From: Arabidopsis thaliana
Lineage: Eukaryota; Streptophyta; Magnoliopsida; Brassicales; Brassicaceae
NCBI RefSeq assembly: GCF_000001735.4
Contig: NC_003074.8
Location: 7,564,101 to 7,628,100, forward strand
Direction: 5' to 3'
Length of the DNA stretch: 64,000 nucleotides
The stretch's first letter is position 1, and every line of letters begins with the position of its first letter. This document shows positions 1 through 64,000 of this stretch, piece by piece. Under the pieces are notes generated by a model. That model did not search any database. It was given only the letters and a program-made list of their open reading frames with translations, and was not told the origin of the DNA. The position numbers and the translations under genes were made by a program.

Positions 1-974
1 TCGAGGATATACCGGAGAAGAACGCCTTTGTATGGTCATTGATGATGTCTGGGTATTTTAGGATAGGTGATGTGCATGAAGCTAGAGCTATTTTTTATCG
101 AGTTTTTGCTCGTGATTTGGTGATTTGGAACACTTTGATTGCTGGTTATGCACAGAATGGGTATTCTGATGATGCTATTGATGCTTTCTTTAATATGCAA
201 GGAGAAGGGTATGAACCGGATGCGGTAACGGTTTCTAGTATTTTATCTGCTTGTGCTCAATCTGGTCGTCTTGATGTTGGCAGAGAAGTTCACTCTCTGA
301 TTAATCATAGAGGAATTGAGCTTAACCAGTTTGTTTCAAATGCTTTGATTGATATGTATGCGAAATGTGGGGATCTAGAGAATGCGACATCCGTGTTTGA
401 GTCGATAAGTGTGAGAAGTGTAGCATGTTGTAACTCTATGATCTCGTGTCTAGCCATACATGGGAAAGGCAAAGAAGCTTTAGAGATGTTCAGCACGATG
501 GAGAGCTTAGATTTAAAGCCTGACGAGATCACTTTTATAGCGGTTCTCACTGCTTGTGTCCATGGAGGCTTTCTAATGGAAGGTCTAAAGATATTCTCGG
601 AGATGAAAACTCAAGACGTGAAACCGAATGTAAAGCATTTTGGATGTTTGATACATCTCTTGGGACGCTCCGGGAAATTGAAAGAAGCTTACAGATTGGT
701 AAAAGAAATGCATGTGAAACCGAACGATACAGTATTGGGAGCTTTGCTTGGTGCATGTAAGGTTCATATGGATACAGAAATGGCTGAACAAGTGATGAAG
801 ATCATCGAGACTGCTGGAAGCATCACTAACAGTTACAGCGAGAACCATCTTGCATCGATATCGAACTTGTATGCACACACCGAAAGATGGCAAACAGCTG
901 AAGCGTTGAGAGTAGAAATGGAGAAAAGAGGTCTTGAGAAATCCCCAGGGCTTAGCTCACTAGTTTTGACCTGA
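1..974 (+). CDS. PLS-class pentatricopeptide repeat (PPR) protein, 3' part
   Basis: The reading frame is open from the window edge (frame starting at base 3) to a TGA at 972-974, so the 5' part lies outside. The visible ~324 residues contain repeating PPR units, for example DLVIWNTLIAGYAQNGYSDD, FVSNALIDMYAKCGDLENAT and DEITFIAVLTACVHGG, alternating in the P-L-S pattern, then a C-terminal E-type extension (NDTVLGALLGACKVHMDTEM) and no DYW deaminase domain. PLS-class PPR proteins bind organellar RNA one base per motif and mostly serve C-to-U editing in mitochondria or plastids. The N-terminal targeting peptide is not in the window, so the organelle and target are unknown. Recalled as At3g21470. 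No intron is seen in this part. Confidence 0.93.
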   Translation, partial: EDIPEKNAFVWSLMMSGYFRIGDVHEARAIFYRVFARDLVIWNTLIAGYAQNGYSDDAIDAFFNMQGEGYEPDAVTVSSILSACAQSGRLDVGREVHSLINHRGIELNQFVSNALIDMYAKCGDLENATSVFESISVRSVACCNSMISCLAIHGKGKEALEMFSTMESLDLKPDEITFIAVLTACVHGGFLMEGLKIFSEMKTQDVKPNVKHFGCLIHLLGRSGKLKEAYRLVKEMHVKPNDTVLGALLGACKVHMDTEMAEQVMKIIETAGSITNSYSENHLASISNLYAHTERWQTAEALRVEMEKRGLEKSPGLSSLVLT

Positions 975-1597
975 GTCTATACCACTTAGCTTTATTTGAA
1001 GAAGTAAAATACTTAGTGATTATGAAATTGCCTTTATAAACAGTGTTTATACAAAAAATCCTAAAATGGGATTTGATGATTGTTATCTGCTTGATATTGC
1101 AAAGTGCAGACATATTCCCATTAGTGGTTGGAGAAAAGGCAAAAAAATATGGTCATCTCAAGATTCGAACTTGTTGGTACCCATTTCAACCTATACAAAT
1201 TACATACCACTGGACCAAACGCAAACTTATTAAAAGTTTCATTTCTGCTTCTACCTCTAGTTGGTATCTTTTTCACGGCTTTGTTCATGTGGTCTCCATT
1301 CTAGTTGTGTTCTACTCTTAGGTGCTATGTCCTTATATAAAATCTATGTGTTCACAAGCGATCATCTTGGTGTCAGTCCTGTCAAAATTGTTGATAATTT
1401 TGTGGTCCACAGATAAAACTAGGAATACCTTACTATCTAGCTATATCTTAAGATTTTATGATCACAGGAATACCTTACTATCTAGCTATATCTAGGCATA
1501 TATTTCTTACTAGAACCATATTTGTTAAAGAATAAATATTCTTTGTTTTTATATATCATTTGTTGATTTTTTTTAAAAAAAATTTACCACATGATCC
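975..1597. other. AT-rich spacer
   Basis: Spacer downstream of the PPR gene. An open frame at 1043-1321 shows no recognisable domain and I do not call it. The only clear structure is the 28-bp direct repeat annotated separately. Confidence 0.6.
1421..1493. repeat. 28-bp perfect direct repeat, 45-bp period
   Basis: The 28 bases beginning AGGAATACCTTACTATCTAG occur at 1421-1448 and again at 1466-1493, separated by 17 bases of unrelated AT-rich sequence. No function is evident; a local slippage duplication is the simplest reading. Confidence 0.9.
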
Positions 1598-2794
1598 GTT
1601 AGATTGATATTCACTAAATAAGATGTTGGAGAAAAAATTATTTCTACTGAAAAGTAAAACAATCTATACATTTAAATTAGGGTCAATTTAACTTTTAGGC
1701 ACAATTTGGTAAGAATATTTTTTTTTTGTTTGACCTATAAATAGAATAGACTCGACAATCGATATTGTTTCGACGACAAAGGTTTTGCACTATAAACATC
1801 AAATTCACTTTGGAATGTGTCGTTCAACCTATCATTCCTCCCATTCTAGGAGGTGGTATCAACATCGTGATTCCTCCGAATGTAGATATAGACCTGAGTG
1901 TAACTACGGTGGACAAAGAAAACGCGTATTGGGATTTCAACTTGGTTTGATAAGACCGGGAAAAACCTTTGTCAAAGTTGTTATAGAAGTTGGAAAAGAA
2001 GTCATTCTAAACATACGCACAACGCCAAAAGACGCACGCTTCCCGAAGACTTACAAAAATAAGCCACCTACTTCGTATCTTGTGCTTCAACCAAAGAGAT
2101 CTCAACATTATCCGGATTTTTGGAAGATAAATTGGTCAAGTACTCGTCACCACCCCACACTGGCCGCAGAGACAGTTCTAGGTCAAGAGATACTGAAGCA
2201 ACAAATCCTCAATAGGCTGAGGTATCTTACATTTAATGCTGATGGAGAGTTAGTTGGTTTGTAATAACAAATGTTGCTCTTTCTCCTTTAAGAAACTTAA
2301 CGTATGTGTTGTTATCAGAGTTTGTGCTTTTCAATCAGAGCAACAAATATAAATGTGGTTCCAAGGTTATACATCGTGATTCCTCCGAATGTAGATATAG
2401 ACCTGAGTGTAACTACGGTGGACAAAGAAAACGTGTATTGTGACATGTCTGGTATATGTATTGAGTTAGATTGATATTCATTAAATAAGATGTTGGAGAA
2501 AAATTATTTCTACTAAAAAGTAAAACAATCTATACATTTAAATTAGGGTCAATTTAACTTTTAGGCGCAATTTGGTAAGAATAATTTTTCTTTGTTTGAC
2601 CTATAAATAGAATAGACTCGACAATAGATATTGTTCCGACGACAAAGGTTTTGCACCATAAACATCGAATTCAGTTTGGAATGTGTCGCTCAACCTATCA
2701 TTCCTCCCATTCTAGGAGGTGGTATCAACATCGTGATTCCTCCGAATGTAGATATAGACCTGAGTGTAACTACCGTGGACAAAGAAAACGCGTA
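1598..2794 (+). repeat. Duplicated promoter-plus-ORF unit (two ~330-bp copies and one fragment)
   Basis: Copy A (1598-1928) and copy B (2465-2794) match closely over about 330 bp with scattered substitutions and small indels. Each has a TATA-like TATAAATA (near 1736 in A and 2602 in B) followed by the start of an open frame. A third fragment (2371-2440) repeats the last ~70 bases of the unit. The bases after that fragment (2441-2465) also resemble 2911-2936, so the region grew by more than one local duplication. The units share the flanking AT-rich character and carry no terminal inverted repeats that I can see. Confidence 0.85.
1815..2264 (+). other. Unrecognised open reading frame, 149 codons, in copy A
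   Basis: An ATG at 1815, about 75 bases after a TATA-like box, opens a frame to a TAA at 2262-2264. The N-terminal third is Cys, His, Ser and Arg rich (MCRSTYHSSHSRRW) and looks like an out-of-frame reading. The C-terminal two thirds (residues ~45-149) look more protein-like: a Lys-rich segment with FVKVVIEVGKEVIL, then HYPDFWKINW and LRYLTFNADGELVG. A second frame over 1765-1950 also has protein-like composition (PPILGGGINIVIPPNVDIDL). I recognise no family in either. It could be a young orphan gene or the relic of something older; expression data would decide. Confidence 0.35.
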
Positions 2795-2863
2795 GTGGTG
2801 ATAATGGTGAAATCGTGGGAGGTGAAAGTCTTTTTAGTTAGGGTTTGTTCTTGTAAATCGTAA
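2681..2863 (+). pseudogene. Short ORF of copy B, truncated relative to copy A
   Basis: The copy B unit starts the same frame at ATG 2681. Its first ~38 codons match the copy A ORF except for one Gly-to-Arg change. The repeat then ends at about 2794 and the frame runs into unrelated sequence, stopping at 2863 (60 residues). It lacks the C-terminal two thirds of the copy A ORF, so it is most likely a non-functional partial duplicate. Confidence 0.4.
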
Positions 2864-3293
2864 AATGTATGTGGAATATGAATTTCTTATATTAATTTTA
2901 GAGTTGCTTATTGTGATCGGTCTGGTCTATGTATTGAGGTAGAGTCATTATGTGCACTTGTCATCATTTAAATAGTTTGATTGATGTTAACTTGTGTGTT
3001 TTGACCTGAGTATGTACAACTTAAAAAAATGATCAAAATAAACATGATTAAGCGAGTTCTATGCTTTTTTATACACAAATATCGATACCATGTATATTCA
3101 AATCAAGAAAATATTCAAACTAACTATTTGAACTACAAATTTTTAGTGGAAAAAAATATATTGACCTAAACGGATGGATGCTGGTACAAACTAAAATAAT
3201 TTATTATGACGATGATGTTAGAGTTTGTTAAACAAAATAGTTATATTGAAGGAATGGGTTTTGATCCCAATAAACAATTTTAAAAAAGAAGAA
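2864..3293. other. AT-rich spacer before the tRNA gene
   Basis: No gene seen. A run of six A's at 3282-3287 lies just downstream of the minus-strand tRNA gene and supplies its RNA polymerase III T-run terminator. Confidence 0.5.
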
Positions 3294-3365
3294 GGGGCGT
3301 TCCGAGAATTGAACTCGGGACCTCTCGCACCCTAAGCGAGAATCATACCACTAGACCAAACGCCC
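3294..3365 (-). tRNA. tRNA-Pro (anticodon AGG)
   Basis: The minus strand reads as a 72-nt tRNA. The acceptor stem GGGCGTT pairs with AACGCCC and a C discriminator follows. The D-arm carries the A box (TGGTCTAGTGG). The anticodon stem CTCGC/GCGAG holds the loop TTAGGGT, anticodon AGG, which decodes CCU/CCC proline codons once A34 becomes inosine. The T-arm carries the B box (GAGTTCAATTCTC). No intron. A T-run terminator follows on the minus strand. It is transcribed divergently from the BRCT gene 265 bp away. Confidence 0.97.
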
Positions 3366-3507
3366 TTTTTGTTAAATTGTTACAACAGTAACTTTATATA
3401 TTATCTATTGTTTATTTCCCTCCAGATATTAGGTAGTTCACGCTCCCCGCGAACCCTAACGAGACCACTTTACTGTCTTTTGCGCGCCTAAAATTCCCCG
3501 TGTCGGC

Positions 3508-3537
3508 TTTCTTCTTCTTCTTCTTCTTCTTCTTCTT
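3508..3537. repeat. (CTT)n microsatellite in the 5' leader of the BRCT gene
   Basis: About ten CTT units lie ~95 bases upstream of the BRCT gene start codon. Pyrimidine triplet runs are common in Arabidopsis 5' untranslated regions near transcription starts. Its length is likely to vary between accessions. Confidence 0.9.
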
Positions 3538-3629
3538 CACTTTTGGATCTACATTGAAATCGCCTCTAGAGAAATCAAACCCGGCGAATTGGACTATCGT
3601 TGTCGGAGTTTGTCAGTGGATGAATTGCC

Positions 3630-6600
3630 ATGGCTAAATCTAACCAAAACTTTTCTCCGTATGAAGAGACCCAGCCGATTGATTCTAATCCACCTTCTTC
3701 TTCTGATTCTGGTAATTTTTACACTTACTAATCTCTTGTAGGGTTTATTCTTCATCAAAAGCTCCGATTTTTGCCTCTCATCGATCTGTTATATAAAAGA
3801 AATTTTGATTTTTCTGAGTTCTTGCTCTGTAATTTGAAGATTTTGGAAACTAATATGTGGTTTCTTAGTTACTCTTCTCTGTAGTTTACTATTACCTGAC
3901 CTAATTTGTTTTGAATCTTAGGCGAGGATAAAGATAGCTTGCTTGGGGATTGTGACACACAACCTGTTGATGACAATGCTTTGATTAATGATCAGTATAT
4001 GGAGACTCAGGTCATGGATACTGAATGTGATAATGAAGAATTTCTTCTTTGTAATGAAACTCAAGCAGTTGATTTGGGATTTGAAACCGGAGAAGAAGTA
4101 CTTGTAGAGGGGAAACAGTTACTTGAAGCTTCTGATGGTTTGGCTACTCAGGTTTTGGATCTTTGTGATGATGAAGTTGTTGTGGATAGTGATGATGATG
4201 TTACTGATGTGTTGGAGGGCAACAGTGATCTCTCTGATAGTGATGACTCGGGTAGTAAAGCGGAAACTGTGTTATCTAGTGAAGAGAATAGACAGGATGC
4301 TAATGAAAAGGTTAAATCAGCAGTTGTCTTTGATGCTTGGTCGAACGAACATGGAGTTTCTGGTGAGTTTCTTACCAATATTGCAGAGTTTGTTAATGAA
4401 TATTGAAATTTTAAGTTGGCTACTTAGGTTCAGTATAGATTTATCGGATCACAATGTCTTGACCTAATCTTAGTTGCTTACCAGCCTATAAGCATGAGAG
4501 ATATTCTTCGTTAATCAGTTGCTTACCAGCCTCTAAGTATGTTTTTGTATATAGTTTGTAACTCCATTGTTAATGTTCATGTAATCTTTTAGAAGATGGA
4601 GATCTTAATCTAATTAGGTAGTCATATTTTCCTGTGTTCTATTAACAAACCATTGGTAGTTGCAGACTTGCAGTTATTTTAAGACAATATCTGCCTTGCA
4701 TTCTTTTCAAGTTCCCTCTCTCATTTGCACTTTTCCAATGACCTTTTTTTCTTTTACCAGGAAAAAAGGTGGCTAGGTTCGCTTCAGTTCGTTCAGCAGC
4801 TTTTCGTGCTTCTGCTGTGGCAGCTCGTGTTGCAAACCAAAAATCTGCCAACACTGACTGTTCTACACTAATCAACTGTCATTCTTCTGGGAAAGGAACC
4901 ACACATAATTCTGGTCTAGAAAATAGTGTTGGGGAAGTAGGGAATCAGCAATCTCTTACCAGTTTATTTGTTGAAGAGAAAAAGGACTTAAGAACAGGAA
5001 AAAAAACAGCGAGGAAGCTTTTCGTAGAGGATTTCCCTGAAGAAAAATTTCATTCTACTGATTGCAATGTCGATCTGGGGAATTTGAGTTATATTGGCTC
5101 TCAAGAACCTGGTGAGGAATCCCAGGCCAGTGCTCTTAACTTGGTTGATAAGCTCATTAGTGAGTGCCGTCTAGAGTTTGATTTTGAAGTTCAAGCTGAC
5201 TATGGAAGGAAAACAGAAGATAAATCAAAATTTGTTCAGATTTTTAAAGGTCCACAAGAATTAGCAAAGAAGGTAAGTTACAAAAGTGGAGCTGTTGGAA
5301 ACAATATTTTCGACTGGGATGATAATCGTGAGGATGAAGGAGGGGGTGATATCTATCGTAGAAGAAAAGATGAATTCTTTGGCGTTGCAAGTAAAAGACG
5401 GGAATTTTCTAGCTTGCCTAGAGAACAGAAAAGAGAACTGATACCAGTTGCAGTGGATAAAAGATGGGCTCGTTCTGATTCCAAACTGTTGAAGCATAGT
5501 GTGACTAGGAGCCGAAAGAATATCCAGGGTGCTAAAAAGAATCTTGGCAAAGAGTTAGATGAAGTTCGTGAAGCGGCAGTTTTAGGGAATGATACACAAG
5601 TGGCTGCTGAAGCGATTGATGATCTGTGCTCTGGAGACCGTGGCAAATTTGATGGTGAGGCGAGTTGTCTTACAGGAAAGAAACTGTCACCAGAAGAAGA
5701 GAGAGGATTTTCTCCCGGTGGAGTCGTTACTAGACAATCCAAGGGAACTAAGAGGATTCAGGCTATGAGTAAAGATGAATTGTTGAAAAAAAGAATGAAG
5801 AAGGCTAGTCCTAGTCCTGCTAAAGCTTGCCGGACGAATATCGAAGGATCTTCAAATGGTGACCAGCTTAATAAAGAAGGTCCATGCTGCTGGAAGAGTA
5901 GGAAGGTCCAGACTGCTTCACGAGAAACTAAAAAGAATCTTGTTGACGAGTTTGATGAAGTTTCTCAGGAAAGTAATACAGAAATGTTTGATAGGCATGA
6001 AGAAGCAGAAGCAGGCCCTGATACACAAATGGCTGCTGAAGTGATGAATGCTCTGCACTCTGGGGACGGCAGGGAAATTGATCCTGAGCCAAATAATCTA
6101 ATAGGTAAGAAATTGTTATTGGAAGGAGGCATTTCTAGGTGTGGAGTCGTTACCAGAAAGTCCAAGAGGATCAAGGGGATTCAGGCTGTGGACAATGATG
6201 TTGAATCATTGAAACCAAAAAACAAGAAGGCTAGATCAATTCTTGCTAAGTCTTTTGAGAAGAATATGGATAGGTATTCAAAAAATGACAAAGTTGATAC
6301 GCCAGATGAAGCTGTTGCGTCAACCACAGAAAAGAGGCAAGGAGAATTATCAAACAAACATTGTATGTCTAAGTTACTTAAGCAATCACATAGAGGTGAA
6401 GCTGAGGTGTTGAATTATCCCAAGCGGAGAAGATCAGCTCGTATTTCACAAGATCAGGTTAATGAGGCTGGGAGGAGTTCAGATCCCGCGTTTGATACTC
6501 CAGCTAAGTCTAAGACGCCGTCAACAAATGTATCGCCTATATGCATGGGTGACGAGTATCATAGACTTTCTTGCAAAGATTCATTTACATCACACACTAC

Positions 6601-7890
6601 AAGGGAATTTCGTAGCTTAACCGTACCAGTAGCGGAACCTATCTCCGAGACAAAGAGTACTAGAAAGAGAAGAGATTTGGGTAGTATATGTGTCTTGTTC
6701 AGCCAGCATCTTGATGAAGATGTGACCAAGCATCAGAAGAAGGTATAGTTGGGTTTCTAACTGTAACTTTAGTTACCTTCGATCATGTGACCTTATTCCT
6801 TGCTTTTTCTTTTACAATTGGTAGTGAATTTTCAGTTTTGCATTAACCAAGTCTTCTAGACAAAAGTAAACCTCTTAACAATCTGGCATATGATATGTTT
6901 AACAGATTTTGGCAAGGTTTGATATCTCGGAAGCTTCCTCCATGAAGGAGGCAACACACTTCATAGCTGATAACTTTACGCGCACAAGGAACATGCTAGA
7001 GGCAATCGCTTCAGGCAAGCCAGTGGTCACAACACAATGGCTTGAAAGCATCGATCAAGTAAACATATACGTTGATGAGGATATGTATATACTCAGAGAT
7101 TCAAAGAAGGAGAAGGAGTTCTGTTTCAACATGGGGGTTTCTTTGGCTCGTGCACGCCAGTTTCCGCTACTACAGGTATCTAATACTCTTTTGGTTTCAA
7201 TTCTTTTTTTACCTCGTTTATTCTCCCTTTTCGGCTCATTATATTTACATATTTCAGGGAAGAAGAGTTTTTATCACTCCAAATACAAAGCCTGCTTTAA
7301 ACACAATCACTACTTTGGTTAAAGCAGTTCATGGACTGGTAATCATTTCTTCACCTTTTTACACTTTCATGTGCATGTTTTCAAAACTTTTTCTCCCCGA
7401 AACTGATCCATAATGAAAACAAATGCCAGCCTGTAGAAAGACTCGGAAGATCTTCCCTAAGCGAAGATAAGGTCCCAGAGAATCTTCTGGTCTTATCATG
7501 TGAAGAGGATCGCGCTATCTGTATACCCTTTCTGGAAAGAGGTGAGTTTTATAGTTTGGTCTATATAACTTCTGCTTTTGTATGTGGTAGATTTCACGGG
7601 GAAATCACAGTTTTTCTTTTCCTTCTTCTCAGGGGCCGAGGTATATAGCTCGGAGTTACTACTAAATGGGATAGTTACCCAAAGGCTTGAGTATGAGAGG
7701 TGGGTATTGTTATTAGACAATAAATTCTTATATTTGTCGAACAAAGCTTTGTCTCATCTCATTCATGGCTTCTTACTTGGGAATCTTGAACTGTGTTAGG
7801 TACCGTCTCTTCACAGACCATGTGAGAAGAACGCGGTCAACGATATGGATCAAAGACGGGAAAGGTAAGTTCCAACGTCGTAGCGGGTAA
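3630..7890 (+). CDS. Tandem-BRCT DNA damage response protein, TQ-repeat N-terminus
   Basis: Eight exons (3630-3711, 3922-4362, 4761-6742, 6906-7175, 7258-7338, 7430-7541, 7633-7699, 7800-7890) splice in frame at GT-AG borders to 1041 residues. Residues 1-110 are acidic and hold five TQ-x-hydrophobic-D repeats (Thr14, 40, 56, 74, 103). Residues ~80-145 are strongly acidic. The large exon 3 encodes a Lys/Arg/Ser-rich, probably disordered middle with two ~130-residue internal repeats, each with a GVVTR-SK-K-IQA core and another DTQ-AAE site. Two BRCT domains lie at about 815-900 (HFIADNFTRTRNMLEAIA, QWLES) and 925-1015. Tandem BRCTs bind phosphoserine peptides at DNA damage sites. Recalled as At3g21480. 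A 5-codon upstream frame overlaps the start codon. Nuclear action is inferred. Confidence 0.93.
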
Positions 7891-8138
7891 AAGAGTAAAT
7901 GTGATCAAACTCCTATATGATAGTTCAGTTTTAGATTAGTTTAGAAAGTGGCTGTATATGTAACATGTTTGGCTTAACTCGTGTAACTATAATCTGTTGG
8001 GTTTTGAGTCATTATGAACAAATTGAAAAGAGGAACAACGATAGAGATTCTTTAACCTTTCTATTTCATCATTGAATGGTAGCTAAATTATTTAAAAAAT
8101 CGATGGAAACACCCAAACTCAAAACCAAAGGCAAACAT

Positions 8139-8350
8139 TCGCCTCCGCTTCCATCACCAGCAGTGAAATCTCCTCCACAGAACATTTGATTAGGTTCAAG
8201 ACGGTGGAAGATTGATCCCTTGTAGTGGAGTGGCTTACCAAGCTTCCCCATCCCTTTCTCCCTGTGTACATAGGGCCCGGAAATTCTCCGCCGCTCGTGG
8301 TGTCGTGTCTGCAAAGAGCTCCATCACAATCCGACCACACTCTGCTGTCC
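8139..8350 (-). pseudogene. Cyclophilin (peptidyl-prolyl isomerase) fragment
   Basis: The minus strand encodes cyclophilin sequence in two frames. First comes [20 protein letters not shown] followed by ALCT. After a 1-base insertion the match continues in the next frame as [19 protein letters not shown] and [14 protein letters not shown]. This corresponds to about residues 15-85 of a ~170-residue single-domain cyclophilin. Similarity stops abruptly after the GGE, so the C-terminal half and the N-terminal strand are missing. Arabidopsis cytosolic cyclophilin genes are mostly intronless, so lack of introns does not prove retroposition, and I see no clear poly(A) remnant at its 3' side. The fragment is a dead duplicate. 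Confidence 0.85.
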
Positions 8351-8357
8351 ACGCTCA

Positions 8358-8964
8358 AATAAAAAAAAAACTTTAGGATTAGCTTTTACTACTTGTTCAA
8401 CGCCACCACGCTCCACCAGCCGGAGGAAGAACATTAACGTTTAATCCACCACCACCTCCACCAGCGGGTGGTACGAGTTCGGCAACAGGTTTAAACGTTA
8501 ATTGTAAAACCAACATTAGCCGGAACGTTAATTGAACAGGTGCATTGGCTTCATTAAAGCTCAAACTTACATAGTAGGGTTTACCGGAGATTTACCGTAG
8601 ATTTTTACGTATTTCTCTAATATATAATGGATTATCCTAACGATATCTAAATTATTAAATCTAATGATATCTAAGTCACAACATTACACTATTTTTTTTT
8701 TAAAAACGAACCGTTATCACAATTCACATTACAATGAGATTCAATTAAGTATTCACACTTGCATTTCACACTTGCATCTATTAAACTCGAACAGAATAAT
8801 TAAGGAACGGTATTAACCGTCAATAACTCCCATCCTAAATCTAAACTGCCATTGCATCACAAAATTCAAAAACTATCCGACTCTTTTGAGTTTTTGTCAT
8901 CTCTTGTCGCTTCAGACATAAACTACAGTCTGAACTTCATAAACTAATTGTCGTCGATTCAACA
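8358..8964. other. Spacer and promoter region of the HMA gene
   Basis: Contains CCACC-rich stretches near 8401-8475 and two copies of an ACGTTAATTG motif near 8494 and 8524, then AT-rich DNA up to the HMA gene. No gene seen. Confidence 0.5.
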
Positions 8965-9569
8965 ATGACGAAAGATAAGAAGAAAAAGGACAATGTCAGA
9001 GTAAGATCTTACTTAACATTCTCCTTTTTGTTGTTAATCCTCTGTTTTTTTTCCTCTGTTTTCAATACGTTACTTCATTTGTTTTCTCAATTTTCTTCGA
9101 TATGTTGTAGTATATGGATGTCGAATTCAATGTATCGATGCATTGCAACGACTGCGAGAGAAAAATCGCTAGAGTTATTTCCAAATTCAAAGGTATAAAT
9201 CAAAGTAACGTTTCCTTCAAAGGTATATACATGTTTTTTATAGTTTCTAATTTGAATGATCTATGAATTTTCATAGGAGTTGAAACGTTTGTGACGGATA
9301 TGATTAACCACAAGGTTGTGGTCAGGGGAAAGATTGATCCGAACAAGTTGTTGAAGAAGCTTAAGAAGAAGACTGGCAAAAGAGTGAAGATTGTAGTTAA
9401 GGAAGAGAAAGGTGAAGAATCTAGTAAGGAGAACGAAAATGTTCTCGAGATTGATATGGAATCGATTTGTTTAGGGGATCAGTCGATGTTCGGGTTTTGT
9501 GATTGGGAGATGGAGAAATTTATGGTGTTTAGTGATGAAAACGTCAAAGCCATTTGTTCTATTTCTTAG
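8965..9569 (+). CDS. Small heavy-metal-associated (HMA) domain protein
   Basis: Three exons (8965-9000, 9111-9192, 9277-9569) give a 136-residue protein. After a Lys-rich start (MTKDKKKKDN) comes one HMA domain at about 13-75, with the metal-binding loop MHCNDC (CxxC) and the usual beta-alpha-beta pattern through VETFVTDMINHKVVV and GKRVKIVVK. Such domains bind soft metals such as Cu(I), Zn or Cd. The protein has no C-terminal CaaX box, so it is an HPP type and not a farnesylated HIPP. The acidic tail is unremarkable. A duplicated splice-donor sequence after exon 2 could add 10 residues in frame. Recalled as At3g21490. Confidence 0.9.
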
Positions 9570-9724
9570 CCTAGTTGAAACGAGATATAAGCAATACACA
9601 CAAAATCATTCTTGAATGTGAATGAATTTATTCAAGATGTTATATAACTATAATATATCCTTCTTCTAAGCGGGTTCTCTCGATATAGGTTTTTTGTGGA
9701 AAGAGCACTCTCATGGAGATCCCG

Positions 9725-12458
9725 TTACTCCCAAAACAATGCTTCTCTAGGTGTTCCCATTAAGTTAAGTGCAGTGGCTGCAATGTGAGACGCTGTGAGG
9801 CCAGCTTCAGCTAGTTGATCCATTGGTGATCCATGTTCGATATACCTGTCAGGTAGTACCATTGGTCTCCACTTTTGTCAAAATGAAAGAACATTTTAAG
9901 ACAGGTACCAAATGGTATACAAATGAATATTAAGAATGTGTAAAAAATTGTTAATGTACCTTGAGCTTTCCATCAAGAAGGCCATCAAGTGCAAGAAATT
10001 GTACCACATGCGATCCAAATCCTCCAATGGAACCTTCTTCAACCGTGATCAAAACCTCGTGTGATTTAGCTAAGCTACGAATGAGAGCAACATCTAACGG
10101 CTTACAGAATCTTGCATCCGCTACTGTTATCTTTAATCCGCGTTCGCTTAGCATAGATGCAGCCTCTAAACATCTTTGCACCGCTGATCCATAGCCCAAA
10201 AGCGCAACCCTCTCGCCGTCCCTTAGTATCCTACCTCTCCCAATCTGAAATTAAAAACACACAAAGATTAAAACTTAGAATGTTAAAGTTTTGGATTCAC
10301 AATATTGTTTTTACTAAACATACCTGAAGAGGGACACCTTTGTTACCAGGAGGAAGTGAAACACCAATACCATTTCCTCTATGATATCGAAAGCAAGAAG
10401 GACGGTCATCAATAGCTGCAGCGGTTGCAACCATGTTAAAAAGCTCTGCTTCATCAGATGGAGCCATTACTATCATGTTTGGTAGACATGCCATAAACGT
10501 CACATCAAATGCTCCACAATGTGTTGGACCATCTGCTCCCATAAGTCCTGCTCTATCTATTGCAAATCTCACAGGCAGTTTCTGTAGATCAACATCATGT
10601 ACAACCTACACAAACTAGTTTTAGTCTAGTTACCACATCACAATAAGCAAATAACCAAAAATATGTGACTCTATTACTTGATCATATGCCCGTTGCATGA
10701 AAGATGAGTAGATTGTACAAAAGGGCTTAAGTCCTTCGCAAGCAAGACCAGCAGCGAAGGTAACTGCATGTTGTTCTGCTATGCCGACATCGAAACACCT
10801 TGTAGGAAAGCGGCTTTCGAAGAGATTCAACATGGTTCCACCTCCCATGGCTGCATGAATGGCAACAATATCTTTGTCTGCCTCTGCTTCTGCAATCAAG
10901 GCCTCCACAAAACAGGAAGTGTAAGACTGAGTCTTGGAAATATTTTTGAACTGTTTACCTGTTTCTGGATCAAATTTTAAAACTCCTGACAAGAATGAGA
11001 AATATGGATCAATCCAAGAGTGCTTAGTATAGTCAAGAAGATATGAAAATTAATTTTACCATGATACTTGTCATCAGCTCTCTCTGCGTAAGGATATCCA
11101 CGACCTTTCTCAGTCACGACATGGATAAGAACCGGTCCTATGGTTTTGGTGCTCTTTAATGTTTCAAGAATGGAGACCAGATCATCTATGTTGTGTCCAT
11201 CAACTGGACCAACATAGTGAAAACCAAGTTCTTCAAACAGTGTTGAACTAGTCTCTCTAATCATTCCACAATTAGATTGCAGCCTACTAAGAGCACAGCT
11301 CAGAGCTCCAACAGGTTGAGTTGGTCCATCCAAGTTAGCAGTAGGCAAAGATACTTGTTTGTTGTCGTTGAGAATCACAATCATGTTGGAGTGTAAGTAG
11401 CCAGCATTGTTCATTGCTTCATAAGCTTGTCCAGCTGTCATAGCACCATCGCCTATAACCGAAACCACGCTGTTGTTCATCCCCTTCAAATCCCTCCCTA
11501 CAGCCATCCCTGATTCACAATTTCCGCATGCATGTTAGGAAAGTGATTTTTCTTGTTTTCTTGTGACACAAGAAAATAACAAGTATGACCTAAGCCTGCA
11601 GATAGTGTGGTCGAACTGTGCCCGGTGCCAAAAGAGTCATGCTCACTCTCTCTTCGCTTGGTGTAGCCGGAGAGGCCATTGGTCTGCCTTATTGTCTTCA
11701 TCTTTCCTCTTCTTCCCGTTAGAATCTTGTGAGGATAAGACTTGTCAAAAAGACAAAAACAAAACAAGTTAAAAACACTTGTACATGTAGCTAAAGGAAA
11801 ACTTATGCTTGCAATGAGATAACCAACCTGATGACCAACATCCCAAAGGATCTTATCATGAGGAGTATTGAAGATGTAATGAAGGGCCACGGTGAGCTCA
11901 ACAACACCAAGATTCGAACCCAAGTGTCCTCCAGTTTTCGAAACATTAAAAATAACATCAGATCTCAACTCGTCCGAAAGAACTTTGAGTTCCTACATAG
12001 CAGAACACTTTTTCATCATCACATCCTTGATTTGACACAAAACAAGGTTCAAGACTTGGATTAGGATTTATACTTTGATGGAGAGATTTTTCATGTGCAT
12101 TGGATGGTTGATTGTGTCCAATAAAGGAGTTGGTGGTCTGTTTGAATAATATTCACCTTTCTCTGAAAATGTTGTTGCTCTTACTTTTGACTGAACCAAA
12201 AAAAGATGTTATGTTATTTTCAATTAATTCAATAACTTTCACAAACTTAACAAGAACTAGTGTACGTATATAGTTTCTCACGGATAATCTGCAGAACTTT
12301 GATAATAATGCAACTTCATATAGTAATCAATAAGTAAAAGAGGGAAAAAAGAAAAAAACTCTTACATATTTTGTAGAAGACATAGAAGAAGGTTTAAGAT
12401 ATTTTAGTGAAGGATTCCTATTTATGTAAGAAGGAAAGGCAAATACGGAGAGAGCCAT
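9725..12458 (-). CDS. DXS2: 1-deoxy-D-xylulose 5-phosphate synthase-like enzyme, plastid
   Basis: Nine exons, in coding order 12458-12366, 12190-12074, 11992-11828, 11740-11590, 11509-11060, 10985-10678, 10605-10324, 10244-9960, 9871-9725, join in frame to 665 residues. DXS condenses pyruvate and glyceraldehyde 3-phosphate with thiamine diphosphate, the first step of the plastid MEP isoprenoid pathway. Visible hallmarks are a Ser-rich transit peptide (residues 1 to ~45), the TPP motif from [19 protein letters not shown] to LNDN, the catalytic-glutamate region [10 protein letters not shown], the DRAG motif ([18 protein letters not shown]), and a transketolase C domain. Recalled as At3g21500 (DXPS1/DXS2, also DXL1); literature as I remember it found no DXS activity for this paralogue, so enzymatic function is uncertain although the main motifs are present. 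A TATA box lies 44 bp upstream of the ATG. Confidence 0.95.
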
Positions 12459-12501
12459 TTGAGAGAATTTGTTAATCTGTGTTTGATATGACATTCCAAC
12501 G

Positions 12502-12509
12502 TATATATA
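12502..12509 (-). promoter_or_regulatory. TATA box of the DXS-like gene
   Basis: TATATATA lies 44 bases upstream of the start codon on the minus strand, which predicts a very short 5' leader of about 15-20 bases. Confidence 0.5.
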
Positions 12510-14331
12510 GTGGTAGTATCAATAAAATGTAAAGCTTACTAATCGAACTCTTTTAACACCTTAAATCCACGTAGAAATGTATTTTGTACAAATTTAATAT
12601 CAAAATTTTAGAGAATAGCTTTCTGTTCACACACATGTTAACGTCTTATTAAAGTTTACGCTCTTTAACAACGGTCTAAATTCATTTGTCCGCAAGATAC
12701 ACACCTCTTATTCCCAAGTTAGATGTTGGTATAATTCAAGGTATATGATTTAATTTAAGTGACAGAAAAATGATAAATAATTCAGACCACAAAAGTTGAC
12801 CACAAGTATTTGGATACATAAGCCTTATTTAATTTTCACTATAAAAGTAGTTAAGCACGGCTCTATTGCTCGTCTCAATCACATCGACGTGATATTTATA
12901 TTATTGGGGATAGTTCAAATAGAAACTTAAATCAGTAGCCGTCAAAAAAGTAGTGTATTGACTAATGTACTAATCCAACGGGAATCACTTACACCATATT
13001 GTGGCTTTGTGGGAGACTTTAATTAAGAGATGTTTGTATGATAATTACATTACATATCTGTACTTTCAAATCTACACAAAATATACGTAGCGTAACCTAA
13101 CACATTAATGAATAATGATGCATGTATAATGTGTTTCATGTGTGTTGAAAGTTGTAACTAGTGATTTAGACTACAGATAGGAGAAAACTTAATGGAATTA
13201 TTCAACCTATCTCTTGTCTTGATTACTGATTAGTCTTCTTCTTCTATGCATATATTTTCACCAAAACATGCTTCCCTTTGGATACTATGCATGTTTGAAA
13301 CAATAAAATAGGAATAAGATATTGATTATAACCAAAAAAAAAAAAGTGTTATTTACCCTATGATCCTTATTTAAATTTGTAATCGATAATAACAAGGTGG
13401 AAGAACATATAAACATCATATTTTTGTCATATTGCATAATTAATGGTATGGTTCATTATACATACGAAATTACGAACTGGAAATCTTAATTATTATTGAA
13501 AAGACAAAAAGGTCACTTGAAAACAAAATTAAACAGAAGGTACAATTAAAGGAACTAGTAAAGTTATGAACAAACGATGAAGGGAACGCTCATTCTTTAC
13601 CCAAAAAAGTTCAAATAAAAAAGATGGAGCACTAATTAATACGAGTATAGAGCAATACAAAGTTATAAGTGGTAAACTAGAAGTCTAGAAATCGAACATG
13701 AGGTTATAAATTGGAGCCATATATAGTCGACGACAGGTCACGGATCTGTAAGTAATTAAGAATTTTGTCATTATTTTATTTTTAGCTACATTATTTAACG
13801 TGCACTCACATAGTATAACTTTATTTTTTTCTTAATTGCATTGTATAAATGTCTGAAAATCTTTAGAGATTCGTCGAAGTGCAATCGTAATAAAAAAAAG
13901 ATTTCCAAGATCATCATGGATGTTTAGTACGGGCCCTTTGTTATCATCTTGGGCTACTAAAATTCATATGGCCCATCTGTGTTCTTTGGTCAAGGACTAC
14001 AAGACTTCTAACTACTTCTAACAGTTACAGTAAAACAACAACCTAATACCTAACCAAGTTGTCCGGATCACATTACCTTGATGCGTACATTATCTTGATC
14101 AAACTCTATATAATTGTAGTCATGACTCATGACTATATGTTTGCTTGAGATCTTATTTTACATATGTGGGATTTAGATGTGGATTAAGAAACGTTTTAGC
14201 ATGTCTCACTCTTCCAATGGCACAAAGAAAGAAGTTCACATAAGAACCTTTTTTTGATAGTCACATAAAGAGAGGAAGAAGAGAGAGTCCAAAATGAAAC
14301 AACAATGGACAGAGATGTTTATGAAATTCAC
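12510..14331. other. AT-rich spacer between the DXS-like gene and AHP1
   Basis: About 1.8 kb holding the upstream region of the DXS-like gene and the 3' untranslated end of AHP1. I see no open frame with family resemblance, no RNA gene and no repeat with clear ends. Confidence 0.5.
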
Positions 14332-15437
14332 TCAAAATCCGAGTTCGACGGCCGGGATCATTCCACCAGAAGCTACAATCTGTTGCTCCAGCTGCATAGA
14401 TTCGATCATCAAAACCAAAATTGAATCAGATAAGTTTCAAATGTTGATCAAAATATTGTATAACTAGATAAGAGTTATGTGGGTGGTTTTATAAAAAAAA
14501 AAAAAGTCTCTTTGACTTTTTACCTTGAACAGAGTCTCTAATCTGTTTTTCACAAGATAATACTCTTGCTTCACTTGTTGCAAACATCTATGACATCTGA
14601 AATTTTTCAACGATGTATTTTCCTAATCAGATCTTAAAACAAAGAAATAACGAATGGACCAACGAACATATCGATTAAACTCACGCTTCGACATTTTGCT
14701 GCTCGCAGAAGCTGCGGAAGACAACACAAGCATTCTTAACTCTCTGTGCTCCTATACTGTTATTTTTTGGCAATATATATTGTTACACATTTCAAGATCA
14801 AGAAAATGTCATTATCATTGGATTAAAATCAGAAATAGCCAGTTTTGTTTTTGTTGTTACCTGGAGCTGCTACCTTTGAGTTGATGAACATGGGGATCAA
14901 CTTTTTTAAAGTCTACAACTTGTTGATCTCTGCCCGAAGCATAAAAAAACAGTGAGAAACACAAGTTTTGGAAAAGAACAAAAAAAAAAAGATTAAAGAG
15001 AGAATGTGTAAAGAAGATTACAGGGAAAGTGAGAGATCATTGAGAATCCTATCAGAGTCTTGGAAGAAGAGTGTGACAACTTGTGAAACAAAATCTGGAT
15101 TGCTTTCATCTTGTAGTTGTTGCAGCTGCAAGAACTGGCTGTCCAAAATCCCCTTTTTTGTATTTACCCAAAACAAAAGACTTTCCATAATCAGAAACTA
15201 ATTTTACATAACCTAAACTCATGATTATCTTACCAAAGAAACTACAAAAGCCTAACACATTTTTACTATAAGTCCTAAAACCATTTTTACTACAAGTCCT
15301 AAAACCAGAAAGAAAAAGTTGTGAACGTTAAAACAAGTTTTCTGATTATTTGATCTTTTCAAATGTGAAAAACTTACTTCTAAGAAGAGTGATTTGGTGT
15401 AATCTTGCAAACTCTTCTGCTTCTGAACCAAATCCAT
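14332..15437 (-). CDS. AHP1: Histidine-containing phosphotransfer protein AHP1
   Basis: Six exons, in coding order 15437-15378, 15152-15022, 14929-14861, 14756-14685, 14596-14524, 14391-14332, give 154 residues, the known AHP1 length. The protein is a single HPt four-helix bundle. The phospho-accepting His79 sits in HQLKGSSSSIGA. It relays phosphate from cytokinin receptors (AHK2/3/4) to nuclear response regulators (ARRs), shuttling between cytosol and nucleus. Helical segments around FVSQVVTLFFQDSDRILNDL and ACVVFRSFCEQQN are intact, and no key residue is missing, unlike the pseudo-HPt AHP6. Recalled as At3g21510. Confidence 0.97.
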
Positions 15438-17825
15438 ATTCTCTGTTATTTGCTTTTGTTCTTTATTTCTTTGTTTCTCTCTGCCAATAATGGAGGTAAG
15501 AAAATGTCCAACAAAATCCTCAGTACTTAAAAGATGAGAACAAAATCCTCCGTATCAAAAAACCCTATTTTTTAAATTTAAATAGTTTGTATTTTATTAT
15601 TACAATTTTGGTTTGGATGTGAGAAAAGAATCCAAAAAGAAAGAAACTCTTAAAGAATGGAAGTTGGTCGTGCTGTCAACTGTCTAACCATTCGCGCCTT
15701 TTTTTCCTCGTTTTTTTTGCAAATGTGATAAAGACATAAGAAGAGCATTTGATACTTCTTGATTTGTCTTTTTTTTTCTTAAGATTTTAAAACATTTTAT
15801 TGGTTCGAATATTTAAATTACTGTACTACTGATGAAAAGCATATACTAATATGCACAGCTCGCATTCAATGTATCTTTCAAATAGCATCTCTAGGGAAAC
15901 TTTATTTGTAATATAATTTTGATTTGATCCTCATTGTTTTTGTCCAACTAGCAATTCTTTTATTATAATAATACATTGATTGGTTAGTTTATTTTATATT
16001 GATGTATCACAAATATCGTAACGTAATGGGTTTATCAAGGAAATTGTGACTTTGAGAACTCAAATGCCGCCTAACACTTTGTAATGTTGTTCAAAACCAA
16101 AACTAAATGCAGCTTATAATTTCTTTAGTCATATATCTCGTCCAATCATTTGGTGGAATTCTTATTAAACTAGGATTTATCATATTTTGTGTTATACCAA
16201 TATTTTTCATTATAATCAACCACTTATCACAATTCAAATGTTTTTTCGTGATTTCTCAAAGCTTTTCTATTTACTCGTTTGTCACTTGCTCTATAAATTT
16301 CTTTCAACTAACAATATTTCAAAACAACCTAACAATATATATGCAATAGCTCATATCCTTTCAATCTTTCATAGAGTACTACATACAATATATTTTTACG
16401 TAACATTTTCAACTACAACGATCAGCACACCAGTCTCATCTTTTTCAACCACACTATTTCTTCATTTGCATATCCCTGGTATTTTCGTCACTCCAAATAC
16501 TTTCCCAATCATACTCATACACACCATTCTTATCTATTTCCTCATGCACAGTAAAATGACAATTTTTTCCTTAGACAATTCGTATTTTCAATAACAATTT
16601 CAACACGTCAAGCCAAAATAAAAATAGTAAATTAGTTTCACTGTATTAATTTCTGCAAATTTGGGTAAACATCAACGCTTTGACACGTCTCACATGATGA
16701 ATGGACATGGGACATGCAAGAACGTAGGATGCGTTTAACGAATGGCATAAAACGTATTATATATACTAACTAACCAAAGATTATTAGTGGTTCTTACTTG
16801 ATAATGGGTCCATCGTAAGAAGGTTCCATCACTAATTATGGACCTTTCAAATCTTATTATGAATTTTGATATCTTACATTATATTATCTCCGTATAAAAG
16901 TTAAACTGTGCTTCCTTAGTTTTTAACAAATTTATACGTAAAAAGTCAAGAAAGAGTTTGCACTCACCCATATCTCCAAGCAATTTATTATAAGAAAATC
17001 CTTATAGCCAATAGCCATATCAAGTTTTTAAAAAGGTTTAAAGCTAGAATACAAGTCGCTGTAGACGCAGCCAAATACGATATTATTTACTAAAAACAAA
17101 TAAAAGGTAAACATGCAGAACGAGTTAGTCGATTTGTTGGTTCACTGCCAATTTCAGGTTAAGTTCAATTTACACAAGTAAAATAAATTAGTTGTCAATT
17201 TTATCTCGTGTATGGGCTTGGTTGGTTCAACCGCAAACAAAAAGAAGAAAAAAGTGAGTTTAGATATTAAAATGGTGTATTTACATTTGTAACACAATAC
17301 CGTAAAAACAATCCATGTTGACGTAATGGTTTCACATACGATAAACACACTTTTAGATCATGTAAAATACAAATGCATGTAAACGTAGATTTTAAAACAC
17401 AAGTCCATATTCTCTATCAATTTTGTGTTATCACGTTTACAAATTATGTTTGATAAAAGAAAACTAACCGCATTTTAACATATAAACACAAAAACAACAC
17501 ATTCAAAAGACATTCAAAGTCGTTGTATAGTCTTAAAATTTTTACGGATCCATAAGAGAAACTTCTCTTTAGATTCAGTCAAGATTCATCACCAAACGTG
17601 TGCTTTATTCGACGCCTTAGAAATTTCTTCGCATTTAGTTCCAAAACTCAATAACTTATCGAAGAAATTATAATCAACCGTTTTAGAAATTATTGAGTCT
17701 TCGTGTGTAGACATATAGACAAAATTTAAAATAGTTTGACTTAGTCAATGTTATTACCAATTCTTCTACGGTGTTAAATCCAACATCTCGGACCGGATCA
17801 ATGATTTATCATCTCAAAATTGTTT
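15438..17825. other. AT-rich spacer, AHP1 upstream and DMP1 upstream regions
   Basis: About 2.4 kb separating divergently transcribed AHP1 and DMP1. Two overlapping plus-strand open frames at 16107-16594 have the Phe/Ile-rich composition expected of random AT-rich DNA and are not called. No repeat with defined ends and no RNA gene seen. Confidence 0.5.
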
Positions 17826-17833
17826 TATAAATA
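17826..17833 (+). promoter_or_regulatory. TATA box of DMP1
   Basis: TATAAATA, 67 bases upstream of the first DMP1 ATG, predicts a leader of roughly 40 bases. Confidence 0.6.
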
Positions 17834-17899
17834 CCGACACACGTATCAAGCCAAGAACATACTTTATAGTTTATACATCTAACTCTAAGGTTCAAGCTC

Positions 17900-18523
17900 A
17901 TGTCCGAAACTTCTTTGCTCATACCCAAAACAAACTCTCCAGCTTCATCAGAAAACATGGCAAACACAAACAAATCCCTCACAGGCCTAGAGAGTCTTAT
18001 AAAGCTTCTCCCAACGGGAACACTCTTTATCTACCTTCTACTTAACCCTGTCCTCACTAACGACGGTGAATGCTCCACAGGTAATAAGGTCATGTCGAGC
18101 ATTCTTGTCGCCCTTTGCAGCTTTTCCTGCGTCTTCTCATGCTTTACCGATAGTTTCAAAGGCGTTGACGGATCAAGAAAGTTCGGTATAGTCACCAAGA
18201 AAGGTCTTTGGACTTACGCGGAGCCAGGATCCGTGGATTTATCCAAGTACAAGCTTAGGATAGCGGATTTCGTTCATGCGGGTTTCGTGCTGGCTGTGTT
18301 TGGTACACTGGTGCTGCTTGACGCTAATACCGCGAGCTGCTTTTATCCTCGGTTCAGGGAAACACAGAAGACACTTGTCATGGCTTTGCCTCCTGCCGTG
18401 GGTGTTGCCTCAGCCACTATCTTTGCTTTGTTTCCGAGCAAACGAAGTGGAATCGGGTACGCGCCAATTGCTGAGGAGGTAGGTGCTGAAGAGGAGACCA
18501 AGAAAGCCTCGGTCTCTGCCTAA
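17900..18523 (+). CDS. DMP1: DUF679 membrane protein DMP1, with two in-frame starts
   Basis: A single exon of 207 residues. DUF679/DMP proteins have four membrane segments with both ends cytosolic; here they lie near 43-60, 74-92, 131-149 and 166-184. The family signature is clear (LPTGTLFIYLLLNPVLTNDG, CFTDSFKG, LDANTASCFYP, PPAVGVASATIFALFPSKR-GIGY). DMP1 is a senescence-induced protein linked to endomembrane remodelling. An in-frame second ATG at 17957 (Met20) matches the reported short isoform. The first 19 residues contain ETSLLI, an acidic dileucine signal, which fits the reported tonoplast targeting of the long form and plasma membrane targeting of the short one. Recalled as At3g21520. 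DMP2 lies 9 kb away in opposite orientation. Confidence 0.97.
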   Translation: MSETSLLIPKTNSPASSENMANTNKSLTGLESLIKLLPTGTLFIYLLLNPVLTNDGECSTGNKVMSSILVALCSFSCVFSCFTDSFKGVDGSRKFGIVTKKGLWTYAEPGSVDLSKYKLRIADFVHAGFVLAVFGTLVLLDANTASCFYPRFRETQKTLVMALPPAVGVASATIFALFPSKRSGIGYAPIAEEVGAEEETKKASVSA

Positions 18524-18727
18524 GATCGGTTACCTCAGTTGTTTCTAAATTATTTGTCAAGATTTGTTGTAGATTGTACAAGAATATCATTGTTTACTTA
18601 AACTTTTATTTAGTTCTTTGTAAGCATAGCTATTAATATGTAGACTAAATGTTGTATTGCATCTTAATATGATGGGAATAAACGTTATCATATACACAAG
18701 TGTTGTTTCTTAATCAGTGTCCAAACT

Positions 18728-20348
18728 TTATGAAGACATCAGATTTCCTAGTTTCCATGTATCTTTCGACATCAAATTAGCTTTTATCTGAAAGATCTTC
18801 TGCTTTGCTTTCTTGCGTGAATGTTTGAAGTTACCTCGAGATCGCTCTTTGGTTATAACTAAATCGACTTTGACTATATGATGATCAGAAGTACCTTTGG
18901 AAGAAACAACTGAGTACGAGCCAGGAACAAATTCGTAAGGTGACTCTGGAGATGCCAGAATGTAATCGACCCGTGTCCCGTACTTGCATGTTCCTTGTAC
19001 ATCTGCATCAGATCAAGAATTTCACATATTAGTACTATTACTACATTGAACTTTGCAAGTTAAGAGAAAATGGAGAAACTAACTTTGTCCTTTGGCAATA
19101 ATGACTACAGGCTCACATTCTCCTGCAAATTCTTTTGAATCCAAGTATCCTTTTCCCTTGAGAAACCTCATCACTTCAACTCTAGGCGTCGGCTTTCCAG
19201 AATCCTCGTAATACTGTTCTTACAATACATGGTTTTTGGTTATATATGAGACCAACTAAATAATGACTGATCTAACGAAATTGTACCTTTACGATGTGGT
19301 TCCATCTTGCTATGGAATAATCAGAGCCATCAAGAGAATTCAAGCCTCCAAGGAGGATGTGGGGAGATTCGTCTCCTCGAGTAATTGCATCGATCTGCTT
19401 CATACGCCAGTTCTCATCTAGATGGTCAAGTTGAGTACAATACACATTTACATCTCCAGCCCATGGGATCTCTACAGTCACCTTCAACACATTCCTGCAC
19501 ACGCAAAAGACATTTACATCAACAATGATATAGTGGGAAGAGGAAAATCAATGTAAGATAAGCAAAAGAGATTTTTTGTATTACCTAAAATCATCTACAT
19601 CAGCAATTCTCTGAACTCTCCACTTCTTTATGGGCCATTTTGATAGTATGGCGTTTCCATACTCAGGCGCCCAGCTCTCTGCAAACACGTATTTCATACC
19701 TAAGGCGGAAGCCAAATCTGATAATGGTTTCATAAGTGTCTCTTCCTCTGCTTTCACGTCTTGTAAAGCCAAGATGTCTGCATCCAACTCTCTTAACAAT
19801 TCAGCTATGCTTCTTCTGCTGCTGTATCCGTTAAAGCTTTCTTGGTCCCACCAACAAGAGGGAAGACACACGGGAGATCTCATCGAGAGACTTCCTCTGT
19901 TTTCCTTCCCGTCGTTATCATTCTCTACCATACTCAGAAAGCTGTAGCTCTGTGCTAAGGAAATCTCATTGTCTGGGAGATTAATGCAAACCTTTGGTTT
20001 CCTGACTGCAGAAGAATGTAATGGAGACTGCTTCAGAATCCCTTTTGGAGAAGGGCATGTGATGTTGCTGCTATCTAGATGACCAAGAAAAGCTGTTTCC
20101 TCCATGGTTTGCACAACAGGCGCAAGTGAGAACATAGCCACGTTAAACGTTGCAACCCGAATATGTCTTCCAGAGTTTGAGCTCAGATGGATAGAAGAAA
20201 CTTCAGATTCCGGACTCTCTTTTCTTCGAGCTCTCCACCTTGCTTTCCTGAACCTCCTGACTATAACTCTAGCCCTCACCCGTTTCTTGATAACCCATCT
20301 AAGTCTTGAAAAAAGGCAACCAAGCTTCCTTCTAAACACACACAACAT
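18728..20348 (-). CDS. DNase I-like (endonuclease/exonuclease/phosphatase) family protein
   Basis: Four exons, in coding order 20348-19585, 19494-19287, 19213-19084, 19002-18728, give 458 residues. The very basic N-terminus (residues 1-45) begins with two hydrophobic patches (MLCVFRRKLGCLFSRLRWVI) and may be a signal anchor. The EEP fold then follows: IRVATFNVAMFS near 62, LRELDADILALQDVKAEEE near 190, NAILSKWPI, the LLGGLNSLDGSDY segment, and GTSDHHIVKVDL near the C-terminus. The usual GDFN motif reads GGLN, so one metal-site Asp is replaced and catalysis may be altered or absent. The substrate is unknown. A 5'-UTR intron at 20366-20666 is suggested by matching splice sites. The 3' end converges with DMP1, about 200 bp apart. 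Recalled as At3g21530. Confidence 0.9.
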
Positions 20349-20666
20349 GTAATCTCTCTGTTATTCTGCTTCAAAAAATGGAAACAGCTACAAAAGATTA
20401 ACACTTTGAGAGTTTTCAAAACAAAGATTTGAACTTTTCATGAGACAATTAAACAAACAACAAGACTATAATATCATATCAATGAAGAGATGAGATGATT
20501 AAAAGTATTTATGAAGAGAAAGCAATGAGCCAACTGCTCCAAATTTGGTGAATAGAGGATAATAACTCTATTTTTTGTTGAGCGTTAATTAACTCTATTC
20601 TAAAATGTCAAACAATGTAAACCTGCTACCAGAGAAAGAAAGAACAACAAGGAACCAAAACCTTAC

Positions 20667-21061
20667 CTGTTGATCAACCATCTCCACGAAATTCTCCCAA
20701 GTAGGTTAAACAGAAAACTGACAAAAAAAAAATATATTCTGTACACAACTTGACTTCTGTGAAGGGTTTAGATTGTGCATGTGTAGATAGAGTACCATAT
20801 TTTATGATTAAAATATTAATATATAAACAAGCTATTACTTGACTTTATCAAACAAATTACCAACCCTGGGACCAAAAAAATTTCCACTCAGTTTGGCATG
20901 CTCTTGAATGATATTTTCAAGCAAACCTTAAGCAGGAGGAAGGATGCTAAAAACTTATCGAAAAACTTGATGAGACTATTGAAACATGATATTAAGTTCC
21001 TGGCTAAGCGGATCAGTATCATTCATCATAAGTACTACTAAAGACCTGTAACGCCAAACAA
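20667..21061. other. Upstream region of the DNase I-like gene
   Basis: Holds the probable first untranslated exon of the DNase I-like gene (ending at 20667 on the minus strand) and AT-rich spacer. No other gene seen. Confidence 0.45.
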
Positions 21062-21323
21062 CTAGAGCAACAAAATGTCAAAATTGAGACCATAGCCAAA
21101 AATACAGATGCAAATTCTGACTCCGGCTTCAACTGAAAACAAAAGCAAATATCTCAAGTGTCACTTCCATGTACTTAGTGTCAGAGGTTTAACTTACCAC
21201 CATCAGGTCTGCTAAATTGTGCATTCCAGGAAGAAGAGTAGTCATCTTTCTCTGTGTAATCAAGAGACATAATGGAATGAGGCATAGTCACTTGCATTGA
21301 AGCAGAACTCTTAACACAAACAA
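21062..21323 (-). CDS. Possible small spliced gene, ~56-residue product
   Basis: On the minus strand, splice-like borders define an exon 21323-21198 and an exon 21132-21062 separated by a 65-bp intron with GTAAG donor and TTTTCAG acceptor. An ATG at 21297 then reads in frame across the junction to a TAG at 21062-21064, giving about 56 residues (MQVTMPHSIMSLDYTEKDDY at the N-terminus, hydrophobic ICICIFGYGLNFDILLL at the C-terminus). A GC-rich probable leader exon ends in a good donor at 21681. I do not recognise the protein. It could instead be the spliced leader or non-coding transcript of a small RNA gene. Transcript reads would settle both existence and frame. Confidence 0.35.
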
Positions 21324-21681
21324 CTGAAAGTAGTAATCCTCCACAAGAAATTGCAAAACATAAAATTCAAAGCTTGTGTAACTCAGGAATGAACAATAAT
21401 CACTTGATGATATATTGCAAGGGGTTTGTTTCTGTAAAATTGACCCAAGATGAAATTTTTATTTCCTTTATCATAAACCCATTTCACACGCTTTTATTTC
21501 ACTATATGAGTGAGAATATTTTCAGAAATCGAAATCCAAATTGTAAGAAAAAATTTCGTGTAATGCTCATAATCTCGATCGTTTTGTGTGTATATGTATA
21601 TTGTATATACGGAGCAGAGAAAGAGACCTTGAGGTAGGCGCGAGAATCAAGTAAAAGCGACGGTGTCCGACGAAACTCACC

Positions 21682-21999
21682 ATTCGATCACCGTCGCCGT
21701 CATCACTGTTCCGCCATTGCAAAGACCTTTACGTTAACCGGAAATTAGTGGAGCTCGGAATTAAACCAGACTGGTTTAATCAGTCTTAAACCACAAACAT
21801 ATCATTTATTCACGAATGGCCCTTTAATTTTAAGAAATGTACAATTTTGACCCTTGGTAACGAAAATTTATATTTTGACCCTTTCGAGCCACATTTGACA
21901 TTTCCACGAAGTGATTTAGTAAAACATTAAATGGAAGAAAAAAAAAGGTTACAACAGGCAAAATTGGATTTAAATTAACCATCTTTAAAAGTTACATCC
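21682..21999. other. Spacer with an inverted repeat
   Basis: GC-rich probable transcription start region for the small minus-strand gene (CGCCGTCGCC near 21700), then ATTAAACCA/TGGTTTAAT, a 9-bp inverted repeat with a 3-base loop near 21760-21780, then AT-rich DNA to the 3' end of the WD40 gene. Confidence 0.4.
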
Positions 22000-24900
22000 T
22001 CAGAACAAAGCATGGCCATGTTGTCCTTCCTCTAATTTCTTCTGCTTCTTCTTTCTCTTTTTCTCCATCTTTGTATCTCCTCGTGATGCCATACGTTTTG
22101 CTTGCTGTGACCTTATCTCCAATAGCTTGGCCTTTGCATCTTTGAAGGGAGCATCAGATCTTGCATCCATCATTTGCTGCAAAACACCACAGCTTCACTT
22201 TAAATACCCACAAAGATGAGATAAAATGCTAAAAATGAACATAATCCAAAGTGCGAAATGTTTTTACCTTGACATGATCCATGGCGGCCAAATTGAAACC
22301 GATTGTATCTTTGCATGCCTGATAAGTTCCAGATTCATATCAAAACCAATTCAGAAATAAAAAGATATACAACTCAACAACATTTTCCTCTTTGCTAACC
22401 TTGATTTCTGAGTAAAGAATGTCCCTGAGAACGCTTAAGATTGGTCTGGCAGATGGTGTTGTTACCAACTGGTTGTGATGTGTCTGTAATATAATGGTTG
22501 CGATTCTGCTAACCAACTCTACCTGCAGGATTTGGTAACAAACATTAGAGATATTCTAAGACGAGAAGGATGGATCTATAATCTGTTGTAAAAATATAAC
22601 AGGTTGATGACCCAGATCGAGTACATTCTACTTTACAACACGAAGCTATATCTATAAGCCCTTCAGAGCTAAAATCTAGAATCTACGACACAAAAGGAGT
22701 ATATAATTTACCTTTTCGGGAATTAAACTCCAGTCTTTCATGTAGCAAAGAAACTTCAAAGAATCTGAGAATGGTAGAGCCTACATAAAACCCAAAAGAG
22801 GAAAGGGTATTGATTAACATAACCATGGATCTAGTACGAGTTGGGTGCAACCAAGTAACTAGTAAAACGATGGTTTGATGGAAGAAAGGCAACCTACCAG
22901 CAAAGTCTGCTCAAGATCATTTGTTCTCACATTTGAGATGGCCCTGAGAACATATTCGGACGGAGAAAGCCCGAACATCACAGCGTTGGGTAGGTATTCA
23001 GGAACTTTTCCCTTTGTTTTCTCCTCCTGAAGATTGGAAGAAAGAAAAATCACGATGCAAAGAACAAGTAGGAAACAAAGTAGCAACCGTAGATATTGGC
23101 ATAACCATTTTGTGTTAAATTCAACTCCAAATTAGCCAAAAACGAAGTACCAACTAGGGGGATGTCATGTCGATATGTATAGATAAACAAACAAAGTAAC
23201 GATTCCCACCTCATAAGCAGCATGACGCTTTGTTTCATCTTCTGCTACTTCCAGAGCATCTATAATTGAATCAGCAGCTGATAGAACATCTATCGTCTTC
23301 TTGCCAGCTAATGCTGCAACACCTTCCTCTGGAATTTCCTCCATGGGTCCATGCCTGTCATCTGCTGCATTATCAATCTCAGACTCAAAAAGCTCTTCTA
23401 ACCTCTTTTCCTTCTCTTCCTGCATTATTTCCAGTAAAATTACATTAATTGACCTAAAGTCACATAAAATAACTCGTCAAAATATACTTGAGATTTATGT
23501 AGACATGACAGTATGACACCAAATCTACATTCACAACCACATACACATAGAAGAGTTATTATATTTGAATGCTTGAACTTGCATGACTTCCGTATTTGAT
23601 TTCATCATGTAAACTGAAATAAGTAACTTCCAACAGTGGGGAATTACCTCGAGGAAGAAAGGTTCTTCAGAGCGATCCCAGCGACGCATGGAGCGGTCAT
23701 GAGATCCTGTTACGAGAAAATCACCACGGTTACTGATAGCAAGGCACCAAATCTCTGCATGATGTCCTTCAAGCGTTAACAAATGCTCGAATTTGTCAGC
23801 ATCCCAATACTTGACGAGGCGGTCTTTCCCAATGCTGAACAGATAATGGGTATTCCGAACAAATTTTACACCCATGACACTGTAAAACAAAGTCGCGTGT
23901 CAGTTAAGCTCCACAATCTTTTAATGATTCCAAGGAGTCTTTAACACAAAATATAATATTTGCGGTAATAATCAACATTTTACTAGCCAAGTAAATCTGT
24001 TGGGAAGATACTGGAAAAGGAAAGGGGTTTTCTGCTTATATATCATGTCATGCAATTAGTCATACTGTTTTCTTACACAAAATTATAATATTCAAGGAAA
24101 AACTGGGTCCACATTATTGAGTACGTTATGCCATTTTCAGAAATATGGTACGAATTATGGAAGTACCTGTCACCATGAGCAAAGATAGACTTATGACAAT
24201 CACCAAAATCCAAACCCCAAATTTTCAAATTTTTGTCCTGAGAACCAGTAACAATCAACTCTCCATCTGATGAGATGTCAATGCACATCACAGGCAACTT
24301 GTGGCCATATAAGGAGAGGTAGAATTTTAGGGAATCCATGTAGAAAACCTGAAACCAATATAAGGTACATAAGTTAGTGTTACATACGTCAATGTAAATG
24401 ATAATACGATAGATACGATTATAAGAATGTGGTTAGCGTATCATTTATATGACGTACTGAAAATTATTATTTTCTCATTTACATATGCCATAAACAGAAA
24501 ATCTACCTTCACTGTGGAATCAAGCAGTGCAACTGCTATGTGTTTAGCATCCGGGCTGATAGCAACAGCAAGTACATCGTCATTCATCTTCATGGACTTA
24601 ACATTTGAAACAGTGAGTTTCTTGGTCGCCTGCAGGTTATCAAACACAATATGTTTTGATCGAATCATTTTAGCACACTGTAATATACTACTCAAATAAC
24701 ACTAATAAACAATGTGCTCATCAACAACTTTCTTAAGAGTGAGCAATTCCAGAAAACAAAGGCACGGAAAACAGGAGATGGAAAAAAAGAGAGTAGAGAG
24801 GCAATCTATGATACAAAAACGTTTACTTATCTAATAGAGAAAATAAAAGAAACTTAAGGTCAGGAATCTCACCTTGCCAGATTTCTGTTTGACTTGGTAT

Positions 24901-26756
24901 TCCCAGAATTTGACTTCATGATCTGCACTGACTGTGACAAACCCGCTATCGTTTGGAATAGGTGTAATTGACCAAATAGTGCCACCATGAGCCTTCACTT
25001 CTTCCACTTTGGTAGCGCTCCCTATATCAATGATTTCAAGTACCCCACTCTTGGTTCCAACAATACCATACTTGTTTTGGGGAACAATCAAACTGCATAA
25101 TCCATATCCTGAATCAATGGTCCGGAGGCAGGAACCTGTACTGGGATTCCAAATTTTTACTTCACTGTGACTGGTTGACATCAAAAGGGTGTTGTCTTCA
25201 CTGAGGGTAACACTCCTCACATCAGAGCGATGTCCTTGGTGTTCAATGGTAACAGTTTTCGCGTTTTCGCTGCTTTTAAGGGAATAGAATTCCAGTGAGT
25301 TATTGTTCAAAGAGAGAGCTAATGTTCCTAAGGATTCTTTTGGAGCTGTCGGACAGAAAGAGAAAGAGCTGATTTTTCTCCCAGCTCTAATGACTTGTAA
25401 GAGCTTGAAAACATCAAGGACAGTAGGACTAGAAACAGCATCAGCTAGTTCAATTTTAGCACTTGCTTCGCCATTAGCGGTTGAATTTTCATCCCCCACT
25501 TTGGAACTCTTCTTCTCTTTTCTGCGAAGCCTACGCTTTGCTTTCTGCTTAGCCTCAGCTTCATCCAAAACCCGGAATATTTCAATAGTTTTACCTGCCA
25601 TTTGACAAGCCAGAAGTTTTCCCGAAACATTGAATCTAACTCTCGCAACTCTATCCTTAGTTTGTCTCTGAATTTCCCCAAACAGCTTTAGAATTTCCCA
25701 CTTGTTCTCTGTCGAATGTTCTTCACTGGCCTTGATTTCATTTGCATTTGAGTCAGATACCAATGATCCGTTAGACGAATATTCCTTGACAGCATAAAAT
25801 CTAAGTTCTTGATCAGCCGACCCAGTAACAACATATCTCTCCTCTGGATCAGTATCAACAGACCACACTTCACTATGATGACCACTAACTATTTGCATAC
25901 AGTGTTGGGTCTCAAGATCCCAGACTCTCAAGAACTTGTCCTTAGATGAACTTACAAGTTTCTTACCACCATCCAAGAATACAAGATCTGTGACCTACAT
26001 TAGACACATGAACATTGCTCTTGTCAAAAACCACTATAAAAACCCACACACCATAGCAGAATCATCAAACACTAAATACTAGAAATATCAAGCTAGACAT
26101 TAAATAACCTGATCTCGGTGCCCACGGAGACGAAAAAGACCTGATTCGCCAACAACATCCCACAAGATAATATCATTATCTTTACTTCCAGATGCAAGCA
26201 TCGATCCAACCTTATTGTACCGCAAAGCAGTCACCGCCCCCTTATGGCTATTAAAATTAACCTCACAAGTTCCTTTCTCAGTATCCCATATTCTTATGCT
26301 CCCATCTGCATACCCAACTGCCACCTGGTTTATCACACAGAATCAAACAACAGCAAACTCCTTCAGATACTCAATAGTACAAAGCACCATGAATATTATT
26401 AATTCTAGCTTAAAATTCAAATACGACATTTCTAGCTCTATTTAGCTACCAAATAGATTACAAAGTGAACAACTTTCAAGTCATTAAGCAAATCAAAATA
26501 AAAAACGAACAAAAGTAAGTACCAAGCTAGAAGCAGAGGAGGCTATAGAGGTAACGGCGAGAGATGGTCCACCGCGAGAGGAGGAAGGAGTTAGGGTTTT
26601 GGAGCAGACACCTTGCCGGACGTGCCATATTCCGACCTTCTCCAACGCCGGAGCAAGCACATACTTCCCCGTCGAATCGTAAGCTATGTTCGAATCTACA
26701 GATGAAATCACACCGAAAGAGGTCGCTGCATCGTATCTTTGGTAAGCCTTCACCAT
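22000..26756 (-). CDS. WD40-repeat ribosome biogenesis protein, Utp12/Dip2 (WDR3) type
   Basis: Twelve exons, in coding order 26756-26523, 26324-26109, 25994-24873, 24629-24507, 24348-24167, 23879-23648, 23419-23210, 23026-22898, 22780-22712, 22522-22400, 22318-22268, 22176-22000, join in frame to 955 residues. Two seven-bladed propellers are visible as WD repeats ([55 protein letters not shown]; then [37 protein letters not shown] and [20 protein letters not shown]). A basic stretch ([13 protein letters not shown]) sits between them, a C-terminal Utp12 domain spans ~790-900, and the tail is Lys-rich (KKRKKKQKK). Utp12 belongs to the UTP-B complex of the nucleolar small-subunit processome that matures 18S rRNA. 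Full length for the family (yeast Dip2, 943 residues). Recalled as At3g21540. Confidence 0.96.
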
Positions 26757-27607
26757 TCTCCAAAAGCTTTGGTTTTGATTTTCTCTTCTTCTTCTTCTTC
26801 TAGCTTTTGATGGCGGGATTTAGGGTTTTAGAGTGGTTAAGGCAGCAGGGTTCTAACATCCAATGTTACTTTTGATAAATTGCGATATAGTCTTAAACCT
26901 TTTGTCTATTCAATATTTAACCCCTAACTTTATTTCAATAGATTTGAAGCCCTTACTCTTCGGACCCAAACTTTTGTTTTCTCAATTTGCAACTATGTTG
27001 TGTAATCATTGGTACTAAGAACGAAACAGAACAAACAAAAAGAAAAATGGCTCACGACATCCATGACCAATATTAGTAATTTTTTATCATTTTCTTAAAA
27101 ATCAATGTATAATAATTGAATGATTATCATCTAAAGAAAATCAAGAACGTACACTTTTTATCTTATTCATACTCTAGGCTTACCTTTTTAACATCCACAT
27201 TAATTTTTTTTATTTTTTTTGTTAAAGGGCCCATCCACATTAATTTTTCCTAGCTAATTTCTTTCAAAATAAAAGGATATATAGAAATATTTGTGTGTAT
27301 ATACATTAGTTCATATAAGTGTCTCTTAAGTTTCAACTCCTTAACATCTAGTGATTTCAATAATGCTGATTCACTCACTATGAGCATAAAAAGAGATATG
27401 TTATTACTTTTGAGTTTATCAACAAACATATGGAAAAAATACCAAAAAACAAACACACAACATATGATCAGCATTCAAATACATAAATAAAAATAACAAA
27501 AAAAAAGATCACAATTATAAAACTTTCGTATTTACCATTCCACGAATAAACACATGCCATTACATTTTAATGTTTTATGCATATAAATAGTATAAAATCA
27601 TATACTA
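26757..27607. other. Spacer between the WD40 gene start and the DMP2 stop
   Basis: Contains the leader of the WD40 gene (a CTT run at 26785-26802 and telobox-like AAACCCTAA on the minus strand near 26821, a motif common in ribosome-biogenesis gene promoters) and AT-rich DNA. No other gene seen. Confidence 0.5.
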
Positions 27608-28162
27608 TCATTTCATCTCGGAAGCATCATCCTCACTGTGGTCCGAGGGATTCCCAATTCCGTGACGTCTACTAGGGAACACCGTGAAAACAGCACCGGA
27701 GATAACTCCGATCACCGGAGGCAAAACCATGAGAAAGATCTTCCCAGCGGAGCCAAAGCCAGGATAGAAACAATTCACGGTGTTTGCATCCAACAAGGAA
27801 ATAACACTGAACACGATAAGAGAGAAGAAAGCGTGAACGAAATCTCCAACTCTAAGCCTTTTCGAAGACAAATCCACTGAAGATGAATCTGGCCAAAGAC
27901 CCTTCACGGTGGCAACTCCATAATGAACGTAACCGTCTCTTGTTCGGTAACTATCGGTGAAGCAAGTGAAGCAACAAGAGAAGGCACAAATAACGATGAG
28001 AACTCCGGTTAAGTATTTGTTGATGAGGAGGCAATGTCCATTGTTGGTTAGGACAGGGTTTAAAAATTGGAACAAGAAGACGGTTCCGGTCGGGAGGAGC
28101 TTGATGAGGTCTCCTACGCCTGAATATGTCCGGTCTCTTATGGCTTTGAATGTTTTCGACAT
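27608..28162 (-). CDS. DMP2: DUF679 membrane protein DMP2
   Basis: A single exon of 184 residues. It carries the same signature as DMP1 ([71 protein letters not shown]) and four membrane segments. It lacks the N-terminal extension and dileucine signal of DMP1 and ends in an acidic tail ([12 protein letters not shown]). DMP proteins sit in the ER, tonoplast or plasma membrane; a specific role for DMP2 is not evident. A TATA-like TATAAAC lies at 28251-28257 on the minus strand. Recalled as At3g21550. Confidence 0.95.
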
Positions 28163-28257
28163 TTTTTTGTTCTTCTTTTGTAAATTATATTTTTAGTTGT
28201 CGTTTATAGTGTTCTTGAATGTGAATTCATAAAAGTGTTGTTTGTCGAGTGTTTATA

Positions 28258-31200
28258 GGATGAGAGAGAGACATTGCTTCTACGTAAAAACGGGTTTGGT
28301 GTTGCTTATACTCTTTAGAAAAAGTTGGGGGAAAATTTAATTATAACTTTTTTATTTGTTTAGGTTACCCTTTTTAGTATTTTAGGCTTGTACTAGAAAA
28401 CGTGGCTTGGAGGATTAGATTCGTTATGTTTCTCTTTGTATTAGATACATAGAAGTGTGAAGTCATTTTTAATGCTCCATTCCATTTGTTGTCACACATA
28501 TCGTCATACGGTCGTTGAAAGATCTGGTAGTCCAAAACGTATCGAGTGTGAAACAATATGTTTGGCAAGTAGACCGGAACATGTATAAATTTATTTATAT
28601 ATTTGAATCTTGTTAAAAACATTTTTGTGTATTTAGAGACTACACATAGGAAACTACTGATTTATACATATGGTTTACTCGACTTAATAGTTTGTTAAAA
28701 CCGGTTAAGTTTATGAACGTTTTGTAGAACCTGTGAATACTCTGTTTTTAAATAAAAATAAATAACATAACATTTCTAAAGTAGTATGATAGTATCACAG
28801 CCGTTTCATTTGTGTGAATGTCGCGAAAATCAATATGCTCTCGGAGTTTCATTGGTTGTCACACACTATAGATTCAGTTCATTCAACCTTAGTGATCATC
28901 ATGATTTGACGCTCGTCTTAATTCATCTTGATACATCGAATTATAATTCGTCATATTACATTCGTACACAAGTCAGGTCCAGATGGGGTGGACAGAGATG
29001 CGCTGGCTTTTGGGTCATTGTCTTTTCAAAAAACTTTCAATATAGATGACACGAAAAGCCCAAGAGCCCAAATTGGAGTTGCAACGGGGCCGTCCGTACA
29101 CTAAAAATCTTTGTTCACGTGACTGATCATTGTTTTGCTCTTGTCGGATTAGTAATCTAACGTAATTCATTGTTTGATCAGGACTTGCATTTGTCCAAAA
29201 CAAAAAAAAAAAGTCAAAAGAAGCTAAAAGATACTGTGAACGGAAAAAATGGCAGCTTTTTAGTGCTAATTGCCAGAGAGATTCACATGTACCCATTGTT
29301 CAGAACTGTGTTACATACTAAATGGTTCAAAAGAGAGGTGATTCGAGCAAGAGACATGTGACCTAGTGAAAAAAGCAAAATAAAGAGAATATAAAATTGT
29401 GTGGCAAGACATGAGTGGCCATTCTTCAGCCTGTTTTGATATGTGTGACTTCATTTGTCTTCAGAATAGTTATGACACCATTCTCTTTCGTCATCCACAA
29501 ATGCTCGAAGAGGTGAAATTGTAAACAAATAGATCCACTAGTCTCGGTACTTGTACAACATATTTATCGTAGTTAAATGTGTCTGAGGCCAAAATATTAT
29601 TAAGATAAATTGTTTCTTTTATGAAACATTTGAGCTTCGCTTTTCTTAAAAACATTGTAACATTTTTTAAGTTTGATCTTCGTGGTTATTCCGTAGACCA
29701 TACCCATCAAAATTGTCTGCGAAGTTGCTGTCCGTTTATATGCAGTATAAAGAATTGACGAAGAAAGAAAAACAGGACGTACTTTCTTCTAGAAGATGTG
29801 AACGCAAGACGATCGTATTCACATATTAACAAAAAAAGTCCTGACGAATGATGCCAAAAATAGATCTTTACGATAGAAGTTTCATAGCAGACTATATATA
29901 TCTAACTCAATTAGTAAACGCATTTATTGCAATATATCACTAATTATATATTTTCTGGAATCAAATGTTTAATTATATATGATTACCTGAATATAGTCAA
30001 AGTGTATTGCGCAATGAACATAAACACAACAATATAACAGACCTTTTTAGTGGTAAGAATACCCTTTTGGATATTGATATGAGTTTCAAGTTCAAAATCT
30101 TCGGTTGAAAAAAAGGAATAAATAATGTCTTATAATGGTTTGTTACCTAACTAAATAATTAAAGTTGAGGTGTAGCTCTCAACCAATACATTTTTTTATA
30201 ATATTGTTTCAATAATTTAAAGTAGTTAATTATATTCAATAGTATTTATTATCACTTAGTTTTTTTTATTTATAAATTTTATCGATTAATCTGGTTAGTT
30301 TTAGTAGAAACGTATCAAAATGTTTTACAGTGGATTTTTCCCCGAAAAACCATCACAATGTCGGTCCTAAATTTAAAATGTTTTCTGACTAATGTAAAGA
30401 TTACATGTTACTGACTACCATATGAACTGTTTTGGCCCAAACCCAAACTTTCCACACATGTAATTTTTGTTTTTAAGATAGATTACACTTGAGTTAGTTT
30501 CTTTGAAGCTTTCCCCAATTCTCATTTACCACTAAACCACAACTATGTGGGCAAAATAGGATTTGCTTTTTGTGTCGGATGTTTTACACAATTTATTACA
30601 GCTCTCATGCATTAACACTATTTTGATTTTTGAATAACAATTTGTAGAAGAAAACTAAATTCACAATAAAAAGCTGTCCGGTGGCAAAAACAAAACTCAT
30701 TTATGGTTCGTAGCACATCAACGAGTTGGAACTACTCGAACGAAACTGGGTGGAATTGAAACTAGTCCTCTAAATTAGTTAACCAACAGAATTATAACAC
30801 GTCACCTTTTTAATTTTGTGGAATTAATGGTACTAATCTCCAAGATTTTTTAATTTCTACGACTCTACCAACAAAAACAAAAACTTAAGTAAGAGGTTTT
30901 AAAACTCGCCACGCCGTTTCTAACTTTTTTGTAACGTTAACAGAATTACATATCTTCGTCCAAAAATATCTCACAGCAATAGTCAACGACGATCAGTTTC
31001 ACTTTCACCGGTTAGGATTGAGGTAGATATAATTTGGGACGTTGCTGGACTAAATTATGAATACGGTATACATTTTGGTGAATGGTCGTTGAATGTGTAT
31101 CTTTGACGATTGTATCTCAAATATAAAAAGCCAACTATCTTGGTACTAAATTGAAGAGCAATGAAATTATTTCTATAATTTTCCATTCCGTTAATTTTCT

Positions 31201-31480
31201 ATCTCGTTCTATCGGTATGATCCCTTTTATTCATTTTGCATTTTACAAGTTAGAGCTACATGCATCTAACCTACGTTGAATATTGCAATTTTTTTTATTG
31301 CGATACCTAGTATTGTTTTTGGGTTGTTTCTGAGATGAAATTTCAATCTTTTGGACCAATCATCGAATATTCCTCAAAACCACATGGAATTTAGAGAGGT
31401 GACGTTATATTTCTCTATGATCTTTTCTCTTTTTGGTTTATAAAAGTGTATATAATAAGGGAAACAAATGAGTGAAAATT
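28258..31480. other. Long AT-rich spacer upstream of UGT84A2
   Basis: More than 3 kb, the longest gene-free stretch in the window. Overlapping open frames at 28786-29049 (+) and 29015-29296 (-) show no protein family and no codon structure. I see no repeat with defined ends. Confidence 0.5.
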
Positions 31481-31487
31481 TCTGTAT

Positions 31488-31506
31488 CCACGTCACCTAC
31501 TGACCC
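31488..31506 (+). promoter_or_regulatory. Candidate ACGT plus MYB (AC-type) light-response unit
   Basis: CCACGTCACCTACTGACCC holds an ACGT element (CACGTC) directly followed by an ACCTAC MYB-recognition core, about 200 bases before the expected transcription start of UGT84A2. Paired ACGT and MYB elements drive light and UV-B activation of phenylpropanoid genes such as CHS and FLS, and UGT84A2 belongs to that pathway. This is inference from motif content only. Confidence 0.35.
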
Positions 31507-31672
31507 GAAGTATTAACTATCGTGCATTATATGAAATCCAGATATTGAAGATAGTAACAAATTTTACAATAATTTCAATAGAGAAAATCAACAAGTATTA
31601 AATAACGCAATGGGCCAATATGCGACGGTAATAATTAAGAGCTCCTTAATTATTCACCTTGCTTGTCTCTCC

Positions 31673-31680
31673 TATTTAAG
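31673..31680 (+). promoter_or_regulatory. TATA-like box of UGT84A2
   Basis: TATTTAAG, 111 bases before the ATG. The leader that follows has an A/C-rich tract of repeated AAAAC units (31723-31748), a composition typical of well translated plant leaders. Confidence 0.5.
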
Positions 31681-31783
31681 ACGTATTTCTTCTCTTCTAC
31701 CATCCAACAAGTCACACACTTAAAACAAAACAAAACAAAACAAAAACAGAGCACACAAAAAGAGAAACCAAGTTTTCTTAAAA

Positions 31784-33274
31784 ATGGAGCTAGAATCTTC
31801 TCCTCCTCTACCTCCTCATGTGATGCTCGTATCTTTTCCAGGGCAAGGCCACGTTAATCCACTTCTTCGTCTTGGTAAGCTCTTAGCTTCAAAGGGTTTG
31901 CTCATAACCTTCGTCACCACTGAGTCATGGGGCAAAAAGATGCGAATCTCCAACAAAATCCAAGACCGTGTCCTCAAACCGGTTGGTAAAGGCTATCTCC
32001 GGTATGATTTCTTCGACGACGGGCTTCCTGAAGACGACGAAGCTAGCAGAACCAACTTAACCATCCTCCGACCACATCTAGAGCTGGTCGGCAAAAGAGA
32101 GATCAAGAACCTTGTGAAACGTTACAAGGAAGTAACGAAACAGCCCGTGACATGTCTTATCAACAACCCTTTCGTCTCTTGGGTCTGTGACGTGGCAGAA
32201 GATCTTCAAATCCCTTGTGCTGTTCTTTGGGTTCAATCTTGTGCCTGCTTAGCTGCTTATTACTATTACCACCACAACCTAGTTGACTTCCCGACCAAAA
32301 CAGAACCCGAGATCGATGTCCAAATCTCTGGCATGCCTCTCTTGAAACATGACGAGATCCCTTCTTTCATTCACCCTTCAAGTCCTCACTCCGCTTTGCG
32401 AGAAGTGATCATAGATCAGATTAAACGGCTTCACAAGACTTTCTCCATTTTCATCGACACTTTCAACTCATTGGAGAAAGACATCATTGACCACATGTCG
32501 ACGCTCTCTCTCCCCGGTGTTATCAGACCGCTAGGACCACTCTACAAAATGGCTAAAACCGTAGCTTATGATGTCGTTAAAGTAAACATCTCTGAGCCAA
32601 CGGATCCTTGCATGGAGTGGTTAGACTCGCAGCCAGTTTCCTCCGTTGTTTACATCTCATTCGGGACCGTTGCTTACTTGAAACAAGAACAAATAGACGA
32701 GATCGCTTACGGTGTGTTAAACGCCGACGTTACGTTCTTGTGGGTGATTAGACAACAAGAGTTAGGTTTCAACAAAGAGAAACATGTTTTGCCGGAAGAA
32801 GTTAAAGGGAAAGGGAAGATCGTTGAATGGTGTTCACAAGAGAAAGTATTATCTCATCCTTCAGTGGCATGTTTCGTGACTCACTGTGGATGGAACTCAA
32901 CGATGGAAGCTGTGTCTTCCGGAGTCCCGACGGTTTGTTTTCCTCAATGGGGAGATCAAGTCACGGACGCCGTTTACATGATCGATGTTTGGAAGACGGG
33001 AGTGAGGCTAAGCCGTGGAGAGGCGGAGGAGAGGTTAGTGCCGAGGGAGGAAGTTGCGGAGAGGTTGAGAGAGGTTACTAAAGGAGAGAAAGCGATCGAG
33101 TTGAAAAAGAATGCTTTGAAGTGGAAGGAAGAGGCGGAGGCGGCGGTTGCTCGCGGTGGTTCGTCGGATAGGAATCTTGAAAAGTTTGTGGAGAAGTTGG
33201 GTGCCAAACCTGTGGGGAAAGTACAAAACGGGAGTCATAATCATGTCTTGGCTGGATCAATCAAAAGCTTTTAA
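31784..33274 (+). CDS. UGT84A2: UDP-glucose:sinapate glucosyltransferase
   Basis: A single exon of 496 residues. This cytosolic GT1 enzyme transfers glucose from UDP-glucose to the carboxyl of sinapate, making sinapoylglucose, the acyl donor for the UV-screening sinapoylmalate of leaves (mutant: bright trichomes1). The N-terminal acceptor domain has the catalytic His23 in FPGQGHVNPLL. The C-terminal donor domain carries the PSPG box from Trp349 to Gln392 (WCSQEKVLSHPSVACFVTHC, HCGWNSTMEAVSSGVP, PQWGDQ); the final Gln favours UDP-glucose. It is full length and intact. Recalled as At3g21560; its group L relatives UGT84A1, A3 and A4 lie on chromosome 4, so it stands alone here. Confidence 0.98.
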   Translation: MELESSPPLPPHVMLVSFPGQGHVNPLLRLGKLLASKGLLITFVTTESWGKKMRISNKIQDRVLKPVGKGYLRYDFFDDGLPEDDEASRTNLTILRPHLELVGKREIKNLVKRYKEVTKQPVTCLINNPFVSWVCDVAEDLQIPCAVLWVQSCACLAAYYYYHHNLVDFPTKTEPEIDVQISGMPLLKHDEIPSFIHPSSPHSALREVIIDQIKRLHKTFSIFIDTFNSLEKDIIDHMSTLSLPGVIRPLGPLYKMAKTVAYDVVKVNISEPTDPCMEWLDSQPVSSVVYISFGTVAYLKQEQIDEIAYGVLNADVTFLWVIRQQELGFNKEKHVLPEEVKGKGKIVEWCSQEKVLSHPSVACFVTHCGWNSTMEAVSSGVPTVCFPQWGDQVTDAVYMIDVWKTGVRLSRGEAEERLVPREEVAERLREVTKGEKAIELKKNALKWKEEAEAAVARGGSSDRNLEKFVEKLGAKPVGKVQNGSHNHVLAGSIKSF

Positions 33275-35463
33275 AAAGTCATTTAAGTTTTTTTGTTTTT
33301 TGCCTTTGGTTTCTGCAAATTCGTAATTGTGTTTGTATCCATCCTCCCATTGTGTTCTTTGTTTTTCTGTTTACTATTTTTTTTTGGTATGGGTCTAGGG
33401 GAGAGTCAATGACCTTACTGAAGAATGTCAGTCACGCATTAAAAAATATATTATTAATGGTTAATACTATATCTTGCCATATTGGGAAATTTATTTGATA
33501 TGATTAATGTGCACTTTAGTTAGATTAGATTTGATGTGTACGGTCAACAAAAAAAAAGAAGGAAAGATATTATGTGGTACAATCTAATACCATGCAAATA
33601 AAATATGAATAGATAAAGTTTAGTATTTAATTAGTTTGGGGGCCCGATGTTCAATTAGCCGACGAAAAGGTTAAAGACTTGGGGAGTTTAAGGCTGCTAT
33701 AATCTTACAAACATTGGTGAAGCGAAAAAAGATTTGGGGTTTGCTTTTCCTATATATTGATTTAATATATTACTTCCGGATTTTGCAACTTTGAACCTCA
33801 GAATCTCACATAACCAGGATTGCTAGTGTCTCGTCCTTATCGTCTAGACTCTTTCGACATTTAAACACCACGTACTGACAGAAATTGAAACGCGTATGGC
33901 AATAGTGTCTTCATGGTGTATAAGTGTCAATGTTACCTGGTTACATTCTTACACATGCTAGTAATTTTTTTGTTTGTTTGTCGTTTTTAATATAGAGACA
34001 GAAGTAGTGTGTAATTTAGGAATTTATTTATTTTATAGTGTTATGTTTGAGTTACCAATGCACATATTTTCTTTTCAGATACTACTGAAGCTTATTAAAA
34101 TTTTCAATTATGTAAAAAAAAGTTTATTATTGTACCGATAAGAGTAATGAAAATAAAAAACGTTGGATGCTAAATACTCAGCTATTCCATTTTGATCGGT
34201 GGTTGGTAACAGCCCGACTGGTGAAACTTGAAAGACATCCTCCAGCCAACGCAGAACCTTTCATTGGTGTTATTGTAAATATTGAAAAATAATTAACCCT
34301 AAAATTAAGTGTTTCTCGAAAACTTGCATAATTTGACATATGTAGCTTTCATTGTGGAGAGCTCTTAAATTCGAACGTCTTGCCACATACTATTAATAAA
34401 TTCCTATTGTTTTAGGCTTTTTAGGCAATATCACGATATTATCCTATCTATCGGCATGTGCTACATTCAATGCTGTAACAGTGACTCAATACATTTCTCG
34501 TTCGTTCGTTACAACATAAAAAAAATGTGTCCCCGTTATTCTAACCAAATGATTCTAGCTAGTGTCGTGGTGCAGTTTGTACCATTGTGGTATAGTTTTT
34601 AATTGTTGCCTCAGAGAGATATGATTACACACTATATGGGTAGACCAAACAGTCAAAACCAAAGTCTTAATGAGAGTTGAGAGAAAAGTATCCAAGAGGG
34701 GATCTGCTGGGTGGTAAGTAAGATGTGTGGTTCAAAATAATCGTGAAAGGTTGGCGAAATTAATTACATGTCACAATCGATTTGCGAGAATAATACATTT
34801 AAAACTCAAAACACGTACAACGGTACATGCTCTTACTAATAACTCAAGATGTTGTTCTTTGCTATTGGAAGTCACGTGAATTCTTTTATATTTATGTTTG
34901 AAATATGAAAATTTTGGTGTCATACTCTATCAAGAAAAGTTTTTTTTTTTTAATAGAAAAGAAGAAGAAAATAATTTGGTGTTATATTTTGATTCTTTTA
35001 CATTAAGGTATAATGTGACAAATTTGTTTAGTTTTCATCTTTTGTTTTAGGTAAATGAGTTGAATCATATATGTTTTATTCAACTTCCGACTAAAAACAA
35101 AAAAAATGTTTTATTCAATTTTTTTTTTATTCTTCCAACTTTCCAAGAACTGAAGTTGAATGAAACTCAGAACTGATTTTGTGAGACAAAGATGATCTTT
35201 ATAATATTGTAGGTGATTAATTGAATGAAACTAATTTCGAGAGATTTAAGTTTTGAAGATATGTTAATGGAGTTGGGTAAAATGAGACAAAGACGATGAC
35301 TATAAATCCCCATCAAATTCTTCAATCTTCATCAGTCGAAAATGTTATTAATTCACAAAATTTTGCTATAGTGATCATTTATATAACCTTTGTAAGATTC
35401 CTAAATTGTTCAAACATAGACATTAAAATAGACAATAGTACTTCTGATTGGATACATGTCATA
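33275..35463. other. AT-rich spacer downstream of UGT84A2
   Basis: About 2.2 kb with no convincing open frame or RNA gene. Confidence 0.5.
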
Positions 35464-35623
35464 ATCATGGAATGACATAAAGTAAAGTTAAAGTACGGTA
35501 TGAAACAATTCTAGAGATCAAAAGTTTCATAATGAAATAAGCTATCATGGAATGACATAAAGTAAAGTTAAAGTACGGTATGAAACAATTCTAGAGATCA
35601 AAAGTTTCATAATGAAATAAGCT
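35464..35623. repeat. Perfect 80-bp tandem duplication
   Basis: The 80 bases starting ATCATGGAATGACATAAAGT occur twice head to tail (35464-35543 and 35544-35623) with no difference. A perfect match in non-coding DNA implies a recent duplication, and copy number may differ between accessions. Confidence 0.97.
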
Positions 35624-36196
35624 ACTATATCCATAGTTATTTGCATAATAAATTTTTGATTTGTGTTTTTAGGCCAAATCTTGCATTTTTAAGTTTTATT
35701 TAGCATTATATCCATAGTTATATATCTGCATTAAGAACGTCGTGACGCCATTATGCGGAACACCAATCGAAACCACATCACAAACTGCTTCTGTGCACAA
35801 AATCTAGCTATAAACCTGATCAAAATCCTCCCATTCTTCTACGCAGTTTGTGGACACCTAAAAGGCTTTAAACTTAAATATATTTATTGGGCCTCAAACG
35901 AATACTTCTTTCAGCCCATATCGTTTTAATTAATTCACATTTGGATCTCAAAGGATTTCAGTTTTAAATTTCCACATTACACAAAGAATTCAAAAAAGTC
36001 AGTTAATATTTAACATTAATTTCTAAATCTGACCCCATACTTTTAATTCAATCTTTTTCATACCCATCCCTTTCTAAACAAGATATTTAAAGGAAAGATA
36101 AGATTAAAAAACAGTAACGGAGACGATTCCTAGATTTTATATATTAACCGTTAAATAACTGACGATTTCGATAACTTTTTCGTTTAATTGATAGTC
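35624..36196. other. AT-rich spacer
   Basis: No gene seen. A short ATATCCATAGTTAT motif appears twice (near 35626 and 35707). Confidence 0.5.
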
Positions 36197-36607
36197 TCAA
36201 AACTTTAGCCGGAGAAGTCTCCGGAGATCTTGAGAGGCCGAGTCATCAATGGAAACGACAACAACCTGGCTTTTCGCTTTCTTCTTCGAGAAAGACGGCA
36301 AAGGTAACGAGCTTGGCGCTGGGGAAACAGCGAATATCGAAGATCCGGCATAAATATCATCGGCAGAAACCTCCGGTGAATATTTACGAACTTTGATGTT
36401 TGAGAATGAGTCAAAAGACTCTCCTTTTCTCCTAACAATGTTCTTTGTCGTCGTTCTGAACTCATCGGAACCGAATCTTCTCCTTTGATCAGGTTTGAGA
36501 GGCGGTTTCCGGTGAAAATGATTCCTCCGGGAGTTAAAAAAAGTCGCCGGAGAATCTCTCATCCGGTCAACCAAACAATTTTGAGGCCTGATAATTTCGG
36601 TTCCCAT
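36197..36607 (-). CDS. Small basic protein with Edc1/PNRC-type decapping motif
   Basis: A single exon. I chose the ATG at 36607 (136 residues, MGTEIIRPQNCLVDRMRDSP) over one six codons upstream because it matches the length I recall for At3g21570. The N-terminal half is basic and probably disordered. Residues 86-106 (YAGSSIFAVSPAPSSLPLPS followed by F) match the consensus of Edc1 and PNRC decapping coactivators: a YAG element, which binds and activates Dcp2, followed by a proline-rich LPxP that docks on the Dcp1 EVH1 domain. The C-terminus SQDLRRLLRLKF follows. The function is not established for this protein as far as I know; a role in mRNA decapping is inference from the motif. The YAG spacing is slightly unusual (YAG-SSI-F). 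Confidence 0.8.
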   Translation of the reverse strand: MGTEIIRPQNCLVDRMRDSPATFFNSRRNHFHRKPPLKPDQRRRFGSDEFRTTTKNIVRRKGESFDSFSNIKVRKYSPEVSADDIYAGSSIFAVSPAPSSLPLPSFSKKKAKSQVVVVSIDDSASQDLRRLLRLKF

Positions 36608-37567
36608 CTCTAAAGATAAAAACAAAAAAATTATAAAAAATGGCGCCGGAGGAATTCCCTTCGGCGGCTAATAAATAAAGAAGAAATCGTGGTGGTAGAA
36701 ATGAGGGAGGAGGAAGAAGAAAAGGGTCAAATAGTCCTTTTCTTCGATTCCTGCTCGAAATTTTTGTAAATTGGTTAAAATCTACAAATAATCTAATTTA
36801 TGAGTTTTTTTGCTGGTTAATGGAATACTGGAATAAATAGAAGAAATTAGAAGAGATGACAAAAATGGAGAAAATGGCTTCTCTGTCAGAGCTTCGTTTC
36901 CTCGTAACGATGCATCTGTAACCTAAACACATAATTCTATTTTTCTTTTTGTTTAATTTAGTTTGTTTCCCTGTCCGTTTTTCCATTTTTAAATTTGATT
37001 TTCCACAAATCTAATTTTTGCTGAATTAATGTAATGTTGCTCTATGGGATTAATCAAACAAGCATTGGACTACATATATTGACATGTTTTAAATGAGAAC
37101 TGTAAATATGAACTAATTCCAATGACAAATCTTTTTCAAGCTGTGATGATGGAAACAAGTGATTGCTTCCAATGCAAGAAACTATATTGCCGAAATATAG
37201 TTTGAGTGTTTTTGGTAGAATTCAAGATTGATGTTGTTTATAGAAGCAAGCACGAGTGGCTTGGGAAGACATTGACCCGTTATTTTCTAGAAAAAGATGT
37301 GAGACACTGTTTTCGTCTGCCTTTGTCTCTTCTGGACACGAAAACCATATCAAATCACACAAGGGTGTACCAGACTTTATCGAGTGAGATTGAAGAGATC
37401 ACGCCCTTGGTTGGCTTGGGATCATCTTTCTTAACTCTTTAAGTATAGATTGTATTTTTGACGTAATTTGAAAGAAGAAATGTGGCAATTTCTTACACTT
37501 TTTCTAAAGGGTATTTGTTTCATTAGGTATAATTTCTTCGTGCAAAAATAGAAAACTTTGTCTGTTA
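36608..37567. other. Spacer with possible upstream part of an F-box relic
   Basis: The promoter side of the small basic protein gene. A plus-strand frame at 37206-37442 may belong to the decayed F-box gene next door but shows no clear domain. Confidence 0.4.
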
Positions 37568-37912
37568 GTGTTAGGTTATTATAATGATGAAACACATTCA
37601 CAAGACTTAAATGTATGGGTGACAACTAGTATGGATTCAGTCATCTCATGGAGCAAGTTCTCAACAGTGCAAACCATTAATCCGAGTTGGAATATGTTTG
37701 CTGATGGGATGAGTTTCTTGGTCGGCGAGCATAACAAAGTTGTATTGTGTTACCCTAACCGGACCCCCAACGAAATCTTACACATTGGGGAAGAAATTTA
37801 TCACATACAACATTTGGATGATCATGATAGAGATTCTACCTCAAGATCATCTTTTCTTCTGAATTATGTTCCAAGTTTAGCTCGAATAAAGATTAGTATG
37901 AATCAATATTAG
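37568..37912 (+). pseudogene. F-box-associated (FBA) domain relic
   Basis: A 115-codon plus-strand frame carries the C-terminal half of an FBA-type F-box protein: LNVWVTTSMDSVISWSKFST, a hydrophobic middle with FLVGEHNKVVLCYPN, GEEIYHIQHLDD, and the typical terminal LNYVPSLARI. No F-box domain is readable upstream at the usual distance, so this is most likely the remnant of a duplicated member of the very large Arabidopsis F-box family. Its stop codon (37910-37912) overlaps the stop codon of the convergent ABCI12 gene. Confidence 0.7.
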
Positions 37913-39620
37913 ACAAGAAAGTATTCAGACAAGAGTGCGGTTGAGATTACACCGATTAAACACAAAACTGATGCAAAATCTGCAAACTTATTCGAAGAGC
38001 CAGAGAAGAAGTAGATCTTGTGGCTACTGCTCTCTCCTCTGAAGCCTCTAACAATCATGGCCTGCATGCACATAAATTACAAACTTCTTCAACAGAGAAT
38101 TCTTATTTGATTCTCAAATCAATGAGATGATAATAAGTGAAATCTATTTGACCTGTGATATTTGTTCGGCATGACGAAATATATTCTTGAAGATGCGGCG
38201 TATGAATGACGCGAAAACTACAAAAAGCGATCACTTGTAAGATGAGATGTATATAGAAAGAGAGAAGAAACTTTTAGATTCTTACTATCAAGTGTCTCCA
38301 GAACAGTAAGCTGCTGCCAGTTTACTCTTCGCGATACAATTCCCAGTGAAACACTTCGGACCTACAATGTAACATATGCACAACGTACCATTATGTGGTT
38401 TAGGACTTGGAATAACTAGGCTGATTGATAATATTAAAGCGAATAAGTGAACAGTCGTTACCTCATCGAAAACCAAATTAATGAATCTCAGTGAAAGCAG
38501 TAGCGTGAGGATAATTTCACTGACTGGAACACCAATATATGTCAATGGGAACAAGAACCAACGTAGAGCTAGTGCAAGTTGCTCTGGTGTTGTTGTTGCA
38601 AGGCAAATACTAGCACTTTGGAAGATCTGTGACCAAAAACCAAATGTTCCATTAAGTGATCTAATCAAGAAAGGAAATAGGTAAACCGCGGAAGTCGAAA
38701 AACCGACTTACAATAAAGGTTAAGCATGCGGCTGTGCTTCCAACAGACAAACCTTTCCTTGTGAATTGCAAAGGACCAAGCTTCAGTAACATGTACGAAT
38801 AACCGCTTAAAGACATGGGAAGATTAGGCAAGCTTGTGATTGAAGATGGTGGTGTTCTTGATTGAAGCATTGGAGGTGCACCATCTGAACCTAGCCCCAA
38901 TGTTATGAAGAGAATACCCGAAAGAAGCGACACTCTCGCCAATTGATCCTTTACAGAAAAAGTTAGGAAACTCAGCAGAGCAGATAGATCACATATAGAA
39001 ACAGAGTTGTGACAGAGAAACAGAACTCACTATCCAAACTTGTCTTGGGAGAACAAGGATTGACAAAAGAGCTGTGCATAGAACAAGTCCTAAACGCACA
39101 ACTAGATTTGCTCTTGCTGGAAGAACTACTAGAGTTAATAGCCATACCTACACATATATACAAATACCAAAATTCAAGCTTTAACAAAAAAAAAAAGACT
39201 CAAACTTTTTAACAAAATTGGATTAGAAATTTGATAAGAATCAAGAATTCAATATACCAATTTGATTCTGGGATCCACCGAGTGGAGAAATGTCACAGGA
39301 GACGATATGAATTGTCCGATGGGACTTCCGGTGGCGCTTGAAATCAATCTGAAGACGTTTTCGGCTCCAAGTCCTGGAATTGGTAACCGGTTCACCCAAT
39401 TACCGGTTTTACCGTCTCCGTCGACGGTGGCTCTGACAATGAAAACCCTTTTCGCGGCGAGAGAGGAGGAAGGAGTCTCATTAAGCCGGAGCGGGAAGAG
39501 AAGCTTAGGGTTTGTAAAGTTCCGGTTAGGAATTGGAGATGTGAGATGACGAATTGGGTGTTTGGGGATTAGGGTTACGGTGAGGGAGACTGTTGGATTG
39601 GCAAGATTGGAGTGATTCAT
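37909..39620 (-). CDS. ABCI12: Plastid EcfT/CbiQ-type transporter subunit
   Basis: Seven exons, in coding order 39620-39258, 39147-39031, 38948-38712, 38626-38462, 38361-38286, 38217-38153, 38061-37909, give 391 residues. Residues 1 to ~65 are a Ser/Arg/Pro-rich chloroplast transit peptide. The rest is a membrane protein of the CbiQ/EcfT family with several hydrophobic segments (VWLLTLVVLPARANLVVRLG, VPVSEIILTLLLSLRFINLV) and the coupling motif AMIVRGFRGE near the C-terminus, which in EcfT contacts the ATPases. Bacterial relatives form the T component of ECF vitamin or metal importers. Recalled as At3g21580/ABCI12, proposed to act with ABCI10 and ABCI11 in chloroplast metal homeostasis. Confidence 0.93.
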
Positions 39621-39974
39621 GAGTTTTCAATTTCGGATTGGATCAGACATATGCCCTAGAGCGGGAAATTCTGTACTTGGTAGAGAGAGAGATACTGTAA
39701 ACTGTCAAGTGTTAAACTGTTGTACTTGTTGGTTTTGTCGGACGTTGACTGTGGTTCTCAACTTCTCATAATAACAAAAGTCAAAGTATACCAAAATTTG
39801 GATTTCGGTTCTTGTTCGAATTTGATGTATATATAGACTCGTTTTGGATTTTCTCACACTCTTTTTGTATAAATCTTTTCTCGTAGAGTCATAGCCACAC
39901 CAAAACCAAGATTAAGTAATTTGATACAATACAGCATATGAAAATGTAACTTAGCTTTTAAGATAGATAACATA
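39621..39974. other. Spacer between ABCI12 start and the next gene's stop
   Basis: A short head-to-tail intergenic region, probably holding the ABCI12 promoter. No other feature seen. Confidence 0.5.
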
Positions 39975-41689
39975 TTACTGCCTAGGAGCATTTTTGACAA
40001 TTTTTGAGGTGATGGAAAAAGTTGGCTCGAGAGCTTTTTGAATATTCCAGGCGGTTCGGCCTAAGCTGCCCGTTGTTTCCAGTATTATTCCGGTGGTTTT
40101 TCCGGCTTTCTCTCCAAAACTTTGGTGCGGTCATCACAAAAATGTGAATATGTGTTACACTCAACTCAATAAATGTATAAAATTGTAAAATTCGATGGTC
40201 ATGTAAACATGTTATATAACTCATCTAAACAATCCTAACAAATAAAAATGATAACCTATCTCTAAAAATCATTAGCTACCCCTCAAAACTATTTGGTAAT
40301 TAATTATTAGATTGTATGCACGCTATACAATAATTCTACCAACTTCGATTTTATTTTCTACCGATATAATCATTCTTTTGATTCAAATACCGGTGTGTTA
40401 CTATAGAAACATAATTCATTCTCAAAATTGAGGATCACAAAGTGAGCTTTTTACCTCTTACTCACAAGTCTAGTAGCAGCCATGGATGTGGCATAATGAG
40501 TTTGTATTTCTGCCGCTTCAGCAGCACCAATTATATTATCTATTGACCACATCAAAGTGTTTATCTGTTTTATTTAAATTTTGATCTCAAAAACTTCAAA
40601 ATAAATGAATATGAGTATAGATTGACAATTAATGGAGCTATTCTATGTAACTTACGAAAAGAATCAAGTGATGCCAAGATAACCTCTCCTGGAGCAGTGG
40701 ATAACAATGCCTTCCCTAACTTCGACTTAACCACCGGAGCTATCATCGAACTGCTCACCAAATCTCCACCTTCTAAGGCCGCCATTCCTATAGCCTCGCT
40801 CACCTTCCACAGCTTCTCCGCTCTATGTATATGTTACATCCAACAAAATAACCAAGATTTGGTTCATTATAAGAAGGAACAAGAACCAAGATTTTATTGT
40901 TTGGTATAATATATACTATTTTGTGGGATAGAGATTAAAATATGAATACCTTTGAAGATTTTTGTTGAGTTTATTCTTCTTATTAGTTTCATTGTTGCCA
41001 CCTCCATCAATTTGTGATATGTCACCACTTCTTTCCTCATCCTCTTCAGCAATCGTTCCTTCCTCGTGAATCTGTTTTTGTTGTAAGAAAATAAAACGAT
41101 ATTAATAATAAAAAATACTACAATATGTGCGTCTTACATCTCCATGTTCATATAAAAGTTTTTAAAAATCCAACACAAAAATAAGATGATCTATACTAGT
41201 AAATAAAACACATAAGTCGTTCCACAAGTTGGGTTTGAATTGGAAGTTCATGATTCTTTACTACAACAAATATTTCGATTCAAATCACAATCATCTATTA
41301 ACACTCATAAGCATCATGAGAGGGACTTATATGTATGAGACCTTCTTAGAGTAAGAATTGCTACAAGTGAAGATTCCCTTGATGATATGCCCTGTTCCTA
41401 CCGCGATGGCCTTGGCTACACCATTTTTGTAGTCTTCAGCCTTCGGTGCAAACTTTTTCCAATCAATTTCATTGTTGTTCTTACCTGAAGTACTTGAAGA
41501 TTTCTCCCCCATGATATCTCCAAGAAACTCAGGGTTTTCCATGATTTCTCCGTCTTCCCCTAAGAAACTCAAGGCTAGCTCCAACAGTTCGGATTTATCG
41601 ACGATTTGGACTCCGTAATCGGGATTCTCCAACAAAACTTCTTCGTTCACCGCTTGGGCAGATTGGTTTTCTTGGGTTGATGTGGACAT
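39975..41689 (-). CDS. Senescence/dehydration-associated protein, N-terminally reduced
   Basis: Five exons, in coding order 41689-41342, 41071-40950, 40822-40656, 40539-40455, 40119-39975, give 288 residues. The C-terminal senescence domain (~95-288) is complete: WKKFAPKAEDYKNGVAKAIA, GTGHIIKGIFTCSNSYSKK, APGEVILASLDSF, a VKNAPRQ end. Exons 2-4 have exactly the same lengths (122, 167, 85) as the neighbouring gene at 42635-44264, so the two are tandem duplicates. This copy lacks about 80 N-terminal residues and the MGC acylation signal of its neighbour. ERD7-like proteins of this family bind membranes or lipids under cold, drought and ageing; the N-terminal region is divergent, so localisation may differ. 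Recalled as At3g21590. Confidence 0.9.
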
Positions 41690-42634
41690 TGTGTCTTCTT
41701 TCTTAGTACAGTAGTACTTTTAAGTTTGGTTTATATGTGAGGCTCGTTCCTATATAATGTTGGATGATCGAAGGTAATGACGTAAACACTTACCATTTGA
41801 TCATATTAATAACCAACAAAAATGTAAGACCATAAAATATGATCATATAGCTTGGTAGTGAAGAATAAGTAAAATTTTCTAGTTGTATAACTAGCAAGTT
41901 GTTTCAACAGAAGATGAGAGAATACCTTTTCTTAATATATGATTTCATCTATAGAAACAACTTCTAAATTTGACCATACGTGTTATGTTTTCCAAGACTT
42001 CATCAAGTTGCTTGTTTAACTGGTTTTTGTAGAGTTTACATTGGTGTTTTGTGATATCATTCTCCTAAGGTATGTTATACATAATCCCAAGTGTGTTATT
42101 CTTCTCTGATGAATTATATTCCCCCAAAATTGAGTTTTATATGTTTTGTTTCAATAGTTGACAAATAGAATTAGTTCTACGCAATCAAATCGTTCATATT
42201 ATTTCCATCGACATTAACAGATTGAAATGTAATTAGGAAGAGGGCGTCAAATAAAAACTAATTGTTTTAATTTGACCAGTTTTTCATATTGTACTTATAC
42301 CAAATCGGACTACTTGTGTAATTGGTTACACTAGTTTTGACATGTAATAAGTTGTATTAGTTTTCCTATAAAATATTAAAAAAATGTATTTGAACAAAGG
42401 TTAAATAAATATTGTCATCATCTCGAGAAGACATAATCAATACAGTCATTGTCATAAAACTTAACATACTTTGTAGAGCTTATGACATTTTGAGTAGCTC
42501 ATTGATACATTACAAACTATAGCTGATGAGTCCACATTATGTAGAGAATCTAAATATAAAAACTGAGCTTGTTTTTGGGGGTTTCCATCGATCATACATT
42601 GATAAACGTAACTGAAACTATAACCCACTATATA
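41690..42634. other. Spacer between the two tandem senescence-domain genes
   Basis: AT-rich; holds the promoter of the left copy and the 3' end of the right copy. No other gene seen. Confidence 0.5.
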
Positions 42635-44264
42635 TCACTTTCTTGGAGCATTTTTGACGATTCCTGATGTAAGAGAAGATGAAGGATAGAAAGTCTTACG
42701 GATCTTGAGAACATTCCAGGCAGTTCCAGCTGCGTGGCCCGCTGTTGCTAGAACATCTCCGGTGGCCTCCCCTGCGTTATCTCCAAACCTGTTTTGCCAA
42801 ACATGTTATTATTAATTTATTATCACCTTAAAACTCTTAAAAATGTGTATCATCACTAATGACTTCTCAATGGACACATGTTAGATTTGAGGATTATAAG
42901 GTGAAAATGTTACCTCTCACTGACCATTCTGGTAGCAGCCCTGGATGTTGCAGATAGAGTTTGTCTCTCTGCAGCTTCAGTTGCATCTAGTATTTTATCT
43001 ATTGGATCAAACCAAACATTACACCTCATTAAAGTTTTTTTTTTCACACCCATAACTTTTATTTGCTCTAGTTTTTGACCACAAAAAAAGATTTTACATA
43101 GTTATATATCATAACTTACTAAGGGCATCAAGTGAAGCTAAGAGGACCTCCCCTGGAACCATCGAAAAGAAGGCCATCCCTGGTTTCGACTTCATCATAG
43201 GGACCATCACAGAGCCGCTCACAACTCCCGCACCATTCAACATCGTCTTGCTCAGATTCTCAGTCGCCTTTGACAGCTTCCTCACTCTATATACATGTTA
43301 CATCCATCCAACACAGCAGCCAAGATATTAAACGAATCAAAAACCACAATTTATGTCTTTGTTCTTTGTTTGCGTTTACATTTGAGTGTATATACTTCCA
43401 TTGTGAAAATTTCTTACGTAACAAAAAATATACAATGTTATAAAACTATTGAGTGAGTACCGTTGAAGGTGTGTGTTGATCCCATTTTTCTTCTCATTAC
43501 CACTGGAGTTTCCATTGTTGTAACTTCCATTTCTCTGGCTCTCCTCAGCCTTTGTAATCATTATGTCGCCTCCCTTGTGAACCTGTTCTATCATAAAACT
43601 CATGATCATCTCTCACTATATATACATCAAGAGAGCTTCGAATATATCATGAGGGTGTGATTTAAACCTGGTTAGAGTAAGCATTACTGAGACTAAAGAT
43701 TCCTCTAATGATATGTCCTGTTCCTCCAGCAATAGCCTTAGCAACAACGTTGTTGTAATCTTCAATCCTCGGCGCAAACTCTTGCCAGTCGATTCCATTG
43801 TTAACCTTACTCGAAGCCGTAGACGAGAAACAAGAATTCTCACTCAAGAATTGGTCAAGCAACTTCAGACTGTTCACGAGGGCTACGTCTCTGTCATCGC
43901 CAGAGAAAGTGACCCCGTAGCTAAGTGGATCACCGTCTTTAACCGGGAGAGTGAAGAGGTAATCACGGGCGTCAAGTTTTACCACTGGCTCATCTCTAAT
44001 CACTGGCCACTGAAGGTCATGTCCGATTCTCACGATCATAGCTAGAGTTACACCGTTGTCTGAGACCTTAACGAGCTTGAAATCACCAGAGGCAAGCTCC
44101 ACCGCCTCGGATTCGCCTATGAGATGGACTCTACATCTAGGAATCTGCAACAGAACTTCTTCAGCTCTCATGGTTTGAGGTTGATGAGAGGGGTTTTGTC
44201 GTGTTATCTTGTCATGTTCATTGTTTCTTGTTCTTGAAGCCTTTGATGGTCCGAAACATCCCAT
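42635..44264 (-). CDS. Senescence/dehydration-associated protein (ERD7-like)
   Basis: Five exons, in coding order 44264-43668, 43582-43461, 43286-43120, 42998-42914, 42788-42635, give 374 residues. It begins MGCFGPSKASR, a good signal for N-myristoylation at Gly2 and palmitoylation at Cys3, implying membrane attachment. Residues ~35-120 hold the N-terminal half typical of ERD7 proteins (EEVLLQIPRCRVHLIGESEA, VKDGDPLSYGVTFSGDD). The senescence domain fills ~165-374 (WQEFAPRIEDYNNVVAKAIA, GGTGHIIRGIFSLSNAYSNQ, AATRMVSERFGDNAGEATG, GIVKNAPRK). It is the longer tandem partner of the gene at 39975-41689. Recalled as At3g21600. Confidence 0.93.
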
Positions 44265-45276
44265 TTTCTTGTCTGCTTGTTTTTTTCTTCTTGAAAGTGA
44301 ATGCTCTCTAAGAGGTTTTGTAATCTTGAAACAGAGGATGAGATTATTAAAAAAAGCCTTTTGTTGGAATATTTTTTAACTTTAACTCATATATTCTTTT
44401 CAGAGTGAATAAATTCTTGCTTCCACAGTTTTCCTCACTTCCGATGGAAATGGGAACAAAACTTTACGACGTTACACACATCTACAAGTACGAATATGCG
44501 TACACGTAGACACATCTACATTACACGTGTACTTTAATGCATGTTCTATGTGATTGGAACCTACTTACGTAAGCAGTCTTATGTACTGCTCGTGAAAAGA
44601 ATTAGAAGTCGGTTGTTCTGTGAAAGAACTTGGATACATGACAATGACCAGTGTGAACTTAAGCATGGTGGTCCTGAATATAGAAGGCGACTTTAGTAAA
44701 TTGACAACTTTGTTCTTTTCGTAAATGTTATCCAAATGTGATTTCATGTCCTTTAATTGGACACTGGAAAGGAGAGTTTAAACCAATAGACACTAAAGGT
44801 AAAAGAAGCAGAATATGAAACACATAAATTTGAATTGGAATCTGATTCTACAATTGCCATGCCAGTCATTAACGAATAATATCCAATACAGATCTTCGAA
44901 TTAGTTAAGCTGACTCAAAAGTTTCACTAGCTTCACATTTTCTATCAATAATGGTATCAATAATGTGCTTTTAGGCCATAAAACTTCTTGTAGTCTAGTG
45001 GTCATAGATATGGTTTCGCATAAAACTGATCATGATTAGGAGGAAGAGGAAATAGAGAGATTATATATATATATATAGAGAGAGAGAGAATGTTGAGAAG
45101 GCGTAAGCTTAAACAATGACAAGTCTAACTAAGATCATCTATATATTACACAGATTTAACAATTTCCATTTACTCCAATAATCTAGCGTCACTTGATATC
45201 GCTGAATCTATCTTAGTACCTGAAGGGTCTATGATTTCAAAAGAATTCGGGATTTGTTCTTGTGTAGAGAGACTGA
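44265..45276. other. Spacer with AT/AG microsatellite
   Basis: About 1 kb. Contains an (AT)n(AG)n microsatellite at 45061-45089 and a short TATCAATAATG duplication near 44943-44961. Nothing else is supported. Confidence 0.5.
45061..45089. repeat. (AT)n(AG)n microsatellite
   Basis: A run of alternating TA followed directly by alternating AG. Likely polymorphic between accessions. Confidence 0.9.
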
Positions 45277-46501
45277 CTAGCTTGAGCTCCTCATTAAGTA
45301 AGCTACCACGCATCCTAAAATCCCACCTGCTGCAACCTGTATTTCAATCTCATAACTTAGCAATAGAATGTAACATCCTATGGTTAATACATGGCGAATA
45401 CGGTGACTTTAGTTCTATATGTTTCAGCTTTATGAAATCTAGATCTAATTCTAACATGGTTATGACACAGTCATTGGACTTAAAAATGTTTAATGATTGG
45501 AATGATAAAAAGAATTGACTGGTGGGTATAGAAAACCTGGATAGGAGTGTGGCCAAGCAGTTCACGCAATGGTCTAACTGTTGATAATGGATGCTCCGGA
45601 GGAAACTCACAAACAATTTGATTCAGCAGCTGAAATTTCCAATCAAGTGAAAAAGGCTTGCGGTTTCAGAAAGCATGGAACAATAAAAGAAGATGAAAAC
45701 AGATGAGATTAATAACTTTTCTATAGCTTTACCTCGGCTTGACGACCAGCATGAAGCCTGACACCAGAGGCATCATACATAACCTGCAGCCCAATTCAGA
45801 AATATACAAAAGATTGGTCTTACTATGAAACCAAATAGGCTATTCACAATGAAAGCAAAAATCTCTTTTCTACACTAAACAAAGCAAGGCATTTGTAAGA
45901 CAAATTGTGAAGTGGAAAAGAAGATGAGAAGAACACTCACAACGCAAGCCAAGACAACTGCAATAGCAAAAGCTGGTGCTCCAGCTCCTTCTTCAAAGCC
46001 AATGGCAACAGCTAAGGCAGTGACAGTAGCAGAATGAGAAGAAGGCATTCCACCAGAACTAATCATACGTTTAGAGTCCCACCTCTTTTCTTTGTACCTG
46101 AACATCTAACATACATCACGAAACAACTGAGAATTCCACTTCTTTCAATCTTAACTACAACAGATCTATAGCTACACAAATGCCAACATTCAACTTCTGA
46201 GACCTAATCATGAGCAAAAATTTGCAAATCCTAATTAATCCATCGAAAATCGAAACCCTAACAGTAAGAAATTTGTTCAATCACAGATCTTAAGCAGAGA
46301 TCAAACTAATCTGAGAAAACGAAAGATTTGAACAGACCAATTAGTGAAGACTTTGAGGAACTGAGCAAGAGCGAAGGCAAGAAAAGCGGAGAAGATTGGG
46401 AGATTGTGAGGAAACAGATTATGCGACGGAGGAGATCCGTACAACGCCCTATTGCCGCCACCTAACGAACCAACGTCCGCCGCTGTCATCACCTCGTCCA
46501 T
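45277..46501 (-). CDS. PAP2-like (DUF212) membrane protein
   Basis: Five exons, in coding order 46501-46338, 46097-45941, 45783-45733, 45629-45537, 45336-45277, give 174 residues. The protein is an acid phosphatase/vanadium haloperoxidase-related protein of the divergent PAP2 (DUF212) family, which also occurs in bacteria such as YuiD. Conserved parts are KRWDSKRMISSGGMPSSHSA (residues ~58-77), VMYDASGVRLHAGRQAE and LRELLGHTPIQVAAGGILG. Three or four hydrophobic segments suggest an integral membrane protein; the PSSHSAT segment resembles part of the phosphatase site, but the full PAP2 triad is not visible, so the activity is unproven. Recalled as At3g21610. Confidence 0.92.
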
Positions 46502-46943
46502 AGGCGATATACAACCGCGAAAAAATCCCGATCTCTTCTTCTTCTTCGATCAAAATCAGACACTGCGAGGATCAATGTCAACGTAAAAAGGTAAAGAGAT
46601 TCAGGAGAAGAGAGTATTGAATTGTTTTCGATAAGCTTTTAGGCTTTTTGTGTTGGTTCCGTATTTGGGAAGGATCAATTATTGTGTTAAAAGGAAATCA
46701 ATTTTACCTTTTTAATTTTTTTGCACTTTTGTTTTTCAATATTGCTGAATGTTGACTAATAACTTATTTGATTTGTTTTAGATAAATTTGATGACCTCTA
46801 TTTGATATTGTTTTTTTTTTGTATATATATGATATAGCAAAAACCAAAGTAAACTTTGGAAAACTTCTTTCTATTAATAAGAAGAAACGTTCGTAAAAAA
46901 TCATAAAAATCTCATCACCACTTTTCACTAAGTATTAGTATTA
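46502..46943. other. Spacer between the PAP2-like gene and the OSCA gene
   Basis: Promoter side of the PAP2-like gene and 3' end of the OSCA gene; AT-rich, no other feature. Confidence 0.5.
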
Positions 46944-49941
46944 CTAAGTAAAGGTTTCAGCAGAGCCGCTATTAAACCTCCTTGAGCCACGTTTAGTCGC
47001 CACTAAATCCGGCGTCTTATCGGGCGCTGGCTCCTCCACAACCATCTCATTAGCTAGATTATCTGCAGCTTTAAACACCGGATGTGCATACGCGTTTTGA
47101 AGAAACGTTTTCAAGTTTAAATTCGGTTCTCTCATGCGTTCCAACGTATCTTTAACCATTGCATCCTGAAAACAAGAAGAAACTCACTAAGAAGACCAAA
47201 AACACAAGAAGACTCATTTCTTGGTAAGAGTAGAAAACCTGTAAAGGGTATGTGACAAATATAGGTTGGTAACGTCCTTGACAGAATTTGTGGAATCCAA
47301 TGGTTAACACAGGAAGTATGAAAAGCAATGGAGTCGAACGAGCAGCTTTTTTCGTGCTAAGCAATCCCATCAAAAGAAGCTGAGATACGATCAGTGCAAT
47401 CACTACACGTCTATGAACATCTGGCCAGAACGCTGCAGCACTCTCATACTCTTGGTTATACACATTTATAATCTGCAACAAAAAGAACTTAGTTTCTTAA
47501 GCATATAATAGAATATAGAAAGAAGCAGAGGATTCTGTGATTTGGGTTTTAAACCTGATGACGGTAAACCACGTAAGCTAAGGCGAAGAAGACGAGGATA
47601 AAAGGAAGGAGAATGGGGCTAACAGCGGCGTAAACTAGACCAAGAATGAAGTAGAGTTGTATCTGAGGTTCACCAGTATTGAAACCTATGGTTCCAGGAT
47701 CCATTGCTTCTTCTCTGTCCTTCTCTGTTTTCACAAGGAAGAAGTTCTTGAGATGATATATTATCAATGGCTTTAACCTCAGTATCTCTCCAGCAACACC
47801 AGCCCATCCGTCTACCATTATGTAGGTGATAAAGAAAGTGGCTTTCATTGGTATCGAGACACCAATTGTCTTCGGTATTTCGGTTGCAGATTGGTTTAGG
47901 AAGCTGTCAAGTTGTTGAAGCGCAGTTCCCGCGATTATGCTACAGAGGAAAACGTTGATGAACTGGAACATGTAGTATCTGCTTGCACACCTTCTTTCTA
48001 GTGAAGATTTGCTTATGAAGCCTTCGAACTTCGACATTAGCATTAGTATACTTGGGAGGACAATGAGGAATATCTTCAATGCGATACCCGGAAGAAAACC
48101 TTGGATAAATGACTTTACAGTTTTCCTGTCCACATACACAAAGATTTCAGAGAAACATCATCACAAGTTAAGGAACAGAGAATTAAGGTTGAGAGATTAT
48201 ACACTTCGATAAGCGGTTTCAAGAACGGAACAGCCTTTTCGATGCCTTCGATATTGGCGAGTGTCTGTACGAAAGCTATAGGGATCATGAAGAAGAAAGT
48301 GAGGAAGAAGAAAGCTACAGCTATTACTAGTCTCCGGATTGTGAGCTGAACATATGGTAATGCTAGATTGTCCCAGTATATGTCTCGCGGCTCTGGAGCC
48401 CACTCGGTTAGCCACTCTGTCGGGTTTCGAGACTGTTGAGTTTGAGAGCAAACAACAGCGCCCCAACGCTTTTTGAAGGATACAAAAGCTGCAGGTACGA
48501 GTGATTTTGTGCTGCTCATTACTGTCTCTTTCTCTTCACTTATCTGAAACCATCAAAGTAAAGAAACAACAAGATGATCAAAAACAAGTTTAGTAGCACA
48601 AGATTATATGTAAGATTGAACTGATGCATTTACTTTTCTCGTTAGACCCTCGATTTTTTCTATGTAGTGATCAATTGCATCAACTTCTTCACCCCAACAG
48701 CCAAGGAAACCAATCTGCTCAGGTAAATAGAAGATTATCAAGATTCAACTAAAGAGAAGATCAAGAAAGCAATGTGGTTGCATACATTTGTCTTACCTTT
48801 ATTAAAGGCCTTTTAGATGGATTCCTAGAGTGTTTGTTTTGATAGTAATCAAGCCAATTCTGCAATTTCATCCTCTTCTGTACCAGTTCCGACAGCTTGT
48901 TTGCGTTGTAGACCGCCTGTTTTGTTAAACGAGAAGATGAATACACCGAAAACATGGAACATCCTAAGTTAGACAACCAAAGTTGTAGTACCTGGTAAGT
49001 GAGGTAGTAGTCTGGATGGTTGACCTTAAAGAAATGCTCAACGAGCTCACTTACTGATTCATCAGGATCTGGAGGAATGTTCCTTACAAGAACCTACATT
49101 CATCAAAAAATAGAATCACATACCACATTTCCTCTTCAGAAAACTCAAAAAGTAAGTGGACCAAGAGATTTAAAATGTCTGCATACAGTAAACTGGTCAG
49201 GTCTCCTATGCTCAGAAGCAAGAAACTGTAGCCTCATGGAAGCAATATGCTTGTACTCTCGTTGTAGGACAAAGCAAGTCCAAAAGGTAATAACATAAGC
49301 CATACACAAATGCACCCAAAACCTGTTTACATATACTAGTCAGAATATTCCTCATCACTAGAATCAACTAAAGCCACAAATATTAAAGAAGTTTCTTAAC
49401 CTGGATGATCCAGTTGGTATATTCGATATAGAGAGTTTATCAATATCACTAAAAGTTAGATTCTTTAACTGATCCAACGTCGAGTTAGTCCAATTAACCG
49501 GTACCATTACAGTGAAAGCAATACATGCTATAGGAAAAAAGATCTTCAACCTACAAATTAAACCAAAGATATCACAAACTTGTTTAAAACATTCAAGAAA
49601 GAAGAAAGGATATACAAATATACATACCCGAGTAAGTAAATCCTGAGATAGACAACAGAATCCAAACCAGCATGATCAATAAGTTCAGGCTCAGGCATTC
49701 TCAAAGCTTGAGGCATCCAATTCAAGAATCTGATGTAAGATCGAAAATCCAAATTGACAAACTTGCTAGCAAAGCCACCTGTTTTTATAGGACTACTTCT
49801 TAAACCCTTGAGATACCATTTAGGGAAATAGACTCTGTCGTTAACTGGTTGAAGTCTAAGTATCGCAAAGGCAATGAAGAAAGCAAATGCGGTTAGAATA
49901 TTGATCGTTGCTGCGACTCCGATATCGGTTAGTGTCGCCAT
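46944..49941 (-). CDS. OSCA/CSC1-type hyperosmolality-gated cation channel
   Basis: Ten exons, in coding order 49941-49628, 49550-49401, 49322-49187, 49093-48992, 48916-48797, 48714-48634, 48543-48203, 48125-47555, 47472-47239, 47165-46944, give 756 residues. The domain order is that of the OSCA (TMEM63-like) family: an N-terminal RSN1_TM segment (ATLTDIGVAATINILTAFAF), a cytosolic RRM-like region with VLVRNIPPDPDESVSELVEH, then the DUF221 channel core (~370-640) with FFFLTFFFMIPIAFVQTLAN and SRYYMFQFINVFLCSIIAGT. OSCA channels are mechanically gated, Ca2+-permeable cation channels of the plasma membrane involved in osmosensing. It belongs to the OSCA1 clade by its core sequence; I am not certain of its OSCA1 number. 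A 5'-UTR intron at 49968-50200 is supported by splice sites. Recalled as At3g21620 (ERD family). Confidence 0.95.
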
Positions 49942-50200
49942 GATTTAGAGAGAAACACACAATGTTCCTGAAACAAACGAAAAAAATTAGGGTTCCTTGC
50001 AATCCAAGGACTTCCAAATTGCCAATATTTTTAGCTAGTTTTTCTCCATAAATTTCTCGTTTCACCCAGAAATCGGAATTTTTGGATCCTAGTCATAGTC
50101 TTTTCAGATTCCGTCAAATCCATTAAACACTGAATCAACTCTACAAATGAGTGATTCTTCACATGAATGTGAAAGATAGAGATAAAGTTTAAGTTTTTAC

Positions 50201-51442
50201 CTTTCTCAAGAGCTCAGCGATGAAACTCGTCTTGTTGTTTCTATCTGTGAAGTCAAACAACGTTGAGCAGAGAATGAAGGAGAGGAAGAAGAAGAAGAAG
50301 AAAGTATTAGGGATCAAAAGAAGAAGCAGAAACATTCATAAAAATGAGATTTTTAATTTGTGTGTTTGGGTTTATTTTGGAAATTGATCCAAAGATTCAA
50401 CTGAAGTGAGATTTCTGCTGATTCATACGTTTTGGGTGTTACAAGTCCATTTAATTAATTAATTAACTAATTTAGCGAACCGAGGATTAAACGGTGAAGG
50501 ACACCTGGCAAAAGAGATTAATTTGTGTTAAATAAAGTAATAGTGTTAATTAAGGAATTTGTATTTTAATTGAATGTTTTGTTGTTTAGGACATCGTCCG
50601 TTACTGGGTTCCTTTTCAGTTTCTTTAGAGAAGCAATAATGGTTTATTAGCCTTATAGGTCTCGCCGTATTAGCATGTTATTTATGTTCATATTATAACG
50701 GCTGTATTTTATATTGGTTTAACGTTTTCTAATGTATTTATTTATTCCCTGATTTGAAAGTTTAGAGGACACATTATGTTAAAAAAAAAGGTTTGAGATC
50801 TGACTTTTGGAATGAAAAAGTTTTGATTTAATATTAGTCAGTTTAAGGTAACTTTTTGTGTGTTTTAAATAATTATTCCGTTACAAATAATGGACAAACG
50901 AAAAAAAATCATAGATATATGTAGCCGTATCTGTATGTTGTTGACAGAAGAAAAAAACAAAAAATGAAATATATTGGTTTATGGTAAAAGAATATTCGAT
51001 TACTCTATTTCTAATAAAGAAAATCTAGCTAGGTGAAATAAGAAACATACTTAGTGTTCTAAGCTGGAATATAGATTTTATGTATTGGGGAATCCATGTG
51101 ACAAAATCATTCGAATTTCTTTGGTGTTATGGAAGACTTGTTCTAAGCTTCGTGAGAGTATCCATCACAAAAAGTTATATTTTTATGTTTTGATTTTTTT
51201 GTCGGCAAACTCGATTTCAAAAAATTTATTTATGAGAATTTTAATGCATTTCATTATTATCTTTGACGTGAGATGCTGATATCGGAGACGTTGAATAATT
51301 GACATATAGAGCGTTATAGAAAATCATATAAAAGTCAACTTGTGAGTTGTGACATGTAAAGTTCGTATAGACAGACAAAATATACGTGAGCATACCAAAA
51401 AACAATCATTTCTATATAACAACAGCAAACCGGAAAACGAGT
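50201..51442. other. OSCA leader exon and AT-rich spacer
   Basis: The untranslated first exon of the OSCA gene probably runs from 50201 to about 50330 (purine-rich GAAGAAG run). The rest is AT-rich spacer down to the CERK1 stop. No other gene seen. Confidence 0.5.
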
Positions 51443-54430
51443 CTACCGGCCGGACATAAGACTGACTAAATCTTCGTTTTGGAAGTTTCCAACATCCCAA
51501 TTTCCGGTAGACGAAAAGAGAGTGGATAAAGCAACCACAATGTATCTCATACTCGGACGTAGCTGCGCATTCTCTTGTGTACATGCTTTCCCTAATTCCG
51601 CCATCTATACCACAACACATAAAACACCAAATTGGCTTACCCCGTTATTAAAATTAGCTATGTGCAATCCGGTATTCGGTTTGATTTTTCGACACTTTAA
51701 GCTAATCGAATAGCACATTGTTCAGTGAATACCGGTTTTTAAAAATCGCACTTTTAATCGGTTTTTCGGACCAAAAAACGGATTGGACACCCTCTTTTAG
51801 AATGATCAATGATGAATAGAATAGGGAACAAGAAGAGATATTACCTTGTATACCGAATCAAACGGGTAACTATCACCGAGCCTCGGGTCTATAATCTTGC
51901 GTAGTGCTTCTTCTTTGTCGGTTTCCTTGAATGATTCTTCGAACTGAATAATAAATAAACAAAGCATATTGTTAAGTGATCCACATACATGCCTTTAAAT
52001 CAGAAAGACTAAATGTTACGAAGAAACAATAATACTAACCACACCAACAAGGCCTCTAAATTCACCAACGGCTTCTGTCATTTTGACAACCGCACCTTTC
52101 GCAGAAATCAATTCGTAAAGGACAACTCCAAATGCATATACATCTACTTTTGCAGACACTTCTCCATAAACAGTCCTGCATACATACATATATACACCAT
52201 CACTATAGTGTAGTCTCTAAAGTAGTATATAAGTGTAAACGAGATCAAATTCTTTACTCTGGTGCCATGTAACCAAATGTACCCATTGCACCCCGAGTTG
52301 CTGAACCTCCAACTTCTGTCAGTTTTGTTAACCCGAAATCTGCTACCTGTAACACGTAAACGACTCAGAGCGGTGACAAAGGAAAAATCTAACCTTTTCA
52401 GTATTTTTCACTTTTGATTGACAAAAGAGAAATCGAGAATGTACCTTTGCTCGGAATTTCTGGTCTATCAAAATATTGGCAGATTTAATGTCCCTATGGA
52501 CATAAACTGGAACCGTGTGCTCGTGGATATATTCTAAACCTCTAGCTGAGTCTAGTGCAATCTGCACTCTCTTAGTCCACGGTAATGGTTCTCGTCCTAG
52601 TTTCACATAAACTCTTTTAGTTTACAACTTTCTCGAAAAATGATTCACTTTTGGAGGTCTTTATATTGCGTACCTGACCCATGTAAATGTTGTCCAAGGT
52701 TACCATTCTCAACATATTCATACACCAAGAAAAGTGATCCCTCAACACAATATCCAATCAGGCGAACCTGCAAGAAAAAACAAATTCGTTAAAATTTGGC
52801 TAAGACTTGATCTTCATCTGATCTCAGATATTATCTTGAGAGAACACAAAAGGGGTTTACCAGGTTGACATGATGTACACGCGTTAAGACTTTTAGTTCC
52901 GCCAAGAACTGTTTCGATGCCTCCATGTCCATCTTCTTAATCGCAGCTTTCTATACAAGAACCGAATAATTTAAATGTTCCATGTGTAGTAGCTTCAAAC
53001 AAAAAGATATAAAAAGATATCTGCTTACTTCTCCTCTCAGCTCTGCATAGTAAACAGCCCCAAAACCACCTTGCCCAATCTTAAAAGACAAATTGAAATT
53101 ATCAGTAGCCTTTGCTAGTTCCTCCAACGAAAACTCAACAGATTTGTCCACGCTTATGGCAGCAATGCCAGGAGACACTCCGGCACCACCCAAACCTCCA
53201 CTTTGGAGACTAGTAGAAGAAGCTAAAAGCAGATTTCATATAAACATAATAAGCAACTCCCAGCTAACAAAAGAGACAAAAACTGCTTGTATATGATCAT
53301 CACGAAATTACCATGATCAGCCTTAGTAGACAACGGAATAGAAGAAGAAAACGAATCACCCTTCGACTTATTCTTCCGGTAAGCATAATATACGATAAAC
53401 AAGATCAACAACAAAGCCACAATCACTCCTATAACTATACCAGCAATAACTCCAGCACCAACACCATCTGCTAATACAAAAAAATATCAAAAACATACTC
53501 TTCCATGTCTCCTCTTGCTTCGTGCATAATCATCAAAAGCTCAAAAATGGAGAAAAGAACCAACCTTGTTTACTACAAAAAACATAAGAGAAGTAGAAAT
53601 ACATCAGTAAATAGATATCAAAATGAACAAAGATACAATCTTAACAACAACAAAAACAACCTTGATTTGAATGGTGGAAATGCACCATTTGGATCTGCAA
53701 AAAACACAGGAACATGTACATAAACTTCAACAATCATTACTACATTTATAACAATTTGTGTCACAAATCATCAAAGATCAATCTTTGTACCTCTTCCAGG
53801 CACATAAACGATTCCATTCCCGGAGTTAAAATTAACACCGGGATTATATCTCTGCAGAATATCCGCCGATACACCGGAAGATCTCGCAATAGAACTGAGA
53901 CTGTCTTCAGGACGAAGCGGATACGTAACAAACAAACCAAAATCTTTCGAAACACTCTCATCACCACAAGAACAATTCACCAATACATTAAGCGTCGCAG
54001 AGAGAGGTATGTTAGTCGCCGGAAAAGGATTCCTCGCCTGTAACGACTCCATCGTCGTGAGATTCGCGTAATTACTAATCGCGACTCTTTCGTAAGTATC
54101 TTCCTGTCGAACACTGTAGCTGAAATTGTGCCCTAGGAAATCACCAGGTTGACATTCGCAAGGGAAAGGTACAAGAACCCTAGAGCCCATCTGGATTCTA
54201 TCTTTGTCTTTAATGTTACTGTTGTACCTGAGGATTGGATCGAAATTGATTTGATCGTAAGGCGCGATTGAAGAATTGAGGTTTTGGTTGATGACGGAGA
54301 GTGTTGTTCCGTTCTCGAGATAGTACGAAGCTAGAGCTAAAGGACAGCTAGTCCTGCACTTAGATTCCACGGCGAAGAAGAATGAGAAGAGAAGAAGAAT
54401 CGGAGCGATTAGAGAAATCTTTAGCTTCAT
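51443..54430 (-). CDS. CERK1: Chitin elicitor receptor kinase 1 (LysM receptor-like kinase)
   Basis: Twelve exons, in coding order 54430-53791, 53694-53661, 53572-53565 (8 nt), 53467-53312, 53222-53029, 52950-52861, 52767-52674, 52596-52445, 52346-52258, 52175-52040, 51943-51845, 51604-51443, give exactly 617 residues, the known CERK1 length. It is the chitin (and peptidoglycan-complex) receptor kinase at the plasma membrane. Order: signal peptide (1-23), CxxxC plus two CxC motifs (CECQPG, NCSCGD) bracketing three LysM domains, a transmembrane helix ([20 protein letters not shown]), juxtamembrane segment, and a kinase with glycine loop [12 protein letters not shown], catalytic lysine in AAIKKMD (349/350), [10 protein letters not shown] with Asp441, and DFGLTKL. 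It is an active RD-type kinase. Recalled as At3g21630. Confidence 0.99.
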
Positions 54431-54924
54431 TTTGAAGCTTCCTTAGATTCCCCAGAGGAAGGGTCTCTGTTTTTTTTGTTTCGTCGTTGCTCTGTGGGGA
54501 AGAAGATGGATTCAAAGACGAAAAAGGTTGACTTAATCAAACGTTGACTATTTTTTTCAACTAAAGAGAATGATGATTACTGATTAGTGTTTGTTAATTG
54601 TTGAGAAGTTTCTTAATTAATTAATAATACTAAGATCATTTAATGCAACTAGCAGCTGGAATTTGAAAGTCTTTGGTCAAAGACAAAAACTATGAAGACC
54701 GCCATTTCTGTTGAAGGAAGTAGATTTTACGTTCGAATTTTGTATGTTTTTTGTTAAAAATTTATTTTTTTGGATCAAAATATAAAGTTACTTTATAATC
54801 GAAAACAATAGAGACTATTTTTTTTTCTTATATAAAATATTTTTCAAAATTCTCACTAATAAGAAATGGGGGTAGATCTTTCACGTTGGTCTTTTAGAGT
54901 TGAATTGTTACCCTTCTTCATACA
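54431..54924. other. CERK1 promoter region
   Basis: Short spacer upstream of CERK1, with W-box cores (TTGACT near 54530, TTGAC near 54544 on either strand) fitting the WRKY-controlled, elicitor-responsive expression of CERK1. No other gene seen. Confidence 0.4.
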
Positions 54925-56997
54925 TTAATCTGCTTTAACTCTGTGGCGTCGAAAGATACGGGAGAAAAGGGAAACAAACCATTGCCATAACACTATCAAC
55001 CAAAAAAGGCTCTTTGACTTAGCACCACCTTCATCTTTCCCTTTGAATATTCCTTTGTACATTTCTTTCTGCTTTTGGTACAAGGCTTTCTCTTGCTCTG
55101 CAAGTGCTCGTAGCTCTCTTCTAATCGCCTTGTCGTCAGGAGCATACTTTTGTGCCTTTCGGAAATCATCACGTGCTGAGTCCATCTGTCCTAGCTCTGC
55201 CTTTGCTTTCCCTCTTCTGAACAGTGCTTTTGGGTTTTTCTCTTCTTCTGTCAACACCTGATAAGGTTTTGAGTTTGATTAGATTTCGAGAAACCGAGTA
55301 TGAACTTTAATGATTTTCTTCAAATGAATGGTTTGATGAGTCTTACAATGTTGCAGTGACCAATTGCTTCATCGTATCGTTTTAGTTTGATGAGGCAAGC
55401 TGCTATGTTAAGATGGCATGGGTTTTTAACTGCTAAAGCCATATCCTGGTACTTCCCATACAGCTGAAACATAAAATCGTCCCCCATGTATGCTATGGCC
55501 TGAAACAGCAAAACCATGACTAATCAAAAGCCGAAAGAAGACACAAGAGCCTCGAGCAGACTCACTAAGTATGCCTGAAAACCTAAACTTTGACCGTAAT
55601 TGTTGGAAAGAGAGATAGAGATAGAGAGAGATGCATAACCATTTCATACTGTTGCATGGCTTCCTCCAGTTTCTCCTCCTTAAAAAGAGAATTCCCATCC
55701 ATTTTTCTTCTGTCTGCTGCACCAATCCTTTCCTCTACAGTCATATCACTGCGAGCTTTTCCCTGTTCAATACATCATCTAAGTCAGAGAGGTAAGCAAG
55801 GAGGTTGGGATAAAGCTTGGATGTGGAGTCGTCTTGGTAAGGAAACAAGATGATGGTATAGGAAATAACTTACCTCCTTTGTTTCATCAAACCCAATAAC
55901 TTCCACCTCATATAACAAGTCTGCCATAGGTGGAACATTCGGAAAAGAAAAGTTTCCTTCTTTCCCATAAGCTAATTCCCAGCCAACATGCACAAGCGCA
56001 CGTTCACCAGACTTCATGCTAGCAACACCGATGGCTAAACCGGCTAGTTCTTTTTTCTCTGTCTCACAGACAACATTTCACTCTTAGTGCACAATCTTTT
56101 TTATAAAAAAAATTGTATAGTGACGTTAAAATGGGCTAATCAGCATTGAAGCAAAAAAAATACAAAACTCAATCTTTTTTCCTCCCAAATATCCATCTCA
56201 TTGGGTTCATATAATACACAAGCTAACTCATCAAATTTACCAATGACGATTCATCTAACGAAATGGAGGTGTAGAGTACATATTCGACAGCCACATACCT
56301 TTTCCAAGAACCAATTCAATAGGTTGCTGCTCATGCCATGTATCCTCAAATTTGTGCTGCGAGTTTTTGGTCCATGCCCTGTAGTGCACTATGGCCAATA
56401 TGAAATTGGTCAGATAGAAAGATTCAAATAAACAGTAGCAATAGGCCAACAAGTGCAATCGAAAAATCAACATCCAATCAACAGAAAGCTAAAGGGTACT
56501 TACAAAAGCATGTAGAGTACTTGGATGGTTTGGAACCGTGACCTTCCTTTATAATCTGCTTACTGACTTTCTCATCCAAGACCTCAGCTTCACTATCAAC
56601 TTTAGGAGGAACATTACCCTCTTGAGATGGCTCACTATGCACAACGGCACTTCCTTCAGTAACTATTTCGCTCTCTTGGTCTGGAGCCACAAAAGATGCA
56701 TTAGTCAACCCCAATAGTCATTCTCAATTCTTAACAAACAGAAAAGGAGTTATCAAGTCTAACAAATTTGTTGTATACATGCTTTGTTCCAAGATTCACA
56801 ATATGATTTAGAAAGAATAACGCAGTCAACATAATTTGATAGACATTTATCCTTTAACAAAGCATCCAATTGAATATGGGACAACAAAAAAACTCCAATC
56901 AAACATATTGAAGTCATATATATGTATTCAGAGAGATTAAATCTATGAAAATTTACTTACCATGTGTTTGAGTTTGATGCTCCAGAGATTCATCCAT
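54925..56997 (-). CDS. TWD1: FKBP42 immunophilin TWISTED DWARF 1
   Basis: Seven exons, in coding order 56997-56961, 56680-56504, 56388-56299, 56058-55874, 55762-55640, 55499-55347, 55257-54925, give 365 residues, the known length. Domains: an acidic N-terminus, one FK506-binding-like domain (~45-160; LHYRAWTKNSQHKFEDTWHE, GERALVHVGWELAYGKEGNF), three TPR units (~175-295; ALFRRGKAKAELGQMDSARD), a calmodulin-binding stretch and a C-terminal membrane anchor (LFWLIVLWQWFVSLFSRIF). TWD1 binds HSP90 through its TPRs and is needed for ER exit and activity of ABCB auxin transporters at the plasma membrane; loss twists and dwarfs the plant. A 5'-UTR intron at 57020-57250 is suggested. Recalled as At3g21640. 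Confidence 0.98.
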
Positions 56998-57019
56998 TAT
57001 TTCCCAAATCAACCTGGGT

Positions 57020-57579
57020 CTGAATAAAAATGTGCAAGTGTCAATCCAAAAATTGAATCTTTAAGTGTTGAATTGATTAAACATCGACCAAATCAGACAA
57101 GTAAGATTCAATGACAAAAACCCAAAAGAACATAGTCGAAGTCAGCTACTTGAACCATTTCATTTCAAAACAAAATCAAGTCTCGTCGTCAATAATAGCA
57201 GAAAACGAAGAAAAAGTTTGTCAATTTAGAGAAGAGGAGAGTGAACTTACGAAGTATGAGAAGCTCAAGAGTAGTGTGACTCGTCGTCGTCGTCGAAGTC
57301 ACTCACGAAGACTGGATCGACCGAGAGATAAATTTCAGATTTTGATTCTGAAAATATAAAGAGACCCTTCGACTTTTCAGTTTTCACTTCAGAGTCAGCC
57401 GTTAACTAACGAGAGTTTTAACGGCGTTTATTATAATTCAGTAAAATAATATCAAATATTCTCAATTTGACCCAAAAGATTATAATTTAAAAAAATAATT
57501 ATACAGTCGTCTCTCAAGAACCATTTCTATAGTGACCACAAATATTTGTTACAAGTACATAGTAACCTACGAGAGCCTA
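57020..57579. other. TWD1 leader intron, leader exon and spacer
   Basis: 57020-57250 reads as a leader intron of TWD1 on the minus strand (GTAAG donor, TTCAG acceptor), 57251 to about 57350 as its first untranslated exon. The remaining ~230 bases separate it from the PP2A gene stop. Confidence 0.5.
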
Positions 57580-59312
57580 CTACGACCCTGTGGACTCAGA
57601 GCTGCTTGTAGTAAGATTGACTGAGGACACAAATCTTGGAACCAGTACTGCCTCGTTGGTTACAACGGTCTTTGAAGTAGCTAAATCTTCTAACCGTTGC
57701 CATGTCCTTTCCCGTTTCGCTTTAACCTCTGTTTTATTCACTTCTTCTACTTGGAATTTGGCTAAACACTCGTCGAAAAGAACTTGGTCAATCTCGCATA
57801 ATACTTTCCTCACGTTTATAGTCAGACTTTGAACTGCTTGGTTCCAATGTCCACGCGTGTTTCTCTCAAGAGCTGGGAAGACTATAGGCATTATCACTTT
57901 ATGGTTCTGAGTGATCAGGTTTCTTATGTGATCGTTGTTCCATAGAAACAATGCTCTTTCAGCAACCTGACAAACAAAAAGTACAACTTCATATATAGGT
58001 ACAAGACTTTATCAAGAGAGATAGATATGAAGTTGTGATGATAGTCAAAGACTCGAACCTGGAAATGTGAACTGTTGAGGCATCGAGCAATTTGTCGGGA
58101 TAATGGAACCATACAACGTTGAAACTCAGCGGCTTGAGTTGCTTCCAAGACTTCTTCTAACTCTCCAAGAAACATAACTTCCTTTGAGCTGTTAGTCACA
58201 GGCCAATATTTTAAAAGACCTCTAATAACGGTATCAGCGAGCTTGAAGTCCTTTTCTACAAACTGAACAATGCAATACGAAAGCTGTTGGTGATAGACTG
58301 ATGAACATTTAGGCTTGTGGAGAGGAATCAAGGCTCGCAAAAGGAAGAGCTTGTGCTCTTCTTTTAAAGGCAAAGCAAAACCATTAATTATACTTCCAAG
58401 AATCTCTAGCAACTCCGCAATGCCATTATGCTTTTCAGTCTCGGATATGAATCTGTAGAAGATATTGTTTATCGCCTTTCTGATGTAAGGTCGATGCACC
58501 ATGAACTTCCCGTACACCCGATGCAGAATAGTTTTTAGATATTCCCTCTCTCTTTGATCTTCAGAATCAAACAAGTCTAAGAGCTTCAAGACAAAAGAAT
58601 GGTCAATATATCTCTTGGCAAGCTTTGCATCAGTCATGGGAGAAGCCACGAATCTGAGAAGAATCTCATACACAACTTGAACATGAGGCCAAGCTGGCTC
58701 CAAAGAAGGTTCTTCATCATCCATATCATGTATTTCAAGAATTTTACTCTCGTGATTCGCAGAAGGAAAAGTTCTAAACAGATTAACCGCTACCATCTTC
58801 GTTAACTCTTGCATCGAAACATCGTTAAACTTAAAACCAACTGATGCAACATAATCAACAAGCTCAAGCAATGTCTGCCTCTTAATCTCTTTCTCCTTAA
58901 GGTTCTTAGACGGATCACTAAAGTCAAAAACAACACAGCACATACTCAACTTCCCGATAAAGAGATTCGGTTTCTCCGATATAGGAACATCTCTAAAGCT
59001 AGGCAAAGCCTCATAAACCCCACCAGAAGACGGAAACGGTCCAGCTTGTACAACAGCATCTCCTCCCAATGGTTTCTTCCCTTGATTAGTATTCCTATTA
59101 GAGCTCATTGAGTTAGGAGCAAGAGTTCCATTAGCTACACGCGAACCCGAGGCTGATGATGATTTCGAAGATGTTGAAGAAGGTTTAGAGATACTAGTAG
59201 TACTCGAATTCGAAGCATAATAAGAATTATTAACACCTCCTTCACCATTGGAGTCATTCTGCAATGATTTGGAAGGCTTTCTAGGTAATTTCCCAAATAT
59301 CTGTTTGATCAT
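57580..59312 (-). CDS. B'ZETA: PP2A regulatory subunit B' zeta (B56 family)
   Basis: Two exons, in coding order 59312-58059 and 57966-57580, give 546 residues, the length I recall for B'zeta. It is a B56 regulatory subunit that selects substrates and location for the PP2A phosphatase holoenzyme. Residues 1-90 are Ser/Asn-rich and disordered ([20 protein letters not shown]). The B56 HEAT-repeat solenoid follows, with [80 protein letters not shown] and [18 protein letters not shown] splice donor at 59524 shows a 5'-UTR intron. B'zeta and its paralogue B'eta lie in a sister clade involved in stress and energy signalling. Recalled as At3g21650. Confidence 0.96.
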
Positions 59313-60394
59313 TTCTAACTATTGGCACAAACCCTTCACTACTATTACTCTCTATAAGAACCAAAGCTAAAAACCAGCTGTGAGTATGTCAAAAAGTCCC
59401 GAACTTTATTGTCTAAACAAAACCAGATTTGCCTCTGAATCAAACCCTGAACCCAAAATTACATAACAGAATCAGATCAAGCAAAACAAAATCTAACAAA
59501 CGAAATAAAAGGAGAAGGGCTTACATTTTTGAGCAGAATTAACCCCGAGAGAGAGGAAATCAGAAGAAAACCCTAAGAAAGTTACAAACTTTAGGCAAGA
59601 GGGATCTAGCTGATAAACCCAGGAAAGACAAAAGACCGCTCCTTTCTCGCCCAAATTGAAATCGAGCGAGAGAGAGGAGAAGAAAAGAGAGAAAAAAAAA
59701 AGACAACGAAATCCAAAAGAAATATGTAAGAAAGAGAGAACAAAAGAAAAAAAACAAATGTTGAGATTATAAGGTTGTAATGAACAAGAATAGAAGAAAG
59801 TAATCGTTTTCTTCTCTCCTTATCCTTCTTTCTCTCTATCTGGATATTTACTGTAAATCTAAATCCATTTAAACACTTAATCGTTTTGCTCTGAATCGAA
59901 TAACAAACCTGGAACATCCAGATATTTTCTAAAAAAATTTATTGTTTTTTTTTATAAACATCACAGAGACACACACACATAGGTGGAAAGAACAGAAGGA
60001 AAAATCAATAAACATGGACACGCACGGTTTGACAGAATGGCAGGTGAGTCAAAAAAGTCAAAACAACCCTGAAAAGTAAACGTTTTACATGGTCGTCAAA
60101 TAGTAAGTCGTCAATTTTCGTTTAATTCACCAATCCCATTTCATTATGACGCCATCAACGTCCTAATTTGATCAATTAACTTCTATAGTTAAGGAGAGAA
60201 ACTTGTGTGAGAATAAAAAGTATAAAACTCAACAAGTACGTAAACTGTACTTTTTTCATGATCAAAGACGACTACACAGCGTTTGACCAATAATAATTTC
60301 GCTAGTCAAACATAAGACTAGCGAAAAGTCAATAAAAAGTTTATGATGCTATTTTGTAACCATAGAATTGGTCTCTAATGTGCTTAGAAAAGAG
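59313..60394. other. PP2A gene leader and spacer
   Basis: The leader of the PP2A gene (purine/pyrimidine-rich, including a GA-rich block near 59660-59740) followed by AT-rich DNA with two GTCAA-rich stretches. No other gene seen. Confidence 0.5.
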
Positions 60395-62554
60395 CTAGAA
60401 TTTTTGGACGAGGACAGAGTTGGCGATGCCAGCCTTCTCGATGGTTTGGTCAAAGTCCGACAGTGGTGTAGGAGGAGACCCCATGATGAGTAATTGGTAG
60501 TCTTTGGAGCCATCTGGTCTAGACGTGTCTATGAAGCATCGAATGTCTCTAATGGTGTGGTGAGTATTGAACTGGGTGACAATGCGTGTGCTGTCTGCTA
60601 ATATAAGCTGGATCGAGGTTGTTGGCGCTGCAGGATCCACCACTAATGAGCTCATGGATGGTGGTTGTGTAGTCGTCAATGGTGGCTCAGTAGAGGTAGA
60701 CTCTGATCCGGCTAGAGTTTGTAACTCCTGTTGTTAAAAATATTAGCTCATTTTAATCAGAGAAGAGAAAAAGATTAGAGAGAGAGGGAAGGAGATCAGT
60801 ATACACTGAAATTTTCTTCACACTTGATGAGTTTGACTTGAACACGAAGTGGATCGAGTAGTCGTGGGGACTCCAAACTTGTTATCCTCTGGCATATACT
60901 TGGAACATTATGTTATCCAAGTGAAACAAGTACAGAGAAAGACCCATAATTGAAAATGACAAGAAGATATTGATATTAGTAACCTCGAGAAAAGCTGCAT
61001 TTTCTGGATCATCCAAACTCTTAAACGGATCATCATCGACAGTGAAACCGTTCCTCCAAATAGTTACAGTGTACGTGACTACTTCATATGGCTGGTCTTC
61101 TTGCTGTTGTTCTTGAAGCTCAGCTGAATCAGTTTCTCCAGACAATACCTTTGATGATTGCTCAGATCTTTCTATAGCTGACTCCTTAGCTCTGTCGAAA
61201 AGCGTATCTACATCTTTAGCTTTCGCACAAGCATCCCATTAAAGCTACAACATACATTCAAAAACCTTCTTCTACAAGACTTGCAAAAACCATCAACATC
61301 TTTATCCTATACACAAGATCCTTGCAGTATCATGGATTCTTGAACAGCACATTTCTTCAGAGTTTTGAGAAATTAACGATTCATCTCCTTCAGAAAAGCA
61401 CATTGTCATATAACCTCATTGCTAAAGCTGGTGGTGGCTTAGTTGAGGCAGAGTCTGATCCGGCTTGTGATTCCTGTTGTTAAGATATAAGAATAAGGGC
61501 TTTCACTTTACCGGCTTATTTGAATCAGAGAAGAGAGAAGGAGACAAATATACAGTGTAGTTTTCTTCTTCACGGCTAATGATTTTGACTTGAACACGGA
61601 CTTGACCGAGTTCACGTGGGGACTCCATACTTGATATGATCTGGCATTGTCATGGAACATAATGTTATCTAAAGTAATACAGAGAAAGACCAATACCCTT
61701 GTAAGTTGTAACTATACTATGTTGTATGTAACACAACTTGAAAATGGCAAGAAGGTATTGAATTAGTAACCTCAAGAAAGGTTGCATTTTCCGGGTCATC
61801 CAACGTCTTTAACGAGCTATCATCGACAGTGAAACCGTTGCTCCAGCTTGTTACAGTGTGCGTAAACACTTTTTGAGGCTCTTCTTCAAGCTCAGATGAA
61901 ACAGTTTCTTCAGACATTGATCTTGATGATTGCTCAGGTCTTTCTATAGCTCTGTCAAAAATTGCAACAACATATCTGAGGATCTTGCACAAATAATCAC
62001 TAAAGCTAGCACAAACATTCAAAATATTGCAGAACTGAGACCTTAAGGACTTGCAAAAACCATCACAATCCTGTAATACACAAGATCCTTGAACAGCACA
62101 ATTTGGACTAACCTATTCTCTTCTCCGCCGTAGTGCTCCACCGCTTCATCGGAATCGCTTCCAGTTCCGCCGGAGAAATCATCGATACGGACATTCCCAG
62201 CGCCTTGACGGCGTTTATTCTGCCTAGAAAATGGATTAGCTGCTGCACGTTTTAACGACGGCCACGGTGGTCGTAACTGTAACCGCGACGGAGAGTAACC
62301 GGAAGAGCCATCAAACGTAGAAAAAGATGAAGTAGGGATTTTGATTCGTAGATTTGGAAACGAACTTGGATTACGCCGGAGAAGTTCGTCGTTAGGGTTT
62401 GGAACATTTGGCTTGGCGGCGTCGGCGGAGACTTCGTTCTTAGTAAAGGTGGAAACAGCAGCATTGAGATTCCATTGATGAGTTTCAAGAAAAGATATAG
62501 CTACTTCTCTCGAACAAGATGTTTCTCCGTCGTCTCCGGCGAGTTAACGTCCAT
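60395..62554 (-). CDS. PUX6: p47-type SEP/UBX protein (CDC48 adaptor), disturbed structure
   Basis: Modules in coding order: a UBA-like first exon ending at 62113 ([20 protein letters not shown]), SEP copy 1 (61975-61771 and 61640-61554), a short linker exon (61473-61415), SEP copy 2 (61213-60984 and 60888-60805), and a final exon (60727-60395) with linker and UBX domain ([20 protein letters not shown] to ANSVLVQKF). UBX domains bind CDC48/p97; p47-like adaptors act in membrane fusion and ubiquitin handling. Two problems are seen. The only good ATG (62554) runs to a stop after 17 codons in a frame different from the UBA frame. And SEP copy 2 needs a phase-1 donor that no upstream exon supplies. 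Either the splicing differs from my model or this copy is damaged. Recalled as At3g21660 (PUX6). Confidence 0.7.
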
Positions 62555-62841
62555 CGCAAGATTACGTTTCTTCTCCGATCTTCTTCTCTAAAACCTCTGT
62601 TTTATAACTTCAGTATCGACTAAAGAGAACAAAACGCGTCGTTTTGTAGAGTTCTTGAAAGAGCAGGAGAAAAAACTATAGTAACTAAATTTTTAAAAAT
62701 CTTACAAAAAAAAATACAATCCAAACCATATAGTAATCTTTCTATTTCATACACACAATATACTAAAAATACAAAGACAAAATGAAATCTTCAAAGCAAA
62801 TAACAAAACCAGAGGTTTTTTTTCTTCTTCTAAATCTGGTT

Positions 62842-64000
62842 TCAAGGAATGTCCTTAAGCTCAAATTCAGAGCTCTCTTTCTTCGTCACTTCCTTCTCCA
62901 CTGAATCATCATCAGTCACAACAACAGTAATCACATCAGCTTTATACTGATGTTTCATGGCAAACACAATAAAAATCAAGAAGTTCAATGCTCCCAAGAC
63001 AACAAGTAACCAGTAGAAGTAGTTCAATCTCGCTTTGTTAAGGTTACTTCTAAGCCAGCTTTTGTCTGTAACCCTATCAACAAGCGAAACAAGCAAGCTA
63101 CTCACGAAGAATCCCATCGATATCGTGCTTAGAAACAATCCGGTGCTCATCGATTTCATCCTCTCTGGTGCTTCTCTTATAAAGAACTCAAGCTGTCCAA
63201 CGTAAGCAAAGGCCTCACCCGCACCGACTAAGAAATATTGTGGAACCAACCAAAACGCGCTTATTTTCTTATCGTTGTTAACCGCTGCCTCGCGTCTAGC
63301 GTTCTCTATAACCGCGGCTACAGCCATTGCAGCCATTGAGAATACTAGCCCTACTCCGATTCTCTGTAGGCTTGTGATTCCTTGAGGCTTTTTTGTGAGC
63401 CTTCTTGTTAAAGGAACAAAGACTCTCTCGTTAAGGGAAGTGAAGAGGAGAATTGTGAGTATGAGGAAAGCAGAGTAAGAGCCTGCAGGAACAGTGAAAG
63501 ATCCGAGTTTTCGGTCCATAAACGTCGCTTGTTCGACCGTGAAAGTCGTCATTTGGGAGTAAATCGTCCAGAAAAGAATGTTCGTTGCCCAAATCGGTAC
63601 CAATTTCATCACGAGTTTCACTTCTTCGACTTGTGTAACAGTCGAAACGATCCACGGATCCTTCTCTTCGAAGTCCTTCGAGCTAGGAGAGCTCTCGTTC
63701 TTGGAAATTGCGGCTTTGTCTAAACACTTAAGCATCTCTGTGTGTGGAACCGTGGTGTTGTCATAACCGTTCAAAAGACTTGGATGCGCAGGGTAACTCT
63801 CCTTTCTTTTCTTCCAAGCCAAGAAACCAACCCTCCATATTGTTGTAAAAGGGCTTCCTTTAGGTTTCTTGAAACGGTACCGTTTCGTTCCGCAGAGTAA
63901 AACAATGGCTGCAACCACCATAGTCGCGGCAGAGATCCCGTAACCCCAGCCTCTCCCGACGTTGTCCTGAACGTAAACAAGAGCAATCACGGCGAAGAGA
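62842..64000 (-). CDS. NPF6.4: NPF/NRT1-PTR family transporter, C-terminal part
   Basis: The minus-strand frame is open from the window edge to a TGA at 62842-62844, so the N-terminal part lies outside; about 385 residues are visible. The protein is a major-facilitator transporter of the NRT1/PTR (NPF) family. Visible parts are the membrane segment with LVYVQDNVGRGWGYGISAAT, the long cytosolic loop between helices 6 and 7, VKLVMKLVPIWATNILFWTI, the signature FWLVPQYFLVGAGEAFAYVG with FFIREAPERMKSMSTGL, and a charged tail (ESSEFELKDIP). NPF transporters move nitrate, peptides or hormones with protons. Recalled as At3g21670, NPF6.4/NRT1.3, close to the dual-affinity nitrate transceptor NPF6.3 (CHL1); its substrate is assumed to be nitrate from this kinship. 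Confidence 0.94.
   Translation of the reverse strand, partial: LFAVIALVYVQDNVGRGWGYGISAATMVVAAIVLLCGTKRYRFKKPKGSPFTTIWRVGFLAWKKRKESYPAHPSLLNGYDNTTVPHTEMLKCLDKAAISKNESSPSSKDFEEKDPWIVSTVTQVEEVKLVMKLVPIWATNILFWTIYSQMTTFTVEQATFMDRKLGSFTVPAGSYSAFLILTILLFTSLNERVFVPLTRRLTKKPQGITSLQRIGVGLVFSMAAMAVAAVIENARREAAVNNDKKISAFWLVPQYFLVGAGEAFAYVGQLEFFIREAPERMKSMSTGLFLSTISMGFFVSSLLVSLVDRVTDKSWLRSNLNKARLNYFYWLLVVLGALNFLIFIVFAMKHQYKADVITVVVTDDDSVEKEVTKKESSEFELKDIP

What the first reader, a model, noticed from the sequence alone, without database searches (positions are those of the whole stretch)
3669..4160. Five TQ-x-hydrophobic-D repeats at the N-terminus of the tandem-BRCT protein
TQPID, TQPVD, TQVMD, TQAVD and TQVLD occur at Thr14, 40, 56, 74 and 103, within an acidic region, and the protein ends in tandem BRCT domains. 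TQ sites are ATM/ATR targets. In animal MDC1, TQ-x-hydrophobic repeats plus C-terminal tandem BRCTs recruit RNF8 and fold the damage platform on phospho-H2A.X. The shared layout suggests an MDC1-like scaffold in plants, possibly oligomerising or binding FHA partners. I recall reports of plant BRCT proteins that read phospho-H2A.X but cannot say whether this locus is one.
Basis: partly seen in the sequence, partly recalled or inferred. Interest (0 to 1): 0.72.

Follow-up and report, generated by a model that had tools for sequence, protein, structure and literature searches.

The report
Arabidopsis BCP4 TQ-motif array (known)
The five repeats are real and belong to Arabidopsis BCP4, a DNA-damage scaffold already published as the plant counterpart of animal MDC1 with these very motifs described; whether and by what the motifs are read is still an open question.

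Summary
The window lies on chromosome 3 of an assembly that fits Arabidopsis thaliana; the gene, eight exons at 3630-7890, encodes 1041 aa. TQPID, TQPVD, TQVMD, TQAVD and TQVLD start at Thr14, 40, 56, 74 and 103; none of 20,000 shuffles reached five in 100 aa. The gene is BCP4/AT3G21480. Lorkovic et al. 2024 (PMC11014961) already report it as the plant functional counterpart of MDC1 and describe the TQx-phi motifs; their TQx-phi cloning primers fall at 3663-3681 and 4142-4160. They showed gamma-H2A.X binding, and NBS1 binding elsewhere in the protein. So the finding is a rediscovery. Open is what the array does: it was tested only with NBS1, using E. coli protein. My additions: no FHA domain in BCP4; Asp at +4 in five of five motifs, which with aliphatic +3 favours an FHA reader; Arabidopsis NBS1's FHA keeps four pThr contacts; the paralogue BCP3 has lost the Gln at all five aligned sites but keeps TEAID and TELVD; BCP1's C-terminal BRCT pair is nearer SLF1/TOPBP1 than PTIP BRCT5-6.

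The parts
3630..7890 (+). BCP4 / AT3G21480 gene, coding exons 3630-3711, 3922-4362, 4761-6742, 6906-7175, 7258-7338, 7430-7541, 7633-7699, 7800-7890; 1041 aa
   Evidence: splice sites and translation; published full-length primers, 5' tails trimmed, match 3630-3652 and 7871-7890; locus name from PMC9791218
3669..3683 (+). TQxphiD motif 1, Thr14, TQPID (exon 1)
3957..3971 (+). TQxphiD motif 2, Thr40, TQPVD (exon 2)
4005..4019 (+). TQxphiD motif 3, Thr56, TQVMD
4059..4073 (+). TQxphiD motif 4, Thr74, TQAVD
4146..4160 (+). TQxphiD motif 5, Thr103, TQVLD
3663..4160 (+). stretch spanned by the published primers for the BCP4 'TQx-phi' fragment (primers at 3663-3681 and 4142-4160; the paper cloned from cDNA)
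   Evidence: primer match to Table 1 of PMC11014961
5099..5125 (+). SQSQ motif, Ser288 and Ser295
   Evidence: residue map; motif named in PMC11014961
5153..5167 (+). NBS1-binding residues Leu306 and Cys310 (published mutants)
   Evidence: L306 and C310 match the paper's numbering
5312..5320 (+). DWD motif, residues 359-361
   Evidence: named in PMC11014961
5531..5854 (+). first copy of an internal duplication (residues 432-539) with DTQ motif Thr453
   Evidence: BLASTP within BCP4: 53 of 120 aligned columns identical, E 3e-18; coordinates
5927..6280 (+). second copy of the internal duplication (residues 564-681) with DTQ motif Thr596
6647..7803 (+). C-terminal tandem BRCT (Pfam matches at residues 804-897 and 922-1013, six exons); gamma-H2A.X pocket residues Q823, R861, T862, R863, N864, E997
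   Evidence: Pfam, PDB matches, residue numbers agree with those published

Best explanation
The locus is Arabidopsis BCP4, a chromatin scaffold of the DNA double-strand-break response. Its C-terminal BRCT pair docks on phosphorylated H2A.X (published). Its middle region binds NBS1 without phosphorylation (published). The N-terminal acidic, probably disordered stretch with five TQ-x-aliphatic-D motifs most likely acts as a multivalent ATM/ATR phospho-docking array (inferred). Once the threonines are phosphorylated, a partner binds pThr with an aliphatic +3 and an acidic +4 residue. An FHA-domain protein is the likeliest class, and NBS1's own FHA is a candidate that the published test did not exclude (inferred). 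Analogous TQxF arrays in animal MDC1 recruit RNF8 and Pellino through FHA domains.
For: Shown here: gene model and motifs; tandem BRCT related to PTIP and MDC1; published numbering of L306, C310, Q823, R861-N864 and E997 matches this protein, 8 of 8. Published (PMC11014961; Results parts 1-3 of 4, Discussion and Methods read): zeocin sensitivity of bcp4, gamma-H2A.X peptide binding and H2A.X-dependent foci, NBS1 binding and TQx-phi motifs in varying number across plants. For an FHA reader: +3 is I, V, M, V, L and +4 is D in 5 of 5 motifs, with E/D at -1 in 4 of 5. PMC11884936 (passages) calls +3 a key FHA specificity position and describes Pellino FHA contacts with pT-1 Glu and pT+4 Asp. Arabidopsis NBS1 FHA aligns to human nibrin with the residues at human R28, S42, R43 and K73 kept, 4 of 4; PMC8079451 names these as pThr contacts in its model (passages). 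FHA domains exist in this genome: 14 matches.
Against: No phosphorylation of these threonines was found: the locus name occurs in the main text of one library paper; BRCT does not occur in the main text of the one plant X-ray phosphoproteome I opened, where 4% of 254 responsive sites were SQ/TQ (supplements not readable). The only binding test of the array that I saw, with NBS1, was negative. Pellino FHA domains select an aromatic +3, which BCP4 lacks in 5 of 5. Plants lack a clear RNF8; the paper's nearest protein, STUbL2, has a BRCT instead of an FHA. The motifs are absent from most multicellular green algae and from BCP3, yet BCP3/XIP also binds gamma-H2A.X, so the array is not needed for that function.
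Confidence: 0.62

Rival explanations
1. The phosphorylated array is read by a BRCT pair, chiefly that of BCP1, which joins gamma-H2A.X foci without binding gamma-H2A.X itself. BCP4 would then recruit BCP1 through pTQxphi.
For: BCP1 foci depend on H2A.X although its BRCT pairs do not bind the phospho-H2A.X peptide; the authors propose BCP1 as an effector and state that its interaction with BCP4 is undetermined. BCP1's C-terminal pair matches SLF1 (6.5e-15) and TOPBP1 (about 2e-12) far better than PTIP BRCT5-6 (1.1e-3). TOPBP1 BRCT7/8 binds a pThr peptide, and BCP1 has Arg and Lys where the alignment puts, by my count, TOPBP1 Arg1280 and Lys1317.
Against: TOPBP1 BRCT7/8 and NBS1 BRCT favour a hydrophobic +4 residue, and SLF1's second pocket takes Rad18 Ile446, four residues after pS442; BCP4 has Asp at +4 in 5 of 5. 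BRCT domains usually prefer pSer.
Confidence: 0.17
2. The motifs are phospho-independent short linear motifs (T-x-x-aliphatic-D); the TQ is incidental.
For: In my alignment BCP3 has lost Gln at all five positions but keeps Thr at four and T-x-x-aliphatic-D at two, TEAID and TELVD; 1 of 3000 and 7 of 3000 shuffles of BCP3 did as well in the same procedure.
Against: Five of five in BCP4 have Gln. Without the alignment, 189 of 20,000 shuffles of the BCP3 stretch hold two or more T-x-x-aliphatic-D. The bacterially made fragment did not bind NBS1. Slow decay after duplication explains BCP3 as well.
Confidence: 0.12
3. The TQ cluster is an ATM/ATR multi-site phosphorylation region that adds charge or regulates turnover, without a specific reader.
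For: Acidic stretch (28 D/E, 3 K/R in residues 1-110); copy number varies from three to ten between species.
Against: Fixed +3 aliphatic and +4 Asp in 5 of 5 motifs go beyond the SQ/TQ kinase site.
Confidence: 0.15

Closest known systems
Arabidopsis BCP4 (AT3G21480), proposed AtMDC1; Lorkovic et al. 2024 PMC11014961, Vladejic et al. 2022 PMC9791218
   Same: It is this gene: of 16 BCP4 primers in Table 1 of PMC11014961 I tried 10, and 10 of 10 match the window once each; 8 of 8 residue numbers agree; the five motifs lie within the published TQx-phi fragment.
   Different: Nothing in identity. The text I read names the motif TQx-phi; figures are not held, so I cannot say whether the +4 Asp is shown there.
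Animal MDC1
   Same: C-terminal tandem BRCT binding gamma-H2A.X; TQ-x-hydrophobic repeats; scaffold.
   Different: No FHA domain; no SDTD or PST repeats (paper); +3 is I, V, M, V, L, not Phe; NBS1 bound without phosphorylation; BRCT pair scores higher with PTIP BRCT5-6 than with MDC1.
BCP3 / XIP (AT4G03130)
   Same: Paralogue; SQ, DWD, DTQ and BRCT-start regions align; binds gamma-H2A.X (published).
   Different: No TQ in its N-terminal stretch; in my 570-residue partial model one isolated TQRVM at 277 and one NTQIAAE where BCP4 has two DTQ motifs. Its SQ/DWD fragment does not bind NBS1 (paper).
PTIP/PAXIP1 BRCT5-6 and fission yeast Brc1
   Same: First and sixth of 11 PDB matches of the BRCT pair (1.7e-30 and 2.8e-13).
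   Different: PTIP has six BRCT domains and glutamine stretches that BCP4 lacks (paper).

Membership tests
BCP4 (plant BCP3/4 clade) | locus identity: published primers and residue numbers | tested here: met
   10 of 10 primers tried (of 16 listed) found, each once; 8 of 8 published residues agree: 306, 310, 823, 861, 862, 863, 864, 997
BCP4 (plant BCP3/4 clade) | C-terminal tandem BRCT, SQSQ, DWD, DTQ and TQxphi motifs | tested here: met
MDC1 | N-terminal FHA domain (in all 119 metazoan MDC1 analysed by PMC11014961) | tested here: not met
   Pfam scan at E up to 1 lists three BRCT families and no FHA
MDC1 | C-terminal tandem BRCT related to MDC1 | tested here: met
   four MDC1 chains at E 1.2e-19 to 1.9e-19, but PTIP at 1.7e-30
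MDC1 | TQxF repeats (Phe at +3) | tested here: not met
   +3 is I, V, M, V, L; TQ-x-hydrophobic in the wider sense is met
MDC1 | BRCT pair binds phospho-H2A.X | not testable with these tools
   published as positive (PMC11014961)
MDC1 | SDTD and PST repeats | not tested
   reported absent in BCP3 and BCP4 by PMC11014961
MDC1 | ATM-dependent phosphorylation of the TQ repeats and recruitment of an FHA ubiquitin ligase | not testable with these tools
   no report seen

The most novel reading that the evidence does not exclude
The TQxphiD array is the phosphorylation-gated partner site of the plant double-strand-break platform, and published work missed its partner because it used bacterially made protein. 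Phosphorylated BCP4 would bind either the FHA domain of NBS1, giving NBS1 a second, damage-gated contact besides the published constitutive one, or the SLF1/TOPBP1-like BRCT pair of BCP1.
Probability: 0.35. Interest if true: 0.5.

Novelty: already known. Interest (0 to 1): 0.25.

Why it matters
Gene, layout, gamma-H2A.X reading, MDC1 analogy and the TQ motifs are in print, so the finding adds little by itself. The remaining gap is useful: papers opened here describe 53BP1 as missing from plants and Chk2 and RNF8 as animal-specific, and nobody seems to have shown what, if anything, reads the TQ array of the plant damage platform. Searches of the held open-access library listed no paper on that question beyond PMC11014961; PMC10850495 (barley) mentions BCP4 once and was not opened.

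Tried and rejected
Self-oligomerisation through an own FHA domain: rejected for lack of an FHA domain. The array as a low-complexity or recent DNA repeat: not supported by the shuffles or the mixed codons. A relative of the N-terminal 174 residues among solved structures: none at E up to 10. A second copy of the N-terminal region in the genome: residues 1-383 gave four matches at E up to 10, three in this gene and one in BCP3 for residues 282-366 (only the best candidates are scored).

Search for human MDC1 Thr4 (FHA-mediated dimerisation; I recall its context as TQAID, from no call): five papers listed, none holding TQAID. I rest no claim on it.

An own cross-species alignment was not made: the sequence collections on offer are of prokaryotes, phages, viruses, plasmids and metagenomes, and the window's genome has no relatives here. 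Conservation statements are the paper's. Structure prediction was not run: its stated rule asks for proteins read letter for letter from the DNA, and the BRCT pair is spliced from six exons.

Caveats: BCP1's comparison with PTIP covers PTIP BRCT5-6 only, the one PTIP chain among the hits. BCP1-N best matches TOPBP1 (1e-13), but PTIP's other BRCTs may have no solved structure to match. TOPBP1 residue numbers in the alignment are my assignment: the aligned chain has R, R and K at the spacing of Arg1280, Arg1314 and Lys1317. BCP1 and NBS1 exon joins were made by eye and may be off at the junctions.

Full report
Identity. A search for BRCT domains in the window's own genome placed the window at 7,564,101-7,628,100 of contig C3 of a 119.66 Mb, seven-contig assembly, which fits Arabidopsis thaliana (my reading). 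Splicing the gene gives eight coding exons, 3630 to 7890, and 1041 aa, with seven GT-AG introns (stop 7888-7890). Table 1 of PMC11014961 lists 16 BCP4 primers; I tried ten, tails trimmed, and ten match the window once each; eight of eight published residues agree in letter and number. PMC9791218 gives BCP4 as AT3G21480 (passages).

Observation. TQ-x-[VILMF]-D occurs in the protein only at 14, 40, 56, 74 and 103; none of 20,000 whole-protein shuffles and none of 20,000 shuffles of residues 1-110 reached five in 100 aa, while plain TQ reached five in 1 of 20,000 whole-protein shuffles. TQ occurs nine times and SQ five times. Residue -1 is E, D, E, E, A; +2 is P, P, V, A, V; +3 is I, V, M, V, L; +4 is D five times; spacings are 26, 16, 18 and 29. 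With the Asp content of residues 1-110 (15 of 110), five of five at +4 has a probability near 5e-5, a post-hoc figure. Thr and Gln codons are mixed, so the array is not a fresh DNA repeat.

What is already known. PMC11014961 (Results parts 1-3 of 4, Discussion and Methods read) reports that BCP4 binds gamma-H2A.X through its BRCT pair, forms H2A.X-dependent foci, binds NBS1 through a region with Leu306 and Cys310, and that bcp4 is sensitive to zeocin. PMC9791218 saw no increased sensitivity of its bcp4-1 to the genotoxins it tried, a conflict the 2024 paper notes. The 2024 paper describes three to ten TQx-phi motifs by species, compares them with MDC1 TQxF, and calls their role unclear. Its primers for the TQx-phi fragment lie at 3663-3681 and 4142-4160. 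The finding is therefore a rediscovery from raw sequence of a published feature.

Domains. Pfam lists only BRCT families, at residues 804-897 and 922-1013, and no FHA. The BRCT pair has 11 PDB matches at E up to 1: PTIP BRCT5-6 first (1.7e-30), then four MDC1 chains (1.2e-19 to 1.9e-19) and fission yeast Brc1 (2.8e-13). By sequence it sits nearer PTIP than MDC1; the paper's trees group it with both. The N-terminal 174 residues match no solved structure at E up to 10.

What reads the array. The published negative with NBS1 used GST fragments co-expressed in or purified from E. coli, where plant ATM/ATR is absent; it does not test pThr-dependent binding. Arabidopsis NBS1 FHA aligns to human nibrin (4.3e-7) with the residues at human R28, S42, R43 and K73 kept, pThr contacts in the model of PMC8079451 (passages). 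In PMC11884936 (passages) the Pellino FHA binds MDC1 pTQXF, +3 is called a key determinant, and a +4 Asp present in one of the four human motifs is said likely to add affinity. BCP4 has that Asp in five of five. Against this, Pellino selects an aromatic +3, which BCP4 lacks. I still favour an FHA reader with aliphatic +3 preference. The rival is BCP1. Its C-terminal BRCT pair gave 41 PDB matches at E up to 1, led by SLF1 (6.5e-15) and TOPBP1 (2.3e-12), with PTIP at 1.1e-3 and MDC1 at about 0.01. It carries Arg and Lys where the alignment puts, by my count of spacings, the TOPBP1 residues Arg1280 and Lys1317 named in PMC8079451. Against BCP1, TOPBP1-type pockets favour a hydrophobic +4, which BCP4 lacks.

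Paralogue. BCP3 (locus L020) has no TQ in its N-terminal stretch: the first of six SQ/TQ sites in my 570-residue partial model is at 152, and one of them, TQRVM at 277, is a lone TQ-x-hydrophobic without +4 Asp. In a global alignment with BCP4 the five sites read TEDFA, TEAID, TPFQV, TELVD and a gap: Thr kept at four, Gln at none, T-x-x-aliphatic-D at two; MAFFT pairs the same four Thr. Shuffled BCP3 kept four or more Thr in 1 of 3000 and two or more such motifs in 7 of 3000; without alignment, two or more arise in 189 of 20,000. This agrees with the paper's view that BCP3 lost the motifs after duplication, and suggests that Gln went first. The alignment at Thr14 is weak.

Phosphorylation. I found none reported. 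AT3G21480 occurs in the main text of one library paper. The plant X-ray phosphoproteome PMC6900162 (passages) reports 4% SQ/TQ among 254 responsive sites and does not use the term BRCT in its main text; its supplements were not readable here. PMC9792525 reports no phosphopeptide of XIP/BCP3 (passages).

Verdict. Observation confirmed; interpretation right in its main line and already in print; the role of the array remains an open, easily tested question.

Noticed in passing
window 5531-5854 and 5927-6280: BCP4 carries an internal duplication of about 110-120 residues, each copy with a DTQ[VM]AAE motif (53 of 120 columns identical, E 3e-18); my partial BCP3 has one such motif, NTQIAAE. The passages of PMC11014961 on DTQ that I read do not mention two copies.
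   Followed up: partly
locus L021 and L024 (BCP1, C4:933000-942500): BCP1's C-terminal BRCT pair is nearer SLF1 and TOPBP1 than PTIP BRCT5-6 in the PDB search, and its N-terminal pair is nearest TOPBP1. This sits uneasily with its published reading as a PTIP counterpart; PMC9791218 notes an older TOPBP1 suggestion.
   Followed up: partly
window 3294-3365: tRNA-Pro (anticodon AGG) gene on the minus strand, about 265 bases upstream of the BCP4 start codon.
   Followed up: no
window 1633-1932 and 2499-2798: Direct repeat of 300 bases at 96% identity, with a 73-base copy of its end at 2371-2443 (97%), upstream of BCP4; looks like a local duplication.
   Followed up: no
PMC6900162, table passage: AT2G45460, an SMAD/FHA-domain protein, is listed with an SQ-containing phosphopeptide (site S21) in a table of the X-ray study; a possible FHA player in plant damage signalling.
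   Followed up: no
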